From Halioglobus sp. (GTDB lineage: Bacteria > Pseudomonadota > Gammaproteobacteria > Pseudomonadales > Halieaceae): a stretch of 52,701 bases of DNA. This document shows, one piece after another, positions 1-52,701 of the stretch. Within the stretch, counting starts at the first letter, position 1. Every line of letters starts with the position of its first letter. The notes under the pieces are model-generated. The model saw only the letters and a list, made by a program, of their open reading frames with translations, was not told the origin of the DNA and did not search any database. The DNA is taken from NCBI GenBank assembly GCA_020443325.1, contig JAGRIK010000013.1, forward strand, positions 1 through 52,701, given 5' to 3'. Both the position numbers and the translations under genes were made by a program.

Positions 1-254
1 CATTGGGGCTACTCGGATTACGCCGCCGCAACAGGAAAAAATTGAATGGAACCGATTAGTCTACCGCGCCAATTGTTTGACTAGACAACGAAGAAAGCCG
101 CTCTCTTCGATTATTTTTTGCCTCTCACCCCCTGACGATGTGCAGGGAGTGACCCTCCCCCCGCCACCGTCCAGCCATCACACCTTGACCCAAGAGGTGG
201 CCCTAGTTCTTTGAACAGCAAACCCGATTCTATAAGTGGATGCCTGCACTGGGT

Positions 255-1099
255 TTAAGCTGCCATGGGTAGGGGCAGCGCTTCAAAGTTGAACTGATCC
301 GATGTCTTCCGGTCAAGGCTGCTGTGGGGCCGGCGGCTATTGTAAAACCGGAAGTAACGATCCAGGCCAGCCTTGGCAGCCGAGACAGTGTCGTAGGCAT
401 GAAGGTAAACCTCCTCGTACTTCACCGACCGCCAGAGCCGCTCGACGAACACATTGTCCCGCCAGCGCCCTTGCCATCCATGCTAACCTGGACGCCGCTG
501 TCCTGCAGCAGGCCGGTGAAAGCCATGCTGGTGAACTGGCTACCCTGGTCGCTATCGAAGATCTCCGGCTTGCCGAGTTTCTCCATGGCTTCCTCAACCG
601 CCTCCAGACAGAAGTGCGTATCCATGATGGTGGAAACTCTCCAGGACAGCACACGACGGGAGTACCAATCCACCACCGCCGCGAGGTAAACGAAGCCCCT
701 GGCCATGGGAATGTAGGTCAGGTCCATCGCCCAGACCTGGTTGGACCGGGTGATGGGCAGGCCCCGAAGCAGGTAGGGGTAGACCTTGTGACCAGGATGC
801 CGTTTCGTGGTTCTGGGCTTGCGGTACAGCGCCTCGATGCCCATGAGTCGCATCAGCCGGCCAACCTTCGATCGGCCCCCCCGTGTGGCCCTCCTGACGC
901 AGCAGATCGCGCAGCATCCGGGCGCCAGCAAACGGCAGTCCAGATGCAGGCGATCGATAGGGTTCATCAGCGCCTGGTCTCGAGGGCTGATGGGTATCGG
1001 CTGGTAGTACACCGACCCCCGGCTGATATCCAGCAGCTGGGCCTGTTTGCTGATAGGCAGTTCGTGCTCACGGTCAATCGTCGTTTGGCGCTCAGCCAT
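255..1099 (-). pseudogene. IS3-family transposase OrfB (DDE integrase), frameshifted
   Basis: This is the catalytic DDE integrase half of an IS3-family transposase. Visible pieces are IDREHELPISKQAQLLDISR, the RSKVGRLMRLMGIEALYRKP block, the first catalytic Asp in VWAMDLTYIPMARGF, the second in EIFDSDQGSQF, and in another frame FVERLWRSVKYEEVYL with the final catalytic Glu, followed by YNSRRPHSSLDRKT. Frame changes near 925, 880 and 470 separate these pieces, so no intact enzyme is encoded. The order and content match a once full-length OrfB. Confidence 0.88.
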
Positions 1100-1379
1100 C
1101 CCGCCTTGGCGAGCGCGCCTTCTAAAAAATTGTTCTGCAGCGTCAGCTCCCCGAAATTCGCGTGGAGCGCTTTCACATCCACCGGCGGCTCCTTGGACTC
1201 ATTACCGCCGAACACGTTTGCAGAGCGCTCAAGTAGCTGTGTCTTCCAATGGGTGTCTGGTTCGGGTGAACGTCGAAGCGCTCGGCAAGCTCCGCCAGGG
1301 ACTTCTCGCCCTTGACGGCCTTCAGGGCCACCTTGGCTTTGAGCTGCGGTGAGTGGTTTCGGCGTGGTCTTCTGGCCAT
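1078..1379 (-). pseudogene. IS3-family transposase OrfA, frameshifted
   Basis: OrfA of an IS3-family element should encode the helix-turn-helix DNA-binding part. Starting at ATG 1379 the protein reads ARRPRRNHSP, then a helix-turn-helix region ending SLAELAERFDVHPNQ. The frame is lost near 1250 by what looks like one missing base. The next frame then continues with ERSANVFGG and DVKALHANFGELTLQNNFLEGALAKAG, the normal end of this family. It overlaps the start of OrfB, as is usual in IS3 elements. A complete OrfA is not made. Confidence 0.85.
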
Positions 1380-1470
1380 GTTGATTCTACTGAGTATGGG
1401 CAATACGATGCCCTATGTCAGGCAGGGAATCCACTTATAGCGCTGTTCAGATTTTTGGGGCCACCTCTCC

Positions 1471-1859
1471 ATACTGTCCAATTGCGCGGCAGAAGATGTT
1501 CTTTAAAGGATTTGCTTCATAATCCATAATAGGAACCCACCTGAGTTGAGCGCGACACTATGTTAGCAGTTTCAGGTCCGAAGGGAGTAATAGACAACCG
1601 TATCAGCCCTGCTAGTCGCCCCATAAAATAGCACGATTACATCGGTCAGGCGTGGCTCCAGTAGGGCGATAATCGACAAAGCAGGTATACTAAAAGTTCA
1701 AGCGCCCAGTACGGAAATGTCACCTGACATTTTCTCCAATGACGACCCCCTTTCCTGGGACGTTTTGACGGGCATCTCAACCTAGGATGACTGCTTGCTT
1801 CACACGGAGCTTGAACACTTTCACAGAGAAAATGAAGTTCTGGGTTTATTTTCTAGATT
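1471..1859. other. Intergenic region, no gene recognised
   Basis: These 389 bases lie between the IS3 remnant and the first sulfotransferase. The base composition shifts toward A and T at the right end. A 22-codon reading frame from 1719 and an open stretch after its stop are too short to support as genes. No clear promoter or terminator was identified, although the AT-rich right end would be the expected place for the promoter of the gene at 1860. Confidence 0.5.
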
Positions 1860-2501
1860 ATGGGAATTGGAAGAATGATTAAGGGATCAAAAGATTACAA
1901 GCACTATTTTTCCAACAAGGAAAGAACAGTAGCGTACTTGAATCTCCCCAAATGTGGCTGCTCGTCAATCAAAACCTATCTGGCGTCATTTCCAGATGGA
2001 AGCAGTGAAGATATACACTCAAAATCGTATAGGGATAAGTTCTATCTACCTGCCCATCAAGTTCAAAACACGTCTGTGTTTACATTTACTTTTGTAAGAA
2101 GCCCTCAAAGCCGCTTCCTATCTTTCTACAAAGATAAAATTTTACGCTGGGACAAAAATATTTCGGTCACGATGAACAAGAACGGATTTTCAGAAGCAAT
2201 GAGTATTGACCAAACTATTGATGTTCTATTTTCCAATCAACCCGAAGTGCTTGAACCACATATTCGCCCAATGTCGCTTATTATTTATGACCAGGAGGGT
2301 TACCAATATGCGGAGTATATTGGTAAATTGGAAACATTCCGGCAAGATATCACCGTGATCGAAAAGCGAACAAAAGTTCCATTTCGAATTGAAGATAAAA
2401 ATGTTTCAAGCAAAGCTGCTAATTACGCTCAGCTGACTGAACTACAGGAGAAGCGAATTAGAGAATTTTTTGATCAAGATTACCAAGCATTCGGTTACTA
2501 A
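1860..2501 (+). CDS. Sulfotransferase family 2 protein (carbohydrate sulfotransferase-like)
   Basis: Predicted to transfer sulfate from PAPS to a sugar acceptor. Near the N-terminus (about residues 28-38) is the 5'-phosphosulfate loop NLPKCGCSSIK, and at about 78-92 the 3'-phosphate motif FVRSPQSRFLSFYKD; this pair is the signature of the Sulfotransfer_2 family. The 213-residue length is at the short end for that family. No signal peptide is seen, so it probably acts in the cytoplasm on a lipid-linked glycan. An in-frame TAG lies directly before the ATG, so the start cannot be further upstream. The stop is one base before the next gene's ATG, implying translational coupling. Codon and base usage are much more AT-rich than the leftward neighbours, which suggests transfer. 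The acceptor is unknown. Confidence 0.82.
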   Translation: MGIGRMIKGSKDYKHYFSNKERTVAYLNLPKCGCSSIKTYLASFPDGSSEDIHSKSYRDKFYLPAHQVQNTSVFTFTFVRSPQSRFLSFYKDKILRWDKNISVTMNKNGFSEAMSIDQTIDVLFSNQPEVLEPHIRPMSLIIYDQEGYQYAEYIGKLETFRQDITVIEKRTKVPFRIEDKNVSSKAANYAQLTELQEKRIREFFDQDYQAFGY

Positions 2502-2502
2502 C

Positions 2503-3468
2503 ATGGACAATAGTGAAGATTGGCATATCGAAGGGCCCGTTCTCGTTACGAAAACAGGAGAGCTATTCCTCGTTGGTGGGCAGCATCCAGTGTTTGTGAA
2601 GGATTCTTCTCAAGAACTAAAAATTGAAGACTCCAGTAAAAATAACCTGGTTCGAAATATAAGCAACCGCAAAGCGATTTTCCAGAAAAAGGATATTCTT
2701 TATAAGCATGTTGTATTTCCTGACAAGCACAATGTGTATAGCAAACAGTTTCCAATCGATGTTGAAAGTTTGATGTCAAAATATATTGGACATCCAGGAT
2801 ATCCGTCGGATGACGTAATATATCCTATCGATAGACTACAAGAACTGGGAAAGCCCTCATTTATCCGAACAGAAACACATATGACAGAGTATGCCTGCCA
2901 CGAACTAGCGCATTATTTTTTGTCGGAAATAGATTCGCAATTTTGCACGCCAAAGCTGAGCCTTACTTACAAGAATGCAACTATCGAAGGGGACTTGGGT
3001 ACAAAACTCCAGCCAAAACGATATTCAATAATAGAGATCGCATCAAGGCCAAAAGGGATCAAACGCTGGACTAATGGCATAAGTGGCAATGACGGCCTGA
3101 TGGATATCTATCAAAACATCAACACGGATTATCGAAAACGAATTCTGATTTTTGGCGACTCATTTTTCAGAACAATAGCCGAGTTTATGGCTATGTACAG
3201 TCCTCAGGTCACATTCTGTCGCAGCCGTTATGTCCACTACGAACTTGTTACATCAATCAAGCCAGACATAGTGTTCAGTGGTAATGTCGAGCGGTATTTG
3301 TCTTTCGTAAACTCTGACGCTGTGAGGCCAAATTTTCTTTTATATCCGCAGCTAAACAATCAACAGGTCAACCCAAGTGAAGGATTCTGGAAAGCATTAA
3401 ATGCATTACTATCTTACGGACGACCAGGCTATAAGGCCTTCTTCGACGGCACCCAGGCAACGGAATAG
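2503..3468 (+). CDS. AlgX/AlgJ-like SGNH-fold protein (putative glycan O-acetyltransferase)
   Basis: A 321-residue protein with features of the SGNH domain found in alginate acetylation proteins AlgX and AlgJ. The nucleophile block is ILIFGDSFFRT (GDS at about residues 218-220). A TETHMTEYA stretch at about 123-131 stands where these proteins carry the DxH pair. The segment after the serine (EFMAMYSPQVTFCRSRYVHYEL, through VFSGNVERYL) has the usual layout of this group. The order of the TETH and GDS blocks, with TETH first, matches AlgX/AlgJ. No signal peptide or membrane segment is evident, unlike classic AlgX/AlgJ, so export is unclear. A start at TTG 2470 is possible, but ATG 2503 couples better with the preceding stop. 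AT-rich like its partner. The function assignment is by motif only. Confidence 0.6.
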   Translation: MDNSEDWHIEGPVLVTKTGELFLVGGQHPVFVKDSSQELKIEDSSKNNLVRNISNRKAIFQKKDILYKHVVFPDKHNVYSKQFPIDVESLMSKYIGHPGYPSDDVIYPIDRLQELGKPSFIRTETHMTEYACHELAHYFLSEIDSQFCTPKLSLTYKNATIEGDLGTKLQPKRYSIIEIASRPKGIKRWTNGISGNDGLMDIYQNINTDYRKRILIFGDSFFRTIAEFMAMYSPQVTFCRSRYVHYELVTSIKPDIVFSGNVERYLSFVNSDAVRPNFLLYPQLNNQQVNPSEGFWKALNALLSYGRPGYKAFFDGTQATE

Positions 3469-3494
3469 ACGCATCCCTCCATCAGGCGGTCTGC

Positions 3495-4724
3495 CTAAGG
3501 CAGGGAATCATAAACCTCAAGGTGCAAGCGTGTGGCATCGTCGATACGGGGATACTCTGGCAATGACGCGTGTAACTGCCCATGCAGATCGGGCTCGTCT
3601 ACGATGCGTTCTATCAATGCCGAAAGCGCGATGCTGTCACGGGCGCGGTAATGCAGGCCGCCGACGCCTGGGCGTACTTTTTCTGCCATGCCACCAATAT
3701 CCGGACATAGAATCGGTCGACCGAATTTGTAGGCCTCTTGGATCACCAGCGGCGAATTTTCCCACCACACAGAACCCATCACCACCCAATCCACGTCTGC
3801 CATCAACCGGCCCATTTCCTCGGGCTCATAGGGTCCATGAAGATGCACTGCGTCCTTGCACTTCGCGAGCAGCCCATTGATCTTTTCCTGGAACTCTGGT
3901 TTTTGATCGCTTAGGCCCGAGCCGAATATGTCCAGGGTGACGCGTTTGCGCACACTTTTGGGTAACCGCGCAAAGGCTTCCAGTATCACGTCAACTCCCT
4001 TGTAGGGATTGATCTGTCCGAAAAAAGCAAATCGACCTCGAGTGTCGCCAGCGTTTAGCGTTCGCAAGGGGACACGTTCGCCGAGAGGAAGGCCATTCTC
4101 GATCACACTGACTCGCGCCGGATCAAGGCCCCACGCCACATAGCGATCGCGAAGAAATTCGCTGGGCGATATGAATTGGTCTACCAGCCTGAAGAAACTT
4201 TTGATGTACTGTTCACGTAAGAAAAAATCCTCGGGCGAAACATCAGGGAAACACAAATGGCATTCACGGGGACTGTACTTATGGCATAGCCGTCCATCCG
4301 TTTTCACCATCTGTCCGTTGTTCGTACAGATCGCAATATACTCATGTAGCGTCATCACAATGCGCGCCGAGGGACAGACATTCCTAACCAACCTGATTAG
4401 ATCTATACCCAGGTGCACATAATGATGGAAATGCACAACGTCCGGATCGATTCGTCGCAGTAGCTGCGCGATGTCACTGTCCGGCCCCAAGGGCGTGCCG
4501 GCGATCAGATCCGCTATTCCGGCGTCTCCGGCAATGAGGTAGTCACGCTCGCCGATCGCACCGAGCGTCGTGAACTTGTGCATCACCTTGGAATCGCTGC
4601 GGCCAATGAACCAAGCCTGATGTTCGGGTGTCTGGTCTATTCCCTGCCACAGATAATAGGCAGCAAACTCCCCACCGCCCTTGCTGAACACCGGGTGCGC
4701 ATGACTGAAGATAACGACCTTCAT
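3495..4724 (-). CDS. Glycosyltransferase family 4 protein
   Basis: A retaining GT-B glycosyltransferase, 409 residues. The N-terminal domain opens MKVVIFSHAHPVFSKGGGEF, a glycine-rich acceptor-side loop. The C-terminal nucleotide-sugar domain contains SVIENGLPL, FAFFGQINPYKGVDVILEAF, and the EX7E region in ENSPLVIQEAYKFGRPIL. Four cysteines (CTNNGQ...LCHKYSPRECHLC) follow HEYIAIC; a similar cysteine group occurs in the GT4 gene at 9535. The ATG overlaps the stop of the preceding GT2 gene by four bases (ATGA), so the two are translationally coupled. The donor and acceptor sugars cannot be read from the sequence. It converges with the SGNH gene. Confidence 0.88.
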   Translation of the reverse strand: MKVVIFSHAHPVFSKGGGEFAAYYLWQGIDQTPEHQAWFIGRSDSKVMHKFTTLGAIGERDYLIAGDAGIADLIAGTPLGPDSDIAQLLRRIDPDVVHFHHYVHLGIDLIRLVRNVCPSARIVMTLHEYIAICTNNGQMVKTDGRLCHKYSPRECHLCFPDVSPEDFFLREQYIKSFFRLVDQFISPSEFLRDRYVAWGLDPARVSVIENGLPLGERVPLRTLNAGDTRGRFAFFGQINPYKGVDVILEAFARLPKSVRKRVTLDIFGSGLSDQKPEFQEKINGLLAKCKDAVHLHGPYEPEEMGRLMADVDWVVMGSVWWENSPLVIQEAYKFGRPILCPDIGGMAEKVRPGVGGLHYRARDSIALSALIERIVDEPDLHGQLHASLPEYPRIDDATRLHLEVYDSLP

Positions 4725-7700
4725 TCACTAACCTCCAGAGTCAGCGGATCAAAAATATCACCCGCACGGATCTTTTCCATATAACGCCAACCATTGAAAA
4801 GTGTAACCATCTGTCGTTCACTGACCGTCTGTCCGAAGTTCTGTGATTGACGCTCCAGATGCCATAAACGTGCTTCAGGTACTAGCCACATGCGTTTGCC
4901 TCGTTTGCGCAAGGCCAGGCAGAGATCCGAATCCTCGAAATCGCCGATAACATAACCCTCGTCGAATCCGCCCACTGCATCGAAATCGCGCTTCCTCAGC
5001 ATCAAACATGCGGCAGTCAACATCGGGTGCTCGGATGGTGTTTCTCCTCCTTCCCAGACCATGCCCATACCCTTGTGGGTATTTAGAAGGAATCCTGGAT
5101 AGATATCCTCGACACGAGGATACATGCCCGCGTGCTGTACCGACTCATCGCCAAACAGAAGCAACGGCCCAACGGCCCCTGCATCAGGTAAATCGTGCAG
5201 CGCATTAGCCAGAGTGGAAATCCAGCCGGGGCGTTGCGGGATGACATCTGAATTGACAAGTAGGAGATTTTCTCCTCGTGCGGCAAGGGCTCCAATGTTG
5301 TTGGCTCCGGCGAATCCCCTGTTTTCACCGTACCACAATACCCGGAAAGGAACGCCGAACAATGGCGCATAACGCGCGGCGAGCTCAAGAGTTTCGCTCA
5401 CAAGTGAGGGATCATCAACCACGTACAGCAACTCGGTGTGTGCAAAATCCGGATCGTCGACAAACTGGGCGAGTTGATGGCGCAGAAAATCACAGCGACC
5501 ATAGAGCGGCACAATGACAGAATTCGTTGGGGCCGCGAGCGGGGCACCGAACTGCCGTTCCACAACAGCCCCGTCGAAGTGCGAACGGCTTCGATTGACC
5601 GCCTCCAAGGCTGCGCCAAGACCGCCGCTGAACAATCCGTAGAGTGTGTGTCGCATGCGATCAGCCGCAGGGATCGCTCCAAGCACGCTCTTGATGAGGC
5701 CGACCGCGGTGGTCTGATGCCTTTCGGTAGGCACCCTGAACCATACCTCGCCTTGCTCACCGAAATCGAAACTTAGAGCGCGACCCTCGCCGGGTAACGT
5801 GGGCATCGCTGCGAAGCAGACGTACCCCAACCATTCATCAATCTCCGGAAACCGCGACTGAAAAGACTGGAACACATCGGGTCGCACCAGTCTCGTGAAA
5901 TTTCCAGTGACCTCGAGAACTTGCCCGTCGTCGCTGCGCAGTGTCACGTGCTGCGCCTTGCGTATCGGAGTCAAGCTCCAACCGAAGATTAGAATACCCA
6001 CATCACCCAACACGTAGGCACTGTCAACAGCGCCGATCATCGTTTCAGGATTCTCGAAATAGAGGGGCAACTGCGGATATCTCGCCTCAAACGCGTAACG
6101 TCGCAGCAACTCGATAGGGACCTGTACGCGAACGCCCTCGCGTTCAAGCGAGGAGACATCGGACAGCAATTCGACCAGTGGCCTTTCCAGCTCGGGAATC
6201 TCGCCGACCAGAATCGCTATGTCTCTCCAGTCGACTGCAGTTGGACTCAACCTGCACGATTGCCGTTGCCCATCGCTGCCCACCACCCGAATCCGAAGAC
6301 TTTGTCCAATCAGCTCTGCATCGTCAATCAACAGCAGAAATCCCCCCGGATTCACGGCAGTCCAGGAAAATCGCTCCACCATGTCCGAACGCATTGTTCG
6401 ACGCACGCGCGATGTGACATCGAAATTGCCTTTCGATGTCACTAGTTCCACACGACTCAGGTTGTGCTGATCGAGTCCGATCCATCCATAGACGAGTAAG
6501 ACTCTACCCTTCAGCACGCAGGACTGATCGCAAGCAAAAATGGAAGCGTGCGGATCCTGTCCGATCAGCTCTTCCTCATACTCGTCGATGCAGGTTTCGA
6601 AGAGCCCTGTTTCATCAAGTGCGACGCCGATCGCATCCAATGCATCGCGACATCGTTTCGGCGGCAGTAACTCTAGCAGCTGACGCACGAGACGAGGTCC
6701 TTCCAGTGCTTCCGGCGCCACAGGCACCTTCAGCCAAACTTCGCCCGGATCATCGAAGCCCAGGCATAGCGCCCGCACATCACCAGGGCGGGTCGGGAGC
6801 GGTGCAACGCAGACGAAGCCGCACCAGTCGTCACGATCAGCAAACTGGCTTTGATACTTTTCGCACGCATCGGGCCGAAACACCGGATTGCAACGTGACG
6901 TGATGTCGATACACTCTCCATCTGGGCCGCGCAGCAGGATTGCTCGCAGTTTTCGCCCGGGCGTGAGATTGAAGCCATAAAGTAGCAATCCGGCGGCGCC
7001 CAGAGGATACGCCCATTCAACAGCAGTTATCGCTGTCGTAGGCTGATCGACCAACAAAGGAAGATACGGTACTTGCGCGAGGAAACAGTTACGGCGCAAT
7101 ACCGCCAACCGCTTCGCCACGCGACCGGATCCATCATCAATATTAGGAGCCTGCTCCAGAAGGTCTAGCAAAGGCCAGGCAAGGTCTAGATAGTTATGCA
7201 ACAATGATCCCAGGCCATCCCAGCTCATACTCTGAAGATCGCATTCGAGGACCTGACGCATGCCGGAATGGCAGACCACATTAATGGTCAATACATTCGT
7301 GGCGCCGACGTCCAGCGGAAAGGCGCACAGGAAACCCAGCGCCTGGGCTTCCGACCAGGGATGCGCCGCATAAAGATCTGGCCGCTCATAGCGCACAATC
7401 CGTTCCGTGATATCGGTGATCCTGCCCCTGACGACTACTTCGATGCGATCTAACTCCGCCAACGGCTTAGAAATCCAGCCATTGATGATCAGCACACGAC
7501 TCGCGACCAGTAGTGCATGATCGCACGCCGCAAAACTGTATCTCGCGCCGACCGCAGAGTCCTGATCTTCGAGTCCCTCGACAAGCCTCGTAAGGGAATT
7601 TTGCTCGCCGAGCATGCTCCGGAGCATATCGAGCAAGGTAGGGCCCGAGTGGCTCCAGTACTGTGGAAGCGTCGACCGGATTTCAGCCCTATTATCCAAG

Positions 7701-8134
7701 GCGTTGAAGGGCAGCTCTGCGCAACGGCCATCGACCAGCATCAGCGCCAGTTTTGCCCCTGTGCCAAATCCGGGAACCACAATGACGAAGCCGTAGTTGA
7801 TGAACATCGTCAAATCGTCTCTGTCCATCGCCTGCGCTACGTCCGGCCGGGCAACTCGCTTGGATTCGATGTGCATGTCGCCGACAGTACAAATATCCAT
7901 ACTCGGCGCATGTTGCGCCACGACACCATGGCGTGGGTCGCGAATGACGTCGAATCCTTGCACCTGATTCTGCGGATCGTAAAGCCAACCGATGAGAGCG
8001 ACATCACCTTCATCCGATATGCACGCAAAATCGACGTATGCCCTGACCGGTTCGAGGCTGGCAAGACTTGTCAGTCTTGCTGCCAGAACCTCGACGTTAA
8101 CTTCAGAATCGACTTCTTCCGCGTCACCATCCAT
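4721..8134 (-). CDS. Large GT2 glycosyltransferase with five tandem N-terminal modules
   Basis: 1137 residues. The last about 270 (from NSVIVPLYGRCDFLRHQL at about 872) form a GT2 glycosyltransferase: NRGFAGANNIGA, the metal/nucleotide motif VNSDVI at 960-965 and the acceptor-side GDFEDSDLCLALRKRG at about 1064-1079. The first 850 residues hold five copies of a module I do not recognise. Each has a strand ending in GW or GF (positions 50, 220, 388, 551, 719, period about 167), then an R-P/S-D motif (97, 252, 421, 583, 752), then a strand such as GFVCVAP or GYVCFAA. Copies 3 and 5 are closest to each other. Helical linkers of about 60 residues join them. No signal peptide. The modules may be beta-sandwich glycan-binding or scaffolding units; that is inference. 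Coupled to the following GT4 gene. Confidence 0.85.
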   Translation of the reverse strand: MDGDAEEVDSEVNVEVLAARLTSLASLEPVRAYVDFACISDEGDVALIGWLYDPQNQVQGFDVIRDPRHGVVAQHAPSMDICTVGDMHIESKRVARPDVAQAMDRDDLTMFINYGFVIVVPGFGTGAKLALMLVDGRCAELPFNALDNRAEIRSTLPQYWSHSGPTLLDMLRSMLGEQNSLTRLVEGLEDQDSAVGARYSFAACDHALLVASRVLIINGWISKPLAELDRIEVVVRGRITDITERIVRYERPDLYAAHPWSEAQALGFLCAFPLDVGATNVLTINVVCHSGMRQVLECDLQSMSWDGLGSLLHNYLDLAWPLLDLLEQAPNIDDGSGRVAKRLAVLRRNCFLAQVPYLPLLVDQPTTAITAVEWAYPLGAAGLLLYGFNLTPGRKLRAILLRGPDGECIDITSRCNPVFRPDACEKYQSQFADRDDWCGFVCVAPLPTRPGDVRALCLGFDDPGEVWLKVPVAPEALEGPRLVRQLLELLPPKRCRDALDAIGVALDETGLFETCIDEYEEELIGQDPHASIFACDQSCVLKGRVLLVYGWIGLDQHNLSRVELVTSKGNFDVTSRVRRTMRSDMVERFSWTAVNPGGFLLLIDDAELIGQSLRIRVVGSDGQRQSCRLSPTAVDWRDIAILVGEIPELERPLVELLSDVSSLEREGVRVQVPIELLRRYAFEARYPQLPLYFENPETMIGAVDSAYVLGDVGILIFGWSLTPIRKAQHVTLRSDDGQVLEVTGNFTRLVRPDVFQSFQSRFPEIDEWLGYVCFAAMPTLPGEGRALSFDFGEQGEVWFRVPTERHQTTAVGLIKSVLGAIPAADRMRHTLYGLFSGGLGAALEAVNRSRSHFDGAVVERQFGAPLAAPTNSVIVPLYGRCDFLRHQLAQFVDDPDFAHTELLYVVDDPSLVSETLELAARYAPLFGVPFRVLWYGENRGFAGANNIGALAARGENLLLVNSDVIPQRPGWISTLANALHDLPDAGAVGPLLLFGDESVQHAGMYPRVEDIYPGFLLNTHKGMGMVWEGGETPSEHPMLTAACLMLRKRDFDAVGGFDEGYVIGDFEDSDLCLALRKRGKRMWLVPEARLWHLERQSQNFGQTVSERQMVTLFNGWRYMEKIRAGDIFDPLTLEVSE

Positions 8135-8705
8135 GAGCCAGATTCTCCTGAGTATCCATCAAAAAGTGCTGCCCAGTATAGGGCGGGGTAACCCAATACT
8201 TTAAACAAATTTCCTGGAAGATTCCATACGCCGAGGCTGATAAGTAGGCAATAGATAGTCTGTGTCGCTACCTGCGCATACGTAGGACTGAGCATTACTA
8301 GCGGCTACAACGAACATTTTTTTTGCGGACAAGGGAACCAGGGCCGGACACTCTATTGGCTTAACGCGAAGATGGCCCTTGAAAAGCCTGCTTCGAATGC
8401 CGTCAGCTCGAGCGACACGCGACCTTGCATGGTCTCGGGATCATTTAAACAAGGGTCAATTTTTCTCGACACATCATCAATACTTCTTATAATTGCCCTC
8501 CGATGCAGGCATCATTGGCAAAACTGCCTATTTTTCTGGTTTCTTATACTGCGACAATGCCAAATCATTGCTGAAACCTGCGCATCTGCCATGAGCCCTG
8601 CGAGCGATAAAGGGCTGGTGGTACCGACGTTATCGTTGTCTGCCTGGAAAATCGCCAGTTCAGCCATGACTAGTGTCTATTCAGAAAAATACATAAACCA
8701 AATTC
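8135..8705. other. Divergent intergenic region
   Basis: This 571-base gap separates the leftward GT2/GT4 pair from the rightward sulfotransferase at 8706. It carries a candidate rightward promoter at 8466-8493 (listed separately). A 128-codon open frame crosses the right part but has no recognisable protein features and overlaps the sulfotransferase start, so it is not called. No inverted repeat or RNA was recognised. Confidence 0.5.
8466..8493 (+). promoter_or_regulatory. Candidate sigma-70 promoter for the sulfotransferase at 8706
   Basis: TCGACA (8466-8471, five of six matches to the -35 consensus) and a perfect TATAAT (8488-8493) are separated by 16 bases. It lies about 210 bases upstream of the ATG, so transcripts would have a long leader. 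Called on sequence resemblance only. Confidence 0.45.
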
Positions 8706-9506
8706 ATGTATACAGAGAATCTAGGGGTTGCAAGTTTGGATATCAAGTTCGGTTTTGATAACACGCCTTTTTTCCTTATTGGCTGTGTCCGATCAGGAAC
8801 TACAATGCTGCGGAACATTTTGAGGTTGCACCCAAGGCTGGAGTCACCTGAAGAAACTCATTTCTTCCGATGGGCTGACCCATACGCCAGCCCGCGATAT
8901 GAAGGTAATTATGCCACCGTAAAGTTATTCAAAAGTCATCGAGCAATTGATGGTGTTAGTGATTTAGATTTTGAACTTTCTAGAGCCCTGGCAAACAACA
9001 GAAAAGACCTCTCTGATTTATACGGAACGCTTTTTTTGCAGGCAAAGAACAATGTAGATGGTCGCTGGTTTGATAAAACGCCGCAAAATATCTACGGGAT
9101 TCTTTTGTTGGGACATATGTACCCTAACGCAAAGTTTTTGCATATACATCGCAACCCGCTTAATGTTGTGTCCAGCCTTAAGGAAGGCCGTGTGATGCCC
9201 AAGCATGAAGTTAAGGGCGGCATCAATTACTGGCTGGAATCCATGATAATGATCAATGAGTATAAGAAAATACCTGGTGCGGAAGCTCGTTTTTATGAAA
9301 TAAAATATGAAGATTTTGTGCTAGATCCGAAGCCTCAAGTTTCGAACATTCTGAATTTTTTGAATGAAGACCCCTTGTTGGTTGACTACTCTAAAATCAG
9401 TACCCACAAAGAAAAAGATAACTACAAAAAAAATCTGACTGAGGAAGATATTTCTACGGTAAAAAAACTTAGCGAACCATTTTATTCACAGTATGGATAC
9501 GCTTGA
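8706..9506 (+). CDS. Sulfotransferase family 3 protein
   Basis: 266 residues with PAPS-dependent sulfotransferase motifs. The 5'-phosphosulfate loop is LIGCVRSGTTMLRNILRLHP (about 24-43), ESPEETHFF follows, DKTPQNIY is at about 123-130, and the 3'-phosphate motif FLHIHRNPLNVVSSLKEGR is at about 144-162. EIKYEDFVLDPKPQVSNILNFL near the C-terminus is also typical (YEDL-type motif). No signal peptide; likely cytoplasmic. It stands alone between two leftward glycosyltransferase blocks and is clearly AT-rich relative to them, so it may be a separate insertion. The product could modify a glycan made by the neighbours, but the acceptor is not known. Confidence 0.85.
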   Translation: MYTENLGVASLDIKFGFDNTPFFLIGCVRSGTTMLRNILRLHPRLESPEETHFFRWADPYASPRYEGNYATVKLFKSHRAIDGVSDLDFELSRALANNRKDLSDLYGTLFLQAKNNVDGRWFDKTPQNIYGILLLGHMYPNAKFLHIHRNPLNVVSSLKEGRVMPKHEVKGGINYWLESMIMINEYKKIPGAEARFYEIKYEDFVLDPKPQVSNILNFLNEDPLLVDYSKISTHKEKDNYKKNLTEEDISTVKKLSEPFYSQYGYA

Positions 9507-9534
9507 AGAGGGATATGATAGCAGCATGCTGGCT

Positions 9535-10758
9535 CTACTCTAAAATAGTACACAGCATGTCCGACAGTTCGCTTGCTTGATCCTCAAAACCCCTGACTTC
9601 AGCGGCCAGAGGATTTCGGTAGTCGCTCCACTTCCTCCAGTCCAAGGCGTGCTCAATGCAATGTCGTAATTCACTTACCCCGCCCCCGAATGGAATTACA
9701 CTGGCATTTACACCATCCTCCAAATCCTCAGAGACCCCGCCTGAGTCAGTAGCGATTACCCAAACGTTTCGTACCAAGGCCTCCCTTACGGTCAATCCGA
9801 AACTTTCCTTCCACTGCGACGGAAACAAAAGCACATCGATACCTGCAAAAAATGTGTCCATGTCATGCTGTCGATAGGGCGGAACAAATTCGACATTCCC
9901 CGGAATTCGCCAATAGTCTCTATCAACCCAACTCGAGCCCACGTTGCCTGCCGCATCCACTACCTGCAATGTATAGTCAGTTCGCTCAGTTTGATTGAAC
10001 GCCTGGATAATCTGCTCTGAACCTTTGATCGCTCCTGGACCACCCACAAAACCAAATACCGTATGGTTGCGCCGCTGCTTCGCTTCGGCTCGCACTTCAA
10101 AGTAATTGGGCAATGGCAAAGTTACACCGTTCTTGTTAACAAACGATTTTTCATCACTAATGCCATTTACCAAATGCAGGTTTCGATGAAAATTGCTCGG
10201 AAACAGCACAAGATCGGCCTTGCCCATCTGCGTCCTGAGATATTCGTTCCGTTTGACCTGCATACGATGATCAATGGAACACTGCCCGCATTGGGCATCA
10301 TTGAGGGCCCACTGGTTACAATAGAAGCCATCGGAATTAATCATGAACTGGCGCTCACAGATCCACCAACAATCATGAGCAGTAATAGCAATTTTGGTAC
10401 CGATTGCCTTAAGCTCATCAAAATAATCACAGCCCAGAACCTGAATGGCATGACAGTGACAAATATCAGCCTGGAATGCCCGCGCGATTTCAACCACACG
10501 CCTGGCGATTTCAGGATGTCGGTACGCGGCTTCGCCCTGTAACTCCGCGGATACGTTAATGGCAACAATATCGATCCCATCAATCTTATAACGCCGCAGG
10601 GCATACTTCGGTAACGAGTGATCCCGTATCGTCGTTACTACCAGAATAGACCAATTGTGTGACTCTTTCAGTCGGCGAGCAGTTTGCTCGACCACTATTG
10701 TCGCCCCCCCAAAACTCTCCGGGGCATAGTACAGATTTAGTATCAGAAGCTTATTCAT
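9535..10758 (-). CDS. Glycosyltransferase family 4 protein
   Basis: A GT-B fold glycosyltransferase. The chosen start, ATG 10758 (MNKLLILNLYYAPESFGGA), overlaps the last eight bases of the upstream gene and gives a protein of 407 residues; an ATG ten codons earlier is less typical of the family. The N-terminal domain has the glycine-rich FGGATIVVEQ loop and HDCWWICERQ followed by a cysteine group (FYCNQWALNDAQCGQC), as in the GT4 gene at 3495. The C-terminal donor domain shows VFGFVGGPGAIKGSEQIIQA and the EX7E region KESFGLTVREALVRNVWVIA. It is the last gene of a coupled leftward set and probably elongates the same glycan. Confidence 0.87.
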   Translation of the reverse strand: MNKLLILNLYYAPESFGGATIVVEQTARRLKESHNWSILVVTTIRDHSLPKYALRRYKIDGIDIVAINVSAELQGEAAYRHPEIARRVVEIARAFQADICHCHAIQVLGCDYFDELKAIGTKIAITAHDCWWICERQFMINSDGFYCNQWALNDAQCGQCSIDHRMQVKRNEYLRTQMGKADLVLFPSNFHRNLHLVNGISDEKSFVNKNGVTLPLPNYFEVRAEAKQRRNHTVFGFVGGPGAIKGSEQIIQAFNQTERTDYTLQVVDAAGNVGSSWVDRDYWRIPGNVEFVPPYRQHDMDTFFAGIDVLLFPSQWKESFGLTVREALVRNVWVIATDSGGVSEDLEDGVNASVIPFGGGVSELRHCIEHALDWRKWSDYRNPLAAEVRGFEDQASELSDMLCTILE

Positions 10759-12046
10759 TGGACAATGCAAATTGATCCAGTAGTTCACGGTCTACCACAT
10801 CGGGACAGGAAACCGTGTGATGCGTTATAACGTTGCTTTTCGCGGCCTGTCCCATCTGCAACCTCAGCTCGCGACTCTCTATCATGCGACTCAACGCGGA
10901 AACCCATTCTTCCTGCCTCTCGGCCAAACACCCGTCGTGCCCATCGTTGACAATTTCGGCAAACTGGCCAACCGATGAAGCCACCGTTGGCACTCCACAG
11001 AGTGACGCTTCAAGGTAGCGAATCGCACTCTTACAGGCGTTAAATCGGTCATTAACCAACGGTACTATATTGATATCCACCTTTCTTAGCGCTTCGAAAT
11101 ACTTTACGTAACCCGAAAACGGACGCGCGTTGATTCTATCACTGAAACGATGCAACTCCGGAGGCATTACCGCATAACCTATCACTTGGAGATTGACGTG
11201 TTCATACATTTCCAGGACCCTAGCCAGTGCTGGGACAACAACCTTGAAGTCCTCGTCGTGTGCTCTCGAACCGGATGCGTACCCAATGGTTACACTGCTC
11301 GCATCACTCAAATCTTTTTCGCAATCCAGATTCTGAGCGATAGAGAGCGTGGCAGAATCCGCCAGATTTGGCCACAAGTACGTGCGCCCTCCAAACTCGG
11401 TTTGCGCCAGCGCCTGCAAATAAGATGTGCTCAGTATAAGTGAATCTGCCCGCCTCATTGCACCGTGATAGTCTTCGGCGCTGGCGAGCAAGTGAGTGCG
11501 TTCATGGGTTGTGAGATGCTGCAGGTTCTTGTTCTCAGCGTAGACATCGACGCTGAAAATCGGGTCATCAATATCGTAGAAGGTTTGTATACCAAGCCTC
11601 GCTGCCTCTTCGAGATATTCGTCAAACTGAGCGCAACTGGGTACACGATAAAAAATGACCGCAGTGGATATTTGCAAATAGCTGATCGCCCGGGCCGCGT
11701 CATTGTAGTGGGAGTAATAGCAGTCCCACCCGAGCGCACCGAAGAATTCAACCTTTTGAGAGACGCGGTACTTCTTGCACTGGGGAAGATCCAGTGCGCC
11801 CACGATTAGAATCGCCGGGCGACCAAATAGATCTGTGGCCCTGCTGACATTGTCAAAGATTTCCCGCCCTCTGCCCCAGGTAGATTTTCGGTATTTGCCT
11901 TTAAAGAACAATCTGCTCCGAAAACTCACCTTCCGCAGGGTTGCGCGCCAACCATATAGACGGATACTGGCCAAAACTGTCGCGGCATATGATCGCCATC
12001 TGAACCCACAGATCGATTGCCACAGTTTTTTAAAGGTCATATACAC
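10751..12046 (-). CDS. Glycosyltransferase, GT4/GT1-like
   Basis: 431 residues. The first 60 are basic and hydrophobic without clear domain features. From about 78 the GT-B domain begins with ILIVGALDLPQCKKYRVSQK, then QTFYDIDDPIFSV, an acidic motif seen in related polysaccharide glycosyltransferases. The donor domain has VTIGYASGSRAHDEDFKVV, IVPLVNDRFNACKSAIRYLE and GVPTVASSVGQFAEIV. The stop overlaps the next gene's ATG. Product and linkage are unknown. It follows the sulfotransferase at 12079 by about 32 bases and is likely co-transcribed with it. Confidence 0.82.
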   Translation of the reverse strand: MYMTFKKLWQSICGFRWRSYAATVLASIRLYGWRATLRKVSFRSRLFFKGKYRKSTWGRGREIFDNVSRATDLFGRPAILIVGALDLPQCKKYRVSQKVEFFGALGWDCYYSHYNDAARAISYLQISTAVIFYRVPSCAQFDEYLEEAARLGIQTFYDIDDPIFSVDVYAENKNLQHLTTHERTHLLASAEDYHGAMRRADSLILSTSYLQALAQTEFGGRTYLWPNLADSATLSIAQNLDCEKDLSDASSVTIGYASGSRAHDEDFKVVVPALARVLEMYEHVNLQVIGYAVMPPELHRFSDRINARPFSGYVKYFEALRKVDINIVPLVNDRFNACKSAIRYLEASLCGVPTVASSVGQFAEIVNDGHDGCLAERQEEWVSALSRMIESRELRLQMGQAAKSNVITHHTVSCPDVVDRELLDQFALSNE

Positions 12047-12078
12047 ATTTACTCAGAAGTCGATTCAATATTACAGTT

Positions 12079-13257
12079 TCATCGACTGAATGGCCATGTA
12101 ACACAACGGCGAAGCAAGACTAACAGCCTCCAACCTTTTGTATTCAGTACAGTTTGGTAATTTTGACTGAGAACTTCATGTTCCCTGGCAAGCAATCGGT
12201 ATTGATCAACAAGCGACTCGTGCTGATCAACAAGCGACTCATGCTGGGCAATCAAGGTATCGCATTTTTCTTGTAGTTGGCCAGACTTTTCACGCTCGCT
12301 GCCGAGCTCTTGGTTCGATCGAATAAGCCGGTGGCGCAAACTGATTATTTTCTTATACGAGTATCCATAGAGGTATTGTAATTCCTGAAGATAGAGCGGC
12401 TCCAACTGCGGCACATCAATATGCTCAATGACACCCTGTAAATCTTCAGGCTGGATACAATCATTCCTGGACAGGAGGTGCAGACGTTCATATAACATCT
12501 GGGCGTAATGCCAAAGTGAGGAATCCTGCCTTTGTGCTGCCTTGACCGGGGTTTGACTCCTGTTCAGCAAGGGATCTACGTATTGGCGGGAAAAACTCTC
12601 TGCTTCATCCGGCGGTATATCAAAACCCAGTAATTTGGCCAGACGCTGGAGCTCCAGCTCAGGTGCCACAACCAGCGAAGTGTAATCTACTATCAGCAGA
12701 TGCCTGGCATCGACTTCCTTTAACGCCTTGTGCAGGTAAGTCCACCACAGCAGGAGTGTCTGGACATTGCGCCTGCCTAGCAAGTGAAAGTCGCTGTCCC
12801 TGATATGCCTGGACCTCTGCGAACGCACAGACTGCTCCGGACTCCTGATCCCCAGGATATAGCTGACTTCAACATCGAGCGCTTCCGACACAACGCGCTT
12901 CCAGAAAGGCAACAGAATACAAAACCGGGGATCTTTGAGTCCCGATACGCTGCTGTTGCTAAATCTATCCCGGATCATGGTGACAGCAGCTTTATGGTAG
13001 GGCTTGAAGCGCTTTGCGCTGAAGTCCTCTTCCCATATAAACCCAAAACTATCCCAGGAAAGACTCAGGCTTCTCAACAGGCGATCATTAAATCGGACGA
13101 TCTCTTCATCTTCAAAAAACCCTTTCGGATTATCATCGTTAGGGTCAATAAATCGATCGCCAAGATTGACACCCAGAGTATGCAACGCACTGGCAACCAG
13201 AGATGTTCCAGAGCGATGGGGCCCAAGAACGAATAGAAATTGGTTCCGTTGTTTCAT
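12079..13257 (-). CDS. Sulfotransferase-like protein with C-terminal coiled coil
   Basis: 392 residues. The N-terminal part has the PAPS loop FVLGPHRSGTSLVASALHTL (about 9-28), GLKDPRFCILLPFW (106-119) and the 3'-phosphate segment LGIRSPEQSVRSQRSRH (135-151), and so is a PAPS-type sulfotransferase domain. From about 300 to 370 comes a heptad-rich coiled coil (RHRLIRSNQELGSEREKSGQ and onward) in which QHESLVD is repeated in tandem. It ends in TKGWRLLVLLRRC, a tail resembling the one that follows coiled coils in some polysaccharide enzymes. The coiled coil may set the size of, or tether, a biosynthetic complex; this is inference. It sits within a leftward glycosyltransferase set. Confidence 0.82.
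   Translation of the reverse strand: MKQRNQFLFVLGPHRSGTSLVASALHTLGVNLGDRFIDPNDDNPKGFFEDEEIVRFNDRLLRSLSLSWDSFGFIWEEDFSAKRFKPYHKAAVTMIRDRFSNSSVSGLKDPRFCILLPFWKRVVSEALDVEVSYILGIRSPEQSVRSQRSRHIRDSDFHLLGRRNVQTLLLWWTYLHKALKEVDARHLLIVDYTSLVVAPELELQRLAKLLGFDIPPDEAESFSRQYVDPLLNRSQTPVKAAQRQDSSLWHYAQMLYERLHLLSRNDCIQPEDLQGVIEHIDVPQLEPLYLQELQYLYGYSYKKIISLRHRLIRSNQELGSEREKSGQLQEKCDTLIAQHESLVDQHESLVDQYRLLAREHEVLSQNYQTVLNTKGWRLLVLLRRCVTWPFSR
12204..12245. repeat. Tandem 21-bp repeat inside coiled-coil coding region
   Basis: Two adjacent 21-base units (12204-12224 and 12225-12245) differ at one base. They encode two consecutive seven-residue units of the coiled coil (QHESLVD), so copy changes keep both the frame and the heptad register. 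Confidence 0.85.
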
Positions 13258-13290
13258 TGCATAAGAACGCTATTACTTAAAAAAATATTG

Positions 13291-14211
13291 TTATGAACTG
13301 CTGGCATCGTATGGCTTCATGTCAAAAGAGTCGATTATACCCCTCAGACTGCTCTTCAGAAGACCAAGCCGGTTTGATTTGAACACAAGTAAATACATAA
13401 ATTTGCAGATAAATCGGAACAGATCATGAACAATCCATGCGGTATTTGTATGGCCTTGCCGGTAAAGCCAGACCCTGTTTCTGGTCATGTAGTAGTTGCG
13501 TGCGTAATCGTGGTAGCGAATCACTGAGTTGGTAAATGGAATCCGGGTGTAAGACTCACCAATTTGCTGACGAATACCCGCGGAGAAATCGCCGTAAATT
13601 TTATACCCCGTGCGACGCGCCCTAAAGCACCACTCCAGATCAACATTGTCGATGAACAGCGCTTCATTCATCCCACCTATTTCTTCGATCGCCTGTATGG
13701 ACATGAGGCAGCCCGAGCTGATCAGAAAATCACATTCGACCTGCTGCTGGCTTTCTACCAATGCCTCGCGGCTGTACCTGGTGTTCGATGGCAACCTGAA
13801 ACGGACGAAAGGCAGCGTATAGCCCGTGTAATCGTCTGTGACCGCTGGGCCGATAGCAGCCACAGGTGCTCCGTATTCGAGCAACCCGTGGAAATCGGAT
13901 ACGAGCACATTGATCAGGTCTTCCGTAATCTGCGTATCCTGATCAAACGCTACGACAAACTGCGCGCCCACCTCTCGGGCCCGCTCGATGACCTGGTTTA
14001 TGCCTCCACTAACCCCCCTGTTGCTGGCATTTCGGATGACCGTGACACCGACAAGACTCCGCAGACACTCCATATACCGGGTATCAGATGAGTCATTATC
14101 AATAACCACGACCCATTCGGCGCTGCCGAGTAAATTTTTAACCAGTGAGGTTAGTTCGGCCACTTTCGGGTTGTGAGCGACAACGCCCGCACACACAGAA
14201 TTTTTTTGCAT
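13291..14211 (-). CDS. GT2 glycosyltransferase, rhamnosyltransferase-like
   Basis: 306 residues of the inverting GT-A (GT2) type. Motifs are VIDNDSSD near residue 40, RNASNRGVSGGINQVI, the DXD-like metal motif VAFDQDTQI, ISSGCLMSIQAIEEIGGMNE, and FIDNVDLEWCFRARRTGYKI. This arrangement resembles the rhamnosyltransferase subgroup of GT2. The hydrophobic C-terminal stretch (FRFICKFMYLLVF) may attach it to the membrane. It begins only seven bases after the stop of the thiolase at 14218, so it could be read through from the steroid operon. The sugar specificity is inferred from family resemblance alone. Confidence 0.85.
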   Translation of the reverse strand: MQKNSVCAGVVAHNPKVAELTSLVKNLLGSAEWVVVIDNDSSDTRYMECLRSLVGVTVIRNASNRGVSGGINQVIERAREVGAQFVVAFDQDTQITEDLINVLVSDFHGLLEYGAPVAAIGPAVTDDYTGYTLPFVRFRLPSNTRYSREALVESQQQVECDFLISSGCLMSIQAIEEIGGMNEALFIDNVDLEWCFRARRTGYKIYGDFSAGIRQQIGESYTRIPFTNSVIRYHDYARNYYMTRNRVWLYRQGHTNTAWIVHDLFRFICKFMYLLVFKSNRLGLLKSSLRGIIDSFDMKPYDASSS

Positions 14212-14217
14212 GCGCGA

Positions 14218-15420
14218 TCAGGCGACCTCAAACAACCCGGCAGCGCCCATGCCGCCACCGATACACATGGTAATCACTATGTATTTCGCGCCTCGACGCT
14301 TGCCTTCCAAAAGAGCGTGCCCCACCATGCGGGCTCCGCTCATGCCAAACGGATGCCCAATAGAAATGGACCCACCATTCACGTTCAACTTGTCGTTATC
14401 TATTCCCAATTGATCCCGACTGTAAATTACCTGGCACGCAAATGCCTCATTCAACTCCCACAAATCGATATCGCCGACACTCAACCCGTGGCGCTGTAAT
14501 AGCTTCGGCACTGCAAACACCGGGCCGATTCCCATTTCGTCCGACTGGCAACCGGCGACAGCAAGACCGCGATAGATACCCAGCGGCGCCAGGCCCTTCT
14601 TCGCCGCCAGTGCGCTGTCCATAACCACACAGGCAGAAGCGCCATCGGAAAGCTGCGAAGAGTTACCGGCAGTGATAAACCGACCCTCCTTAACCCATTC
14701 GCCATCCTTGAAAACAGGCTCCAGTGCGCTGAGGCTTTCCAGTGTGGTCGAAGGGCGATTACAGTCGTCGCGATCCACCACCACCTCCTGGTAGGTCGTC
14801 TCTTTGGTTTCCCTGTTGAATACCGACATGGTGGTATTCATCGGCACTATCTCATCATCGAACAGCCCAGCCTGCTGTGCCGCCGCAGTACGCTGCTGAC
14901 TTTGCAGCGAGTATATATCCTGGTCCTCTCGACTGATGTTGTAGCGTTCCGATACCACTTCTGCCGTTTCGAGCATGGGCATATAGGCGGTGGGATCAAG
15001 CGCAGTCACTGTCCTGGACACATTGCGATAGGCATTCTTGTGTTTGGTCTGCACCAGTGAGATGGATTCGACGCCACCTGCCACAGCAATATCGTACTCG
15101 TTGCACATAATGCTCTTGGCGGCGGTAGCGATGGACATCAGCCCGGAGGAGCACTGCCGCTCAATGGCCATACCGGCTACGGTGGCCGGAAGGCCGCCAG
15201 CAATGCCGCACAGGCGCCCGATATTGTAAGCCTGCGTACCCTGCTGGGCGGCGGCACCGAAGATGCAGTCATCCACCTCGGCCGGGTCGATACCCGCGCG
15301 GGCAATCGCCGCGCGCACGACATGCCCACCCATCGCGGGCGCCTCGGTATCATTGAAGCCGCCGCGAAATGACTTGGCCAGGCCGGTTCTCGCCGTGGAT
15401 ACTATTACTGCTTCTCTCAT
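14218..15420 (-). CDS. Acetyl-CoA acyltransferase (thiolase)
   Basis: 400 residues from ATG 15420, which has GGAGAG eight bases upstream; the open frame extends further but without support. It is a degradative-type thiolase: nucleophile Cys90 in ERQCSSGLMSI, NEAFACQVIYS, His356 in SIGHPFGMSG and Cys386 in MCIGGGMGAAG. It is distinct from the FadA6-like thiolase at 20407, having a longer middle loop (TTMSVFNRETKETTYQEVVV). As the last gene of the steroid operon it may cleave acetyl-CoA from the HIP side chain or from the open-chain products; the exact substrate is not evident. It resembles general acetyl-CoA C-acyltransferases more than FadA5. Confidence 0.88.
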   Translation of the reverse strand: MREAVIVSTARTGLAKSFRGGFNDTEAPAMGGHVVRAAIARAGIDPAEVDDCIFGAAAQQGTQAYNIGRLCGIAGGLPATVAGMAIERQCSSGLMSIATAAKSIMCNEYDIAVAGGVESISLVQTKHKNAYRNVSRTVTALDPTAYMPMLETAEVVSERYNISREDQDIYSLQSQQRTAAAQQAGLFDDEIVPMNTTMSVFNRETKETTYQEVVVDRDDCNRPSTTLESLSALEPVFKDGEWVKEGRFITAGNSSQLSDGASACVVMDSALAAKKGLAPLGIYRGLAVAGCQSDEMGIGPVFAVPKLLQRHGLSVGDIDLWELNEAFACQVIYSRDQLGIDNDKLNVNGGSISIGHPFGMSGARMVGHALLEGKRRGAKYIVITMCIGGGMGAAGLFEVA

Positions 15421-15496
15421 CTTCTCTCTCCTGATGGGTATATTCTGTGAATCGTCCTGCAAGGACATCGTCCGGGTCGGACGCGGAAAAAGTTGC

Positions 15497-16288
15497 TCAT
15501 CCCCGCTGGCTGGAAACCGAAACAATTTCCCCGGTCATATAACTGGAATAATCTGACGCCAGGAACATCATCACATTGGCCACTTCCCAGGCTTCTGCGG
15601 CGCGGCCATAGGCCTCTTTCGACTCAAGCTCTGCCAGCAGTTCCTCGGACGCGGATTTACGCAGCATCGGGTGTAGCACAATGGAGGGCGCAACTGCATT
15701 GATGCGCACATTAAACTCTGCCGCTTCCAGCGCCGCACAGCGTGTCAGCGCCATTACGCCCGCTTTCGCCGCCGCGTAGTGTGCCTGTTCTTTCTGGGCA
15801 CGCCATCCCAATACCGAGGAATTATTGACGATAACACCGCCCTGCCCGCGCGCCTTCATTACCTTCATCATGTAGCGTGTCATACGCATGGTGCCATTAA
15901 GCGTCACGTCAATCACGCGATGCCACTCGTCATCCTCCATTTCGATTAGCAGCTTCGAGGTTCCCAGCCCGGCGTTGTTAATCAGGATGTCCACGCCGCC
16001 CAACCTTTCTTCGGCAAAATCGATCAGGCCGCGGACATCGTCCTCAACCGCCACGTTGCCCACTTTACCGAAAACATCGGCAAGCCCGGATTCCGTTTTC
16101 AGTTTTTCCACGGCCGCAGCCAACCGCCCTTCATGAATATCGCTCAATACGATGGCACGCGCGCCTTCTTCCGCTGCCTTCAGCGCGGCGGAAAACCCTA
16201 TCCCGGCGCCGGCGGCAGCGGTCACCAGTACTGACTTGCCCTTGATCAGGCCATGGCCCGGGACGTACTCAGGCGTTTTCAGGATCAT
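15497..16288 (-). CDS. ipdF: IpdF-like short-chain dehydrogenase (5-oxo reductase of HIP pathway)
   Basis: 263-residue short-chain dehydrogenase/reductase that closely follows actinobacterial IpdF. It opens with GHGLIKGKSVLVTAAAGAGIG, a variant Rossmann loop, then ILINNAGLG, the catalytic Ser-Tyr-Lys set in VIVNNSSVLGWRAQ and HYAAAKAGVMALTRC, and ends SDYSSYMTGEIVSVSSQ. IpdF acts on the 5-oxo/5-hydroxy group of HIP or its CoA ester with a nicotinamide cofactor. The gene is 23 bases after fadE30 and 76 before the terminal thiolase on the same strand. Recognition is from remembered family sequence features and not from a search, but the distinctive VLGWRAQ and SDYSSY segments make it firm. Confidence 0.88.
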   Translation of the reverse strand: MILKTPEYVPGHGLIKGKSVLVTAAAGAGIGFSAALKAAEEGARAIVLSDIHEGRLAAAVEKLKTESGLADVFGKVGNVAVEDDVRGLIDFAEERLGGVDILINNAGLGTSKLLIEMEDDEWHRVIDVTLNGTMRMTRYMMKVMKARGQGGVIVNNSSVLGWRAQKEQAHYAAAKAGVMALTRCAALEAAEFNVRINAVAPSIVLHPMLRKSASEELLAELESKEAYGRAAEAWEVANVMMFLASDYSSYMTGEIVSVSSQRG

Positions 16289-16311
16289 GCTCTATTCCTC
16301 AATTTGTGAAA

Positions 16312-17514
16312 CTATTTGGCTGTGCCCTTGGGCTCACGGGGCATACCCAGTCCCCGCTCGGCGATGATATTGCGCTGTATCTGGTTGGTGCCGCCATAGA
16401 TGGTGTCGGAGCGCACAAACAGGTACATGGACTGCAGGCGACTCAATGCGTATGGGGCGCCCTCGAGAATCTCGCACTCGGGCCCCAGCACATCCATGGC
16501 CAGTTCACCCAGGCTGCGATGCCATGTCGCCCAGTACAGCTTGTAGATAAGCGCTTCCTTCTGCAACGTGCCATCACTGGCACTCTGACCCGACAGCATC
16601 CGCATGGAGTTGTAGCGCATGATCTTCAGTTCGGCATGCGCACGCGCAATGCGTTGGCGAATAGCTGGATCCTTTGCCGCACCGTTGTTGCGTGCCTGTC
16701 GAACCACTTCGTCCAGTTCGTTCTGGAACTGCATCTGCTGGCCCAGCGTCGACACACCGCGCTCAAAACCCAACAGGCCCATTGCGACCTTCCAGCCATC
16801 ACCGGGTGCACCGACGATATCGTCAGCATCGCACTGCGCATCGTCGAAGAACACTTCATTGAACTCGGAGGTGCCAGTGATCTGCTCGATAGGCCTGACC
16901 TCAATACCAGGTTGATCCATCGCGATGAGAAAGAAGCCCAGCCCCTTGTGCGCCACCGATTCGGGATCAGTGCGCGCTATCGCGAAACAATAATCGGATT
17001 CGTGAGCCAGCGACGTCCATACTTTCTGGCCATTGATCAGCCACTTGCCCTGCCCCTCGTCAAAACGCGCCCTCGTCTTGACGTTGGCAAGGTCCGAGCC
17101 GGCGCTCGGCTCGGAATATCCCTGGCACCACAACTGCGTTCCCGCCACGATACCGGGGAGGTACTTCCGCTTTTGTTCCTCGGTGCCGAAGGCAATAATA
17201 GTCGGTCCCGCCAAACCCTCGCCGATATGGCCCACGCGCCCGGGTGCACCGGCGCGCGCGTACTCCTCGAAAAAAATGACCTGCTGCTCTATCGAGCATC
17301 CGCGACCGCCGTATTCCTTCGGCCATCCGACACACGTCCAGCCACCCTCGGCCAGCTTCTGCTCCCAGACCTGGCGCTCGGCGGGAAACATATGCTCATC
17401 GCCGGGGCCTCCCCGGTACTTCAGCTTTTCAAATTCGCCGGTCAGGTTGTCCTGCAACCAGTTGGCCACTTCTTCCCGGAACAGTTCGTCCTCAGGGCTA
17501 AAACTCAGTTTCAC
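16312..17514 (-). CDS. fadE30: FadE30-like acyl-CoA dehydrogenase (HIP side chain)
   Basis: 400 residues from GTG 17514, chosen because GAGGGGAAG lies just upstream and the protein then begins KLSFSPEDELFREEVANWL. FAD-dependent acyl-CoA dehydrogenase that should desaturate the CoA ester of HIP (propionate side chain). It carries LTGEFEKLKYRGGPGDEHMF, LWCQGYSEPSAGSDLA, NGQKVWTSLAH and LLGFERGVSTLGQQ. The usual medium-chain catalytic Glu site is changed (IYGGTNQIQ), so the base is more likely the Glu in FERG, as in steroid ACADs; that is inference. It ends RNIIAERGLGMPREPKG. The stop of the preceding FadE gene is ten bases upstream, suggesting a two-subunit enzyme. Confidence 0.87.
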   Translation of the reverse strand: MKLSFSPEDELFREEVANWLQDNLTGEFEKLKYRGGPGDEHMFPAERQVWEQKLAEGGWTCVGWPKEYGGRGCSIEQQVIFFEEYARAGAPGRVGHIGEGLAGPTIIAFGTEEQKRKYLPGIVAGTQLWCQGYSEPSAGSDLANVKTRARFDEGQGKWLINGQKVWTSLAHESDYCFAIARTDPESVAHKGLGFFLIAMDQPGIEVRPIEQITGTSEFNEVFFDDAQCDADDIVGAPGDGWKVAMGLLGFERGVSTLGQQMQFQNELDEVVRQARNNGAAKDPAIRQRIARAHAELKIMRYNSMRMLSGQSASDGTLQKEALIYKLYWATWHRSLGELAMDVLGPECEILEGAPYALSRLQSMYLFVRSDTIYGGTNQIQRNIIAERGLGMPREPKGTAK

Positions 17515-17524
17515 AGTCTTCCCC

Positions 17525-18682
17525 TCAATCCAGCAGCGCGCAGGCCAGGCGCTCGCGATGGTAAGCGCCATTCCCCAGCAGATGCTCGGAGGATTTGGCG
17601 CGCTTCAAGTACAGGTGAACATCATATTCCCAGGTGAAGCCCACACCGCCGAACAACTGCAGCGCATCACCGGCGATCGCGAAGTAAGCGTCCGAGCAAT
17701 AGGACTTGGCCACGCTGGCCGCCTCGCTGAGTTCCCCTGCCAGGGGGCCACCTTCCAGCGCCTCCTGCGCGACACAGGCGGCATAGTAAATCGCGGAACG
17801 GGCGACTTCGGTTTGCAGCATCATATCGGCCGCCTTATGCTTCACCGCCTGGTAACTGGCAATGGTGCGATTGAACTGCACCCGTTCGCTGGTATAGGCC
17901 ACCGTCATGTCCAGTAACTGCTGGCAGCCACCCACCTGTTCCGCCGCTAGCGCAATGGTCGCAAGATCAATCACTTTGGCGAGCGGCTTCCAACCCTGTC
18001 CCGACTCACCCATCACCGCCTCAGCACCCAGGCTCACATCGTCCAGTTGTACCGCCGCCTGTTTGCGCGCCTGATCCATCGTAGGTAGCCACTGGCGGGT
18101 GACGCCCGTTGTTTCTGCCGGCAACAGAAACAGAGTGACGCCCTCTTCGCCGCTGCTGCCCTCCTCCCTCGCGGCCACGATCAATAGCCCGGCAGTGTGG
18201 CCATCGATGACGTAGCGATAGCCACCATTGAGCACATAGCTGTCGCCCTTGCGCCGCCAGGTCGCCGTAATCGCCCCGGAATCCCAGCGGCTCGAACCAC
18301 CGTTGAATGCCAGCGCCGCTGTCAATCTGCCCTCACACAGCTGGCCCAGCCACTGTGCTTGTTGCTCCTTTGACCCTGCAACACGCAATGCATTGCCGGC
18401 CAGGCACACGGTGGAAAAGAACGGCGAGCACAGCAAATAGCGCCCCATCTGTTCCATCATCGCGACCAGTTCCACATACCCCAGGCCCATACCGCCATAT
18501 TTCTCGGGCACATGAATGGCCTGCCAGTACATCTCGCCGCAGATTCGTTCCCACAGCGCGGGCTCGTAACCCGGCTCCGACGTCATCGCACGGCGCACCG
18601 CCGCGCTGTCGGATACTTCAGCGAGAAATGCCGCCGCGGTTTCGCGGATCATTTCCTGCTCCTGCGTAAATGCAAATTCCAT
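17525..18682 (-). CDS. Acyl-CoA dehydrogenase family protein, probable partner subunit
   Basis: 385 residues with the acyl-CoA dehydrogenase layout: EFAFTQEQEMIRETAAAFL at the start, PEKYGGMGLGYVELVAMMEQ, TSERVQFNRTIASYQAVKHK (FAD/dimer region) and LQLFGGVGFTWEYDVHLYLK at the end. It lacks the FERG glutamate of FadE30 and FadE31 and has no AGSDLA-type loop. It therefore looks like the non-catalytic-type beta subunit of the alpha2-beta2 steroid dehydrogenases. Ten bases separate it from fadE30, so FadE30 is the natural partner. Alternatively it may be a FadE33-like subunit shared with FadE31. Subunit pairing is inferred from gene order. Confidence 0.78.
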   Translation of the reverse strand: MEFAFTQEQEMIRETAAAFLAEVSDSAAVRRAMTSEPGYEPALWERICGEMYWQAIHVPEKYGGMGLGYVELVAMMEQMGRYLLCSPFFSTVCLAGNALRVAGSKEQQAQWLGQLCEGRLTAALAFNGGSSRWDSGAITATWRRKGDSYVLNGGYRYVIDGHTAGLLIVAAREEGSSGEEGVTLFLLPAETTGVTRQWLPTMDQARKQAAVQLDDVSLGAEAVMGESGQGWKPLAKVIDLATIALAAEQVGGCQQLLDMTVAYTSERVQFNRTIASYQAVKHKAADMMLQTEVARSAIYYAACVAQEALEGGPLAGELSEAASVAKSYCSDAYFAIAGDALQLFGGVGFTWEYDVHLYLKRAKSSEHLLGNGAYHRERLACALLD

Positions 18683-18706
18683 AGCTTCTCCGGTCAGTGC
18701 CTGGCC

Positions 18707-19594
18707 TCAGGTGCCCCACACTTTCTGCGCAGGTATTTCCTTCGCCAGTAATTCCTTCATCGCATCTCCCACTTCGGCGGGCGCCCAGGCCGCTCCACGA
18801 TCGACGCCCTCCGTCGTGCGCCAGCCATCGCAGATACAAATGCGACCGCCCTCGGCCTCAAATACTCTTCCTGTCACGTGCGCGGCTTCCGCACTTGCCA
18901 GCCACGCCAGGACGTTGGACACATTCTCAGGCGCAAAATGGTCGAAACTACCGTCCTCAGGTTTGGCCATGCGCGCGGCCATCTCCGGCACAGCGCTGGT
19001 CATTCCGGTGCGAGCCGAGGGTGCCATCGCGTTGGCGGTGATATTGTAGCGCCCCAGCTCCGCAGCCTGGTTCAGGGTGAGTGCGGCAATGCCCGCCTTC
19101 GCCGCGGCGTAGTTTGACTGCCCGATCGAGCCCTGCAACCCGGCACCGGACGTGGTGTTGATAATACGGGCGTCAACCGGCTTGCCCTCCTTGGACTGGC
19201 CGCGCCAGTAGTGCACGGCGTGGGAGCTGATGCAAAAATGGCCTTTGAGGTGCACGGCCATTATCGTGTCCCACTCCTGCTCCGTCATGGAGGCAAACAT
19301 GCGGTCGCGGTTTACCCCGGCATTGTTGAGCACGATATGCAGGTCACCGAAGCTGTCAATCGCCTGCTTTACCGCGTTCAGGCTGTCGTCGTAGTTGGTG
19401 ATATCGGAGCTGTTAACAACGGCCTTGCCGCCTGCACGGGTGATCTCATCGACGACTGCCTGGGCAGCCGCGGTATTAATGTCGTTGACGACGACAGAAC
19501 AGCCTTCGGATGCGAAGACTCTTGCATGCGCTGCACCCAGACCACCACCCGCCCCGGTTATGATCGCTACTCGCCCTGCTAAAATTCCGCTCAT
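18707..19594 (-). CDS. SDR-family 3-hydroxyacyl-CoA dehydrogenase (Rv3548c-like)
   Basis: 295 residues. The Rossmann start is GRVAIITGAGGGLGAAHARV, followed by VLNNAGVNRDRMFASMTEQE, RIINTTSGAGLQGSIGQSNY (catalytic Ser and Tyr) and AAAKAGIAALT (Lys). The C-terminal extension with FEAEGGRICICDGWRTTEG resembles the dehydrogenase domain of multifunctional beta-oxidation enzymes and the KstR2-regulon protein Rv3548c. The likely role is oxidation of the beta-hydroxyacyl-CoA made from the HIP side chain. GAGGAAGAA stands close to the ATG as a ribosome site. It lies between the STN-like protein and the partner FadE on the same strand. Assignment of the exact step is inference. Confidence 0.8.
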   Translation of the reverse strand: MSGILAGRVAIITGAGGGLGAAHARVFASEGCSVVVNDINTAAAQAVVDEITRAGGKAVVNSSDITNYDDSLNAVKQAIDSFGDLHIVLNNAGVNRDRMFASMTEQEWDTIMAVHLKGHFCISSHAVHYWRGQSKEGKPVDARIINTTSGAGLQGSIGQSNYAAAKAGIAALTLNQAAELGRYNITANAMAPSARTGMTSAVPEMAARMAKPEDGSFDHFAPENVSNVLAWLASAEAAHVTGRVFEAEGGRICICDGWRTTEGVDRGAAWAPAEVGDAMKELLAKEIPAQKVWGT

Positions 19595-19626
19595 TGTATT
19601 CTTCCTCTACTGCATTCTAATGGTGT

Positions 19627-20292
19627 CTATGGGTTAGGATTGATGCCATTGGCTTCGAAGTACTCTGCCATCTCGGCCTCGTTGCGCACTCTTTCTTCTT
19701 CCATCCTTGCCTCGTGTGCAATCACCTCTTCCTGGCGCCGCAATTCCATCTCGATTTCCCGCGCCTCTGCTTCTTCGGCGATACGCGCTTCTCGCTCCTC
19801 TGTCGCGACTTCCACCGCAGAATCATCCACAGGCGTTTCAGCAGCATCACCGCCGGAGACCGCAGACCTGGCCGTATCTGGCACAGCATGATGCTCGATT
19901 ACCAGGCCGGCATCCCGAGTAGCGCTCCGGGCGGCAGAGGGGCTGTCGGCGGTGACTGCAACAGCGTCTCCAGTACCCGAGAGAATTGTCAGGCCAGCCA
20001 GTCGCTCGCCACCGTCTTTCCACTGTAGCGAATAACTCATGTCACCCAATAATTTTTTGAAAGCCAGCTTTACCGGTTGCGCTTGTATATCGCAATTGAT
20101 CACCGGGTTGAGGCCGGTCGGTGTCGTGACAAATATACGCATCTCCTTACTGATAGACTTCAGCACCGAATCAAGCGGCTCATCATCCGCCACAATCGTA
20201 AGATCGGGGTGCTGGTAATGGACCTCTGCTGATATTGCGCCAAACGGAAATACCAGCAGAACTGCAAGCTGGAAAGCGATTGCTGATCTCAT
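19627..20292 (-). CDS. Exported STN-like protein of unknown function inside steroid operon
   Basis: 221 residues, not recognised as a named protein. Residues 1-22 form a signal peptide with a likely cut after AISA. Residues about 29-105 (LTIVADDEPLDSVLKSISKE onward, through INCDIQAQPVKLAFKKLLGD and GLTILSG) have the pattern of the secretin/TonB short N-terminal (STN) fold. A low-complexity linker follows (110-160). The end (about 163-210) is a continuous, strongly charged helix rich in Glu, Arg and Ala. GGAGG precedes the ATG. It is flanked by fadA6 and an SDR on the same strand, with short hairpins upstream, so its expression may be partly separate. No enzyme motif is present; a periplasmic adapter role in steroid sensing or uptake is speculation. 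Confidence 0.7.
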   Translation of the reverse strand: MRSAIAFQLAVLLVFPFGAISAEVHYQHPDLTIVADDEPLDSVLKSISKEMRIFVTTPTGLNPVINCDIQAQPVKLAFKKLLGDMSYSLQWKDGGERLAGLTILSGTGDAVAVTADSPSAARSATRDAGLVIEHHAVPDTARSAVSGGDAAETPVDDSAVEVATEEREARIAEEAEAREIEMELRRQEEVIAHEARMEEERVRNEAEMAEYFEANGINPNP

Positions 20293-20359
20293 AAAAACTC
20301 CTCCAATTCCAGAACCGTCTGCGATATCAAACCGCAGGCCTCGGCACTTTGCGAGTTTT

Positions 20360-20377
20360 GGCTCAGCAACTTGAGCC
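20360..20377 (-). terminator. Intercistronic hairpin between fadA6 and STN-like gene
   Basis: GGCTCA and TGAGCC (leftward reading) form a six-base-pair stem with a six-base loop. It is followed by a short A-rich run and not by a U tract. It could cause partial termination or protect the upstream message. A second weak hairpin (CTGCG/CGCAG) lies closer to the next ATG. Confidence 0.35.
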
Positions 20378-20406
20378 GCCCCTCCATTCGCGTCGCATGA
20401 AAAATC

Positions 20407-21555
20407 CTACAGGCGTTCAAGAATCGTCACGTTGGCCTGGCCGCCGCCCTCACACATCGTCTGCAAACCATACTTGCCGCCGCTGCGCTCCAGTTCATGC
20501 AGCAAGGTGGTCATCAATTTGGTACCCGATGCGCCCAGCGGGTGACCCAACGCGATCGCGCCACCATTCACGTTGGTTTTTTCCAGTGGATAGCCTGTTT
20601 CAAGCAACCATGCCATCGGCACAGATGCGAACGCTTCATTGATTTCCACCAGATCGATGTCCGCCAACTTCATGCCGGATTTCTTCATCGCGTATTCCGT
20701 CGCGGGGATCGGTGCTGTCAGCATCCAGATCGGATCGGCGGCGCGTACACTCATATGCACGATACGGGCGCGTGGCGTCAGGTTATAGCGCTTGAGTGCC
20801 GCTTCGGAAACGATCAACATCGCCGAGGCGCCATCACAGGTCTGGCTGGATACGGCTGCCGTGATGGTGCCACCTTCCATCAAGGGTTCCAGTTCCGCCA
20901 TCTTCTCCATCGAGGTATTGCGCGGGGTTTCATCCATGTCCACGCCATTGAGTGGCGCGATCTCCCGGTCGAAGCGGCCTTCCTTGATCGCAGACAATGC
21001 GAGTGTGTGCGAACGCAACGCGAATTCTTCCATCTGCTGGCGGGAAATTTTCCACTTGTCGGCGATCATCTGCGCCGAGGTAAACTGTGAGGGCGGCGTA
21101 CTGCCATAGCGCGCAACCCAGCCCTGGCTGCCGGAAAACGGGTCGCTGAAACCCATCGGCTGGGCGGCAATCATGGCCGAGGAAATGGGAATCTGGGTCA
21201 TGGTCTGTACGCCGCCCGCGATCACCACGTCGTTCACACCCGACATAATGGCCTGTGCGGCAAAATGCACGGCCTGCTGCGAGGAGCCGCACTGCCGGTC
21301 AATAGTCGTGCCGGGTACAAGGTCTGACAATCCGGCTGCCAGCCAAGCTGTGCGCGCAATATCACCGGCCAGCGGTCCAATGGTATCGACGCAACCGAAC
21401 ATCACATCGTCATATTCGTCGTCAGGGATGCTGTTGCGATCGACCAGCGTCTTCATCACATGACCACCGAGATCGGCGCCGTGAACATCAGACAAGCCGC
21501 CCTTGCGGCGACCGGTGGGGGAGCGTACTGCGTCTACGATATATGCGTCTGCCAT
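20407..21555 (-). CDS. fadA6: FadA6-like thiolase of steroid C/D-ring pathway
   Basis: 382-residue thiolase that follows M. tuberculosis FadA6 closely: GCVDTIGPLAGDIARTAWLA, DRQCGSSQQAVHFAAQAIMS with nucleophile Cys89, GGVQTMTQIPISSAM, RAADPIWMLTAPIPATEYA, EINEAFASVPMAWL, His338 in ALGHPLGASG and Cys368 in MCEGGGQANVTILERL. FadA6 is assigned to thiolysis of the ring-opened dioic acid-CoA after IpdAB. AGGA precedes the ATG. It lies 18 bases after the FadE gene at 21574. Recognition is strong on diagnostic segments; the exact acyl-CoA in this organism is inferred. Confidence 0.88.
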   Translation of the reverse strand: MADAYIVDAVRSPTGRRKGGLSDVHGADLGGHVMKTLVDRNSIPDDEYDDVMFGCVDTIGPLAGDIARTAWLAAGLSDLVPGTTIDRQCGSSQQAVHFAAQAIMSGVNDVVIAGGVQTMTQIPISSAMIAAQPMGFSDPFSGSQGWVARYGSTPPSQFTSAQMIADKWKISRQQMEEFALRSHTLALSAIKEGRFDREIAPLNGVDMDETPRNTSMEKMAELEPLMEGGTITAAVSSQTCDGASAMLIVSEAALKRYNLTPRARIVHMSVRAADPIWMLTAPIPATEYAMKKSGMKLADIDLVEINEAFASVPMAWLLETGYPLEKTNVNGGAIALGHPLGASGTKLMTTLLHELERSGGKYGLQTMCEGGGQANVTILERL

Positions 21556-21573
21556 GAGCCTGTCCTTTTGTCG

Positions 21574-22620
21574 TTAAGCGAAAGTGGCGCCGGCACCCAG
21601 TGCCGCGCCGGGAGCGAAAATACGATCCGCAACCCGTGATTTGTGAAAGCCCGCGTCGCCCCAGGTGTTGGCCAGCGACCAGGCCTTTTTCATGAAGATA
21701 TGGAGATCCACCTCCCAGGTATAGCCCATCGCGCCATGCACCTGGTGGCTATTCTTTGCCGCCAGGTTCGCCGCCTCGCAGGCGACCAGTTTGGCGTGCG
21801 ATACCGCATGTGCGGCTAGATCCTGACCGGTGGCAAGCGCGTAGGCCGCTCTATGCGTGGGTGCCTTGGCGTATTCGAGCCGCACTGCGACGTTGGCCAT
21901 GTGGTGCTTCACCGCCTGGAAGCTGCCGATCGGCTTGCCGAACTGCGCTCGCTCGCTAGTGTACTGCACCGAAAGATCAATCATGCGCTGGGCCAGCCCC
22001 AGTGCCTGCGCTGCACAGCCGAGTGCGCCGCGGTTCAGCGCGCCGGCAATCAGCGACGCGGCGTCGACACCGCTGGCAACCGTGATCGCGCCGGGCTGCA
22101 CGTCAACGCCAAACAGTTTCCGCGACGGGTCTATGGATTCGTTATGGTGCAGTGCTACCTGGTCCGCTGTGGCAGCGAGCAATTTCCCGCCCTGCTCCAG
22201 CAACAGCAGGTCGGCAACATGCGCGTCCTCGACGACCAGGTTTTGCGCCACGCCCACCACGACCCGGGCCTCACCGGCGGCAATTTTTGGCAACCACTGC
22301 GCGGCCAGATCCCCGCCAATTTCCTTCAACATCGGTACCGCGACCAGCGCGGTATGCACGAGTGGCTCAGGCAGCGCCACGTAACCACACTCCTGTGCCA
22401 GCAGCACAAAATCCAGCTCTGTCATCCCCAGGCCGCCGTACTCCTCGGGCACCGTGATGCCGGTGAGGCCAAGCTCAGCAAGCTGGCGCCACAGTGCGGG
22501 ATCGCGGCCACTGTCCGTTTCCCAGCTTGCGCGTATGCGCTCGGGCGTGACTTCATTCACCAGAAAATCGCGCACCGATTCCTGGAACAACAACTGGTCG
22601 TCTGTAAAAGTAAAATCCAT
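21574..22620 (-). CDS. FadE32/FadE33-like acyl-CoA dehydrogenase subunit
   Basis: 348 residues. It opens DFTFTDDQLLFQESVRDFLV, then GITVPEEYGGLGMTELDFVL, YTSERAQFGKPIGSFQAVKH and HGAMGYTWEVDLHIFMKKAW. The length and the missing FERG glutamate fit the beta-type subunits FadE32 and FadE33, which assemble with FadE31 in actinobacteria. It starts three bases after the fadE31 stop, so FadE31 is almost certainly its partner. The pair should dehydrogenate the ring-bearing CoA ester before ring hydrolysis (the IpdE1-IpdE2 type of activity). Whether it is closer to FadE32 or FadE33 cannot be decided here. Confidence 0.8.
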   Translation of the reverse strand: MDFTFTDDQLLFQESVRDFLVNEVTPERIRASWETDSGRDPALWRQLAELGLTGITVPEEYGGLGMTELDFVLLAQECGYVALPEPLVHTALVAVPMLKEIGGDLAAQWLPKIAAGEARVVVGVAQNLVVEDAHVADLLLLEQGGKLLAATADQVALHHNESIDPSRKLFGVDVQPGAITVASGVDAASLIAGALNRGALGCAAQALGLAQRMIDLSVQYTSERAQFGKPIGSFQAVKHHMANVAVRLEYAKAPTHRAAYALATGQDLAAHAVSHAKLVACEAANLAAKNSHQVHGAMGYTWEVDLHIFMKKAWSLANTWGDAGFHKSRVADRIFAPGAALGAGATFA

Positions 22621-22623
22621 ATG

Positions 22624-23787
22624 TTACCTCGGCATTCCCAGCATTCGCTCGGCGATGATATTGCGCTGTACCTCGTTGGTCCCTGCGTAGATAGGGCCAG
22701 ACTGTGAGAACAACCAGCCATCCAGCCAACCACCCACACCCTGCGCCGCCGGCGCATGGGGCAACAGTTCTGCACGCGCACCGAGGATACTCATCGCCGT
22801 GGCGTGCATATTCTGGTCAAGTTCGGACCAGAAGATTTTGTTCGTCGAAGACTCGGCGCCAATTTTCCCGCCTTTATTCAGGCGGCAGGCGGTTTGATAG
22901 GTTGTCAGGCAATAGCTCTCGGCATCGAGGTAGGCGCGCATCACCGCATCCTTAACCGCCGGGTCACTATCGGCGGACTCCCTGTTTTCGATGTAAAGCT
23001 CTACCAGCCGGCGCGCCGTTTCCTGGAAGCGCGCGGGTGAACGCAGCATCAGCCCGCGTTCGAAACCGGCTGTCGCCATTGCGACACTCCAGCCGGCACC
23101 TTCATCGCCCAGGCGATTCTCCACGGCCACCTCAACATTGTCGAAAAAGATCTCGGCAAAGCCGGGCAGGCCATCGAGCTGGGGGATCGGACGCACGGTA
23201 ATGCCGGGGCTGTCCAGCGGCACCAGAATAAAGGTCAGGCCGCGATGTCGCTCGGAATCCGGATCGGTGCGGAACATCCCGAAACACCAGTCCGCCCACA
23301 CAGCGCGGGTCGACCAGGTTTTCTGTCCATTGATAATGTACTTATCCCCTTCCAGTTTCGCCGTCGAGCGGATAGCCGCCATATCGGAGCCGGCATTGGG
23401 CTCGGACCAACCCTGCGCCCAGACCTCCTCCCCGTTCGCCATTTTCGGCAGGATGCGCGCCTTCTGCTCCTCCGTACCGTACTCCATCAATGTCGGCCCC
23501 AGCAGGAAGATTCCATTCTGGTTGACCCGCAGCGGCGCGCGCGCCTTGTAGTACTCCTCTTCAAAGATCAGCCACTCGATCAGGTCGCAGCCGCGACCAC
23601 CCAGCGCCTCTGGCCACGTGACCATGCCCCAGCGCCCTTTGTTAAGCGTGGCTTCCCACTCCCGGTGTTGCTTGAAGCCCTCGGCAGTGTCAAAGGTTTG
23701 CAGCGGCTCGGCCGGCACATTGGCTGCCAGCCAACTGCGCACTTCCTCGCGGAATGCTATTTGTGGTTCTGTGAAGTTAAGATCCAT
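22624..23787 (-). CDS. fadE31: FadE31-like acyl-CoA dehydrogenase (catalytic subunit)
   Basis: 387-residue FAD-dependent dehydrogenase matching the FadE31 pattern: DLNFTEPQIAFREEVRSWLA, FDTAEGFKQHREWEATL, VTWPEALGGRGCDLIEWLIF, EEVWAQGWSEPNAGSDMA, NGQKTWSTRAVWADWCFGMF, and ATAGFERGLMLRSPARF with the probable catalytic Glu. It ends GPIYAGTNEVQRNIIAER. The classical Glu position is Ala in IYAGT. It is expected to form a heterotetramer with the adjacent small FadE. It is separated from upstream echA20 by about 240 bases that hold a large inverted repeat, the only long gap inside this operon. Confidence 0.87.
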   Translation of the reverse strand: MDLNFTEPQIAFREEVRSWLAANVPAEPLQTFDTAEGFKQHREWEATLNKGRWGMVTWPEALGGRGCDLIEWLIFEEEYYKARAPLRVNQNGIFLLGPTLMEYGTEEQKARILPKMANGEEVWAQGWSEPNAGSDMAAIRSTAKLEGDKYIINGQKTWSTRAVWADWCFGMFRTDPDSERHRGLTFILVPLDSPGITVRPIPQLDGLPGFAEIFFDNVEVAVENRLGDEGAGWSVAMATAGFERGLMLRSPARFQETARRLVELYIENRESADSDPAVKDAVMRAYLDAESYCLTTYQTACRLNKGGKIGAESSTNKIFWSELDQNMHATAMSILGARAELLPHAPAAQGVGGWLDGWLFSQSGPIYAGTNEVQRNIIAERMLGMPR

Positions 23788-23844
23788 TATCTGCAGTCCC
23801 TAATATCTGGTAGTGGCTCGCGTCGGAGAATTGAAGCCCGGAAT

Positions 23845-23994
23845 GGAGGAGAATATGGCTTGTGCTTATCATTGGGACACGCCAAAAAGCGCACATCCAT
23901 GTGCAGGCTCGGGTGGCGACGTGCCCGATAAAGCGGGGCAGGCCCTCCTGTCGCCACACGGTCCCAATGATAAGCACAAGCCATATTCTCCTCC
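23845..23994. repeat. Large inverted repeat with branched interior
   Basis: Arms 23845-23878 and 23961-23994 are perfect complements over 34 bases and end inward in GGGAC/GTCCC. Inside, GCACAT/ATGTGC (23891-23904) forms a tight hairpin. GTGGCGAC/GTCGCCAC (23913-23920 with 23950-23957) encloses a third stem, TGCCC/GGGCA (23922-23926 with 23936-23940). As RNA it would fold into a long stem capped by two branches. It lies between echA20 and fadE31 inside the operon. It could be a dispersed intergenic repeat of the small non-autonomous type, an attenuator or a processing site. No protein is credible. Confidence 0.85.
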
Positions 23995-24023
23995 CAACGG
24001 TCAGCTACATTCTCAGCTACAAA

Positions 24024-24776
24024 CTAAAACTTCGCATCGCGCTTTTCGACAAACGCATCGCGTGATTCCTGTGAATCACCTACGGTGTAAGCCTCAAGCG
24101 TGAAGCCCTGCTCCCAGCGGTACTTGTCTTCGAGGTTGCCATCCTCAATACCGGTCAGCGCCTCCTTCGCGAGCTTGACCATGGCCGGCGACTTGGCGGC
24201 GATTTTGGCGGCGATCTCGCGCGCCGTCGGCAGCAGTTCTACCAGTGGTACGACTCGCTCCACGGCACCGAGACGATAAGCTTCCTGCGCATCAATAAAC
24301 TCACCGGTGAAGTACATGTAACGCACTTTTTGCACCGGGAACATGCGCTGCAGGTGCGCACCACCGCCCATCGCACCGCGATCAATTTCCGGCACGCCAA
24401 ATCGAGCACAATCCGAGCACACAATGATGTCCGCCGCGCCGGCCATCCCGATGCCACCACCGAGCACGAAACTGTGCAGGGCAATGATCACTGGCCTGGG
24501 GTTGCGATGGATCGCGCGGAAGGTTTCGTAATTGCCCTTGTTCACATCCACGATTCTGCCGGGATGTGCGGCCAGTTCCTTGATATCGACGCCTGCGCAA
24601 AATCCCTTGCCCGCCGCGCCGATGATAATCACGCGCACATCGTCGTTGGCACCCAGCGCGTCGATCTCAGCCGCAATCGCGAACCAGCCGGCGCTGTCAA
24701 ACGCATTCACAGGCGGGTGATCGAGGATCATCTCGGCTATGCCGTTTTCAATCGTGGTTTTGAAGGGTTTGGACAT
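24024..24776 (-). CDS. echA20: EchA20-like crotonase (steroid ring D hydrolase)
   Basis: 250-residue crotonase-fold protein. The two oxyanion-hole segments are GAAGKGFCAGVDIKEL and HSFVLGGGIGMAGAADIIV, followed by RFGVPEIDRGAMGGGAHLQR. EchA20 is not a simple hydratase: in M. tuberculosis it hydrolyses ring D of the dehydrogenated bicyclic CoA ester to a single-ring product. The start DHPPVNAFDSAGWFAIAAEI and the end YRWEQGFTLEAYTVGDSQ fit that group. The gene begins four bases before the ipdC stop. The stretch downstream contains the large inverted repeat. Identification rests on family resemblance plus operon context. Confidence 0.85.
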   Translation of the reverse strand: MSKPFKTTIENGIAEMILDHPPVNAFDSAGWFAIAAEIDALGANDDVRVIIIGAAGKGFCAGVDIKELAAHPGRIVDVNKGNYETFRAIHRNPRPVIIALHSFVLGGGIGMAGAADIIVCSDCARFGVPEIDRGAMGGGAHLQRMFPVQKVRYMYFTGEFIDAQEAYRLGAVERVVPLVELLPTAREIAAKIAAKSPAMVKLAKEALTGIEDGNLEDKYRWEQGFTLEAYTVGDSQESRDAFVEKRDAKF

Positions 24777-24779
24777 ACA

Positions 24780-25859
24780 TTACTCCTGGGAATTTTCGGT
24801 AACGCGCAACGACAGCAGGGTAAGGCGCTGCTCGGCCTCGGCGACAATGGATTGCACCAGGTCCTCGCAGGACAGCAGCGAATCGATAACACCGGCCACC
24901 TGCCCTGACGGCAGCACGCCGTGGGCGGGATCGCCGTCGACCATCGCCTTCTGGATAATCATCGGCGCGTTGGCCGACATGATGGCCTGCGCTGCCGTCA
25001 TGTCATCGTCCTTGCTCATCGCAATGGCTGACTTCAGCAGGCTGAACAGCGTCGCACCGGTATGCTTGCGAAAAGCCAGCCCGTTGCGCAGCGCAATAAG
25101 CAGTTTGCGCGCCGTGCTGGCTTTCTCCAGTTCCGTGAGCAACTCGTTCATAATCATGCGCTGCGGCAGGCCGTCCATCGCTTTGGATACAATAATATCG
25201 CCGGGACTCTTGCAGTCGATGTAACGCTGCAGCGTCTCCCGCGGCACAGGACTCTCCTCCGTCATCAGGAAACGTGTACCCATCGCGATACCGTCTGCGC
25301 CCCAGGACAACGCCGCCAACAAGCCGCGGCCGTCTTTGAAGCCGCCGGCGGCAACCACGGGGACTTTATCACTCACCGCATCTACCACCTGCGGAATCAG
25401 CAGGGTCGTGGGCACCGCGCCGGTGTGGCCACCGCCCTCACCGCCCTGCACAGTGACCGCATCGGCGCCGAGTTCCACCGCCTTGATCGCGTGCTTGGGC
25501 AGGCCGACCGTGGGCATACACACCACTCCCGCGTCCTTCAGCTTCCTGATGAACTCGGGGCCGGGTGAACGCGAATAACTCACCGCGCGCACACCGTGCT
25601 CAATCACCATATCGACAATCTGCGCGGCATTGGGCTGGTACATATGAAAGTTCACACCAAACGGTTTGTCGGTGAGCTCCTTCACGCGCAGGATATCGCG
25701 CTCCATTTCATTCGCCGGGATGGTCGCACCGGCGAGGAAGCCGAACGCACCGGCGTTACAACTGCCCGCCACCAGCCTCGGATCCGCGACCCAGCCCATC
25801 GCAGTTTGCACGATGGGGTATTTGCAACCCAGCAATGTGGTCAAACGCGTTTCAAGCAT
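24780..25859 (-). CDS. ipdC: IpdC-like flavin-dependent oxidoreductase
   Basis: 359 residues of the nitronate monooxygenase/2-nitropropane dioxygenase TIM-barrel family, with LGCKYPIVQTAMGWVADPRL at the start, the flavin phosphate region VQGGEGGGHTGAVPTTLLIP, AAGGFKDGRGLLAALSWGAD and GIAMGTRFLMTEESPV. IpdC is the family member in the HIP pathway, linked to oxidation of the ring hydroxyl of the CoA intermediate; ordinary nitronate oxidation is not implied. It follows ipdB by 15 bases and is nearly contiguous with echA20. Its placement beside ipdAB is the same as in actinobacteria. Confidence 0.86.
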   Translation of the reverse strand: MLETRLTTLLGCKYPIVQTAMGWVADPRLVAGSCNAGAFGFLAGATIPANEMERDILRVKELTDKPFGVNFHMYQPNAAQIVDMVIEHGVRAVSYSRSPGPEFIRKLKDAGVVCMPTVGLPKHAIKAVELGADAVTVQGGEGGGHTGAVPTTLLIPQVVDAVSDKVPVVAAGGFKDGRGLLAALSWGADGIAMGTRFLMTEESPVPRETLQRYIDCKSPGDIIVSKAMDGLPQRMIMNELLTELEKASTARKLLIALRNGLAFRKHTGATLFSLLKSAIAMSKDDDMTAAQAIMSANAPMIIQKAMVDGDPAHGVLPSGQVAGVIDSLLSCEDLVQSIVAEAEQRLTLLSLRVTENSQE

Positions 25860-25874
25860 GCTGCAAGCCTCGTT

Positions 25875-26675
25875 TCAGGAGCGGTTACCCGGGGGGTTGT
25901 CCTTGATCTGGTGAGCGCGCTGGTTGTGCGGGTCGAGCGCGGCAATAATCGCCAGTTGCTCCTGTGTCGGCGCGGCGGTCACCGGGACATCGGCGGGTAT
26001 ATGCACGGGATAGCCGGTGTTGTCCTGTACTTCCTCAGCGGTCACACCGGGATGCAGGGACACGAGGCGAATCTGGTGATCGGGACCGCCGAAGTCCATC
26101 ACGCACAAGTCGGTAATGACCAGCCGGATATCCACATCGTCGAGATTGTGGCCTTTCGGCAGGCGCGCCGGGTTGTAGCCGATGGACGACACAAAGTCGC
26201 ACTCGCCATCCATGAACACGCGCGTATTGTGAGCCGGCACAAAAAAGCTGTTGGGATGGGAAATGGAGTTGCCCGGGAAACCGCGCGCACCCAACATCAT
26301 GGTCTTGGGCTTTTGGTAGGTGCCGCCCAGCGCGGAGGTATTGGACTGGCCGAACCTGTCGATCTGGGTCGGCCCGAGCATCGCGTGACGCTTGCCGCTC
26401 CACACATTGTCAAAGATGCGCGAGAAGCCCATCCAGCTCTCCGTCGACGGGACGAAGTCCGCCGGGCGCGGGCCCAACGGGTTGGGTTCGCTCAGCATCC
26501 ACGCTTCCGAATCCGTCATCATCAGGTCCGTATTGCTGGTCTTCATTGCCAGGCTTGCCGCGAGGCGCGGAACGACGCCGATGCCAGTGGCGAGCACTTC
26601 GCCGTCGTCGGCGAACGCCTGGCTGGCGGCGACAATACACAGTTCAGCCAGGGTGTAATCAGTTGCTGCAGTCAT
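25875..26675 (-). CDS. ipdB: IpdB-like CoA-transferase family subunit (ring C hydrolase, beta)
   Basis: 266 residues of the class I CoA-transferase beta fold. It starts DYTLAELCIVAASQAFADDG, and has GEVLATGIGVVPRLAASLAM, GPTQIDRFGQSNTSALG, the diagnostic GARGFPGNSISHPNSFFVPA and VITDLCVMDF. IpdA and IpdB form the hydrolase that opens the last steroid ring (COCHEA-CoA) by a retro-Claisen step rather than transferring CoA. It is 20 bases downstream of ipdA. The C-terminal 30 residues beyond the core (AAPTQEQLAIIAALDPHNQR and on) are a modest extension. Confidence 0.9.
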   Translation of the reverse strand: MTAATDYTLAELCIVAASQAFADDGEVLATGIGVVPRLAASLAMKTSNTDLMMTDSEAWMLSEPNPLGPRPADFVPSTESWMGFSRIFDNVWSGKRHAMLGPTQIDRFGQSNTSALGGTYQKPKTMMLGARGFPGNSISHPNSFFVPAHNTRVFMDGECDFVSSIGYNPARLPKGHNLDDVDIRLVITDLCVMDFGGPDHQIRLVSLHPGVTAEEVQDNTGYPVHIPADVPVTAAPTQEQLAIIAALDPHNQRAHQIKDNPPGNRS

Positions 26676-26695
26676 GGGTTTTTCTCCTTGGCCGA

Positions 26696-27571
26696 TCAGT
26701 AAGTGGGCAGTTCAATGGCGCGGATGGCATCGACGCCACCGACGTTCTTCTGGTACTCCTCTTCAGAGGCCCCGAGGAACTTGTCGCAATAACCCTGAAA
26801 ACCCGTGTCCTCTTTCGCAGAGGCGGCATACGCCTTGAAGTGCGGTATATCGAAACCGTAGAGCGGCGAGCATGAGGAGGGATGAGCACCGCCGGCGATC
26901 GGCACAACGCCAGTTGTCATGGAACGCTCCCAGTGCACCAGGCGGGCCTGTGCGGGATCGTGAAAATACTCGGTCTCTACCAACTCGTCGCAGGAGACAA
27001 ACGTTTTACTGGCCGCGCGGGCGAACCAGTCATCCATGTAGAAGTCCGGTCCGGCAATCTGGCACACGCCGCGCACATCTGCCTTGTCGACGTGAATCAG
27101 CGAGACATCCAGCTTCAGGGCGGGCATCGCCACCCACTCCTTGTCATCGTAGGGACTGTCTATCACCTTGATGTCCGGATTCTGCTTGACGATATCCGTG
27201 CCTAGCCCAACTTCGGTGGGGATAAACGGAATCCCCCAGCTCGCCGCACGCAGCCCCAGCAGCATCATGCCCTCATCGATCTCCATCACCTCGATAGCGC
27301 CGGACTGGCGCGCCTGGCGGAAGTAGGGTTCCAGTGGAATAAAGTCCAGCGAGACAAAGGCAAACACGACTTTCTTCACCTTTCCCGCCGCGCACAGCAT
27401 GCCCACATCGGCACCGCCATACGCCACGATCGTCAGGTCCTTGAGGTCGGAGCGCAGGATTTCTCGCACCAGCGCCATCGGCTTGCGCCGGGGGCCCCAG
27501 CCGCCGATACCGATGGTCATGCCATCCTTCAGTTGTGCAACGACCTGTGCTGCCGTCATTTGCTTGTTCAT
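26696..27571 (-). CDS. ipdA: IpdA-like CoA-transferase family subunit (ring C hydrolase, alpha)
   Basis: 291 residues from ATG 27571, which has AGGGGA upstream and gives the expected family length; a longer frame has no support. The N-terminus has the CoA-transferase glycine loop MTIGIGGWGPRRKPMALVRE. VFAFVSLDFIPLEPYFRQAR and VMEIDEGMMLLGLRAASWGI follow; the Glu near residue 100 is a candidate for the acidic active-site residue reported for IpdA. With IpdB it makes the ring-opening hydrolase of the pathway. The gene comes 28 bases after the second Lrp regulator, so ring-opening genes and regulators share one transcript. Confidence 0.9.
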   Translation of the reverse strand: MNKQMTAAQVVAQLKDGMTIGIGGWGPRRKPMALVREILRSDLKDLTIVAYGGADVGMLCAAGKVKKVVFAFVSLDFIPLEPYFRQARQSGAIEVMEIDEGMMLLGLRAASWGIPFIPTEVGLGTDIVKQNPDIKVIDSPYDDKEWVAMPALKLDVSLIHVDKADVRGVCQIAGPDFYMDDWFARAASKTFVSCDELVETEYFHDPAQARLVHWERSMTTGVVPIAGGAHPSSCSPLYGFDIPHFKAYAASAKEDTGFQGYCDKFLGASEEEYQKNVGGVDAIRAIELPTY

Positions 27572-27599
27572 CGTATTGGTTCCCCTCTCTTCATTACAA

Positions 27600-28064
27600 T
27601 CAGCTGACGATGCGCGCCATGCGGTAATCGTGCTTGATAAAATTGACACCCAGGGTACTGCGCGTACCGCGCACACCCTCGACAACGCTGATCCGCTGGT
27701 GGATAAACTCCGCCAGGTGTTCGGCGTTGCGCACCATGGTAATGGCCAGTATGTCTGCGCGTCCGAGCATCACACCCACAAACCCCAATTCGGTAATCCC
27801 TGCCAGCCTGGCAGCGACCGCTCGCGTCTGCCCGCTGCGCTCCACTTCGATCCAGATGTACGCGAGAGCGGCATCCTTGAAACGATCGATGTTGGTCACC
27901 GCAGTTAGGCGGATAAGTTTTTCTTCCTCCATGCGCTTGATCCTGCCGCGCACGGTGCCCTCGGTAACACCCAGCTGTTCCGCGATTTCCCGGTTGCTGA
28001 CACGGGCATCGCGCGATAGCCGTTCGACTATGGCGCGGTCTGCCTGGTCGAGCTTACGCCGCAT
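27600..28064 (-). CDS. Lrp/AsnC family regulator (second of a pair)
   Basis: 154 residues. Residues about 3-50 (LDQADRAIVERLSRDARVSN, REIAEQLGVTEGTVRGRIKR) form the winged helix-turn-helix, and the rest is the RAM ligand-binding fold (ALAYIWIEVERSGQTRAVAA to STLGVNFIKHDYRMARIV). Its ATG lies 11 bases inside the end of the preceding Lrp gene, so the two are translationally coupled and may form a hetero-oligomer. Lrp-type proteins usually sense amino acids, but the position between fadD3 and ipdA points to a CoA ester or steroid fragment as ligand; that is inference. Confidence 0.9.
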   Translation of the reverse strand: MRRKLDQADRAIVERLSRDARVSNREIAEQLGVTEGTVRGRIKRMEEEKLIRLTAVTNIDRFKDAALAYIWIEVERSGQTRAVAARLAGITELGFVGVMLGRADILAITMVRNAEHLAEFIHQRISVVEGVRGTRSTLGVNFIKHDYRMARIVS

Positions 28065-28548
28065 GGAACGGCACCCAGTCGGGCTGGTTTTTCAATACCT
28101 CCAGCGCCAGCGCCGGTGTCAGGCGACGCACGCCCGGGATAGCGCCCAGCTTATCGCTGATCAGTTTGTTCAGCGCGGCCTGGTCCTGCGCCACAACCAG
28201 GATTTCAATATCCTGGGCACCGACCACCAGGTTCACGGAAAATACTTCTGCTATTGCGGCCAATTCGCGCGCAACGGCCTCCGGCGAGCGGCCTTCTACC
28301 TGCACACCGATGGCCAGCAACATGTCGTAGCCCGCAGCCTCGATATCCGTGACCGCCACCACCCGCATGGTGCCGGACTCCTCCATGCGACGCACCCGGG
28401 CCCGCACGGTATTCTCGGCAACGTCCAGCGCACGGGCAATGGCGCGGTAGGGCATGCGCCCATCCTGCCGCAACAGGTCAATGATCGCCTGGTCCGTCTT
28501 ATCCAGGTCGATATGCGCGGCGTGGGAAGGGGAGGACAGATCGTTCAC
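28054..28548 (-). CDS. Lrp/AsnC family regulator (first of a pair)
   Basis: 164 residues. The helix-turn-helix DKTDQAIIDLLRQDGRMPYR, AIARALDVAENTVRARVRRM occupies about 16-62; the RAM-type effector domain follows (YDMLLAIGVQVEGRSPEAVA to VPFHAA). An N-terminal tail of about 14 residues precedes it. It follows fadD3 directly and overlaps the next Lrp gene. It is similar to, but clearly not a recent copy of, its partner. No TetR gene of the KstR2 type is visible in the window, so this pair is the obvious candidate regulator of the operon. Confidence 0.9.
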   Translation of the reverse strand: MNDLSSPSHAAHIDLDKTDQAIIDLLRQDGRMPYRAIARALDVAENTVRARVRRMEESGTMRVVAVTDIEAAGYDMLLAIGVQVEGRSPEAVARELAAIAEVFSVNLVVGAQDIEILVVAQDQAALNKLISDKLGAIPGVRRLTPALALEVLKNQPDWVPFHAA

Positions 28549-28550
28549 CG

Positions 28551-30128
28551 CTACGCTCCGGGTGACCGCTTTGCCAGCTCCGCCTTATCGACCTTGCCGC
28601 CAGCATTCATCGGAAGCTCTTCCAGAAAGACTACAGAGCGCGGCACTTTATAGTTGGCCATATGATCTCGCGCCCAGCCGATCACGTCGGCCTCATCGGG
28701 GTTGGCATCGGCGGCCCTTACCACAAAGGCCCTGGCGACCTCACCCATGCGTTCGTCCGGGACGCCAATCACTGCTGCCCTGGCAACGCCCGGCATGTCA
28801 CACAGAATATTTTCAATTTCTGCGGGGTAGCAGTTGAAGCCACCGACAATGAACATCTCCTTCATCCGCCCGGTGATGCGAACGTATCCATCCTCATCCA
28901 TCACGCCAATATCACCGGTCTTCAGCCAGCCATCGTCGCTCAGCGCTTCTGCAGTCGCCTCAGGATTATTGAAGTAGTGCTGCATGACATTGAAACCGCG
29001 CGTCCAGATTTCGCCATCGACACCCGGCGCAACAGGCTGGCCGGCAGCATCGACACACTGTATCTCGGTGCCGTCCATGGCACAGCCCGAGGTGTGGGAT
29101 ATGCGCTCGGCGCTGTCGTCAGCGCGGCAGATCGATACCACGCCGCAGCTCTCGGTCAGGCCATATGCCGTGACGACCACTTCAAAACCCAGCACCTCGC
29201 GCATCTGTCGCACGAGTTCCACCGGCACCGGCGCCGCGCCGGTCACCGCAAGGCGCAGGCTGGACAGGTCGTACTCATTGCGCCTGGGGTGTGCCAGCAA
29301 CGACTGGTAGATCGTGGGCGGCCCTGGAATCATCGAGATGTTATCCCTGGCGATCTGGACCAACACAGCGTCCAGGTCAAAATTCAATACCGGAAGAATA
29401 TGCGCACCCCTGATGATGGCGGCCAGCCAACCGGCCTTGTAGCCAAAGGAGTGAAAGAAGGGATTGATGATGAGGTAGTTGTCTTCGCTGCGCAGGCCTA
29501 CCGTCGCACTCCAGGTCTCGAAGGTGCGGATATTCTGGCCATGGCAGGTGACGACTCCTTTCGGGTTGCCAGTGGTGCCGGACGTAAAAAGAATATCGAG
29601 GGTATCTTCGGGTGTCAGGGCCGAGGCGCGGCGCTCAACTTCTTCCGCCGGAATCGCCTCCCCCGACGCCAGGAATGCCTCCCAGGACTGGCAGTTTACT
29701 GCCTCGCCGCTGAGCGACACGATTTGCTGCAGTTCGGGCAGCACCTGGTCGGCCAGCATCTCGGGGTAGCGTGCACCGAGAAACTCACCCACCGTGAACA
29801 GCATCTTCGCCCCGCTGGACCGAAGAATATAGGCCGCCTCGACACCCTTGTAGCGCGTATTCAGCGGGACCAGGACACCGCCAACGCTCTGCGCACCGAT
29901 AGCGGCGATAATCCACTGGTAGATATTGGGTGCCCAGATTGCGATCCGCTCGCCTTTTTCCAGCCCGGCAGCGAGGAACGCGCGGGCAGACCGGATTCGC
30001 GCTGTATCCAGTTCCGCGTAAGTCAATTGGACGTCGCCATCAGTGATCGCAACCCGTGAGCCATACGCGGCCGCCGACTCTGCGACCACCTGCGGCAGGG
30101 TACGGGCTGTGTACTGTGTTTGCGGCAT
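28551..30128 (-). CDS. fadD3: FadD3-like HIP-CoA ligase
   Basis: 525 residues from ATG 30128; a TTG eleven codons earlier is possible. Adenylate-forming acyl-CoA synthetase that should activate the bicyclic steroid remnant HIP. Motifs are ILFTSGTTGNPKGVVTCHG (ATP loop), NPFFHSFGYKAGWLAAIIRG, which resembles the FadD3 subgroup, VTAYGLTESCGVVSICRADD, TGDIGVMDEDGYVRITGRMK and NAGGKVDKAEL with the catalytic Lys. It is the first gene of the leftward operon, with the promoter and palindrome about 75-110 bases upstream, and is followed by two Lrp regulators. Other medium-size acid-CoA ligases are possible, but the operon makes FadD3 the best call. Confidence 0.87.
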   Translation of the reverse strand: MPQTQYTARTLPQVVAESAAAYGSRVAITDGDVQLTYAELDTARIRSARAFLAAGLEKGERIAIWAPNIYQWIIAAIGAQSVGGVLVPLNTRYKGVEAAYILRSSGAKMLFTVGEFLGARYPEMLADQVLPELQQIVSLSGEAVNCQSWEAFLASGEAIPAEEVERRASALTPEDTLDILFTSGTTGNPKGVVTCHGQNIRTFETWSATVGLRSEDNYLIINPFFHSFGYKAGWLAAIIRGAHILPVLNFDLDAVLVQIARDNISMIPGPPTIYQSLLAHPRRNEYDLSSLRLAVTGAAPVPVELVRQMREVLGFEVVVTAYGLTESCGVVSICRADDSAERISHTSGCAMDGTEIQCVDAAGQPVAPGVDGEIWTRGFNVMQHYFNNPEATAEALSDDGWLKTGDIGVMDEDGYVRITGRMKEMFIVGGFNCYPAEIENILCDMPGVARAAVIGVPDERMGEVARAFVVRAADANPDEADVIGWARDHMANYKVPRSVVFLEELPMNAGGKVDKAELAKRSPGA

Positions 30129-30202
30129 GTTTTCGACTCTACTCGCAGTTGGGGACGGCAAGGAGACGTATATTAGTCAGTATCCGGGAGGATAGAAACA
30201 GG

Positions 30203-30236
30203 TATTCGTAGAATTCTTATTATATTTTTACGAATA
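30203..30236 (-). promoter_or_regulatory. Promoter and palindromic operator for steroid operon
   Basis: On the minus strand, TATTCGTA and TACGAATA (30236-30229 and 30210-30203) are a perfect eight-base inverted pair, with 18 bases between them. A TATAAT -10 box (30219-30224) lies between the arms. There is no good -35 box at 16-18 bases, which fits a weak or activator-dependent promoter. A protein bound here would cover the -10. The two Lrp-type regulators encoded just downstream are the natural candidates. Confidence 0.55.
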
Positions 30237-30282
30237 GTTTAAATTTGTGCTCACATCAGTGACCATCGCCAGATGAACAGCC

Positions 30283-30308
30283 AAAAAAAAGGAGCGCCAG
30301 GCGCCCCT
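30283..30308 (-). terminator. Rho-independent terminator of PEP-CTERM gene
   Basis: Reading leftward, GGGGCGC-CTG-GCGCTCC forms a seven-base-pair stem (one G-T pair) followed by eight U residues. It lies about 20 bases after the stop of the PEP-CTERM gene and insulates the steroid promoter from it. Confidence 0.85.
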
Positions 30309-30326
30309 TCCTGACCCGCGAAGTCC

Positions 30327-30863
30327 TCAGGCCACTGGCGACTTACCCGGACGGCGCCGCATCATTGCGAGACCGAACAGGCCCGGGAACAACAGCGAGA
30401 GTACAGCGGGCTCAGGCACAGCCGGCGCCGAATTGATGAAAGCGTAGTTTATCGCGTTCGCACCAAAGAGATTGTCTCGGATAAAGGCAGAGGCCGCATT
30501 GTCCGGGGCTCCGAGGACATAGCTATCGGTTGGCCCGTAATACTGTCCCAGATACTTGTTGGAATAGTTTTCCGCAAACACATTGCCTCCGGTACCGATA
30601 ACGTCATACCAGGCCATATTGTTGATGTTGGCCACGGAGCTGTCGATGGTGGAAATGGAATAGTCCGCTGCATTACCACCAAACAACAGGGCTGCGGCCT
30701 CCTGCCCTGTATAGGCGGGCGGCCCGTTGGGCGGCGCAGATGACCACGTTGGGGCCGCATCGTTGTAAACGTCCCAGGAGCCAACGAACATGAGCCCGGC
30801 GTTGGCGGTGCTCATAAACAGTGTGGTAGCAAGCAGTGTGACTATCCCCAGATATTTTTTCAT
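30327..30863 (-). CDS. PEP-CTERM sorting domain protein
   Basis: 178 residues. Signal peptide 1-22 (KKYLGIVTLLATTLFMSTANA). The mature part has no domain I recognise (TGQEAAALLFGGNAADYSIS, NNMAWYDVIGTGGNVFAENY). The C-terminus has the PEP-CTERM pattern: VPEP, a hydrophobic stretch (AVLSLLFPGLFGLAMM), then an arginine cluster. Such tails are cut by exosortase and used for surface or exopolysaccharide-linked proteins. No exosortase gene is in this window. AGGGAA is a good ribosome site and the gene has its own terminator, so it is a single-gene unit. Confidence 0.88.
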   Translation of the reverse strand: MKKYLGIVTLLATTLFMSTANAGLMFVGSWDVYNDAAPTWSSAPPNGPPAYTGQEAAALLFGGNAADYSISTIDSSVANINNMAWYDVIGTGGNVFAENYSNKYLGQYYGPTDSYVLGAPDNAASAFIRDNLFGANAINYAFINSAPAVPEPAVLSLLFPGLFGLAMMRRRPGKSPVA

Positions 30864-31228
30864 AGCAATTCCCTCATTTCCCCTGAATAGCGAATCAAAT
30901 CGAACCCAATACGCATCGTGTTGTGAAATAACCGATGAGAATTGAAATTAACATAAGATATTCTCTATGTGTATGCGAGATTTGGCATAACCTTTATTCC
31001 AGACTGCTCACCCCGCCGCCGCCCGCCCGCTCCGGGTTTGCACGGGAGCGCAGCACCCCCAATTGTCGGAGAGCGTTGTCCAGCCAGTGGCGCGCAAGTA
31101 CAATCGGGGTTGCCGTTGCACAGCCAGGTATGCGCAGACCCAAACAGGCGCTCCCTGTTTGGCGCTATCCGGCGGACGAACCACTGTCTGCCACTCCCTT
31201 TTCCCAATTCCTGAATCGAGAAAAAATA

Positions 31229-33847
31229 GTGCCAACCAATACAGTTTCCAACGACCTCACTGGCAGCAAACTGCGGGCCATCCTGCCTGCGTTGCTGCTG
31301 CTCATGCTCGCGTTCAGCCCGTGGACAATGCATTCGTCGCGGGCCTCCGTGGAGAGCGACCTCATCCGCGCCGAGGTCGCGCAAGCAAGCCTGGACGCTG
31401 CCACATTGCAGCTTGCAACCGAAGCGCTGGACGCCACGGATACCGCGGACCGCGAGGCTGCCGCGCTCATCAAGCGTGTCGATGAATTGCGCGCTGAGCA
31501 CGCCGGGCTGCCCAAGCGTATCGAGGACCTGCAAAAGGCGTTGCAACTCGATCGCGAACAGGCATTGCTCAGCTGGTCGCGGCGTCTGCCGGTTGATGCC
31601 GATGGTGAGACACTGGAACGATTGCTGGAACAGCAGCAGCGCAGTGTGGCTGAGTTGCAGGCACAGATCGACGCAGTCGAAGTCGAGTTGACCGTCTCCC
31701 TGACCAAACCACTCCAGGCCGCCAGTGACATCGCGACCCTGCGACGCCGTGTCGAGGATATGGCAACACCACCCATCGGTAACAAGGACGGCGAACGCGG
31801 TGTACTGCTGAAAGCGCAACAACTCCGCCATGCCAGCGAGTTGCGGCGGGCCAAGGCGGAACTGGATCTCCGCGTGATCGAGCAGGACAGTGCGGCACTG
31901 CGACAGCGACAACTGGAACTGTCACTGCGAGAGTTGCGGCAGCGCCTGGGCCTCGACCAGCGTCGCGTGGAAATCCTGCAGGATCGCATCGCCAATCTCT
32001 GGCGCACCGAGCTGCAAACTCGCATCGAGCAACTCACGGAGACGGAAAACGAACTGGCTGGCAGTGCGCAGGTAGTGCTCCTGGCGGCGGCTGAAAACAC
32101 GGGGCTGGGCGGTGAACTGGTCGATAACCACGAACAACTGTCGCGTGATCGACAGGCACTCGCCAGCATAGAAGAAGAGCGGGATTACGTCACAGAGGCA
32201 TTGCGGGACAGCCGTGCACGCCTCGACCTGGGCGGCGCCACCGAACACGTCGGCCGCTGGATGTGGACGGAACGCCGGCGCCTCGAGCCACCCGCGCGCC
32301 TGCGGCAGAAACTGTCTTCAACCAGGATCGCACTGGCGGATTTGCGCCTGCGACTGGTCACCCTCAATGACCAGCAGCAGCAATTGGCGGATATCCCCCG
32401 CGCGCTGCGGGCCCTGCGAGAAGCCAGCGAAGCGGGAGCGGATGACGAACTCAGTGACGCCGGTTCCGAGGAGCTATTACCCCCCCTGCTGCATGAGCGT
32501 GTCGAACTCCTGAGACTGCTCGAACCGGTACTCACACGGCGCATCGCCGCACTGCAACAGAGTGAGACCGCACTCCACGAGCGCCTGGAGGCAACGGAAG
32601 CGTTGCAGTCTCTCCTCGATCGCCACCTGCTGTGGCTGCCGAGTCACGGTGTCGTTGATGCGCAGTGGCTAAAGCGGATTCCCGCAGGGCTTGAGGACCT
32701 GACAATGCCCTCACGGTTTGCTACCACCTTGAAACTTGCCGTACGCAGCATGGGTGAGCGCCCCTACCTGTGGGGCTCCTGCATGATTGTAGTGCTGGTG
32801 TTAGTCTCTCTGCGCTTGCTAGCACCACCTCGGATCCGGGCGCAAGCCGCACTGATCGACCGGCCGCGCACCCCGAACTACCGAGCCACCGGCGCTGCGT
32901 TTTTATGGACGGTACTGGGCGCATTGCCCTTACCGGTGTTTATTGCCCTGGCGGGACTGCTGTTGCAGCAACTGGGAAATCCCGGGCGCTACAGTGACTC
33001 GCTGGGACGCGCTTGCATGGCGTTAGTGACGCCCTTACTGGCCGTTCAATTGCTACGCTGGTCACTCATCAAGGACGGACTGGCGCATGCACACTTTGGC
33101 TGGCGGGAGAGACGTCGCCAAACGTTATTGCGCTTGCTGCCGCTGACCGCCGCAATCGTCTTGTCCATGCATTTCATCACAACGCTTGCGTTCGTGCGCC
33201 GCTCAGATATCGCTATTGATGTGCAGGCCCGCCTCGCCGTGGTGACCAGTGCCCTGGTACTGGCCTGGGCATTCTGGCACCTGCTAAGGGCCGGTCGGGT
33301 CTGGGGCGCTGGCATAAAACCTTCCGCAACGCATTGGCTGTTGCGCACGGTGTTGCCGCTACTGCTGCTGGCCAATGGTGCCCTGGCGTTATCGGGCTAT
33401 ATTTATTCTTCCGGCGTTTTGCTCAAGTCACTACTGGAAAGCATCAACCTGATCATTGTCGTTACCATCGGACTGGGCATGCTGGAGCGCTGGTTCCTGG
33501 CGGGAAAACAGAAGCTGGCGCTACGACAGCTTGAAGCCAGCGAAGCGGCGGCGCGCGAGAATGCCGCAAATTCCACCGAAGTGGTTGTCATTCCCGAAGA
33601 CGACATCTCCGCGCAGGAAGTGGGCTCACAGACGACCAGCTTTTTGCGCGGACTGCGACTCAGCCTGCTGACGCTGGGACTGCTGTGGGTTTGGGTGGAC
33701 GTACTGCCTGCGATTTATCGCCTCGACGAGATAGCGCTCTGGCACTTCAGTGACACCGCTCCCGACGGGACAGCCGTCGAGCTGCCGGTGACACTCGCCG
33801 CGGCACTGTTGGGTGCATTTGCACTGGTGGTTACGGTGCTTGGTTAG
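31229..33847 (+). CDS. MscK-type mechanosensitive channel, 5' part (ends at in-frame TAG)
   Basis: The large N-terminal part of a KefA/MscK-like channel. From the likely GTG 31229 a signal peptide (KLRAILPALLLLMLAFSPW) leads into a long periplasmic helical region (about 40-500) rich in Glu, Arg, Leu and Gln. Several membrane segments then occur from about 510 (LWGSCMIVVLVLVSLRLL) to 870. The open frame extends upstream to 30935, but that part is not protein-like. The reading stops at TAG 33845-33847. The family motif RNLPGL follows immediately in the same frame, so the full gene would run to 34585. This is either a recent nonsense mutation, readthrough, or a base error. As read, the protein lacks the pore. 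Confidence 0.78.
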   Translation: MPTNTVSNDLTGSKLRAILPALLLLMLAFSPWTMHSSRASVESDLIRAEVAQASLDAATLQLATEALDATDTADREAAALIKRVDELRAEHAGLPKRIEDLQKALQLDREQALLSWSRRLPVDADGETLERLLEQQQRSVAELQAQIDAVEVELTVSLTKPLQAASDIATLRRRVEDMATPPIGNKDGERGVLLKAQQLRHASELRRAKAELDLRVIEQDSAALRQRQLELSLRELRQRLGLDQRRVEILQDRIANLWRTELQTRIEQLTETENELAGSAQVVLLAAAENTGLGGELVDNHEQLSRDRQALASIEEERDYVTEALRDSRARLDLGGATEHVGRWMWTERRRLEPPARLRQKLSSTRIALADLRLRLVTLNDQQQQLADIPRALRALREASEAGADDELSDAGSEELLPPLLHERVELLRLLEPVLTRRIAALQQSETALHERLEATEALQSLLDRHLLWLPSHGVVDAQWLKRIPAGLEDLTMPSRFATTLKLAVRSMGERPYLWGSCMIVVLVLVSLRLLAPPRIRAQAALIDRPRTPNYRATGAAFLWTVLGALPLPVFIALAGLLLQQLGNPGRYSDSLGRACMALVTPLLAVQLLRWSLIKDGLAHAHFGWRERRRQTLLRLLPLTAAIVLSMHFITTLAFVRRSDIAIDVQARLAVVTSALVLAWAFWHLLRAGRVWGAGIKPSATHWLLRTVLPLLLLANGALALSGYIYSSGVLLKSLLESINLIIVVTIGLGMLERWFLAGKQKLALRQLEASEAAARENAANSTEVVVIPEDDISAQEVGSQTTSFLRGLRLSLLTLGLLWVWVDVLPAIYRLDEIALWHFSDTAPDGTAVELPVTLAAALLGAFALVVTVLG

Positions 33848-33865
33848 CGCAACCTCCCCGGCCTC

Positions 33866-34585
33866 GTGGAAATCAGCCTGCTATCACGCACCGGTGTAGA
33901 CGCGGCTTCGCGCTATGTGATTACCAGCCTGCTGCGCTACACCATCGTCATCGGAGGCACGTTGGTGGGCTTCAGTCTACTCGGCATGCGTTGGTCGCAG
34001 TTGCAGTGGATGGCGGCGGCGCTAACGGTCGGACTGGGCTTCGGGCTGCAGGAGATCTTCGCCAACTTCGTTTCCGGCATCATCCTGTTATTCGAGCGCC
34101 CGTTCCGGGTTGGCGATGTCATTACGGTAGGCGACATGAACGGGCGTGTAACCCGCATCCGCACACGTGCAACTACCATTCTCGATTTCGATAACAAGGA
34201 AATCGTGATGCCCAACAAGACCTTCATCACAGGTCACCTCACGAACTGGGGGCTCAGCGACACGACGACCCGCGTGATCCTGCAGGTGGGGGTGGCCTAC
34301 GGCACCGATCCAGCCGCCACGCGCCAGTTATTGCTGCAGGCGGCAGCGGAAGACCCGCGAGTACTGGCCGAGCCCGCTCCCACCTGCTGGTTCCTGGCGT
34401 TCGGTGCCAGTTCGCTGGATTTCGAACTCAGGGTATTTGTCGCATCCCTCAGTGACCGACTGGAAGCACAGAACGGGCTCAACATGCGTATCAACGAACT
34501 GTTCGCGGAGCACGGCATCGAGATTGCCTTCCCGCAACTCGACCTGCATGTGCGGGATATGCCCCCGCCGACACCACCGGCCTGA
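33866..34585 (+). CDS. MscS-domain C-terminal part of the split channel
   Basis: 239 residues in the same frame as the preceding open frame. It has the MscS pore and vestibule: LQWMAAALTVGLGFGLQEIF, ANFVSGIILLFERPFRVGDV, ITVGDMNGRVTRIRTRATTI and EIVMPNKTFITGHLTNWGLS. The pore helix and the PNKTFI loop are intact. The GTG at 33866 has no ribosome site, so independent translation is doubtful. The residues RNLPGL just after the TAG are normal for the joined protein. It is best read as the 3' part of one gene interrupted by TAG 33845. Confidence 0.82.
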   Translation: MEISLLSRTGVDAASRYVITSLLRYTIVIGGTLVGFSLLGMRWSQLQWMAAALTVGLGFGLQEIFANFVSGIILLFERPFRVGDVITVGDMNGRVTRIRTRATTILDFDNKEIVMPNKTFITGHLTNWGLSDTTTRVILQVGVAYGTDPAATRQLLLQAAAEDPRVLAEPAPTCWFLAFGASSLDFELRVFVASLSDRLEAQNGLNMRINELFAEHGIEIAFPQLDLHVRDMPPPTPPA

Positions 34586-34609
34586 CGCCCCCTGGAGGGA
34601 TCGCCACTG

Positions 34610-35716
34610 ATGTCCATGGATTCACTGCTACCGATTACCGTTTACGGTTCCAGCATCTCTTACTTCACCGGGAAGCTGGAGAATTATTTTCGCATCAAGG
34701 GCGTTCCCTACGAACTGCGGGCCCTGACCGCACCCCATGGTATGAAGCTGGTGCAGCAGAATACCGGCTCCACACAGATGCCCGCGCTGCAGTTGGGCGA
34801 CGGGCGGTGGATGACCGACAGCACCGCCATTATCCAGTGGTTTGAAGCCGAATTCCCTGAGCCTGAAATCATACCGGGCGATCCGTTACAGCGTTTCTTC
34901 AGCCTGTTGCTGGAAGACTATGCCGATGAATGGCTGTGGCGCCCCGCGATGCACTACCGCTGGCATTACCCGCAAGGCGCGCGCTACGCCAGCGGCCACC
35001 TCGCCACGGAACTGGCTGCGGATGTGCCGGCGCCGCATTTTTTGAAGCGCTGGTCGATCACCCGCAGGCAACGTAATGGGTACACGACTGGCGATGGTAT
35101 CAGGCCGGACCAGGTAGCGGGTGTGGAAGCCATCTTTCACCGCACGCTGGAGCAACTGGAAGTAATATTCCGCGAACGTCCGTTTCTGTTGGGCGACAGG
35201 CCGAGCCTCGCCGACATCGCTTTCTCCGGGCCGTTCTATCGCCACTTCGCGCTGGATCCGGTACCGGCACAGACCGTGCGGCAGCAGGCACCCGCGGTGT
35301 GGGAATGGTCTGCACGCCTCGCGAATTGTGGGCACCGGGATGCAACGGGGTCACTGCTAAACGGGATTCCCGCGGACTGGGGGCCTTTGCTCAATGAGGT
35401 CGGCCAGCATTACCTGCCGTACCTGTGCGCGAATATCGACGCCGTGACAAATGGCCGGAAACGCTTTGACGCCGAAATCGGCGGTGTTTCCTACCGTGGT
35501 GCTCGCTGGTCGAAATATCGGGTCTGGTGCCTGCAGCGGTTGCGCGCGGAGTTCTCTGCGCTGCCCGGGCCACACCAGGAAGAAGCGCGCAACCTGCTGA
35601 TGCAGCACGATTGCTGGGAGCCACTCTGGCGGCACCAGCAGTTGCCTGTCGACGAGGCACTTTGCGCGCGGCTGCCCTTCTTCTGCGATGCCAAGATGAT
35701 CGATGTGTACGACTAG
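34610..35716 (+). CDS. Glutathione S-transferase family protein, extended
   Basis: 368 residues, longer than the usual 200-230. The N-terminal thioredoxin-like domain is YGSSISYFTGKLENYFRIKG, STQMPALQLGDGRWMTDSTA and IIQWFEAEFP, which includes the glutathione-binding Ser/Thr motif. The helical C-terminal domain has FLLGDRPSLADIAFSGPFYR (N-capping and hydrophobic staple region). A further 150 residues continue to the stop (RFDAEIGGVSYRGARWSKYR); their role is unknown. GGAGGGA precedes the ATG by about nine bases. It follows the channel gene by 25 bases and precedes ppc by 37. The substrate is not evident. Confidence 0.85.
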   Translation: MSMDSLLPITVYGSSISYFTGKLENYFRIKGVPYELRALTAPHGMKLVQQNTGSTQMPALQLGDGRWMTDSTAIIQWFEAEFPEPEIIPGDPLQRFFSLLLEDYADEWLWRPAMHYRWHYPQGARYASGHLATELAADVPAPHFLKRWSITRRQRNGYTTGDGIRPDQVAGVEAIFHRTLEQLEVIFRERPFLLGDRPSLADIAFSGPFYRHFALDPVPAQTVRQQAPAVWEWSARLANCGHRDATGSLLNGIPADWGPLLNEVGQHYLPYLCANIDAVTNGRKRFDAEIGGVSYRGARWSKYRVWCLQRLRAEFSALPGPHQEEARNLLMQHDCWEPLWRHQQLPVDEALCARLPFFCDAKMIDVYD

Positions 35717-35752
35717 CGCTAAAGAACGCTTCCAATCCGCCAAGGTGATGCC

Positions 35753-38380
35753 ATGAGTGACCAGCAATATTCCTCCCTGAGACAGAATGTCAGCATGCTT
35801 GGCCGCATTCTGGGTGACACCATGAGCAATGCCGCCGGCCCGGAATTCCTCGACAAGATCGAACAGATACGCACCCTGTCCAAATCCGCCCGCGCCGGTG
35901 ACGGCGACGACGAAGCGCGACTGAAAACGCTGTTACTGAGCCTGGACAGGGATGAACTGCTCCCCGTTGCCAGGGCGTTCAGCCAGTTTCTGAACCTCGC
36001 CAATATCGCCGACCAGCACCACAATATTTCCCGCGAGATGGACAAGGAGTATTCGGCGACAGAGACGCTGTCCGGCGTCTTCGAACTGCTGCGGAGCGAT
36101 GGCCGCAGCCCCGAAGAGATCGGTGCTGCGATCAGCGATCTCAGGATCGAACTGGTGCTGACCGCCCACCCCACGGAAATCACTCGTCGCACACTGATCC
36201 ACAAACACGGTGAAATCGATGCCTGTCTTGGCCAGATGGAACTGGCGGGACTCACGGAACGGGAGGAGTACGTCATACAACAGCGTTTGCGGGAATTGAT
36301 CGCCCAGATCTGGCACACCCACGATTTTCGCGATGAGCGGCCCACACCGATAGACGAGGCCAAATGGGGTTTTGCGGTCGTGGAGAACTCGCTGTGGGAT
36401 GCGATCCCGGAGTTCCTTCGCAGGCTGAACAACACGCTGGTTGATGTCACGGGGAAGGCATTGCCCGAGGAGGCCATGCCTCTCACCTTCGCCTCCTGGC
36501 TGGGCGGTGACCGCGACGGCAACCCGAACGTGACGGCGGTGGTCACCGAAGAGGTGTTGCTGCTCGGGCGCTGGCAAGCCGCAGCGCTCTACCTGAAAGA
36601 CCTGGAAACGCTGGTGGAAGAACTGTCCATGACAGCGAGCAACGATGCGCTGCGGGCTATGAGCGATAACACGCGGGAGCCCTATCGCGGCGTACTCAGG
36701 AAGTTGCGCGACAGGCTGCGCCTGACCCTGCGCGCGTTGACAGAACAGATCAATGAGCAGAAAGCGCCGCGCGACGACATCATCCTGCGCGAGGAAGAAT
36801 TGTGGCAGCCCGCCTACGCGTGCTACCAATCGCTGCTGGATTGCGGCATGGCCAATATCGCCAACGGCAAGTTGCTGGACCTGCTGAGGCGCATCAAGTG
36901 TTTTGGCGTAAACCTGGTGCGCCTGGATATTCGCCAGGACTCCGATCGCCATACCGAGGCGCTCAGTGAGCTGACACAGTTTCTGGGCCTCGGCGATTAC
37001 CAGCAATGGGACGAACAACAGAAGCAGGCGTTCCTGCTGGAAGAATTGGCCAGCAAACGCCCCCTGATACCCACCGACTGGCAGCCGGGTGACCAGGTCA
37101 GGGAGGTGCTTGCCACCTGCGCCGTGGTTGCCAGGCAACCACCCGGCGCACTGGGCTGTTATACCATTTCGATGGCGCGGCAAGCCTCGGATGTGCTGGC
37201 CGTGGAATTGTTGCTGAAAGCATCCGGATTGCGCACGCCACTTCCGGTGGTGCCCCTGTTTGAAACCCTGGATGACCTCAATCGCTCGGCGGTCGTGGTT
37301 GATCAACTGTTGTCGATTCCACAGTATCTCGACCATCTGCAGGGACGGATGATGGTGATGATAGGTTATTCGGATTCCTCCAAGGATGCGGGCATGCTGG
37401 CCGCATCGTGGGCGCAGTACACGGCACAGGAAGCACTGGTAAAACGGTGCAGCCAATCCGACATCAAACTCACGCTGTTCCACGGACGTGGCGGCACCAT
37501 AGGCCGCGGTGGGGCCCCAGCACATGCGGCACTGTTGTCCCAACCCCCGGGCTCGCTGGCCAATGGCCTGCGCGTCACCGAGCAGGGTGAGATGATCAGG
37601 ACCAAGCTGGGCCTGAAAGCAATGGCAATAAAAACACTGGCCCTGTATACCAGCGCCATACTGCAGGCCAACCTGAAGGAGCCGCCAACCCCGAAGCAGG
37701 CGTGGCGCGACGTAATGGACAACCTGTCCGCGAGCTCCTGCGATTACTACCGCGCCTATGTGCGCGACAACGAGGATTTCGTCAGCTATTTCCGCGAGGC
37801 CACACCCGAACAGGAGCTGGCCAAACTGCCCCTGGGCTCCAGGCCCGCCAGGCGCAAAGGCGGTGGGGGTATCGCGTCCCTGCGCGCGATTCCGTGGATT
37901 TTTGCATGGACCCAGAATCGCCTGATGCTGCCGGCCTGGCTGGGTGCGGGCCAGGCATTCAGGGATCTAATGACCGCCGGGGAAACCGCTACGCTAAAAG
38001 AGATGAGCAGCGACTGGCCGTTTTTTGCGACCCGCCTCTCGATGCTGGAAATGGTCTTTGCCAAGGCCGACAGCGGATTGTCGGCGTACTACGACCAGAA
38101 ACTGGTGTCGCAGCAATACCGCGAGATCGGCGAGCGGTTGCGCGCGCAACTGGCATCCGACATCGATGTTATCCTCGATCTTCTGGGTGAAACCGAGTTG
38201 CTACAACACCAGTCCTGGCCACGTGAATCCATACAGCTGCGGAATATTTATACAGACCCGTTGAACTTCCTGCAGGCTGAACTGCTGGAGCGAAACCGCA
38301 GGCAACAGGACGATACAATCGACCAGGCCATTATGGTGACCATTGCCGGTATAGCCGCGGGTATGCGCAATACCGGGTGA
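35753..38380 (+). CDS. ppc: Phosphoenolpyruvate carboxylase
   Basis: 875 residues, full length for the bacterial enzyme. It carboxylates phosphoenolpyruvate to oxaloacetate and so replenishes the TCA cycle. Signatures are VLTAHPTEITRRTLIH (catalytic His139), WLGGDRDGNPNVT, VRLDIRQDS, MIGYSDSSKDAGMLAASWAQ, the glycine loop FHGRGGTIGRGGAPAH and the conserved C-terminal end GMRNTG. The expected active-site residues appear intact. A terminator follows seven codons or less from the stop. Steroid and acyl-CoA degradation generate acetyl- and propionyl-CoA, so an anaplerotic enzyme nearby is sensible but probably coincidental. Confidence 0.97.
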   Translation: MSDQQYSSLRQNVSMLGRILGDTMSNAAGPEFLDKIEQIRTLSKSARAGDGDDEARLKTLLLSLDRDELLPVARAFSQFLNLANIADQHHNISREMDKEYSATETLSGVFELLRSDGRSPEEIGAAISDLRIELVLTAHPTEITRRTLIHKHGEIDACLGQMELAGLTEREEYVIQQRLRELIAQIWHTHDFRDERPTPIDEAKWGFAVVENSLWDAIPEFLRRLNNTLVDVTGKALPEEAMPLTFASWLGGDRDGNPNVTAVVTEEVLLLGRWQAAALYLKDLETLVEELSMTASNDALRAMSDNTREPYRGVLRKLRDRLRLTLRALTEQINEQKAPRDDIILREEELWQPAYACYQSLLDCGMANIANGKLLDLLRRIKCFGVNLVRLDIRQDSDRHTEALSELTQFLGLGDYQQWDEQQKQAFLLEELASKRPLIPTDWQPGDQVREVLATCAVVARQPPGALGCYTISMARQASDVLAVELLLKASGLRTPLPVVPLFETLDDLNRSAVVVDQLLSIPQYLDHLQGRMMVMIGYSDSSKDAGMLAASWAQYTAQEALVKRCSQSDIKLTLFHGRGGTIGRGGAPAHAALLSQPPGSLANGLRVTEQGEMIRTKLGLKAMAIKTLALYTSAILQANLKEPPTPKQAWRDVMDNLSASSCDYYRAYVRDNEDFVSYFREATPEQELAKLPLGSRPARRKGGGGIASLRAIPWIFAWTQNRLMLPAWLGAGQAFRDLMTAGETATLKEMSSDWPFFATRLSMLEMVFAKADSGLSAYYDQKLVSQQYREIGERLRAQLASDIDVILDLLGETELLQHQSWPRESIQLRNIYTDPLNFLQAELLERNRRQQDDTIDQAIMVTIAGIAAGMRNTG

Positions 38381-38381
38381 G

Positions 38382-38399
38382 CGCAGGCCCTGCGTTTTC
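38382..38399 (+). terminator. Rho-independent terminator of ppc
   Basis: CGCAG-GCC-CTGCG forms a five-base-pair GC stem followed by TTTTC directly after the ppc stop. The stem is short, so efficiency is uncertain. The next gene is convergent. Confidence 0.6.
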
Positions 38400-38456
38400 T
38401 GTGACAGGAGTATGCGGCCATGCTTTTTTCCAACCGTGTACTCGTTGTTTTATTTG

Positions 38457-39104
38457 CTAGGGGTAACAAGCGCTCACTTGAAACACCTGCTCAGGCGCCA
38501 ACACCGGACTATGACTGGCGCTGACCAGTTCCAGGGACACCTCATCGCCATAGACGCCATAGCCGATGGCCCGGTTGACATGTTTCAGGGCCGCATCCTG
38601 CATATCGCCGGATGCCGCAGAGGGCGCCACCAGCCTGGACAGCAGGCTTTGCTTGATTTCATTGACTCTCGCAAGCGAGACGACGGATACATCCCCATAG
38701 TGCACAGAATACACATACGCCACGCCGGAGCGGGGATAGTTTACATCCTCATTAGTCAGCACGATGACAAAGGCATTTTCCGCCTGCAATTGCTCTGCAA
38801 CTTCCAGGCCCACACCCGCCAGGAAGGAGGCATCGTACTGGTTGCCATCGGGCATCAGCATCTCATCACCCTTTTCCACTGCCGTGGAAACCACAACATC
38901 GGTGTTATGCTGTTTCTCCAGTTTTTCTTCCAGTGCGCTGACAAACTGAGGCGGAAGGCCCGTCATTGGAATAATAACGATGCTCCTGGAAGCCGTGGCA
39001 CTCGACTGGCTACCTGATGGAGCCGAAAGTGAAAGGTACTCTCTCGCCGTCACCAGCGTCACGACGACTACCGCTATAGATAAAACAGCCTTCCATGCGT
39101 TCAT
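38457..39104 (-). CDS. Exported protein of unknown function, weakly archaemetzincin-like
   Basis: 215 residues. Residues 6-21 (AVLSIAVVVVTLVTAR) are a signal anchor. The mid part (SIVIIPMTGLPPQFVSALEE, KHNTDVVVSTAV, NQYDASFLAGVGLEVAEQLQ, AFVIVLTNEDVNY, VYSVHYGDVSVVSLARVN) recalls the layout that precedes the catalytic site in archaemetzincin-type peptidases, but the HEXXH motif is absent. The C-terminal part has KHVNRAIGYGVYGDE where a catalytic helix might lie. AAGGAC is a ribosome site. I do not assign a function. It is convergent with ppc and upstream of a large inverted repeat. Confidence 0.6.
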   Translation of the reverse strand: MNAWKAVLSIAVVVVTLVTAREYLSLSAPSGSQSSATASRSIVIIPMTGLPPQFVSALEEKLEKQHNTDVVVSTAVEKGDEMLMPDGNQYDASFLAGVGLEVAEQLQAENAFVIVLTNEDVNYPRSGVAYVYSVHYGDVSVVSLARVNEIKQSLLSRLVAPSAASGDMQDAALKHVNRAIGYGVYGDEVSLELVSASHSPVLAPEQVFQVSACYP

Positions 39105-39432
39105 GTCCTTGTCGCCCTATTCTTTCCGTGAACTGACGTAGTTGGCAGATGCCGTAACCAATCATTCTAGGCGTCTGGCTAAAGGGTGTCTACCGCACAA
39201 CACGTGCCTGCACAGGAAAGCTAGACCAGTTGCAGACTAGAGTAGATTACTGAGAGAAGAATGGTAGATACCTAAGAGCTGATGGGCACTGAGGCGGAAA
39301 ATTGAATGCGCTATGGGTGGGACTGTGCGAGGCAGGACGCCGAGCTCAAGCCCCCATGGATGGGTTTACGGCGGGTCCCACCCATAGCACATTCAATTTT
39401 CCGCCGTCTAGAATCGAGAAACAAATGCCATT
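39105..39432. other. Intergenic region with inverted repeat
   Basis: These 328 bases separate the small exported protein from the acyl-CoA ligase, both leftward. The right half is filled by the inverted repeat described next. The left part (39105-39290) shows no reading frame, promoter or RNA I can support. Confidence 0.5.
39293..39405. repeat. Large inverted repeat with nested interior hairpin
   Basis: Arms 39293-39323 and 39375-39405 complement over 31 bases with one mismatch and end inward in GGGAC/GTCCC, like the repeat at 23845. The interior contains GCCG/CGGC (39339-39342 with 39369-39372) around AAGCCC/GGGTTT (39348-39353 with 39362-39367), capped by a CCATGG loop. The arm sequences are unrelated to those of the first element. 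It lies 28 bases after the stop of the acyl-CoA ligase gene and could act as its terminator. Confidence 0.85.
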
Positions 39433-41064
39433 CTACTCAGGAAAAGAATAGTCCTTGAACATCTCTCGTAACTGCACCTTTTGAATCTTACCCGTCGCGG
39501 TATGCGGCAACTCATCAACAAATACAACAGCCTCGGGCGTCCACCACTTGGCAATTCTGCCGTCGAACCAGGCCAGCATTTCCTCGGCAGTGAGATCCTG
39601 GCCCTGCGGGCCTCGCACCACAATTAACAGTGGCCGTTCACTCCACTTGGGGTGGTAGTGCCCGATGACTGCCGCCTCTGCTACTTTGGGATGATCGGTG
39701 GCGGCGTTCTCCACTTCGATGGAGGAAATCCATTCGCCACCGGACTTGATCACGTCCTTGGTGCGATCGGTTATCGCCATATAGCCGTCTGCATCGATGG
39801 TGGCGACGTCGCCGGTTTCAAACCATCCCTCCTCCCGGGAGTGGGCATCAGAACCGTCCAGCTTGAAATAACTGGAGCACACCCAGGGGCCACGCACCAT
39901 CAGCGAGCCGAAGGCCACACCATCCCACGGCAATTCTGCGCCATTATCGTCGACGATTTTCATTTCCACGCCAAAAATCGGTCGGCCGCCTTTCAGGCGT
40001 ATTTTCGCAAACGCCTGATCGCTGTATTTTTCGCGTTCGGAACCGCTGGCATTAGCGGTGCCCAGCGGGCTCATCTCCGTCATGCCCCAGCCGACCCGCG
40101 TCTCCACGCCATAACCGTCGAAATCTTCCATTATCGATAACGGACAGGCGGCGCCGCCCACCACGATCTGCTGCAGTGAATCGACCCGCTCGCCCGTGGC
40201 CTTCAGGTGCGCGAGCACACCCAGCCACACGGTTGGCACACCGGCTGACAGCGTCACCTTCTCCTCGTTGATAAGATTGCAAAGCGTTTTACCATCGCCC
40301 ATTTTGCTGCCGGGGAAGACCAGTTTGGCGCCCGCCATCGGGCAGGAATAGGGATTGCCCCAGGCATTGACGTGAAACATTGGCACAATGGGCATCACCA
40401 CATCGCTGCGCGAAATTGCCAGCGCATCGGGCATCATGGTCGCGTAGGCGTGCAGCATGGTCGAACGATGGGAATACAGGACGCCCTTGGGGTTTCCCGT
40501 GGTACCCGAGGTATAGCACAGCGCACAGGCGGAGTTTTCATCCAACTGCGGCCACTGGAACGTGCTGCTTCCCGACGCAACCAGCGTCTCATAACAGACC
40601 GCATTGGGCAGGCTGGTGGCTGGCATGCGCTCTTCGCTCGCCATAATCACCCAGCCTTTCACTGTGGGACATTGCGCTGCCAATCCTTCTACCAGGGGCA
40701 GAAAGTCCGGGTCCAGGAAAACATAACGGTCCTCTGCGTGGTTGATAATGAAAACCAGTTGTTCCGGAAACAGTCGCGGGTTAATCGTATGGCAGACGTA
40801 GCCACTGCACGCGGAGGCATAATAGGTTTCAAAGTGCCGGTAGTCATTCCACGCCAGTGTGGCGATGCGGTCACTCTGCGCCAGGCCCCAGTGCGACATG
40901 GCATCGGCGAGCTGTCGCGCACGCGCGAATGCCTCCCGGTAGGTATAGCGGTGACGCGGGTTTTCGGCTGTGACTGAGACGATTTCGGCGTTGCCGTTGA
41001 CGCGCTCTGCGTGTTCAACAATTGACGAAATTGTCAGCTGTTGGTTCATCATCAAACCATTCAT
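39433..41064 (-). CDS. Fatty acyl-CoA synthetase (AMP-binding, AlkK-like)
   Basis: 543 residues. The adenylate-forming motifs are ALCYTSGTTGNPKGVLYSHR, MFHVNAWGNPYSCPMAGAKL, VGWGMTEMSPLGTANASG, the hinge TGDVATIDADGYMAITDRTK, GGEWISSIEVENAATDHPKV, and the catalytic Lys in TATGKIQK near the end. It resembles AlkK/medium-chain fatty acid ligases. GGAG lies about ten bases before the ATG. It follows the metallo-beta-lactamase-fold gene by about 78 bases and fabV beyond it, on the same strand, and is likely in one operon. The substrate is probably a medium or long fatty acid. Confidence 0.9.
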   Translation of the reverse strand: MNGLMMNQQLTISSIVEHAERVNGNAEIVSVTAENPRHRYTYREAFARARQLADAMSHWGLAQSDRIATLAWNDYRHFETYYASACSGYVCHTINPRLFPEQLVFIINHAEDRYVFLDPDFLPLVEGLAAQCPTVKGWVIMASEERMPATSLPNAVCYETLVASGSSTFQWPQLDENSACALCYTSGTTGNPKGVLYSHRSTMLHAYATMMPDALAISRSDVVMPIVPMFHVNAWGNPYSCPMAGAKLVFPGSKMGDGKTLCNLINEEKVTLSAGVPTVWLGVLAHLKATGERVDSLQQIVVGGAACPLSIMEDFDGYGVETRVGWGMTEMSPLGTANASGSEREKYSDQAFAKIRLKGGRPIFGVEMKIVDDNGAELPWDGVAFGSLMVRGPWVCSSYFKLDGSDAHSREEGWFETGDVATIDADGYMAITDRTKDVIKSGGEWISSIEVENAATDHPKVAEAAVIGHYHPKWSERPLLIVVRGPQGQDLTAEEMLAWFDGRIAKWWTPEAVVFVDELPHTATGKIQKVQLREMFKDYSFPE

Positions 41065-41141
41065 CGATACGGTACTCCAACCTTATTGTTAGTGTTGCGC
41101 GCCCCTGCAGTGGGCGATGTAAGAGTGTGTTCGGTACCGCT

Positions 41142-41978
41142 TCAGCGATCCGACATCTCCCACGTCTCATCCGACTCATGCAACTGCGCGCGCGTTTCAT
41201 GCTGCAATTTAATCAGGTGCGCGGACAGCGACAGTTTTGCCATCTTGTGCAGACTGGTGCTGACATCATCGTAAACCACCTTGACCAGGTCATCCAAAGA
41301 CGCTCGTCCGGTCCTGCGCAGACCGTCGACGACTTTCTGTTCGCGCTGTAAGCGGTGTTTGACCAGCCAATCCACCGCCGCGATCGGCTCCGCCATCACA
41401 TCACCGTGACCGGGCGCTATAAATTTTAGCGGATAGTCCAACAGTAGTTGCAGCGACTCGATATACGCTTTCATATCACCGCTGGGAGGAATGATCACCA
41501 CCGTAGAGCCATTCATAATATGGTCGCCGGCGAACAGCATGGCCTCTTCCTCAAGAAAGTAGCAGTAGTGATTGCCGACATGACCGGGGGTGTGGACTGC
41601 GCGCAGGGTAAATTCGCCGGTCGCCAACACGTGGTCGTGCTGCACTTCCAGTGTGGGTTTGAATGTGTTGTCCTGGAACATGTCATCGGGTGGCGATGCG
41701 CCGATAACCTGCGCACCAGTGGCTTCCGCTATCGCCTGCCAGGCGGGTGAGTGATCCGGGTGAGTGTGGGTGCAGACGATCCAGCGAATCCGGTCCCCCG
41801 CCGCCGCAAGAATCGCATCGATATGGGAGGGAATCGCGGGGCCGGGGTCCAGTACCGCGACCTCTTCATTGCCGAGCAGGTAGGTATTGGTTCCCGGGCC
41901 CGTCATCACACCGGGATTGGGCGCCACCAATCGCCGCACATGGGGATTGAGCCGAAAGGGTACGCCGGGATCAAACAT
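41142..41978 (-). CDS. Metallo-beta-lactamase fold hydrolase
   Basis: 278 residues. The dinuclear zinc motif is HTHPDH (71-76). NPGVMTGPGTNTYLLGNEEV leads in, the second ligand group is HTPGHVGNHYCYF, and ALLFAGDH-like MLFAGDHIMNGSTVVI and IAPGHGDVMAEPI follow. The layout is close to the LACTB2/MBLAC2-type hydrolases that include thioesterases and ribonucleases. The gene begins four bases after the fabV stop, so a thioesterase or related lipid role is plausible by association. The real substrate is unknown. No signal peptide. Confidence 0.88.
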   Translation of the reverse strand: MFDPGVPFRLNPHVRRLVAPNPGVMTGPGTNTYLLGNEEVAVLDPGPAIPSHIDAILAAAGDRIRWIVCTHTHPDHSPAWQAIAEATGAQVIGASPPDDMFQDNTFKPTLEVQHDHVLATGEFTLRAVHTPGHVGNHYCYFLEEEAMLFAGDHIMNGSTVVIIPPSGDMKAYIESLQLLLDYPLKFIAPGHGDVMAEPIAAVDWLVKHRLQREQKVVDGLRRTGRASLDDLVKVVYDDVSTSLHKMAKLSLSAHLIKLQHETRAQLHESDETWEMSDR

Positions 41979-41982
41979 ACGC

Positions 41983-43173
41983 TCAGACCATATTCGCGAT
42001 TGTCACTTCGGGGTTGACCTCGGCGTCGTAATCGACACCGTCCACCTCGAAGCCGAACAGTTGCAGGAACTCGCGCTTGTAGCCGACAAAATCTGACAGC
42101 TGGTGCAAGGTATCGGTATTGATCTGCTCCCACAAATCCCCAACCGCTGACTGTATCGCCGGATCAAGTTCCTTGCCATCGGCGCGCAGGCGGCCTTCAT
42201 CGTCCATCTGCGGCGTTGCGTTGTAGAGGGAATCCCGGAACAACCCGTCGATCTGTTCTATACAGCCCTCGTGAATACCCCGCTCTTTCATCACCTTGAA
42301 CAACAGCGCGAGGTAGATGGGCATCGCCGGAATCGCAGCGCTGGCTTGCGTGACAACCGCCTTGAGCACGGAGACGCGCGCATCCCCGCCTTTTGCCGCC
42401 AGGCGCTCGCGAATGCCAATGACGCGTTTATCCAAATCCTTCTTGGCCGCGCCGATAGTGCCGTGCCAGTAGATGTCCCAGGTGAGCTTTTCGCCGATAT
42501 AGGTATACGCCGTGGTTTTTGCCCCGTCTGCCAACACACCGGCATCATCCAGCGCATCGATCCACATCTGCCAGTCCTCTCCACCCATCACCGCCACGGT
42601 GTTATCAATTTCTTCCTGCGTGGCCGCCTCAAGATGAAAATCCTGCACCTCTTCCTTGTCGGTGTTGACGCCTTTTTGCGTGGCATCGCCGCCTATCGGC
42701 TTGAGTGTGGAGTTGTGCACGACTCCGGTGACCGGGTGTTGTCGGCGCGGCGAGGCCAGGCTGTAAACGACAAGATCGACCTGCCCCAGGTCGGCCTTGA
42801 TGGTATCGATAGTCTTCTGTTTGATCTCGTCACTGAAGGCATCGCCGTTGATGCTTTTGGCGTACAAACCCTCGGCTTCGGCGTATTTGTGAAAAGCGGC
42901 GGAGTTGTACCAACCCGCAGTGCCGGGTTTTTTCTCGGTGCCCTCTTTTTCAAAGAAGACGCCCAGCGTTGCAGCACCACAGCCGAACGCCGCAGTGATC
43001 CGCGACGACAGGCCATAGCCTGTGGATGCGCCTATCACCAGCACGCGTTTCGGGCCATTCTCGATACTCCCCCTGCCTTTGACATAATCGATCTGCCGCT
43101 TGACGTTGGCCTCGCAACCGGTGGGGTGAGTGGTTATGCAAAGGAATCCGCGTACACGTGGTTTTATAATCAT
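41983..43173 (-). CDS. fabV: FabV trans-2-enoyl-ACP/CoA reductase
   Basis: 396 residues. NADH-dependent enoyl reductase of fatty acid synthesis, the FabI-independent type found in Vibrio and Pseudomonas and known to resist triclosan. It starts with the family [20 protein letters not shown], has the Rossmann loop [36 protein letters not shown], and the Tyr-x8-Lys catalytic set Y235 to K244 ([13 protein letters not shown]). Length and ends are normal. It is probably the first gene of an operon with the metallo-beta-lactamase-fold hydrolase and the acyl-CoA ligase. Confidence 0.96.
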
Positions 43174-43361
43174 TGCCTGAACTGTCCTGATAGGTGTATC
43201 GATGTCGGTGCCGGCACCATCCGCCAGGCCCCTCGGAGAGGCGGAAGTTTAACATACCGGTCGCGTACTACCGCAAGTTGTGCTGAGGCCCTGTTCTTGT
43301 GTTCGGTGCTCACTTAACGTTCAATAGCAAGCCCCTGTCGCCAACACCGCCTTGCACTCCC

Positions 43362-43940
43362 ATGCCTGACTCCCCACTTCGCTATAACACGCCACCCGCC
43401 TGGACAGAGGCAGTACTGTCCGATTTCGACAGTTTCCTGCTGGATCACGCGACCGCCGAAAAGAAGGCGTCGGGGATGGCGATCTCCATGCTATCGCACT
43501 ATCCGGACCGCATTGAGCTGGTCAGCGCAATGGCAGACCTGGCGATAGAGGAACTGACGCATTACCGCGAGGTATTGAAATGGATACACCAGCGCGGGCT
43601 GGTGACCGGGCCGGACCAGAAGGACCCCTACGTGGTGGCGTTTCGCACGTCGATTCGCCAGGGCCGGGACGTGTACCTGCTGGATCGCCTGCTGACCGCG
43701 AGTATTATTGAGGCGCGCGGTGCGGAGCGTTTTGCGCTGGTAGCGGCGGCACTGGACGCCGGCCCCCTGAAAAAATTCTACCAGTCCATTGCGCGTTCCG
43801 AGGAACGCCACTTCGAACTGTTCCTTGCGCTGGCCCAAAAATACATCGCGCCCGATGTGATAGAGCGGCGCTGGGATGAACTACTGGACATCGAGGCGGC
43901 GCTGGTCGCCGACCTGCCTGTACGCGCTGCACTGCACTGA
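43362..43940 (+). CDS. miaE: tRNA 2-methylthio-N6-isopentenyladenosine-37 hydroxylase MiaE
   Basis: 192 residues from ATG 43362; an upstream in-frame start adds 21 residues that are not family-like. Non-heme diiron monooxygenase that hydroxylates ms2i6A37 in tRNA. The ferritin-like ligands fit EKKASGMAISMLSHYPD, EELTHYREVLKWIHQRGL, ASIIEARGAERFALVAAALD and RSEERHFELFLALAQKY. The next gene starts within its TGA (ATG shares the last base), so the two are coupled. The preceding gene fabV is divergent. Confidence 0.94.
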   Translation: MPDSPLRYNTPPAWTEAVLSDFDSFLLDHATAEKKASGMAISMLSHYPDRIELVSAMADLAIEELTHYREVLKWIHQRGLVTGPDQKDPYVVAFRTSIRQGRDVYLLDRLLTASIIEARGAERFALVAAALDAGPLKKFYQSIARSEERHFELFLALAQKYIAPDVIERRWDELLDIEAALVADLPVRAALH

Positions 43941-45310
43941 TGCGCGACCAGGTCGCACTCCATCGCTACCTGCAAAGGCACACGGAACCGGGCCTACCCG
44001 TATACTCGTTTACGCGACCACATTGGCAGCGGGTACTGGTGATACCCGCCTACCGGGAAGCGCCCGCCCTGCTGGAACAACTGGCCCGAGTACCACCGGG
44101 CGCGGGTTCTACCCTGGTCATCCTGGTGTTGAATCGCCCGGACTCGGACAGCGACCCGCTGGCCAACGCCGATTTACGCGACGCAGTGGCGCAGTCAGGC
44201 CTGCCTCAGGCGACACGCGACTCGGTCTCTGTATATTGCCTCAACCCGACCACCGACCTGTACCTGTACGATCTGGAAATGCTGAGCGGCCCAACGGCCC
44301 AGTCACAGGGTGTCGGCCTGGCGCGCAAAACCGGGTGTGACCTGGCGTTGCATTGGAAGCAAGCAGGCGGTATCGGTGGCGAGTGGCTGTACAGCACGGA
44401 TGCCGATGCAATACTGCCTCAGGATTTCTTTGCGCAACTCGATGATGCACTCCCAGGCGCTGTCGCCGCCGTGTTCCCGTTTCGCCACATGCCCGGCGCC
44501 GACAAGGCCTGCAACACAGCCACAGCACTGTATGAATTGCGCCTGCACCACTACGTGCTCGGTCTGGAATATGCGCGCTCGCCCTACGCTTTCCACACGC
44601 TGGGCAGTGCACTGGCGATACGTTTCGGCGCCTATGCACATGCGCACGGGTTTCCCAAACGCGCGGGCGCAGAGGATTTCTATTTACTCAATAAACTGGC
44701 AAAGCTGGGACCGGTGGCGCATCTGCAGGGCCGCTGTATCGAACTGCAATCGCGGCGCTCCACCCGCGTACCGTTTGGGACTGGCCCGGCAGTAGCCGCA
44801 ATCATGGCAGCCGAAAACCCGCACGATACAGCGCTCTTCTACCACCCGCAGTGCTTCGAGGCGCTGGCGGCAGTGCTCGCCATTCTGCCCGCGCTGGCGG
44901 AGAACCCGGGACAGGACATCGACTCACTGATGCGTGAATTGGGAGAAGTGGAAAAAAGGGGTCAGACCCCAATTTCTGCGGTTACCCGGCAAAAGGCCAC
45001 TGCGGCACTCACTGGGCTGGGCATTGCAGCGGCACTGGACCATTGCCGGCGACAGGCCAACAGCAGCGCACAGTTTAGCCGCCAGTTTCACCAGTGGTTT
45101 GACGGATTTCGTACACTGAAGTTTATCCACGCCCTGCGCGACGGCGGTTTGCCGCTGTGCTCGCTGGCAGAACTGGACGATGTTGAACCGAGCCTATGGC
45201 CCTCGACCCGGGAAGCAGACCTGGGGTCTGACCCCGACTACTCTGACCCCAATTCCTCAAAGGTAGAAGCGTTGCGCCAGGCGGTACGCGACCACTGGCA
45301 CTGGCGTTGA
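43940..45310 (+). CDS. GT2-like glycosyltransferase family protein
   Basis: 456 residues. A GT-A type fold is suggested by VLVIPAYREAPALLEQLARV, the acidic DXD-type motif YSTDADAILPQDFF, and RAGAEDFYLLNKLAKLGPVA with an acceptor-side acidic pair. The C-terminal third (from about 330) is low in recognisable features and contains EKRGQTPISAVT and ADLGSDPDYSDPNSS, which are encoded by GGGGTC-type palindromes. Function and substrate are unknown. The start overlaps the miaE stop by one base. No close named relative is recognised. Confidence 0.75.
   Translation: MRDQVALHRYLQRHTEPGLPVYSFTRPHWQRVLVIPAYREAPALLEQLARVPPGAGSTLVILVLNRPDSDSDPLANADLRDAVAQSGLPQATRDSVSVYCLNPTTDLYLYDLEMLSGPTAQSQGVGLARKTGCDLALHWKQAGGIGGEWLYSTDADAILPQDFFAQLDDALPGAVAAVFPFRHMPGADKACNTATALYELRLHHYVLGLEYARSPYAFHTLGSALAIRFGAYAHAHGFPKRAGAEDFYLLNKLAKLGPVAHLQGRCIELQSRRSTRVPFGTGPAVAAIMAAENPHDTALFYHPQCFEALAAVLAILPALAENPGQDIDSLMRELGEVEKRGQTPISAVTRQKATAALTGLGIAAALDHCRRQANSSAQFSRQFHQWFDGFRTLKFIHALRDGGLPLCSLAELDDVEPSLWPSTREADLGSDPDYSDPNSSKVEALRQAVRDHWHWR
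44958..45254. repeat. Short GGGGTC palindromes within a coding region
   Basis: GGGGTCAGACCCC at 44958-44970 and GGGGTCTGACCCC at 45223-45235 are perfect 13-base palindromes. A half copy, TGACCCCAATT (from 45244), follows the second, and the first is also followed by AATT. They encode GQTP and GSDP segments in frame. The pattern resembles dispersed REP-like motifs common in marine bacteria. Confidence 0.7.
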
Positions 45311-45344
45311 ATGCCAGGGCACCTCTGGATAATGCGCTGAAGCC

Positions 45345-46718
45345 CTAGAGGCTCAGCTGGCGGATATCGCTGAGCAGGCTTACCAGCTGCGTGAGAAATC
45401 GCCCGCCGTCACCGCCATTCACAACCCGGTGATCATAGGACAGCGACAACGGCAGCAGCGTGCGCGGCACAAATTCAGAGCCGTTCCAGACCGGCTTAGT
45501 CGCCGCATTCGAGACCCCCAGAATGGCCACCTCCGGGGTGTTCACAATGGGTGTAAAACCCTGGCCGCCGATATTGCCCAGGCTGGAGACCGTGAAACTG
45601 CCGCCCTGCATTTCTGCTGGACCCAGCTTGCGCTCCCGAGCCTTGTCGGCCAGTTCCACAATTTCCCCGGCCAGTTCCCAGATCGTTTTACGGTCGACAT
45701 CGCGAATCACCGGCACCATCAGCCCTGCCGGGGTATCCACGGCCATACCGATGTGTATGTATTGCTTGTAGACCAGGTCCTCGCCACCTCGCGCCAGCGA
45801 ACTGTTGAGCTTTGGATTGTCGCGCAACGCCACCGCACACGCCTTGAGTATAAAAGGCAGGGGTGAGAGCCGGGTTTCACGGCGCTCGGCCTCGCGCTTG
45901 AGTGTGGCCCTGAACTCCTGCAGATCCGTAATATCGGCTTCATCGAACTGCGTGACGTGGGGCACGTTGAGCCAGCTGCGCTGCATATTCGCGGCCGTGA
46001 GTTTGTCCAGCTTGCTGCGCTGGGTGACCTCGACGTCACCGAATTTGCCAAAGTCGATTTCCGGCACAGCGGGCAGGCCCGCGCCTCCGGCAGTTGCGAC
46101 GGGCGTTGCCGACATCACTTTCTTCACATGGTGCTGCAGGTCTTCCTTGAGGATTCGACCCTGCGGTCCGCTGCCCTGGACCTGCCCCAACTCTACACCC
46201 AATTCGCGAGCCAGTTTGCGAACTGCCGGGCCAGCATACACCGCCGCGGAGCCCTCCCCGGATGCGTCGCTCGCAACTTGCTGTGCCGGCGTCTCAACAG
46301 TCGTAGCTTGCGCTGGCTCGACAACGTCCAGTTTCGCTGACGGCGGGGGGGCGACGGCAACTGCATCACCTCCAGTCGGCCCGGCTTCGCTCGCAGATCC
46401 GGATTGGTCATCCGCCTCTGTCTCAGCCGTTTCTTCCACTGGCATCTCAGGCTTTGCAGCTTCCGCATCCGCCGCATCGCCTGCCACCTCGATCCTCACT
46501 ATCGGCGCGCCCTCCGCCAGCTGGTCACCTTCCGCTACCAGCAATTCGACCACTGTTCCGGCCAGCGTCGAGGGAATCTCCATCGAGGCCTTGTCCGATT
46601 CCAGCACGATGAGGCTCTGGTCCAGCTTCACCAGATCGCCCACCGCTACCAATAGCTCTATAACTTCAGCACCTTCGGCACCGCCAATATCGGGGACTGT
46701 GACTTGTTCTACCGGCAC
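45345..46718 (-). CDS. aceF: Pyruvate dehydrogenase E2, dihydrolipoyl acetyltransferase
   Basis: 457 residues. One N-terminal lipoyl domain (1-75) with the lipoylated Lys43 in VLESDKASMEIPS. An Ala/Pro/Glu linker follows (about 80-155). The E1/E3-binding domain is about 160-197 (GPAVRKLARELGVELGQVQG, GRILKEDLQHHV). The catalytic core ends with SLSYDHRVVNGGDGGRFL, where His is the catalytic residue; the usual Asp is Asn (HRVVNGG), a variant also seen in other PDH E2s. E. coli has three lipoyl domains. It follows aceE by 31 bases. No lpd (E3) gene is in the window. Confidence 0.96.
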   Translation of the reverse strand: MPVEQVTVPDIGGAEGAEVIELLVAVGDLVKLDQSLIVLESDKASMEIPSTLAGTVVELLVAEGDQLAEGAPIVRIEVAGDAADAEAAKPEMPVEETAETEADDQSGSASEAGPTGGDAVAVAPPPSAKLDVVEPAQATTVETPAQQVASDASGEGSAAVYAGPAVRKLARELGVELGQVQGSGPQGRILKEDLQHHVKKVMSATPVATAGGAGLPAVPEIDFGKFGDVEVTQRSKLDKLTAANMQRSWLNVPHVTQFDEADITDLQEFRATLKREAERRETRLSPLPFILKACAVALRDNPKLNSSLARGGEDLVYKQYIHIGMAVDTPAGLMVPVIRDVDRKTIWELAGEIVELADKARERKLGPAEMQGGSFTVSSLGNIGGQGFTPIVNTPEVAILGVSNAATKPVWNGSEFVPRTLLPLSLSYDHRVVNGGDGGRFLTQLVSLLSDIRQLSL

Positions 46719-46749
46719 GTTATTTTCCTTTTGTCGAATTGTTATCTGT

Positions 46750-49401
46750 CTAAACCGTCAGGGGGTTGGCTTTTTCCGTATCTACACCCAGCGCGCCGAT
46801 GGCCCTTGTCACAAGCGAATGCTCAACCTGCCCCTCATCCGCCAGGGCTTTGAGCGCGGCGACGACAATGTAATTGCGGCTTACCTCGAAGAATTCACGC
46901 AAGCTGGCGCGCGTATCCGAGCGACCGAACCCATCGGTTCCCAGCACGGTGTAGCGCGCGGGTACAAACGCGCGGATCTGGTCGGCGTACAGTTTCACGT
47001 AGTCTGTTGCGGCGATGACCGGCCCGCCCGCGTCCTGCAGGAGCTGCGTGACATAGGGAACGCGCTGTTCCTCCTCGGGATGGACCAGGTTCCAGCGCTG
47101 CACCTCCTGGCCCTCGCGTTGCAATTCGTTGACACTGGTGAGGCTCCAGACATCTGCCGCCACCTGGTAATCGCTCTCCAGTATTACAGCAGCCGCCTCA
47201 ACCTCACGCAGGATAGTGCCGCCTCCGAGCAACTGGACGCGCAGTTTCAGGTCGGCACTGGAGGCCTTCAATCGATACATGCCCCGGATGATGCCCTCTT
47301 CCACACCCTGCGGCATTTCCGGCTGCACGTAGTTCTCGTTCATCGTGGTGATGTAGTAAAAGCGGTTCTCGCCCTCGTGGTACATCCGCCGCAGGCCGTC
47401 CTGGATAATCACTGCCAGTTCATAGGCATACGCGGGGTCGTAGCTTACGCAGTTGGGAATCGTCCCCGCCATCAGGTGACTGTGGCCGTCCTGGTGTTGC
47501 AGGCCCTCTCCGTTCAGCGTGGTCCGCCCTGCCGTTGCCCCAATCAGGAATCCGCGCGCCTGGCTGTCACCCGCCGCCCAGGCGAGATCGCCGATGCGCT
47601 GGAAACCGAACATGGAATAAAAAATGTAGAACGGCACCATCGGGAAGCCGCTGGTGCTATAGGAGGTTGCGGCAGCCAGCCACGCCGAGAAAGCGCCCGC
47701 CTCATTGATCCCCTCTTCGAGAATCTGCCCCTTGATATCCTCCTTGTAAAACATCATCTGGCCCGCGTCCTGCGGCGTGTAACGCTGGCCTACCGATGAG
47801 TAGATACCCAGTTGGCGGAACATACCTTCCATACCAAACGTGCGGGCTTCATCCGGCACAATCGGCACTACTCGCTCTCCCAGGTCCGCATCCTTCACCA
47901 GGCTGGACAGAATGCGCACAAACGCCATCGTGGTAGACACTTTGCGATCGCCACTGCTCTTGAGCTGGTTCCCGAACGCGGTAAGCGGCGGCGTCTCCAG
48001 TAACGCCATCTCAGTGCGGCGCTTCGGTAACGGCCCACCCAGCGCCGCCCGGCGCTCGCGCATATAACGCATCTCCGCGCTATCGGGCGGTGGCCGGTAA
48101 TAGGGGACGCTTTCCAGATCCTTGTCATTGATAGGAATATCAAAGCGATCGCGAAACGCTTTAAGGCTTTCCATATCGAGTTTTTTCAGCGAGTGTGTCT
48201 CATTGTGTGCTTCGCCTGAGCCGCCCGTGCCGTAACCCTTCACTGTCATCGCCAGGATTGCGGTGGGGCGCTCGTGCTCCTCGACAGCGGCGGCGTAAGC
48301 GGCGTAGACCTTATAGGGATCGTGCCCTCCGCGGTTGAGGTACATGATGTCCTCATCCGACAGGTCGGCGACCAGCTCCAGCAGCTCGGGGTACTTGCCG
48401 AAAAAGTGTTCACGCGTATACGCGCCGCCATTGTATTTGTAATTCTGCAGCTCGCCGTCGCAGACCTCATCCATGCGTTTTTGCAGCAGGCCGGTCTTGT
48501 CTTTTTCCAGCAGGCGATCCCACTTGCGACCCCAGATCACCTTGATCACGTTCCAGCCCGCACCGCGAAATATACCCTCCAGTTCCTGGATGATCTTGCC
48601 GTTGCCCCGCACGGGGCCGTCCAGGCGCTGCAGGTTGCAGTTGATCACGAAATTGAGATTGCCCATCCCCTCGCGGCCCGCCAGCGAGATCGCGCCCAGT
48701 GATTCGGGCTCGTCGCACTCGCCGTCGCCCATAAAACACCAGACCTCGCGATCGCCGTGATCGATCAGCCCGCGATCCTGCTGGTACCTCATAACCCGCG
48801 CCTGGTAAATCGCCTGGATCGGGCCGAGACCCATCGACACGGTGGGGAACTGCCAGTAGTCGGGCATCAACCAGGGGTGTGGATAGGATGACAGCCCCCC
48901 GCCTTTGACCTCCCGGCGGAAGTTGTCCAGTTGCGCTTCGTCAAAGCGCCCTTCGAGGAATGAACGCGCATACATGCCAGGCGCGCTGTGCCCCTGGTAA
49001 AACACAATGTCGCCGGGATGGCCATCGTCGGTGCCACGGAAAAAGTGATTGAAGCCGACGTCATACAGTGTCGCGCTGGACGAGAAACTCGAGATATGAC
49101 CACCCAGCCCCTCGTCGTTGTCATTGCCGCGCATCACCATGGCCAACGCGTTCCAGCGCACCAGCGAGCGCACCCTGCGCTCCATGAAAATATCCCCGGG
49201 CAGTGTCTTTTCTTCGGAGGGCGCTATCGTGTTGGAGAACGGTGTGGTGGTGGCAGCCGGCAAGCGCAGGCGCGAATCGATCGCGTGCTTGGCCAGTTCC
49301 AGCAGCAGGAAGGAGGCGCGCTCCGGACCCTCGTGTTTTACCACGTCATCCAGTGCGTCCAGCCACTCGCGGGTCTCCAGGGGGTTTGAATCTTCCTTCA
49401 T
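46750..49401 (-). CDS. aceE: Pyruvate dehydrogenase E1 (AceE type, homodimeric)
   Basis: 883 residues, the normal length for the single-chain E1. It decarboxylates pyruvate and acetylates the lipoyl group on AceF, giving acetyl-CoA. Signatures are RSLVRWNALAMVMRGN at the start, GDIVFYQGHSAPGMYARSFL, SSYPHPWLMPDYWQFPTVSM, the thiamine diphosphate motif MGDGECDEPESLGAISLAGR (GDG to N) and KGYGTGGSGEAHNETHSLKK. AGGAG is about 11 bases before the ATG. It is the first gene of the aceEF unit, with two palindromic sites in its 5' region that probably bind its regulator. Confidence 0.97.
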   Translation of the reverse strand: MKEDSNPLETREWLDALDDVVKHEGPERASFLLLELAKHAIDSRLRLPAATTTPFSNTIAPSEEKTLPGDIFMERRVRSLVRWNALAMVMRGNDNDEGLGGHISSFSSSATLYDVGFNHFFRGTDDGHPGDIVFYQGHSAPGMYARSFLEGRFDEAQLDNFRREVKGGGLSSYPHPWLMPDYWQFPTVSMGLGPIQAIYQARVMRYQQDRGLIDHGDREVWCFMGDGECDEPESLGAISLAGREGMGNLNFVINCNLQRLDGPVRGNGKIIQELEGIFRGAGWNVIKVIWGRKWDRLLEKDKTGLLQKRMDEVCDGELQNYKYNGGAYTREHFFGKYPELLELVADLSDEDIMYLNRGGHDPYKVYAAYAAAVEEHERPTAILAMTVKGYGTGGSGEAHNETHSLKKLDMESLKAFRDRFDIPINDKDLESVPYYRPPPDSAEMRYMRERRAALGGPLPKRRTEMALLETPPLTAFGNQLKSSGDRKVSTTMAFVRILSSLVKDADLGERVVPIVPDEARTFGMEGMFRQLGIYSSVGQRYTPQDAGQMMFYKEDIKGQILEEGINEAGAFSAWLAAATSYSTSGFPMVPFYIFYSMFGFQRIGDLAWAAGDSQARGFLIGATAGRTTLNGEGLQHQDGHSHLMAGTIPNCVSYDPAYAYELAVIIQDGLRRMYHEGENRFYYITTMNENYVQPEMPQGVEEGIIRGMYRLKASSADLKLRVQLLGGGTILREVEAAAVILESDYQVAADVWSLTSVNELQREGQEVQRWNLVHPEEEQRVPYVTQLLQDAGGPVIAATDYVKLYADQIRAFVPARYTVLGTDGFGRSDTRASLREFFEVSRNYIVVAALKALADEGQVEHSLVTRAIGALGVDTEKANPLTV

Positions 49402-49454
49402 GCCAACGCTTGCTCCTGTGAATTCAGCAGGGGTAGGAATTGAGTCGCATACAA

Positions 49455-49471
49455 AATTCCAAATTAGAACT
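49455..49471. promoter_or_regulatory. aceE-proximal palindromic site
   Basis: AATTCCAAATTAGAACT matches the upstream site (49596-49612) at 15 of 17 positions and is a weaker palindrome. It lies about 54 bases before the aceE ATG, within the probable leader or promoter. It does not match the E. coli PdhR consensus as I know it. Confidence 0.55.
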
Positions 49472-49595
49472 TAACTGATATTATGGAAAAGCCTTATCCG
49501 GCGGGCACTTTTCGCTGCTCCTGCAACACGTAATTGAGAAAAGTGCGGCCTGGCCAGATGGGGATACTACGCGAGCGGGCAATACAAATCTATTT

Positions 49596-49612
49596 AGTTC
49601 TAAATTAGAACT
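49596..49612. promoter_or_regulatory. aceE-distal perfect palindromic site
   Basis: AGTTCTAAATTAGAACT is a perfect 17-base palindrome (eight-base arms around one central base). Centre-to-centre distance to the proximal site is 141 bases, which would suit looping by one regulator. It is likely the operator of a dehydrogenase-complex regulator not in this window. Confidence 0.6.
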
Positions 49613-49728
49613 ATAAGATTGGTAGTAATAAGTCCACTTGCCTGCGGCTCGCAGGCAGACCTGGGTCGCGCCGCGGCGACCAGGTTCGCCCGCAGCGGCC
49701 AGTACCGACCGCTGACACCGGCGTGTGA

Positions 49729-52590
49729 TTACTCAATAGTGTAGGTCGCATGCCCGCGCTTGATCGCCTCGGCAGAGTCGTACACTTGCGTGCCTTTTTG
49801 CGGCGGGGTCTTCCACTTGCCGGGCGCTACGACCCGCAACGAGTGGCGCTGCTGGAGGAAAACCCGCTCGTAATAAGCTTTCCACGCCGGCAACGTCAAC
49901 GCCTCCACGGCATCGGCCAGTGACTGGCGGCTATCGAACCCCCATTCCTTGCGTGCGATTGACTGCCAGTAGAACTCAGCGCGTTCATTCAGGTTCTTGT
50001 CCGGGCGCACTATATCGCTGATCAAGGCCGCCTTATGCCGCTCGAACTGCGCCTCATCCAGTGCGGGCTCAACGCCCAGCATGAAGGCCTGCATCGCGTC
50101 GATCACCGCGTTCGCGTCCGCTACCGGTGACTGCACCAGCATCACCAGCCCGGGGACATCCCCCTTGGCGTAGTCGTACGTACCCACCACATAGCCGAGT
50201 TGTTGCTCAGTGCGCAACTCCTGGAAGAAACCCGATGTCATGATCTGCGCCGTCAGCGCTGTCGCAGCCCTGTCGCGCCACGTATCGCCTGCACCCTGCA
50301 GGTACCAGGCAACCACCGAGTCGTCATGCGGCACGTCCACCCGGTATTCCAGCGACTCGCCGGCAGCCAGTTTCAGCAACTTGCGGTCCGCCAGGGGAGG
50401 CGCCGGTTCGCTGCTTACAACATTCGCCAGCAGCGCAGACAACTGCTCGACCTCCGCAGGGTTGTAGTTGCCGTAGACCAGTACTTCGGCCGTCGCACCC
50501 TCCCAGAACTTCTCTATATAGTCATCAAGCTGGCGCAGATTGACCTTCTCCAGCGCAGCGATCAATACCGGCTCACCCCACTCCCCATACACAAGCGCTT
50601 CGTTCAGGTCATCGACAACCTGGCTGCTGGGGCGTTTGGCCACGGAGTTCTGCAGACTGCGGATCATGTCACTGCGAATATCCTCAAAACGCTGCTGGCG
50701 GAAGGCCGGGTGGACGATGCTGCCCAGCAAACGCTGCAACAACAGTTCCTGCTTATCGTTGTAGCCACTCACCCGCAAACTGATACCCTGGCTGTTTTTG
50801 TAGATATCGAAACTCATTCCAGCGAGGTGGGCCGGATAGGCGAACTCGTTGAACAGGTCGTTGAGCATGGCAGTATAAAGCGCCACCTGCACAGCCTGCT
50901 CGGCGCTGTCTCCCACCTCGGGCGAACGAAAGTTGATATAGGTAGCCCCGCGGGGCACCCTGAACTCGTCGTCCGGCATAAACCATATTTTCTGCCTGTC
51001 CGTATCCAGCGCGACCTGCGGAATCGCCGGCATGGGCTGCGGCAATTCCTGTAATGTGACATCCTCGGCGATAAATTCATTCGGTGCGGGAAGGTGCATC
51101 GCCTTCGAGGCGGGTTCATCGTCGCTGCCCGTGACGCGCCGGATGTCCAGGGGTTTTTTCGAATACGGCACCCCGTAGTATTGCGACAGCTGATCGCCCT
51201 CCACCGCCGCATCGTTGAGCGTCACCAGCGCATTCTCCGGCCTTATCTGCTGCAACAGTTCCGCCAGGATCGCGTCGTCATAGCGGTCCATCATGTAAGG
51301 GCCGCGAAGAATATCCCTGGGCGCGTAGAATTGCATGCCGCTGGCCAGTGCACTGACATAGCCCATCGGGCTGGCCTGCTCGCGAAAACGAAAGCTGAGT
51401 TCTCCCAGGCGCGACTGCTCGTCGTAAAGCCAACGCTGTGGACCCTCGGCACGCAACATATCCACATAAGAAAAGAGTAACTGGAGCACGCGGTCAGGAT
51501 CCGCCGCGCCCTTTTCCGTCAACGCTACCTGGACGCTGAACAGGGCCCCGCCCGGCCAGGACAGGCCATCACCCGCCGCCAGTCCCTGGGCCAACCCCTC
51601 CGCCTTCAGGCGGGAGAGCAGGCTGCCCTCCCCCTCGTGCCCGATGAGATTCCCCAGATAGGACTGCGGATTGACGCGATACTGGTTACGGTAGTCAGGA
51701 ATCGGGAAGGAAACATCCAGTTGCTGCTGTGTCGCCAGCGGTTGCACCTCTACGAACAGCGGCAACTGCCCCGGCTCAAACAAGGGCGCCTTGATGGTCT
51801 TGCGCTTATAGGAATGATTGGGCACCTGGCTGAACAGGGGTCGCGTCAGCGCCTCCAGTTCATCCAGCGACTGCGACCCCAACACCACCAGGCGCATGAT
51901 GTTGGCAGAGTAGTAGGTGTTGTAGAACTGAATCAGTTCGTCGCGAATCTCGGAATCGGGGCGGTCTTCCAGCGTCTGCAGCGAGCCCACGGTAAACTGG
52001 CTGTAGGGATGATCCTGGTTAATAACTTCCTGCAACACATCCAGCCCGCGGCGATCATCGCTCTTCAGGCCCATCTGGTACTCGGCTTCCACCGCATTTT
52101 TTTCACGGTCGACATACTGCGCGTCGAACAGCGGGGAGATAAAAAACTGTGCAAATCGATCCAGTGCCACAGGCAGACTCGCGGCATTAATATCGAAGAA
52201 GTAGTTGGTGTTCTCAAAACTGGTGTAGGCGTTGCGGGTTCCGCCATGTTCGGTAACAAAGCGCTCGTACTCTGCCGCATCGGGATATTTTTCTGTCCCC
52301 AGGAACAGCATATGCTCCAGAAAGTGTGCCAGCCCAGCGCGACCGGGCGGGTTGTCTCCACTCCCCACGAGAACATCCAGTGAGGCGGCGGCTTTCGGTG
52401 TGTCGGGATCGGAGATCAGCAGGACTTCCATCTCGTTATCCAGCGTCAGAAGCCTGTACTGGTAGTCATCGTTAGGACTCTTGACCGGCTGCACATCCGA
52501 TGTCGACGTGGTGACACAGGACACCAGCAACAAAGTGACAAAAAGGCTGAACAGCGGCTTAAAGGCCTGCCGGGGATTGAACACGGACAT
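49729..52590 (-). CDS. M16-family zinc protease, lipoprotein (pitrilysin-like)
   Basis: 953 residues from ATG 52590, which has GGAG six bases upstream; a start at 52602 is also possible. The N-terminus is a lipoprotein signal, LFVTLLLVSCVTTST, with acylated Cys25. The inverted zinc motif HFLEH is at about 89-93 (RAGLAHFLEHMLFLGTEKYP), with EKNAVEAEYQMG supplying the distal Glu ligand. The size, and the M16 domain arrangement of catalytic half followed by inactive half, resemble protease III (PtrA). It is probably periplasmic and membrane attached, cleaving small peptides. It is leftward like aceEF; the 99 bases before it show only the window's edge. Confidence 0.9.
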   Translation of the reverse strand: MSVFNPRQAFKPLFSLFVTLLLVSCVTTSTSDVQPVKSPNDDYQYRLLTLDNEMEVLLISDPDTPKAAASLDVLVGSGDNPPGRAGLAHFLEHMLFLGTEKYPDAAEYERFVTEHGGTRNAYTSFENTNYFFDINAASLPVALDRFAQFFISPLFDAQYVDREKNAVEAEYQMGLKSDDRRGLDVLQEVINQDHPYSQFTVGSLQTLEDRPDSEIRDELIQFYNTYYSANIMRLVVLGSQSLDELEALTRPLFSQVPNHSYKRKTIKAPLFEPGQLPLFVEVQPLATQQQLDVSFPIPDYRNQYRVNPQSYLGNLIGHEGEGSLLSRLKAEGLAQGLAAGDGLSWPGGALFSVQVALTEKGAADPDRVLQLLFSYVDMLRAEGPQRWLYDEQSRLGELSFRFREQASPMGYVSALASGMQFYAPRDILRGPYMMDRYDDAILAELLQQIRPENALVTLNDAAVEGDQLSQYYGVPYSKKPLDIRRVTGSDDEPASKAMHLPAPNEFIAEDVTLQELPQPMPAIPQVALDTDRQKIWFMPDDEFRVPRGATYINFRSPEVGDSAEQAVQVALYTAMLNDLFNEFAYPAHLAGMSFDIYKNSQGISLRVSGYNDKQELLLQRLLGSIVHPAFRQQRFEDIRSDMIRSLQNSVAKRPSSQVVDDLNEALVYGEWGEPVLIAALEKVNLRQLDDYIEKFWEGATAEVLVYGNYNPAEVEQLSALLANVVSSEPAPPLADRKLLKLAAGESLEYRVDVPHDDSVVAWYLQGAGDTWRDRAATALTAQIMTSGFFQELRTEQQLGYVVGTYDYAKGDVPGLVMLVQSPVADANAVIDAMQAFMLGVEPALDEAQFERHKAALISDIVRPDKNLNERAEFYWQSIARKEWGFDSRQSLADAVEALTLPAWKAYYERVFLQQRHSLRVVAPGKWKTPPQKGTQVYDSAEAIKRGHATYTIE

Positions 52591-52701
52591 CTGAAACTCC
52601 ATCGGATTGGTATTAACTGGCGGGCCCCGGGAGTTCCTTCAACTCCGAGGACGGCCAGGCGTTTATTATTGCCTTGATCAACGTCGCCAGTGGTATCGCA
52701 A

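Follow-up and report, generated by a model that had tools for sequence, protein, structure and literature searches.

Genes of the locus

The window, which is the whole 52,701-nucleotide stretch of DNA analyzed, encodes a WgeB/ExpE2-like modular GT2 glycosyltransferase of 1137 residues on the reverse strand (4721..8134), for which the open reading frame was confirmed. As the earlier note had stated, the known GT2 portion is confined to the C-terminal end of the protein: the Pfam matches are to glycosyltransferase models only, all from residue 871 onward, and PF00535 is the sole model above its cut-off. The catalytic domain, defined by Pfam and by the full-length structural model, spans residues 872-1106 (4817..5521, reverse strand), with NSD at 961-963 and EDSD at 1067-1070. 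The QxxRW motif is absent from the 1137-residue protein and no clear membrane span is found; given that both are absent, the enzyme looks non-processive. Residues 116-134 were considered as a transmembrane segment (Kyte-Doolittle 1.92), and this was rejected given that the model has beta-strands there. Among 96 family proteins, a QxxRW string occurs within the last 300 residues of three.

The gene overlaps by four bases with a gene for a GT4 glycosyltransferase, assigned by Pfam (3495..4724, reverse strand). The pairing is common in related loci. Two peptide patterns yielded 357 confirmed stretches, and in the 80 best of these the GT4 gene is directly downstream in 67 cases; in 11 Azospirillum-type loci, one other gene intervenes. 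The relatives' counterparts of the window GT4 are matched by both WgeD and WgeG of S. meliloti.

Two neighboring genes on the forward strand encode sulfotransferases by family match, one of Sulfotransfer_3 (8706..9506) and one of Sulfotransfer_2 (1860..2501). A third, sulfotransferase-like gene on the reverse strand (12079..13257) falls just below the cut-off for Sulfotransfer_3 (26.4 bits, cut-off 27). The clusters of the nearest relatives contain polysaccharide-export genes, sulfotransferases or both, where the search for sulfotransferases took in 35 of 39 loci. For an 879-residue glycosyltransferase of one such cluster (L050), the only counterpart in the genome of the window is a partial match of 26% identity.

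Five related modules

The region ahead of the catalytic domain contains five modules, all on the reverse strand. Module 1 (type 1, residues 28-159; 7658..8053) is recognized by tree and profile, and as a beta-sandwich in the full-length model. Module 2 (type 2, residues 198-311; 7202..7543), module 3 (type 3, residues 366-483; 6686..7039), in which GF replaces GW, and module 4 (the second copy of type 2, residues 529-642; 6209..6550) are each defined by self-comparison, tree, profile and full-length model. Module 5 (the second copy of type 3, residues 697-814; 5693..6046) adjoins the GT domain and is defined by self-comparison, tree, profile and an AF2 model.

The landmarks that the earlier note had read from the sequence were confirmed in position, with the aromatic residue of GW/GF at 50, 220, 388, 551 and 719, followed by RPD/RSD starting at 96, 251, 420, 582 and 751 and by GF/GY starting at 115, 267, 439, 598 and 770, at a spacing of 163-170 residues. 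Stray motifs fall outside of this pattern, with GF at 60, 122 and 459 and RSD at 733. The ordered pattern occurs five times in residues 1-860, versus a maximum of one across 5000 shuffles. When a window-free profile is built, with 102 modules taken from other proteins, all five copies are recovered with domain iE of 1e-9 to 1e-19, and a profile that also omits the five nearest relatives (91 modules) finds all five at 1e-8 to 6e-15; the modules in both profiles were originally gathered by searches seeded with modules of the window and of L010. The best of 501 controls (one reversed, 500 shuffled) scores 9.6 bits, versus 30-66 bits for the true copies. With the full-length model described below, the shuffles and the window-free profile bear out an array of five related modules followed by a C-terminal GT2.

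The copies had been described as five in tandem. They are indeed related, but they are unequal, and the array is better written as 1-2-3-2'-3' with a super-repeat of 331 residues. By Smith-Waterman comparison, the clear pairs are 3/5 (z 61) and 2/4 (z 24), with weaker similarity for 2/5 (z 8.8) and 4/5 (z 5.4); comparisons of copy 1 with the other four give z 0.0-2.8. In a tree of 33 modules from 15 of 96 proteins, copy 5 branches outside of copy 3 and its relatives, a placement under which the array may descend from a five-module ancestor, with copies lost later in the relatives.

The G-W, R-x-D and G-F residues are near-invariant across 74 aligned copies that adjoin a GT domain, as well as across 32 diverse copies, and look structural. 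The alignment of 74 comprises 72 of 79 last-module references and two window modules, with seven near-duplicates dropped. A further alignment took in the window protein, the five nearest relatives in whole, a shorter second copy from each of L047 and L051, and 55 of the 74 other references. The net charges of the five modules are -8, -3, -3, +2 and -6, such that four of the five are acidic.

An AF2 model of module 5 (residues 685-876; pLDDT 90.0, pTM 0.81) is an Ig-like beta-sandwich with helices. The full-length model has the five repeated units expected of the module region, as sandwiches joined by helical linkers and followed by the GT domain. Confidence is lower for module 3 (pLDDT block means of about 38-78) and module 4 (about 35-82). 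Among the matches listed for the full-length model, the best are GalNAc-transferases and B4GALNT1.

The window protein is alone among 102 family proteins in having five recognized modules; the relatives have none to three. Three modules are recognized in three of the five nearest relatives and two modules in the remaining two, and a single one is recognized in most other members of the family. A module is counted as recognized at iE<0.01, a threshold that degenerate modules do not reach. Contig ends truncate some of the proteins, start codons are guessed, and the window protein itself is among the 102, as are several near-identical Azospirillum rows. The differing copy number and the regular spacing of 163-170 residues would suit a ruler, in which the five-fold array gauges the polymer. 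Such measurement of chain length, which had been proposed for this protein, is unsupported and very improbable, since the enzyme looks non-processive, with neither a processive-synthase motif nor a clear membrane span.

Known domain families and other carriers

Neither Pfam nor NCBIfam has a model for the module, which is an accessory domain not yet catalogued. No family was recognized in Pfam scans of the 74 and 32 copies or in NCBIfam scans of the whole protein and the 32 copies; residual matches in either library involve one or two members each, at E 0.002 or weaker. A match to a known glycan-binding or carbohydrate-active domain was also sought, and none was found, including among the carbohydrate-binding families in Pfam for both sets of copies. 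Foldseek comparison of module 5 with the PDB gives no match at E<=1e-3, only generic Ig-like hits such as antibodies and receptors. The earlier statement that the module is not a recognized one holds for Pfam and NCBIfam. Three Foldseek matches to a viral library at E<=1e-3 (TM 0.22-0.36) were judged to reflect a generic beta-sandwich. The full protein gives weak glycosyltransferase matches to the sequences of solved structures (best E 0.04), and two other matches, within the module region, are at chance level (E 0.31 and 2.4), as were judged the four matches of the 74-module profile to solved structures (E 0.035 to 7.4). Among the open-licence papers listed in literature searches, no title or abstract opening pointed to an account of these modules, which does not imply absence from print.

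The module had been presented as a feature of a glycosyltransferase, but other proteins carry it too. A profile of GT2 modules matches 18 ORFs without a match to the window GT domain (E<1e-3, 5892 ORFs), with no matches among reversed or shuffled sequences. Twelve named other carriers were excluded from the set behind this profile, though it did include the module of L137, for which the score is not independent. Profile-profile comparison of GT2 modules with those of other carriers gives a probability of 98.2 and E 3e-14. At least 12 of 398 genomes of the phylum have a module match, where at most 12 candidates were scored per genome.

The carriers come from loci selected for containing a GT2 relative. 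A Pfam scan covered all 18 carriers from the GT2-module profile, 11 of which lack any Pfam domain, and 18 of 19 in another carrier set (all except L098). One carrier, L056:1784-2356, immediately precedes a GT2 gene in the same frame and probably represents the front part of that gene, split off from it. The module is also found on a GT92-type glycosyltransferase, on three of the six AlgX-like proteins of the loci, and on two of the 14 exporter-type ATPases. These two, from L064 and L089, match the solved RfbE and TagH/TarH exporters and carry the module after the ATPase domain; the exporter-type ATPases of the near relatives L049, L050 and L051 are without it. The carrier of L122 is a module-sulfotransferase-methyltransferase fusion, the only fusion of module and sulfotransferase, and is only suggestive as a hint that the modules organize sulfotransferases.

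Given these carriers, the modules could instead serve as a docking scaffold, binding each other or partners such as the GT4, the modifying enzymes and the exporter ATPase to keep an assembly line together, with extra copies as extra docking sites. That modules are found on a range of proteins within the same clusters, that the GT4 partner is nearly constant, that the Ig-like sandwich is a common protein-interaction fold and that the modules are acidic rather than basic all make docking the main rival to the explanation given below. It is nonetheless less than probable, given that the module count varies though the GT4 neighbor is constant, that most exporter-type ATPases of the loci have no module, and that the module profile, run on the window ORFs, finds no match in the sulfotransferases beside the modular GT2 gene.

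A ligand-free array might also act merely as a spacer that sets where the catalytic domain sits with respect to the membrane or a lipid carrier. The variable copy number, the helical linkers and the lower confidence of the middle units, which fits a loose chain, are consistent with this role. A plain spacer would need neither the near-invariant G-W, R-x-D and G-F residues, conserved in the 74 GT-adjoining and 32 diverse copies, nor the reuse of the module on unrelated enzymes, and this explanation is improbable.

A candidate glycan-binding module and its known counterparts

The best explanation, held tentatively and at somewhat under an even chance, is that the modules are glycan-binding accessory domains, comparable to carbohydrate-binding modules. 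The enzyme, a GT2 of the WgeB/ExpE2 type that looks non-processive, would act in the cytosol together with the GT4 encoded immediately after it, in a cluster that may have been horizontally acquired and that would direct synthesis of a surface polysaccharide, probably a sulfated one. Its N-terminal 860 residues comprise five units, each of about 165 residues and predicted to fold as an Ig-like beta-sandwich with helices, arranged as 1-2-3-2'-3' via duplication of a two-module unit. The modules would hold the nascent or lipid-linked chain near the active site, and added copies would increase avidity or reach.

The earlier suggestion that the array binds the growing glycan is plausible, and the position of the module on two exporter ATPases supports it indirectly. 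Several observations lower its weight. No carbohydrate-binding family of Pfam matches the module. Ig folds often bind proteins, and this, with the generic Ig-like Foldseek matches, counts against a glycan ligand, as does the structural look of the near-invariant residues. The net acidity of four of the five modules argues against binding of a sulfated polyanion, and the presence of the module on just two of 14 exporter-type ATPases weakens both the glycan-binding reading and its extension to whole clusters. In this extension, which is doubtful, a glycan-recognition module of an undescribed family is in some clusters a common handle on one polysaccharide and was multiplied to five in the window enzyme. 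If this were true, glycosyltransferases, sulfo-, methyl- and acetyl-modifying enzymes and an exporter ATPase would read the same feature of the chain. To our knowledge, recognition of polysaccharides by exporters and modifying enzymes is an open question beyond a few Wzt systems, and a module family that links glycosyltransferases, modifying enzymes and some exporter ATPases is a concrete and testable candidate. It would also aid annotation of proteins that, in the S. meliloti and Azospirillum records for example, bear no label beyond glycosyltransferase or hypothetical protein.

Comparison with known systems begins with Wzt. In the part of the Wzt work drawn on here, the cap-binding domain is located after the ATPase domain, and Wzt_C (PF14524) is a beta-sandwich accessory domain in glycan assembly (PMC9445017). 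The module of L064 and L089 has the same place, and as a predicted Ig-like sandwich it may resemble Wzt_C in fold. The Wzt domains are described on the transporter only, whereas the module is also on glycosyltransferases and other enzymes. Homology to Wzt_C was rejected at the profile level (hhalign probability 0.1-0.4% with 28 Wzt_C sequences and no positive control; no Pfam match), which leaves position as the sole basis of the argument from the ATPases. The K. pneumoniae O7 terminator similarly has, in the sections of the report used, an accessory domain of predicted Ig-like fold on a polysaccharide enzyme, taken by its authors as a CBM (PMC11231755). It is a single domain on a methyltransferase-kinase, and the likeness is one of predicted fold.

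Processive GT2 synthases are of the QxxRW type. They are GT2 by Pfam, as is the window enzyme, which differs from them in having neither QxxRW nor a clear membrane span.

The closest counterpart is in S. meliloti. By tblastn against pSymB, residues 703-1121 match a gene at the place of WgeB with 31.9% identity (E about 1e-40), and this similarity makes the window enzyme a relative of WgeB (ExpE2), the putative glucosyltransferase that belongs to EPS II of Sinorhizobium. The consulted passages of two reviews call WgeB a beta-glucosyltransferase, in one of them only a "potential" one (PMC1403797, PMC3233446). In EPS II (galactoglucan) synthesis, WgeB and, by position, WgeF likewise carry a module immediately ahead of a GT2 domain from the same family; by profile, the module of WgeB is at residues 307-388 (iE 8e-13), and the corresponding module of the window protein is at 703-789 (iE 8e-22). 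WgeB has 749 residues and one profile-recognized module, versus five in the window enzyme. The S. meliloti cluster, like the window, has GT4 genes near the WgeB-type GT2. It differs in that it encodes a type I secretion system and a calcium-binding protein, where the window ORFs include sulfotransferases. A type I secretion ATPase, an HlyD adaptor and a calcium-binding protein are present in the S. meliloti and Azospirillum records; they were not recognized in the window ORFs scanned, on a contig that ends at base 1, or in the nearest relatives L047-L051, save for a weak ATPase match in L050. WgeB of S. meliloti offers a genetic model for the module.

Five related modules in one glycosyltransferase

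The ORF at 4721-8134 on the minus strand encodes a 1137-residue modular GT2 glycosyltransferase. The earlier note had described aromatic landmarks at residues 50, 220, 388, 551 and 719, with RPD or RSD after each of them and GF or GY further on, and these landmarks and their spacings are correct. A few stray GF pairs and one stray RSD lie outside the landmark order, and the ordered pattern occurs five times in the protein and never more than once in any of 5000 shuffles. A profile of 102 modules from other proteins, which holds no window letters but whose members were chosen from searches begun with the modules of the window and of locus L010, detects all five window copies (iE 1e-9 to 1e-19). 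All five are also detected when the five nearest relatives are left out of the profile (iE 1e-8 to 6e-15), and the best of 501 control sequences scores 9.6 bits versus at least 30 bits for the real window copies. In the window's genome, among the candidates scored, module matches occur only in this protein.

The module had been called unrecognised, and none of the scans made turned up a Pfam or NCBIfam model for its family. Scans of 74 and 32 copies against Pfam gave only matches by one or two members each, at E 0.002 or weaker, and 32 copies scanned against NCBIfam gave a best E of 0.023. On the window protein, Pfam returns only glycosyltransferase models, from residue 871 onward and with only PF00535 above its cut-off, and NCBIfam returns only glycosyltransferase models from residue 849 onward, all far under their cut-offs. 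Among the open-licence papers listed by literature searches, no title or opening of an abstract pointed to a description of the family.

Of the proposed five-fold repeat, the five related modules stand, but the copies are unequal. Copies 3 and 5 share 40% identity over 121 residues (z 61) and copies 2 and 4 share 28% over 137 residues (z 24); the next best pair is 2 and 5 (z 8.8), and the best self-match offset of the protein is 331 residues. A tree of 33 modules from 15 proteins places copy 1 beside the first recognised modules of the near relatives L047, L051 and L048 (support 98/96). Copies 2 and 4 fall together with second modules of L047 and L051 (98/97), and the group of copies 3 and 5 takes in the last modules of L047, L051 and L048 (90/77, under the usual mark). 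The pair similarities, the offset and the tree groupings give the module order as 1-2-3-2'-3'.

An AlphaFold2 model of residues 685-876 (74 sequences; pLDDT 90.0, pTM 0.81) consists of a beta-sandwich followed by two helices; its strand pattern and the listed Foldseek matches lead us to call the predicted fold Ig-like. Foldseek with module 5 against the PDB gave no match at E<=1e-3, and the listed top 50 include nanobodies, antibody chains, archaellum FlaF/FlaG and a pullulanase. The model of the whole protein (63 rows; mean pLDDT 78.2, pTM 0.58) bears out the expected five units, with five recurring strand sets, helices after each and then the glycosyltransferase domain, at lower confidence for copies 3 and 4. 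Its listed top 50 Foldseek matches are GalNAc-transferases and B4GALNT1, which we take to be GT-A enzymes.

Relatives of the WgeB type

A tblastn search of plasmids returned 243 records, in none of which a single place covers 80% of the query; the matches listed are from Azospirillum, Phyllobacterium and Sinorhizobium. On S. meliloti pSymB, genes for a type I secretion ATPase, an HlyD adaptor and a calcium-binding protein come before the relative, and those for a methyltransferase and a GT4 come after it. This is the gene order of the exp/wge cluster, and names such as WgeB, WgeC and WgeD were put on the record by gene order. Scanning one genome per species (84,980 species) gave 357 stretches that encode a relative, and the best 80 of these were analysed as loci. 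Two reviews give WgeB (ExpE2) as a beta-glucosyltransferase of galactoglucan synthesis, one of them as a potential one (PMC1403797, PMC3233446).

In nearly all full-length relatives a module is recognised directly before the GT2 domain. Among 102 GT2-family proteins, 7 have no recognised module, 65 have one, 25 two, four three and one, the window protein only, five. The window enzyme belongs to the WgeB type, as a variant whose module array is the largest of the 102 counted. A GT4 gene, which in the window overlaps the modular GT2 gene by 4 bases, lies directly downstream in 67 of the 80 loci, one gene further downstream in 11 Azospirillum-type loci, and upstream in L122; L110, which stops about 150 bases past its GT2 gene, has no GT4 match.

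Two EPS II clusters have a second modular GT2 gene, at the WgeF place (L039:16146-19685 and L040:15546-17705), and each of their modular GT2 genes has a GT4 after it, directly or past a methyltransferase gene; the open frame of the second in L039 continues into the GT4 without a stop. In L056 a stop divides the modular GT2 gene (1784-3607) into two pieces that share one frame. Genomes of the same genus, family and order (L011-L038) have many GT2 matches in open frames of 1100-2000 residues. Within the stretches fetched for L001-L038, only the window itself (L009) and L010 match the module, so the extra parts of these large frames are either something else or lie outside the stretch fetched. 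Across 398 genomes of the phylum, at least 12, that of the window among them, carry the module at E<=1e-4, with up to 12 candidates scored in each.

Surroundings of the window gene

Sulfotransferases are encoded at 1860-2501 and 8706-9506, and further glycosyltransferases lie near the GT2 gene. A sulfotransferase-like protein just below the Pfam cut-off (12079-13257, minus strand) ends in repeated QHESLVDQ-type heptads, a coiled coil by eye. The protein at 2470-3468 on the plus strand looks AlgX/SGNH-acetyltransferase-like by eye (RTETHMTEYA, LIFGDSF) and has no Pfam (E<=0.01) or NCBIfam (E<=0.1) match; it is weakly similar to ORFs in L121 and L080, the former of which matches the AlgX-like part of the L108 protein. 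Genes measured across 1860-14211 have a GC content of 0.40-0.56, versus 0.59-0.61 for stretches from 14218 on, and bases 1-1500 have 0.58. With the integrase-type ORF at 422-1099 and the mixed gene directions of 1860-14211, this contrast fits a transferred island, and the region looks horizontally acquired.

Exporter and sulfotransferase genes were checked with Pfam in four of the five nearest relatives, L047, L049, L050 and L051. L050 has an ABC-2 membrane protein, an ABC ATPase and a Poly_export/SLBB protein, L051 an ABC-2 and a Poly_export protein, and L049 a Poly_export protein. Sulfotransfer_3 and _2 proteins lie downstream in L047, with a Sulfotransfer_4 protein on the opposite strand; in L050 a Sulfotransfer_3 protein is encoded about 2.2 kb downstream, at 12640-13557, and L051 has one Sulfotransfer_2 match under its cut-off. 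Further sulfotransferase-like P-loops in all four were seen by eye only, with no Pfam match. Two papers describe sulfated capsules with ABC exporters, in Cobetia (PMC11766843) and Vibrio (PMC11641403).

Reuse of the module and its Wzt-like position

The module also occurs on proteins without a match to the window glycosyltransferase domain. The GT2-module profile, which also contained the L137 module, matches 18 such ORFs among the 5892 of the fetched loci at E<1e-3, and no reversed or shuffled copies. Profile-profile comparison of the GT2 modules with 12 of the other modules gives 98.2% probability (E 3e-14), figures that are partly selected because the 12 were found by similarity to the GT2 set. 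Pfam, run on all 18 carriers, identifies two ABC ATPases (L089, L064), a GT92/GT2-type glycosyltransferase (L065), three AlgX-like proteins (L108, L076 and L083, the last fused to a glycosyltransferase) and one protein that joins the module to Sulfotransfer_3 and methyltransferase domains (L122:12379-14409); 11 have no Pfam match. Among these 11, the ORF L056:1784-2356 immediately precedes the L056 GT2 gene in the same frame and is probably the detached front part of that gene. Two proteins of about 920 residues (L068:10817-13573, L074:10843-13614) carry the module mid-protein and have no Pfam match, and the L122 locus also encodes a modular GT2 of 1390 aa that has three modules.

Given that NSD and EDSD motifs are present and that QxxRW and a clear membrane span are absent, the window enzyme probably adds single sugars in the cytosol. 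Reuse of the module on glycosyltransferases, modifying enzymes and some exporter ATPases would be best explained by a shared glycan, and a glycan-binding accessory module is tentatively the first choice. However, most exporter-type ATPases in the loci are without the module: it is found in 2 of 14 L089-type ORFs (ATPase domain, E<1e-15), only those of L089 and L064, and not in the exporter-type ATPases of L049, L050 and L051. Three of six L108-type AlgX-like ORFs carry it. Glycan binding is also weakened by the lack of a match to a known binding family and by the acidity of four of the five window copies. Ig folds bind proteins too, and a docking scaffold, the main rival, is a possible if somewhat less likely role.

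The best solved matches of the L089 and L064 ATPase domains are RfbE, TagH/TarH chains and "ABC transporter" chains (8dku, 7k2t), the last of which we take to be A. aeolicus Wzt. In both proteins the module comes after the ATPase domain, and the longest L064 match extends six residues into the module match. Two papers describe the domain after the Wzt ATPase as recognising the glycan cap (PMC9445017, PMC11231755). In L089 and L064 the module stands in the same place as this cap-recognising domain, yet it has no profile homology to Wzt_C (PF14524).
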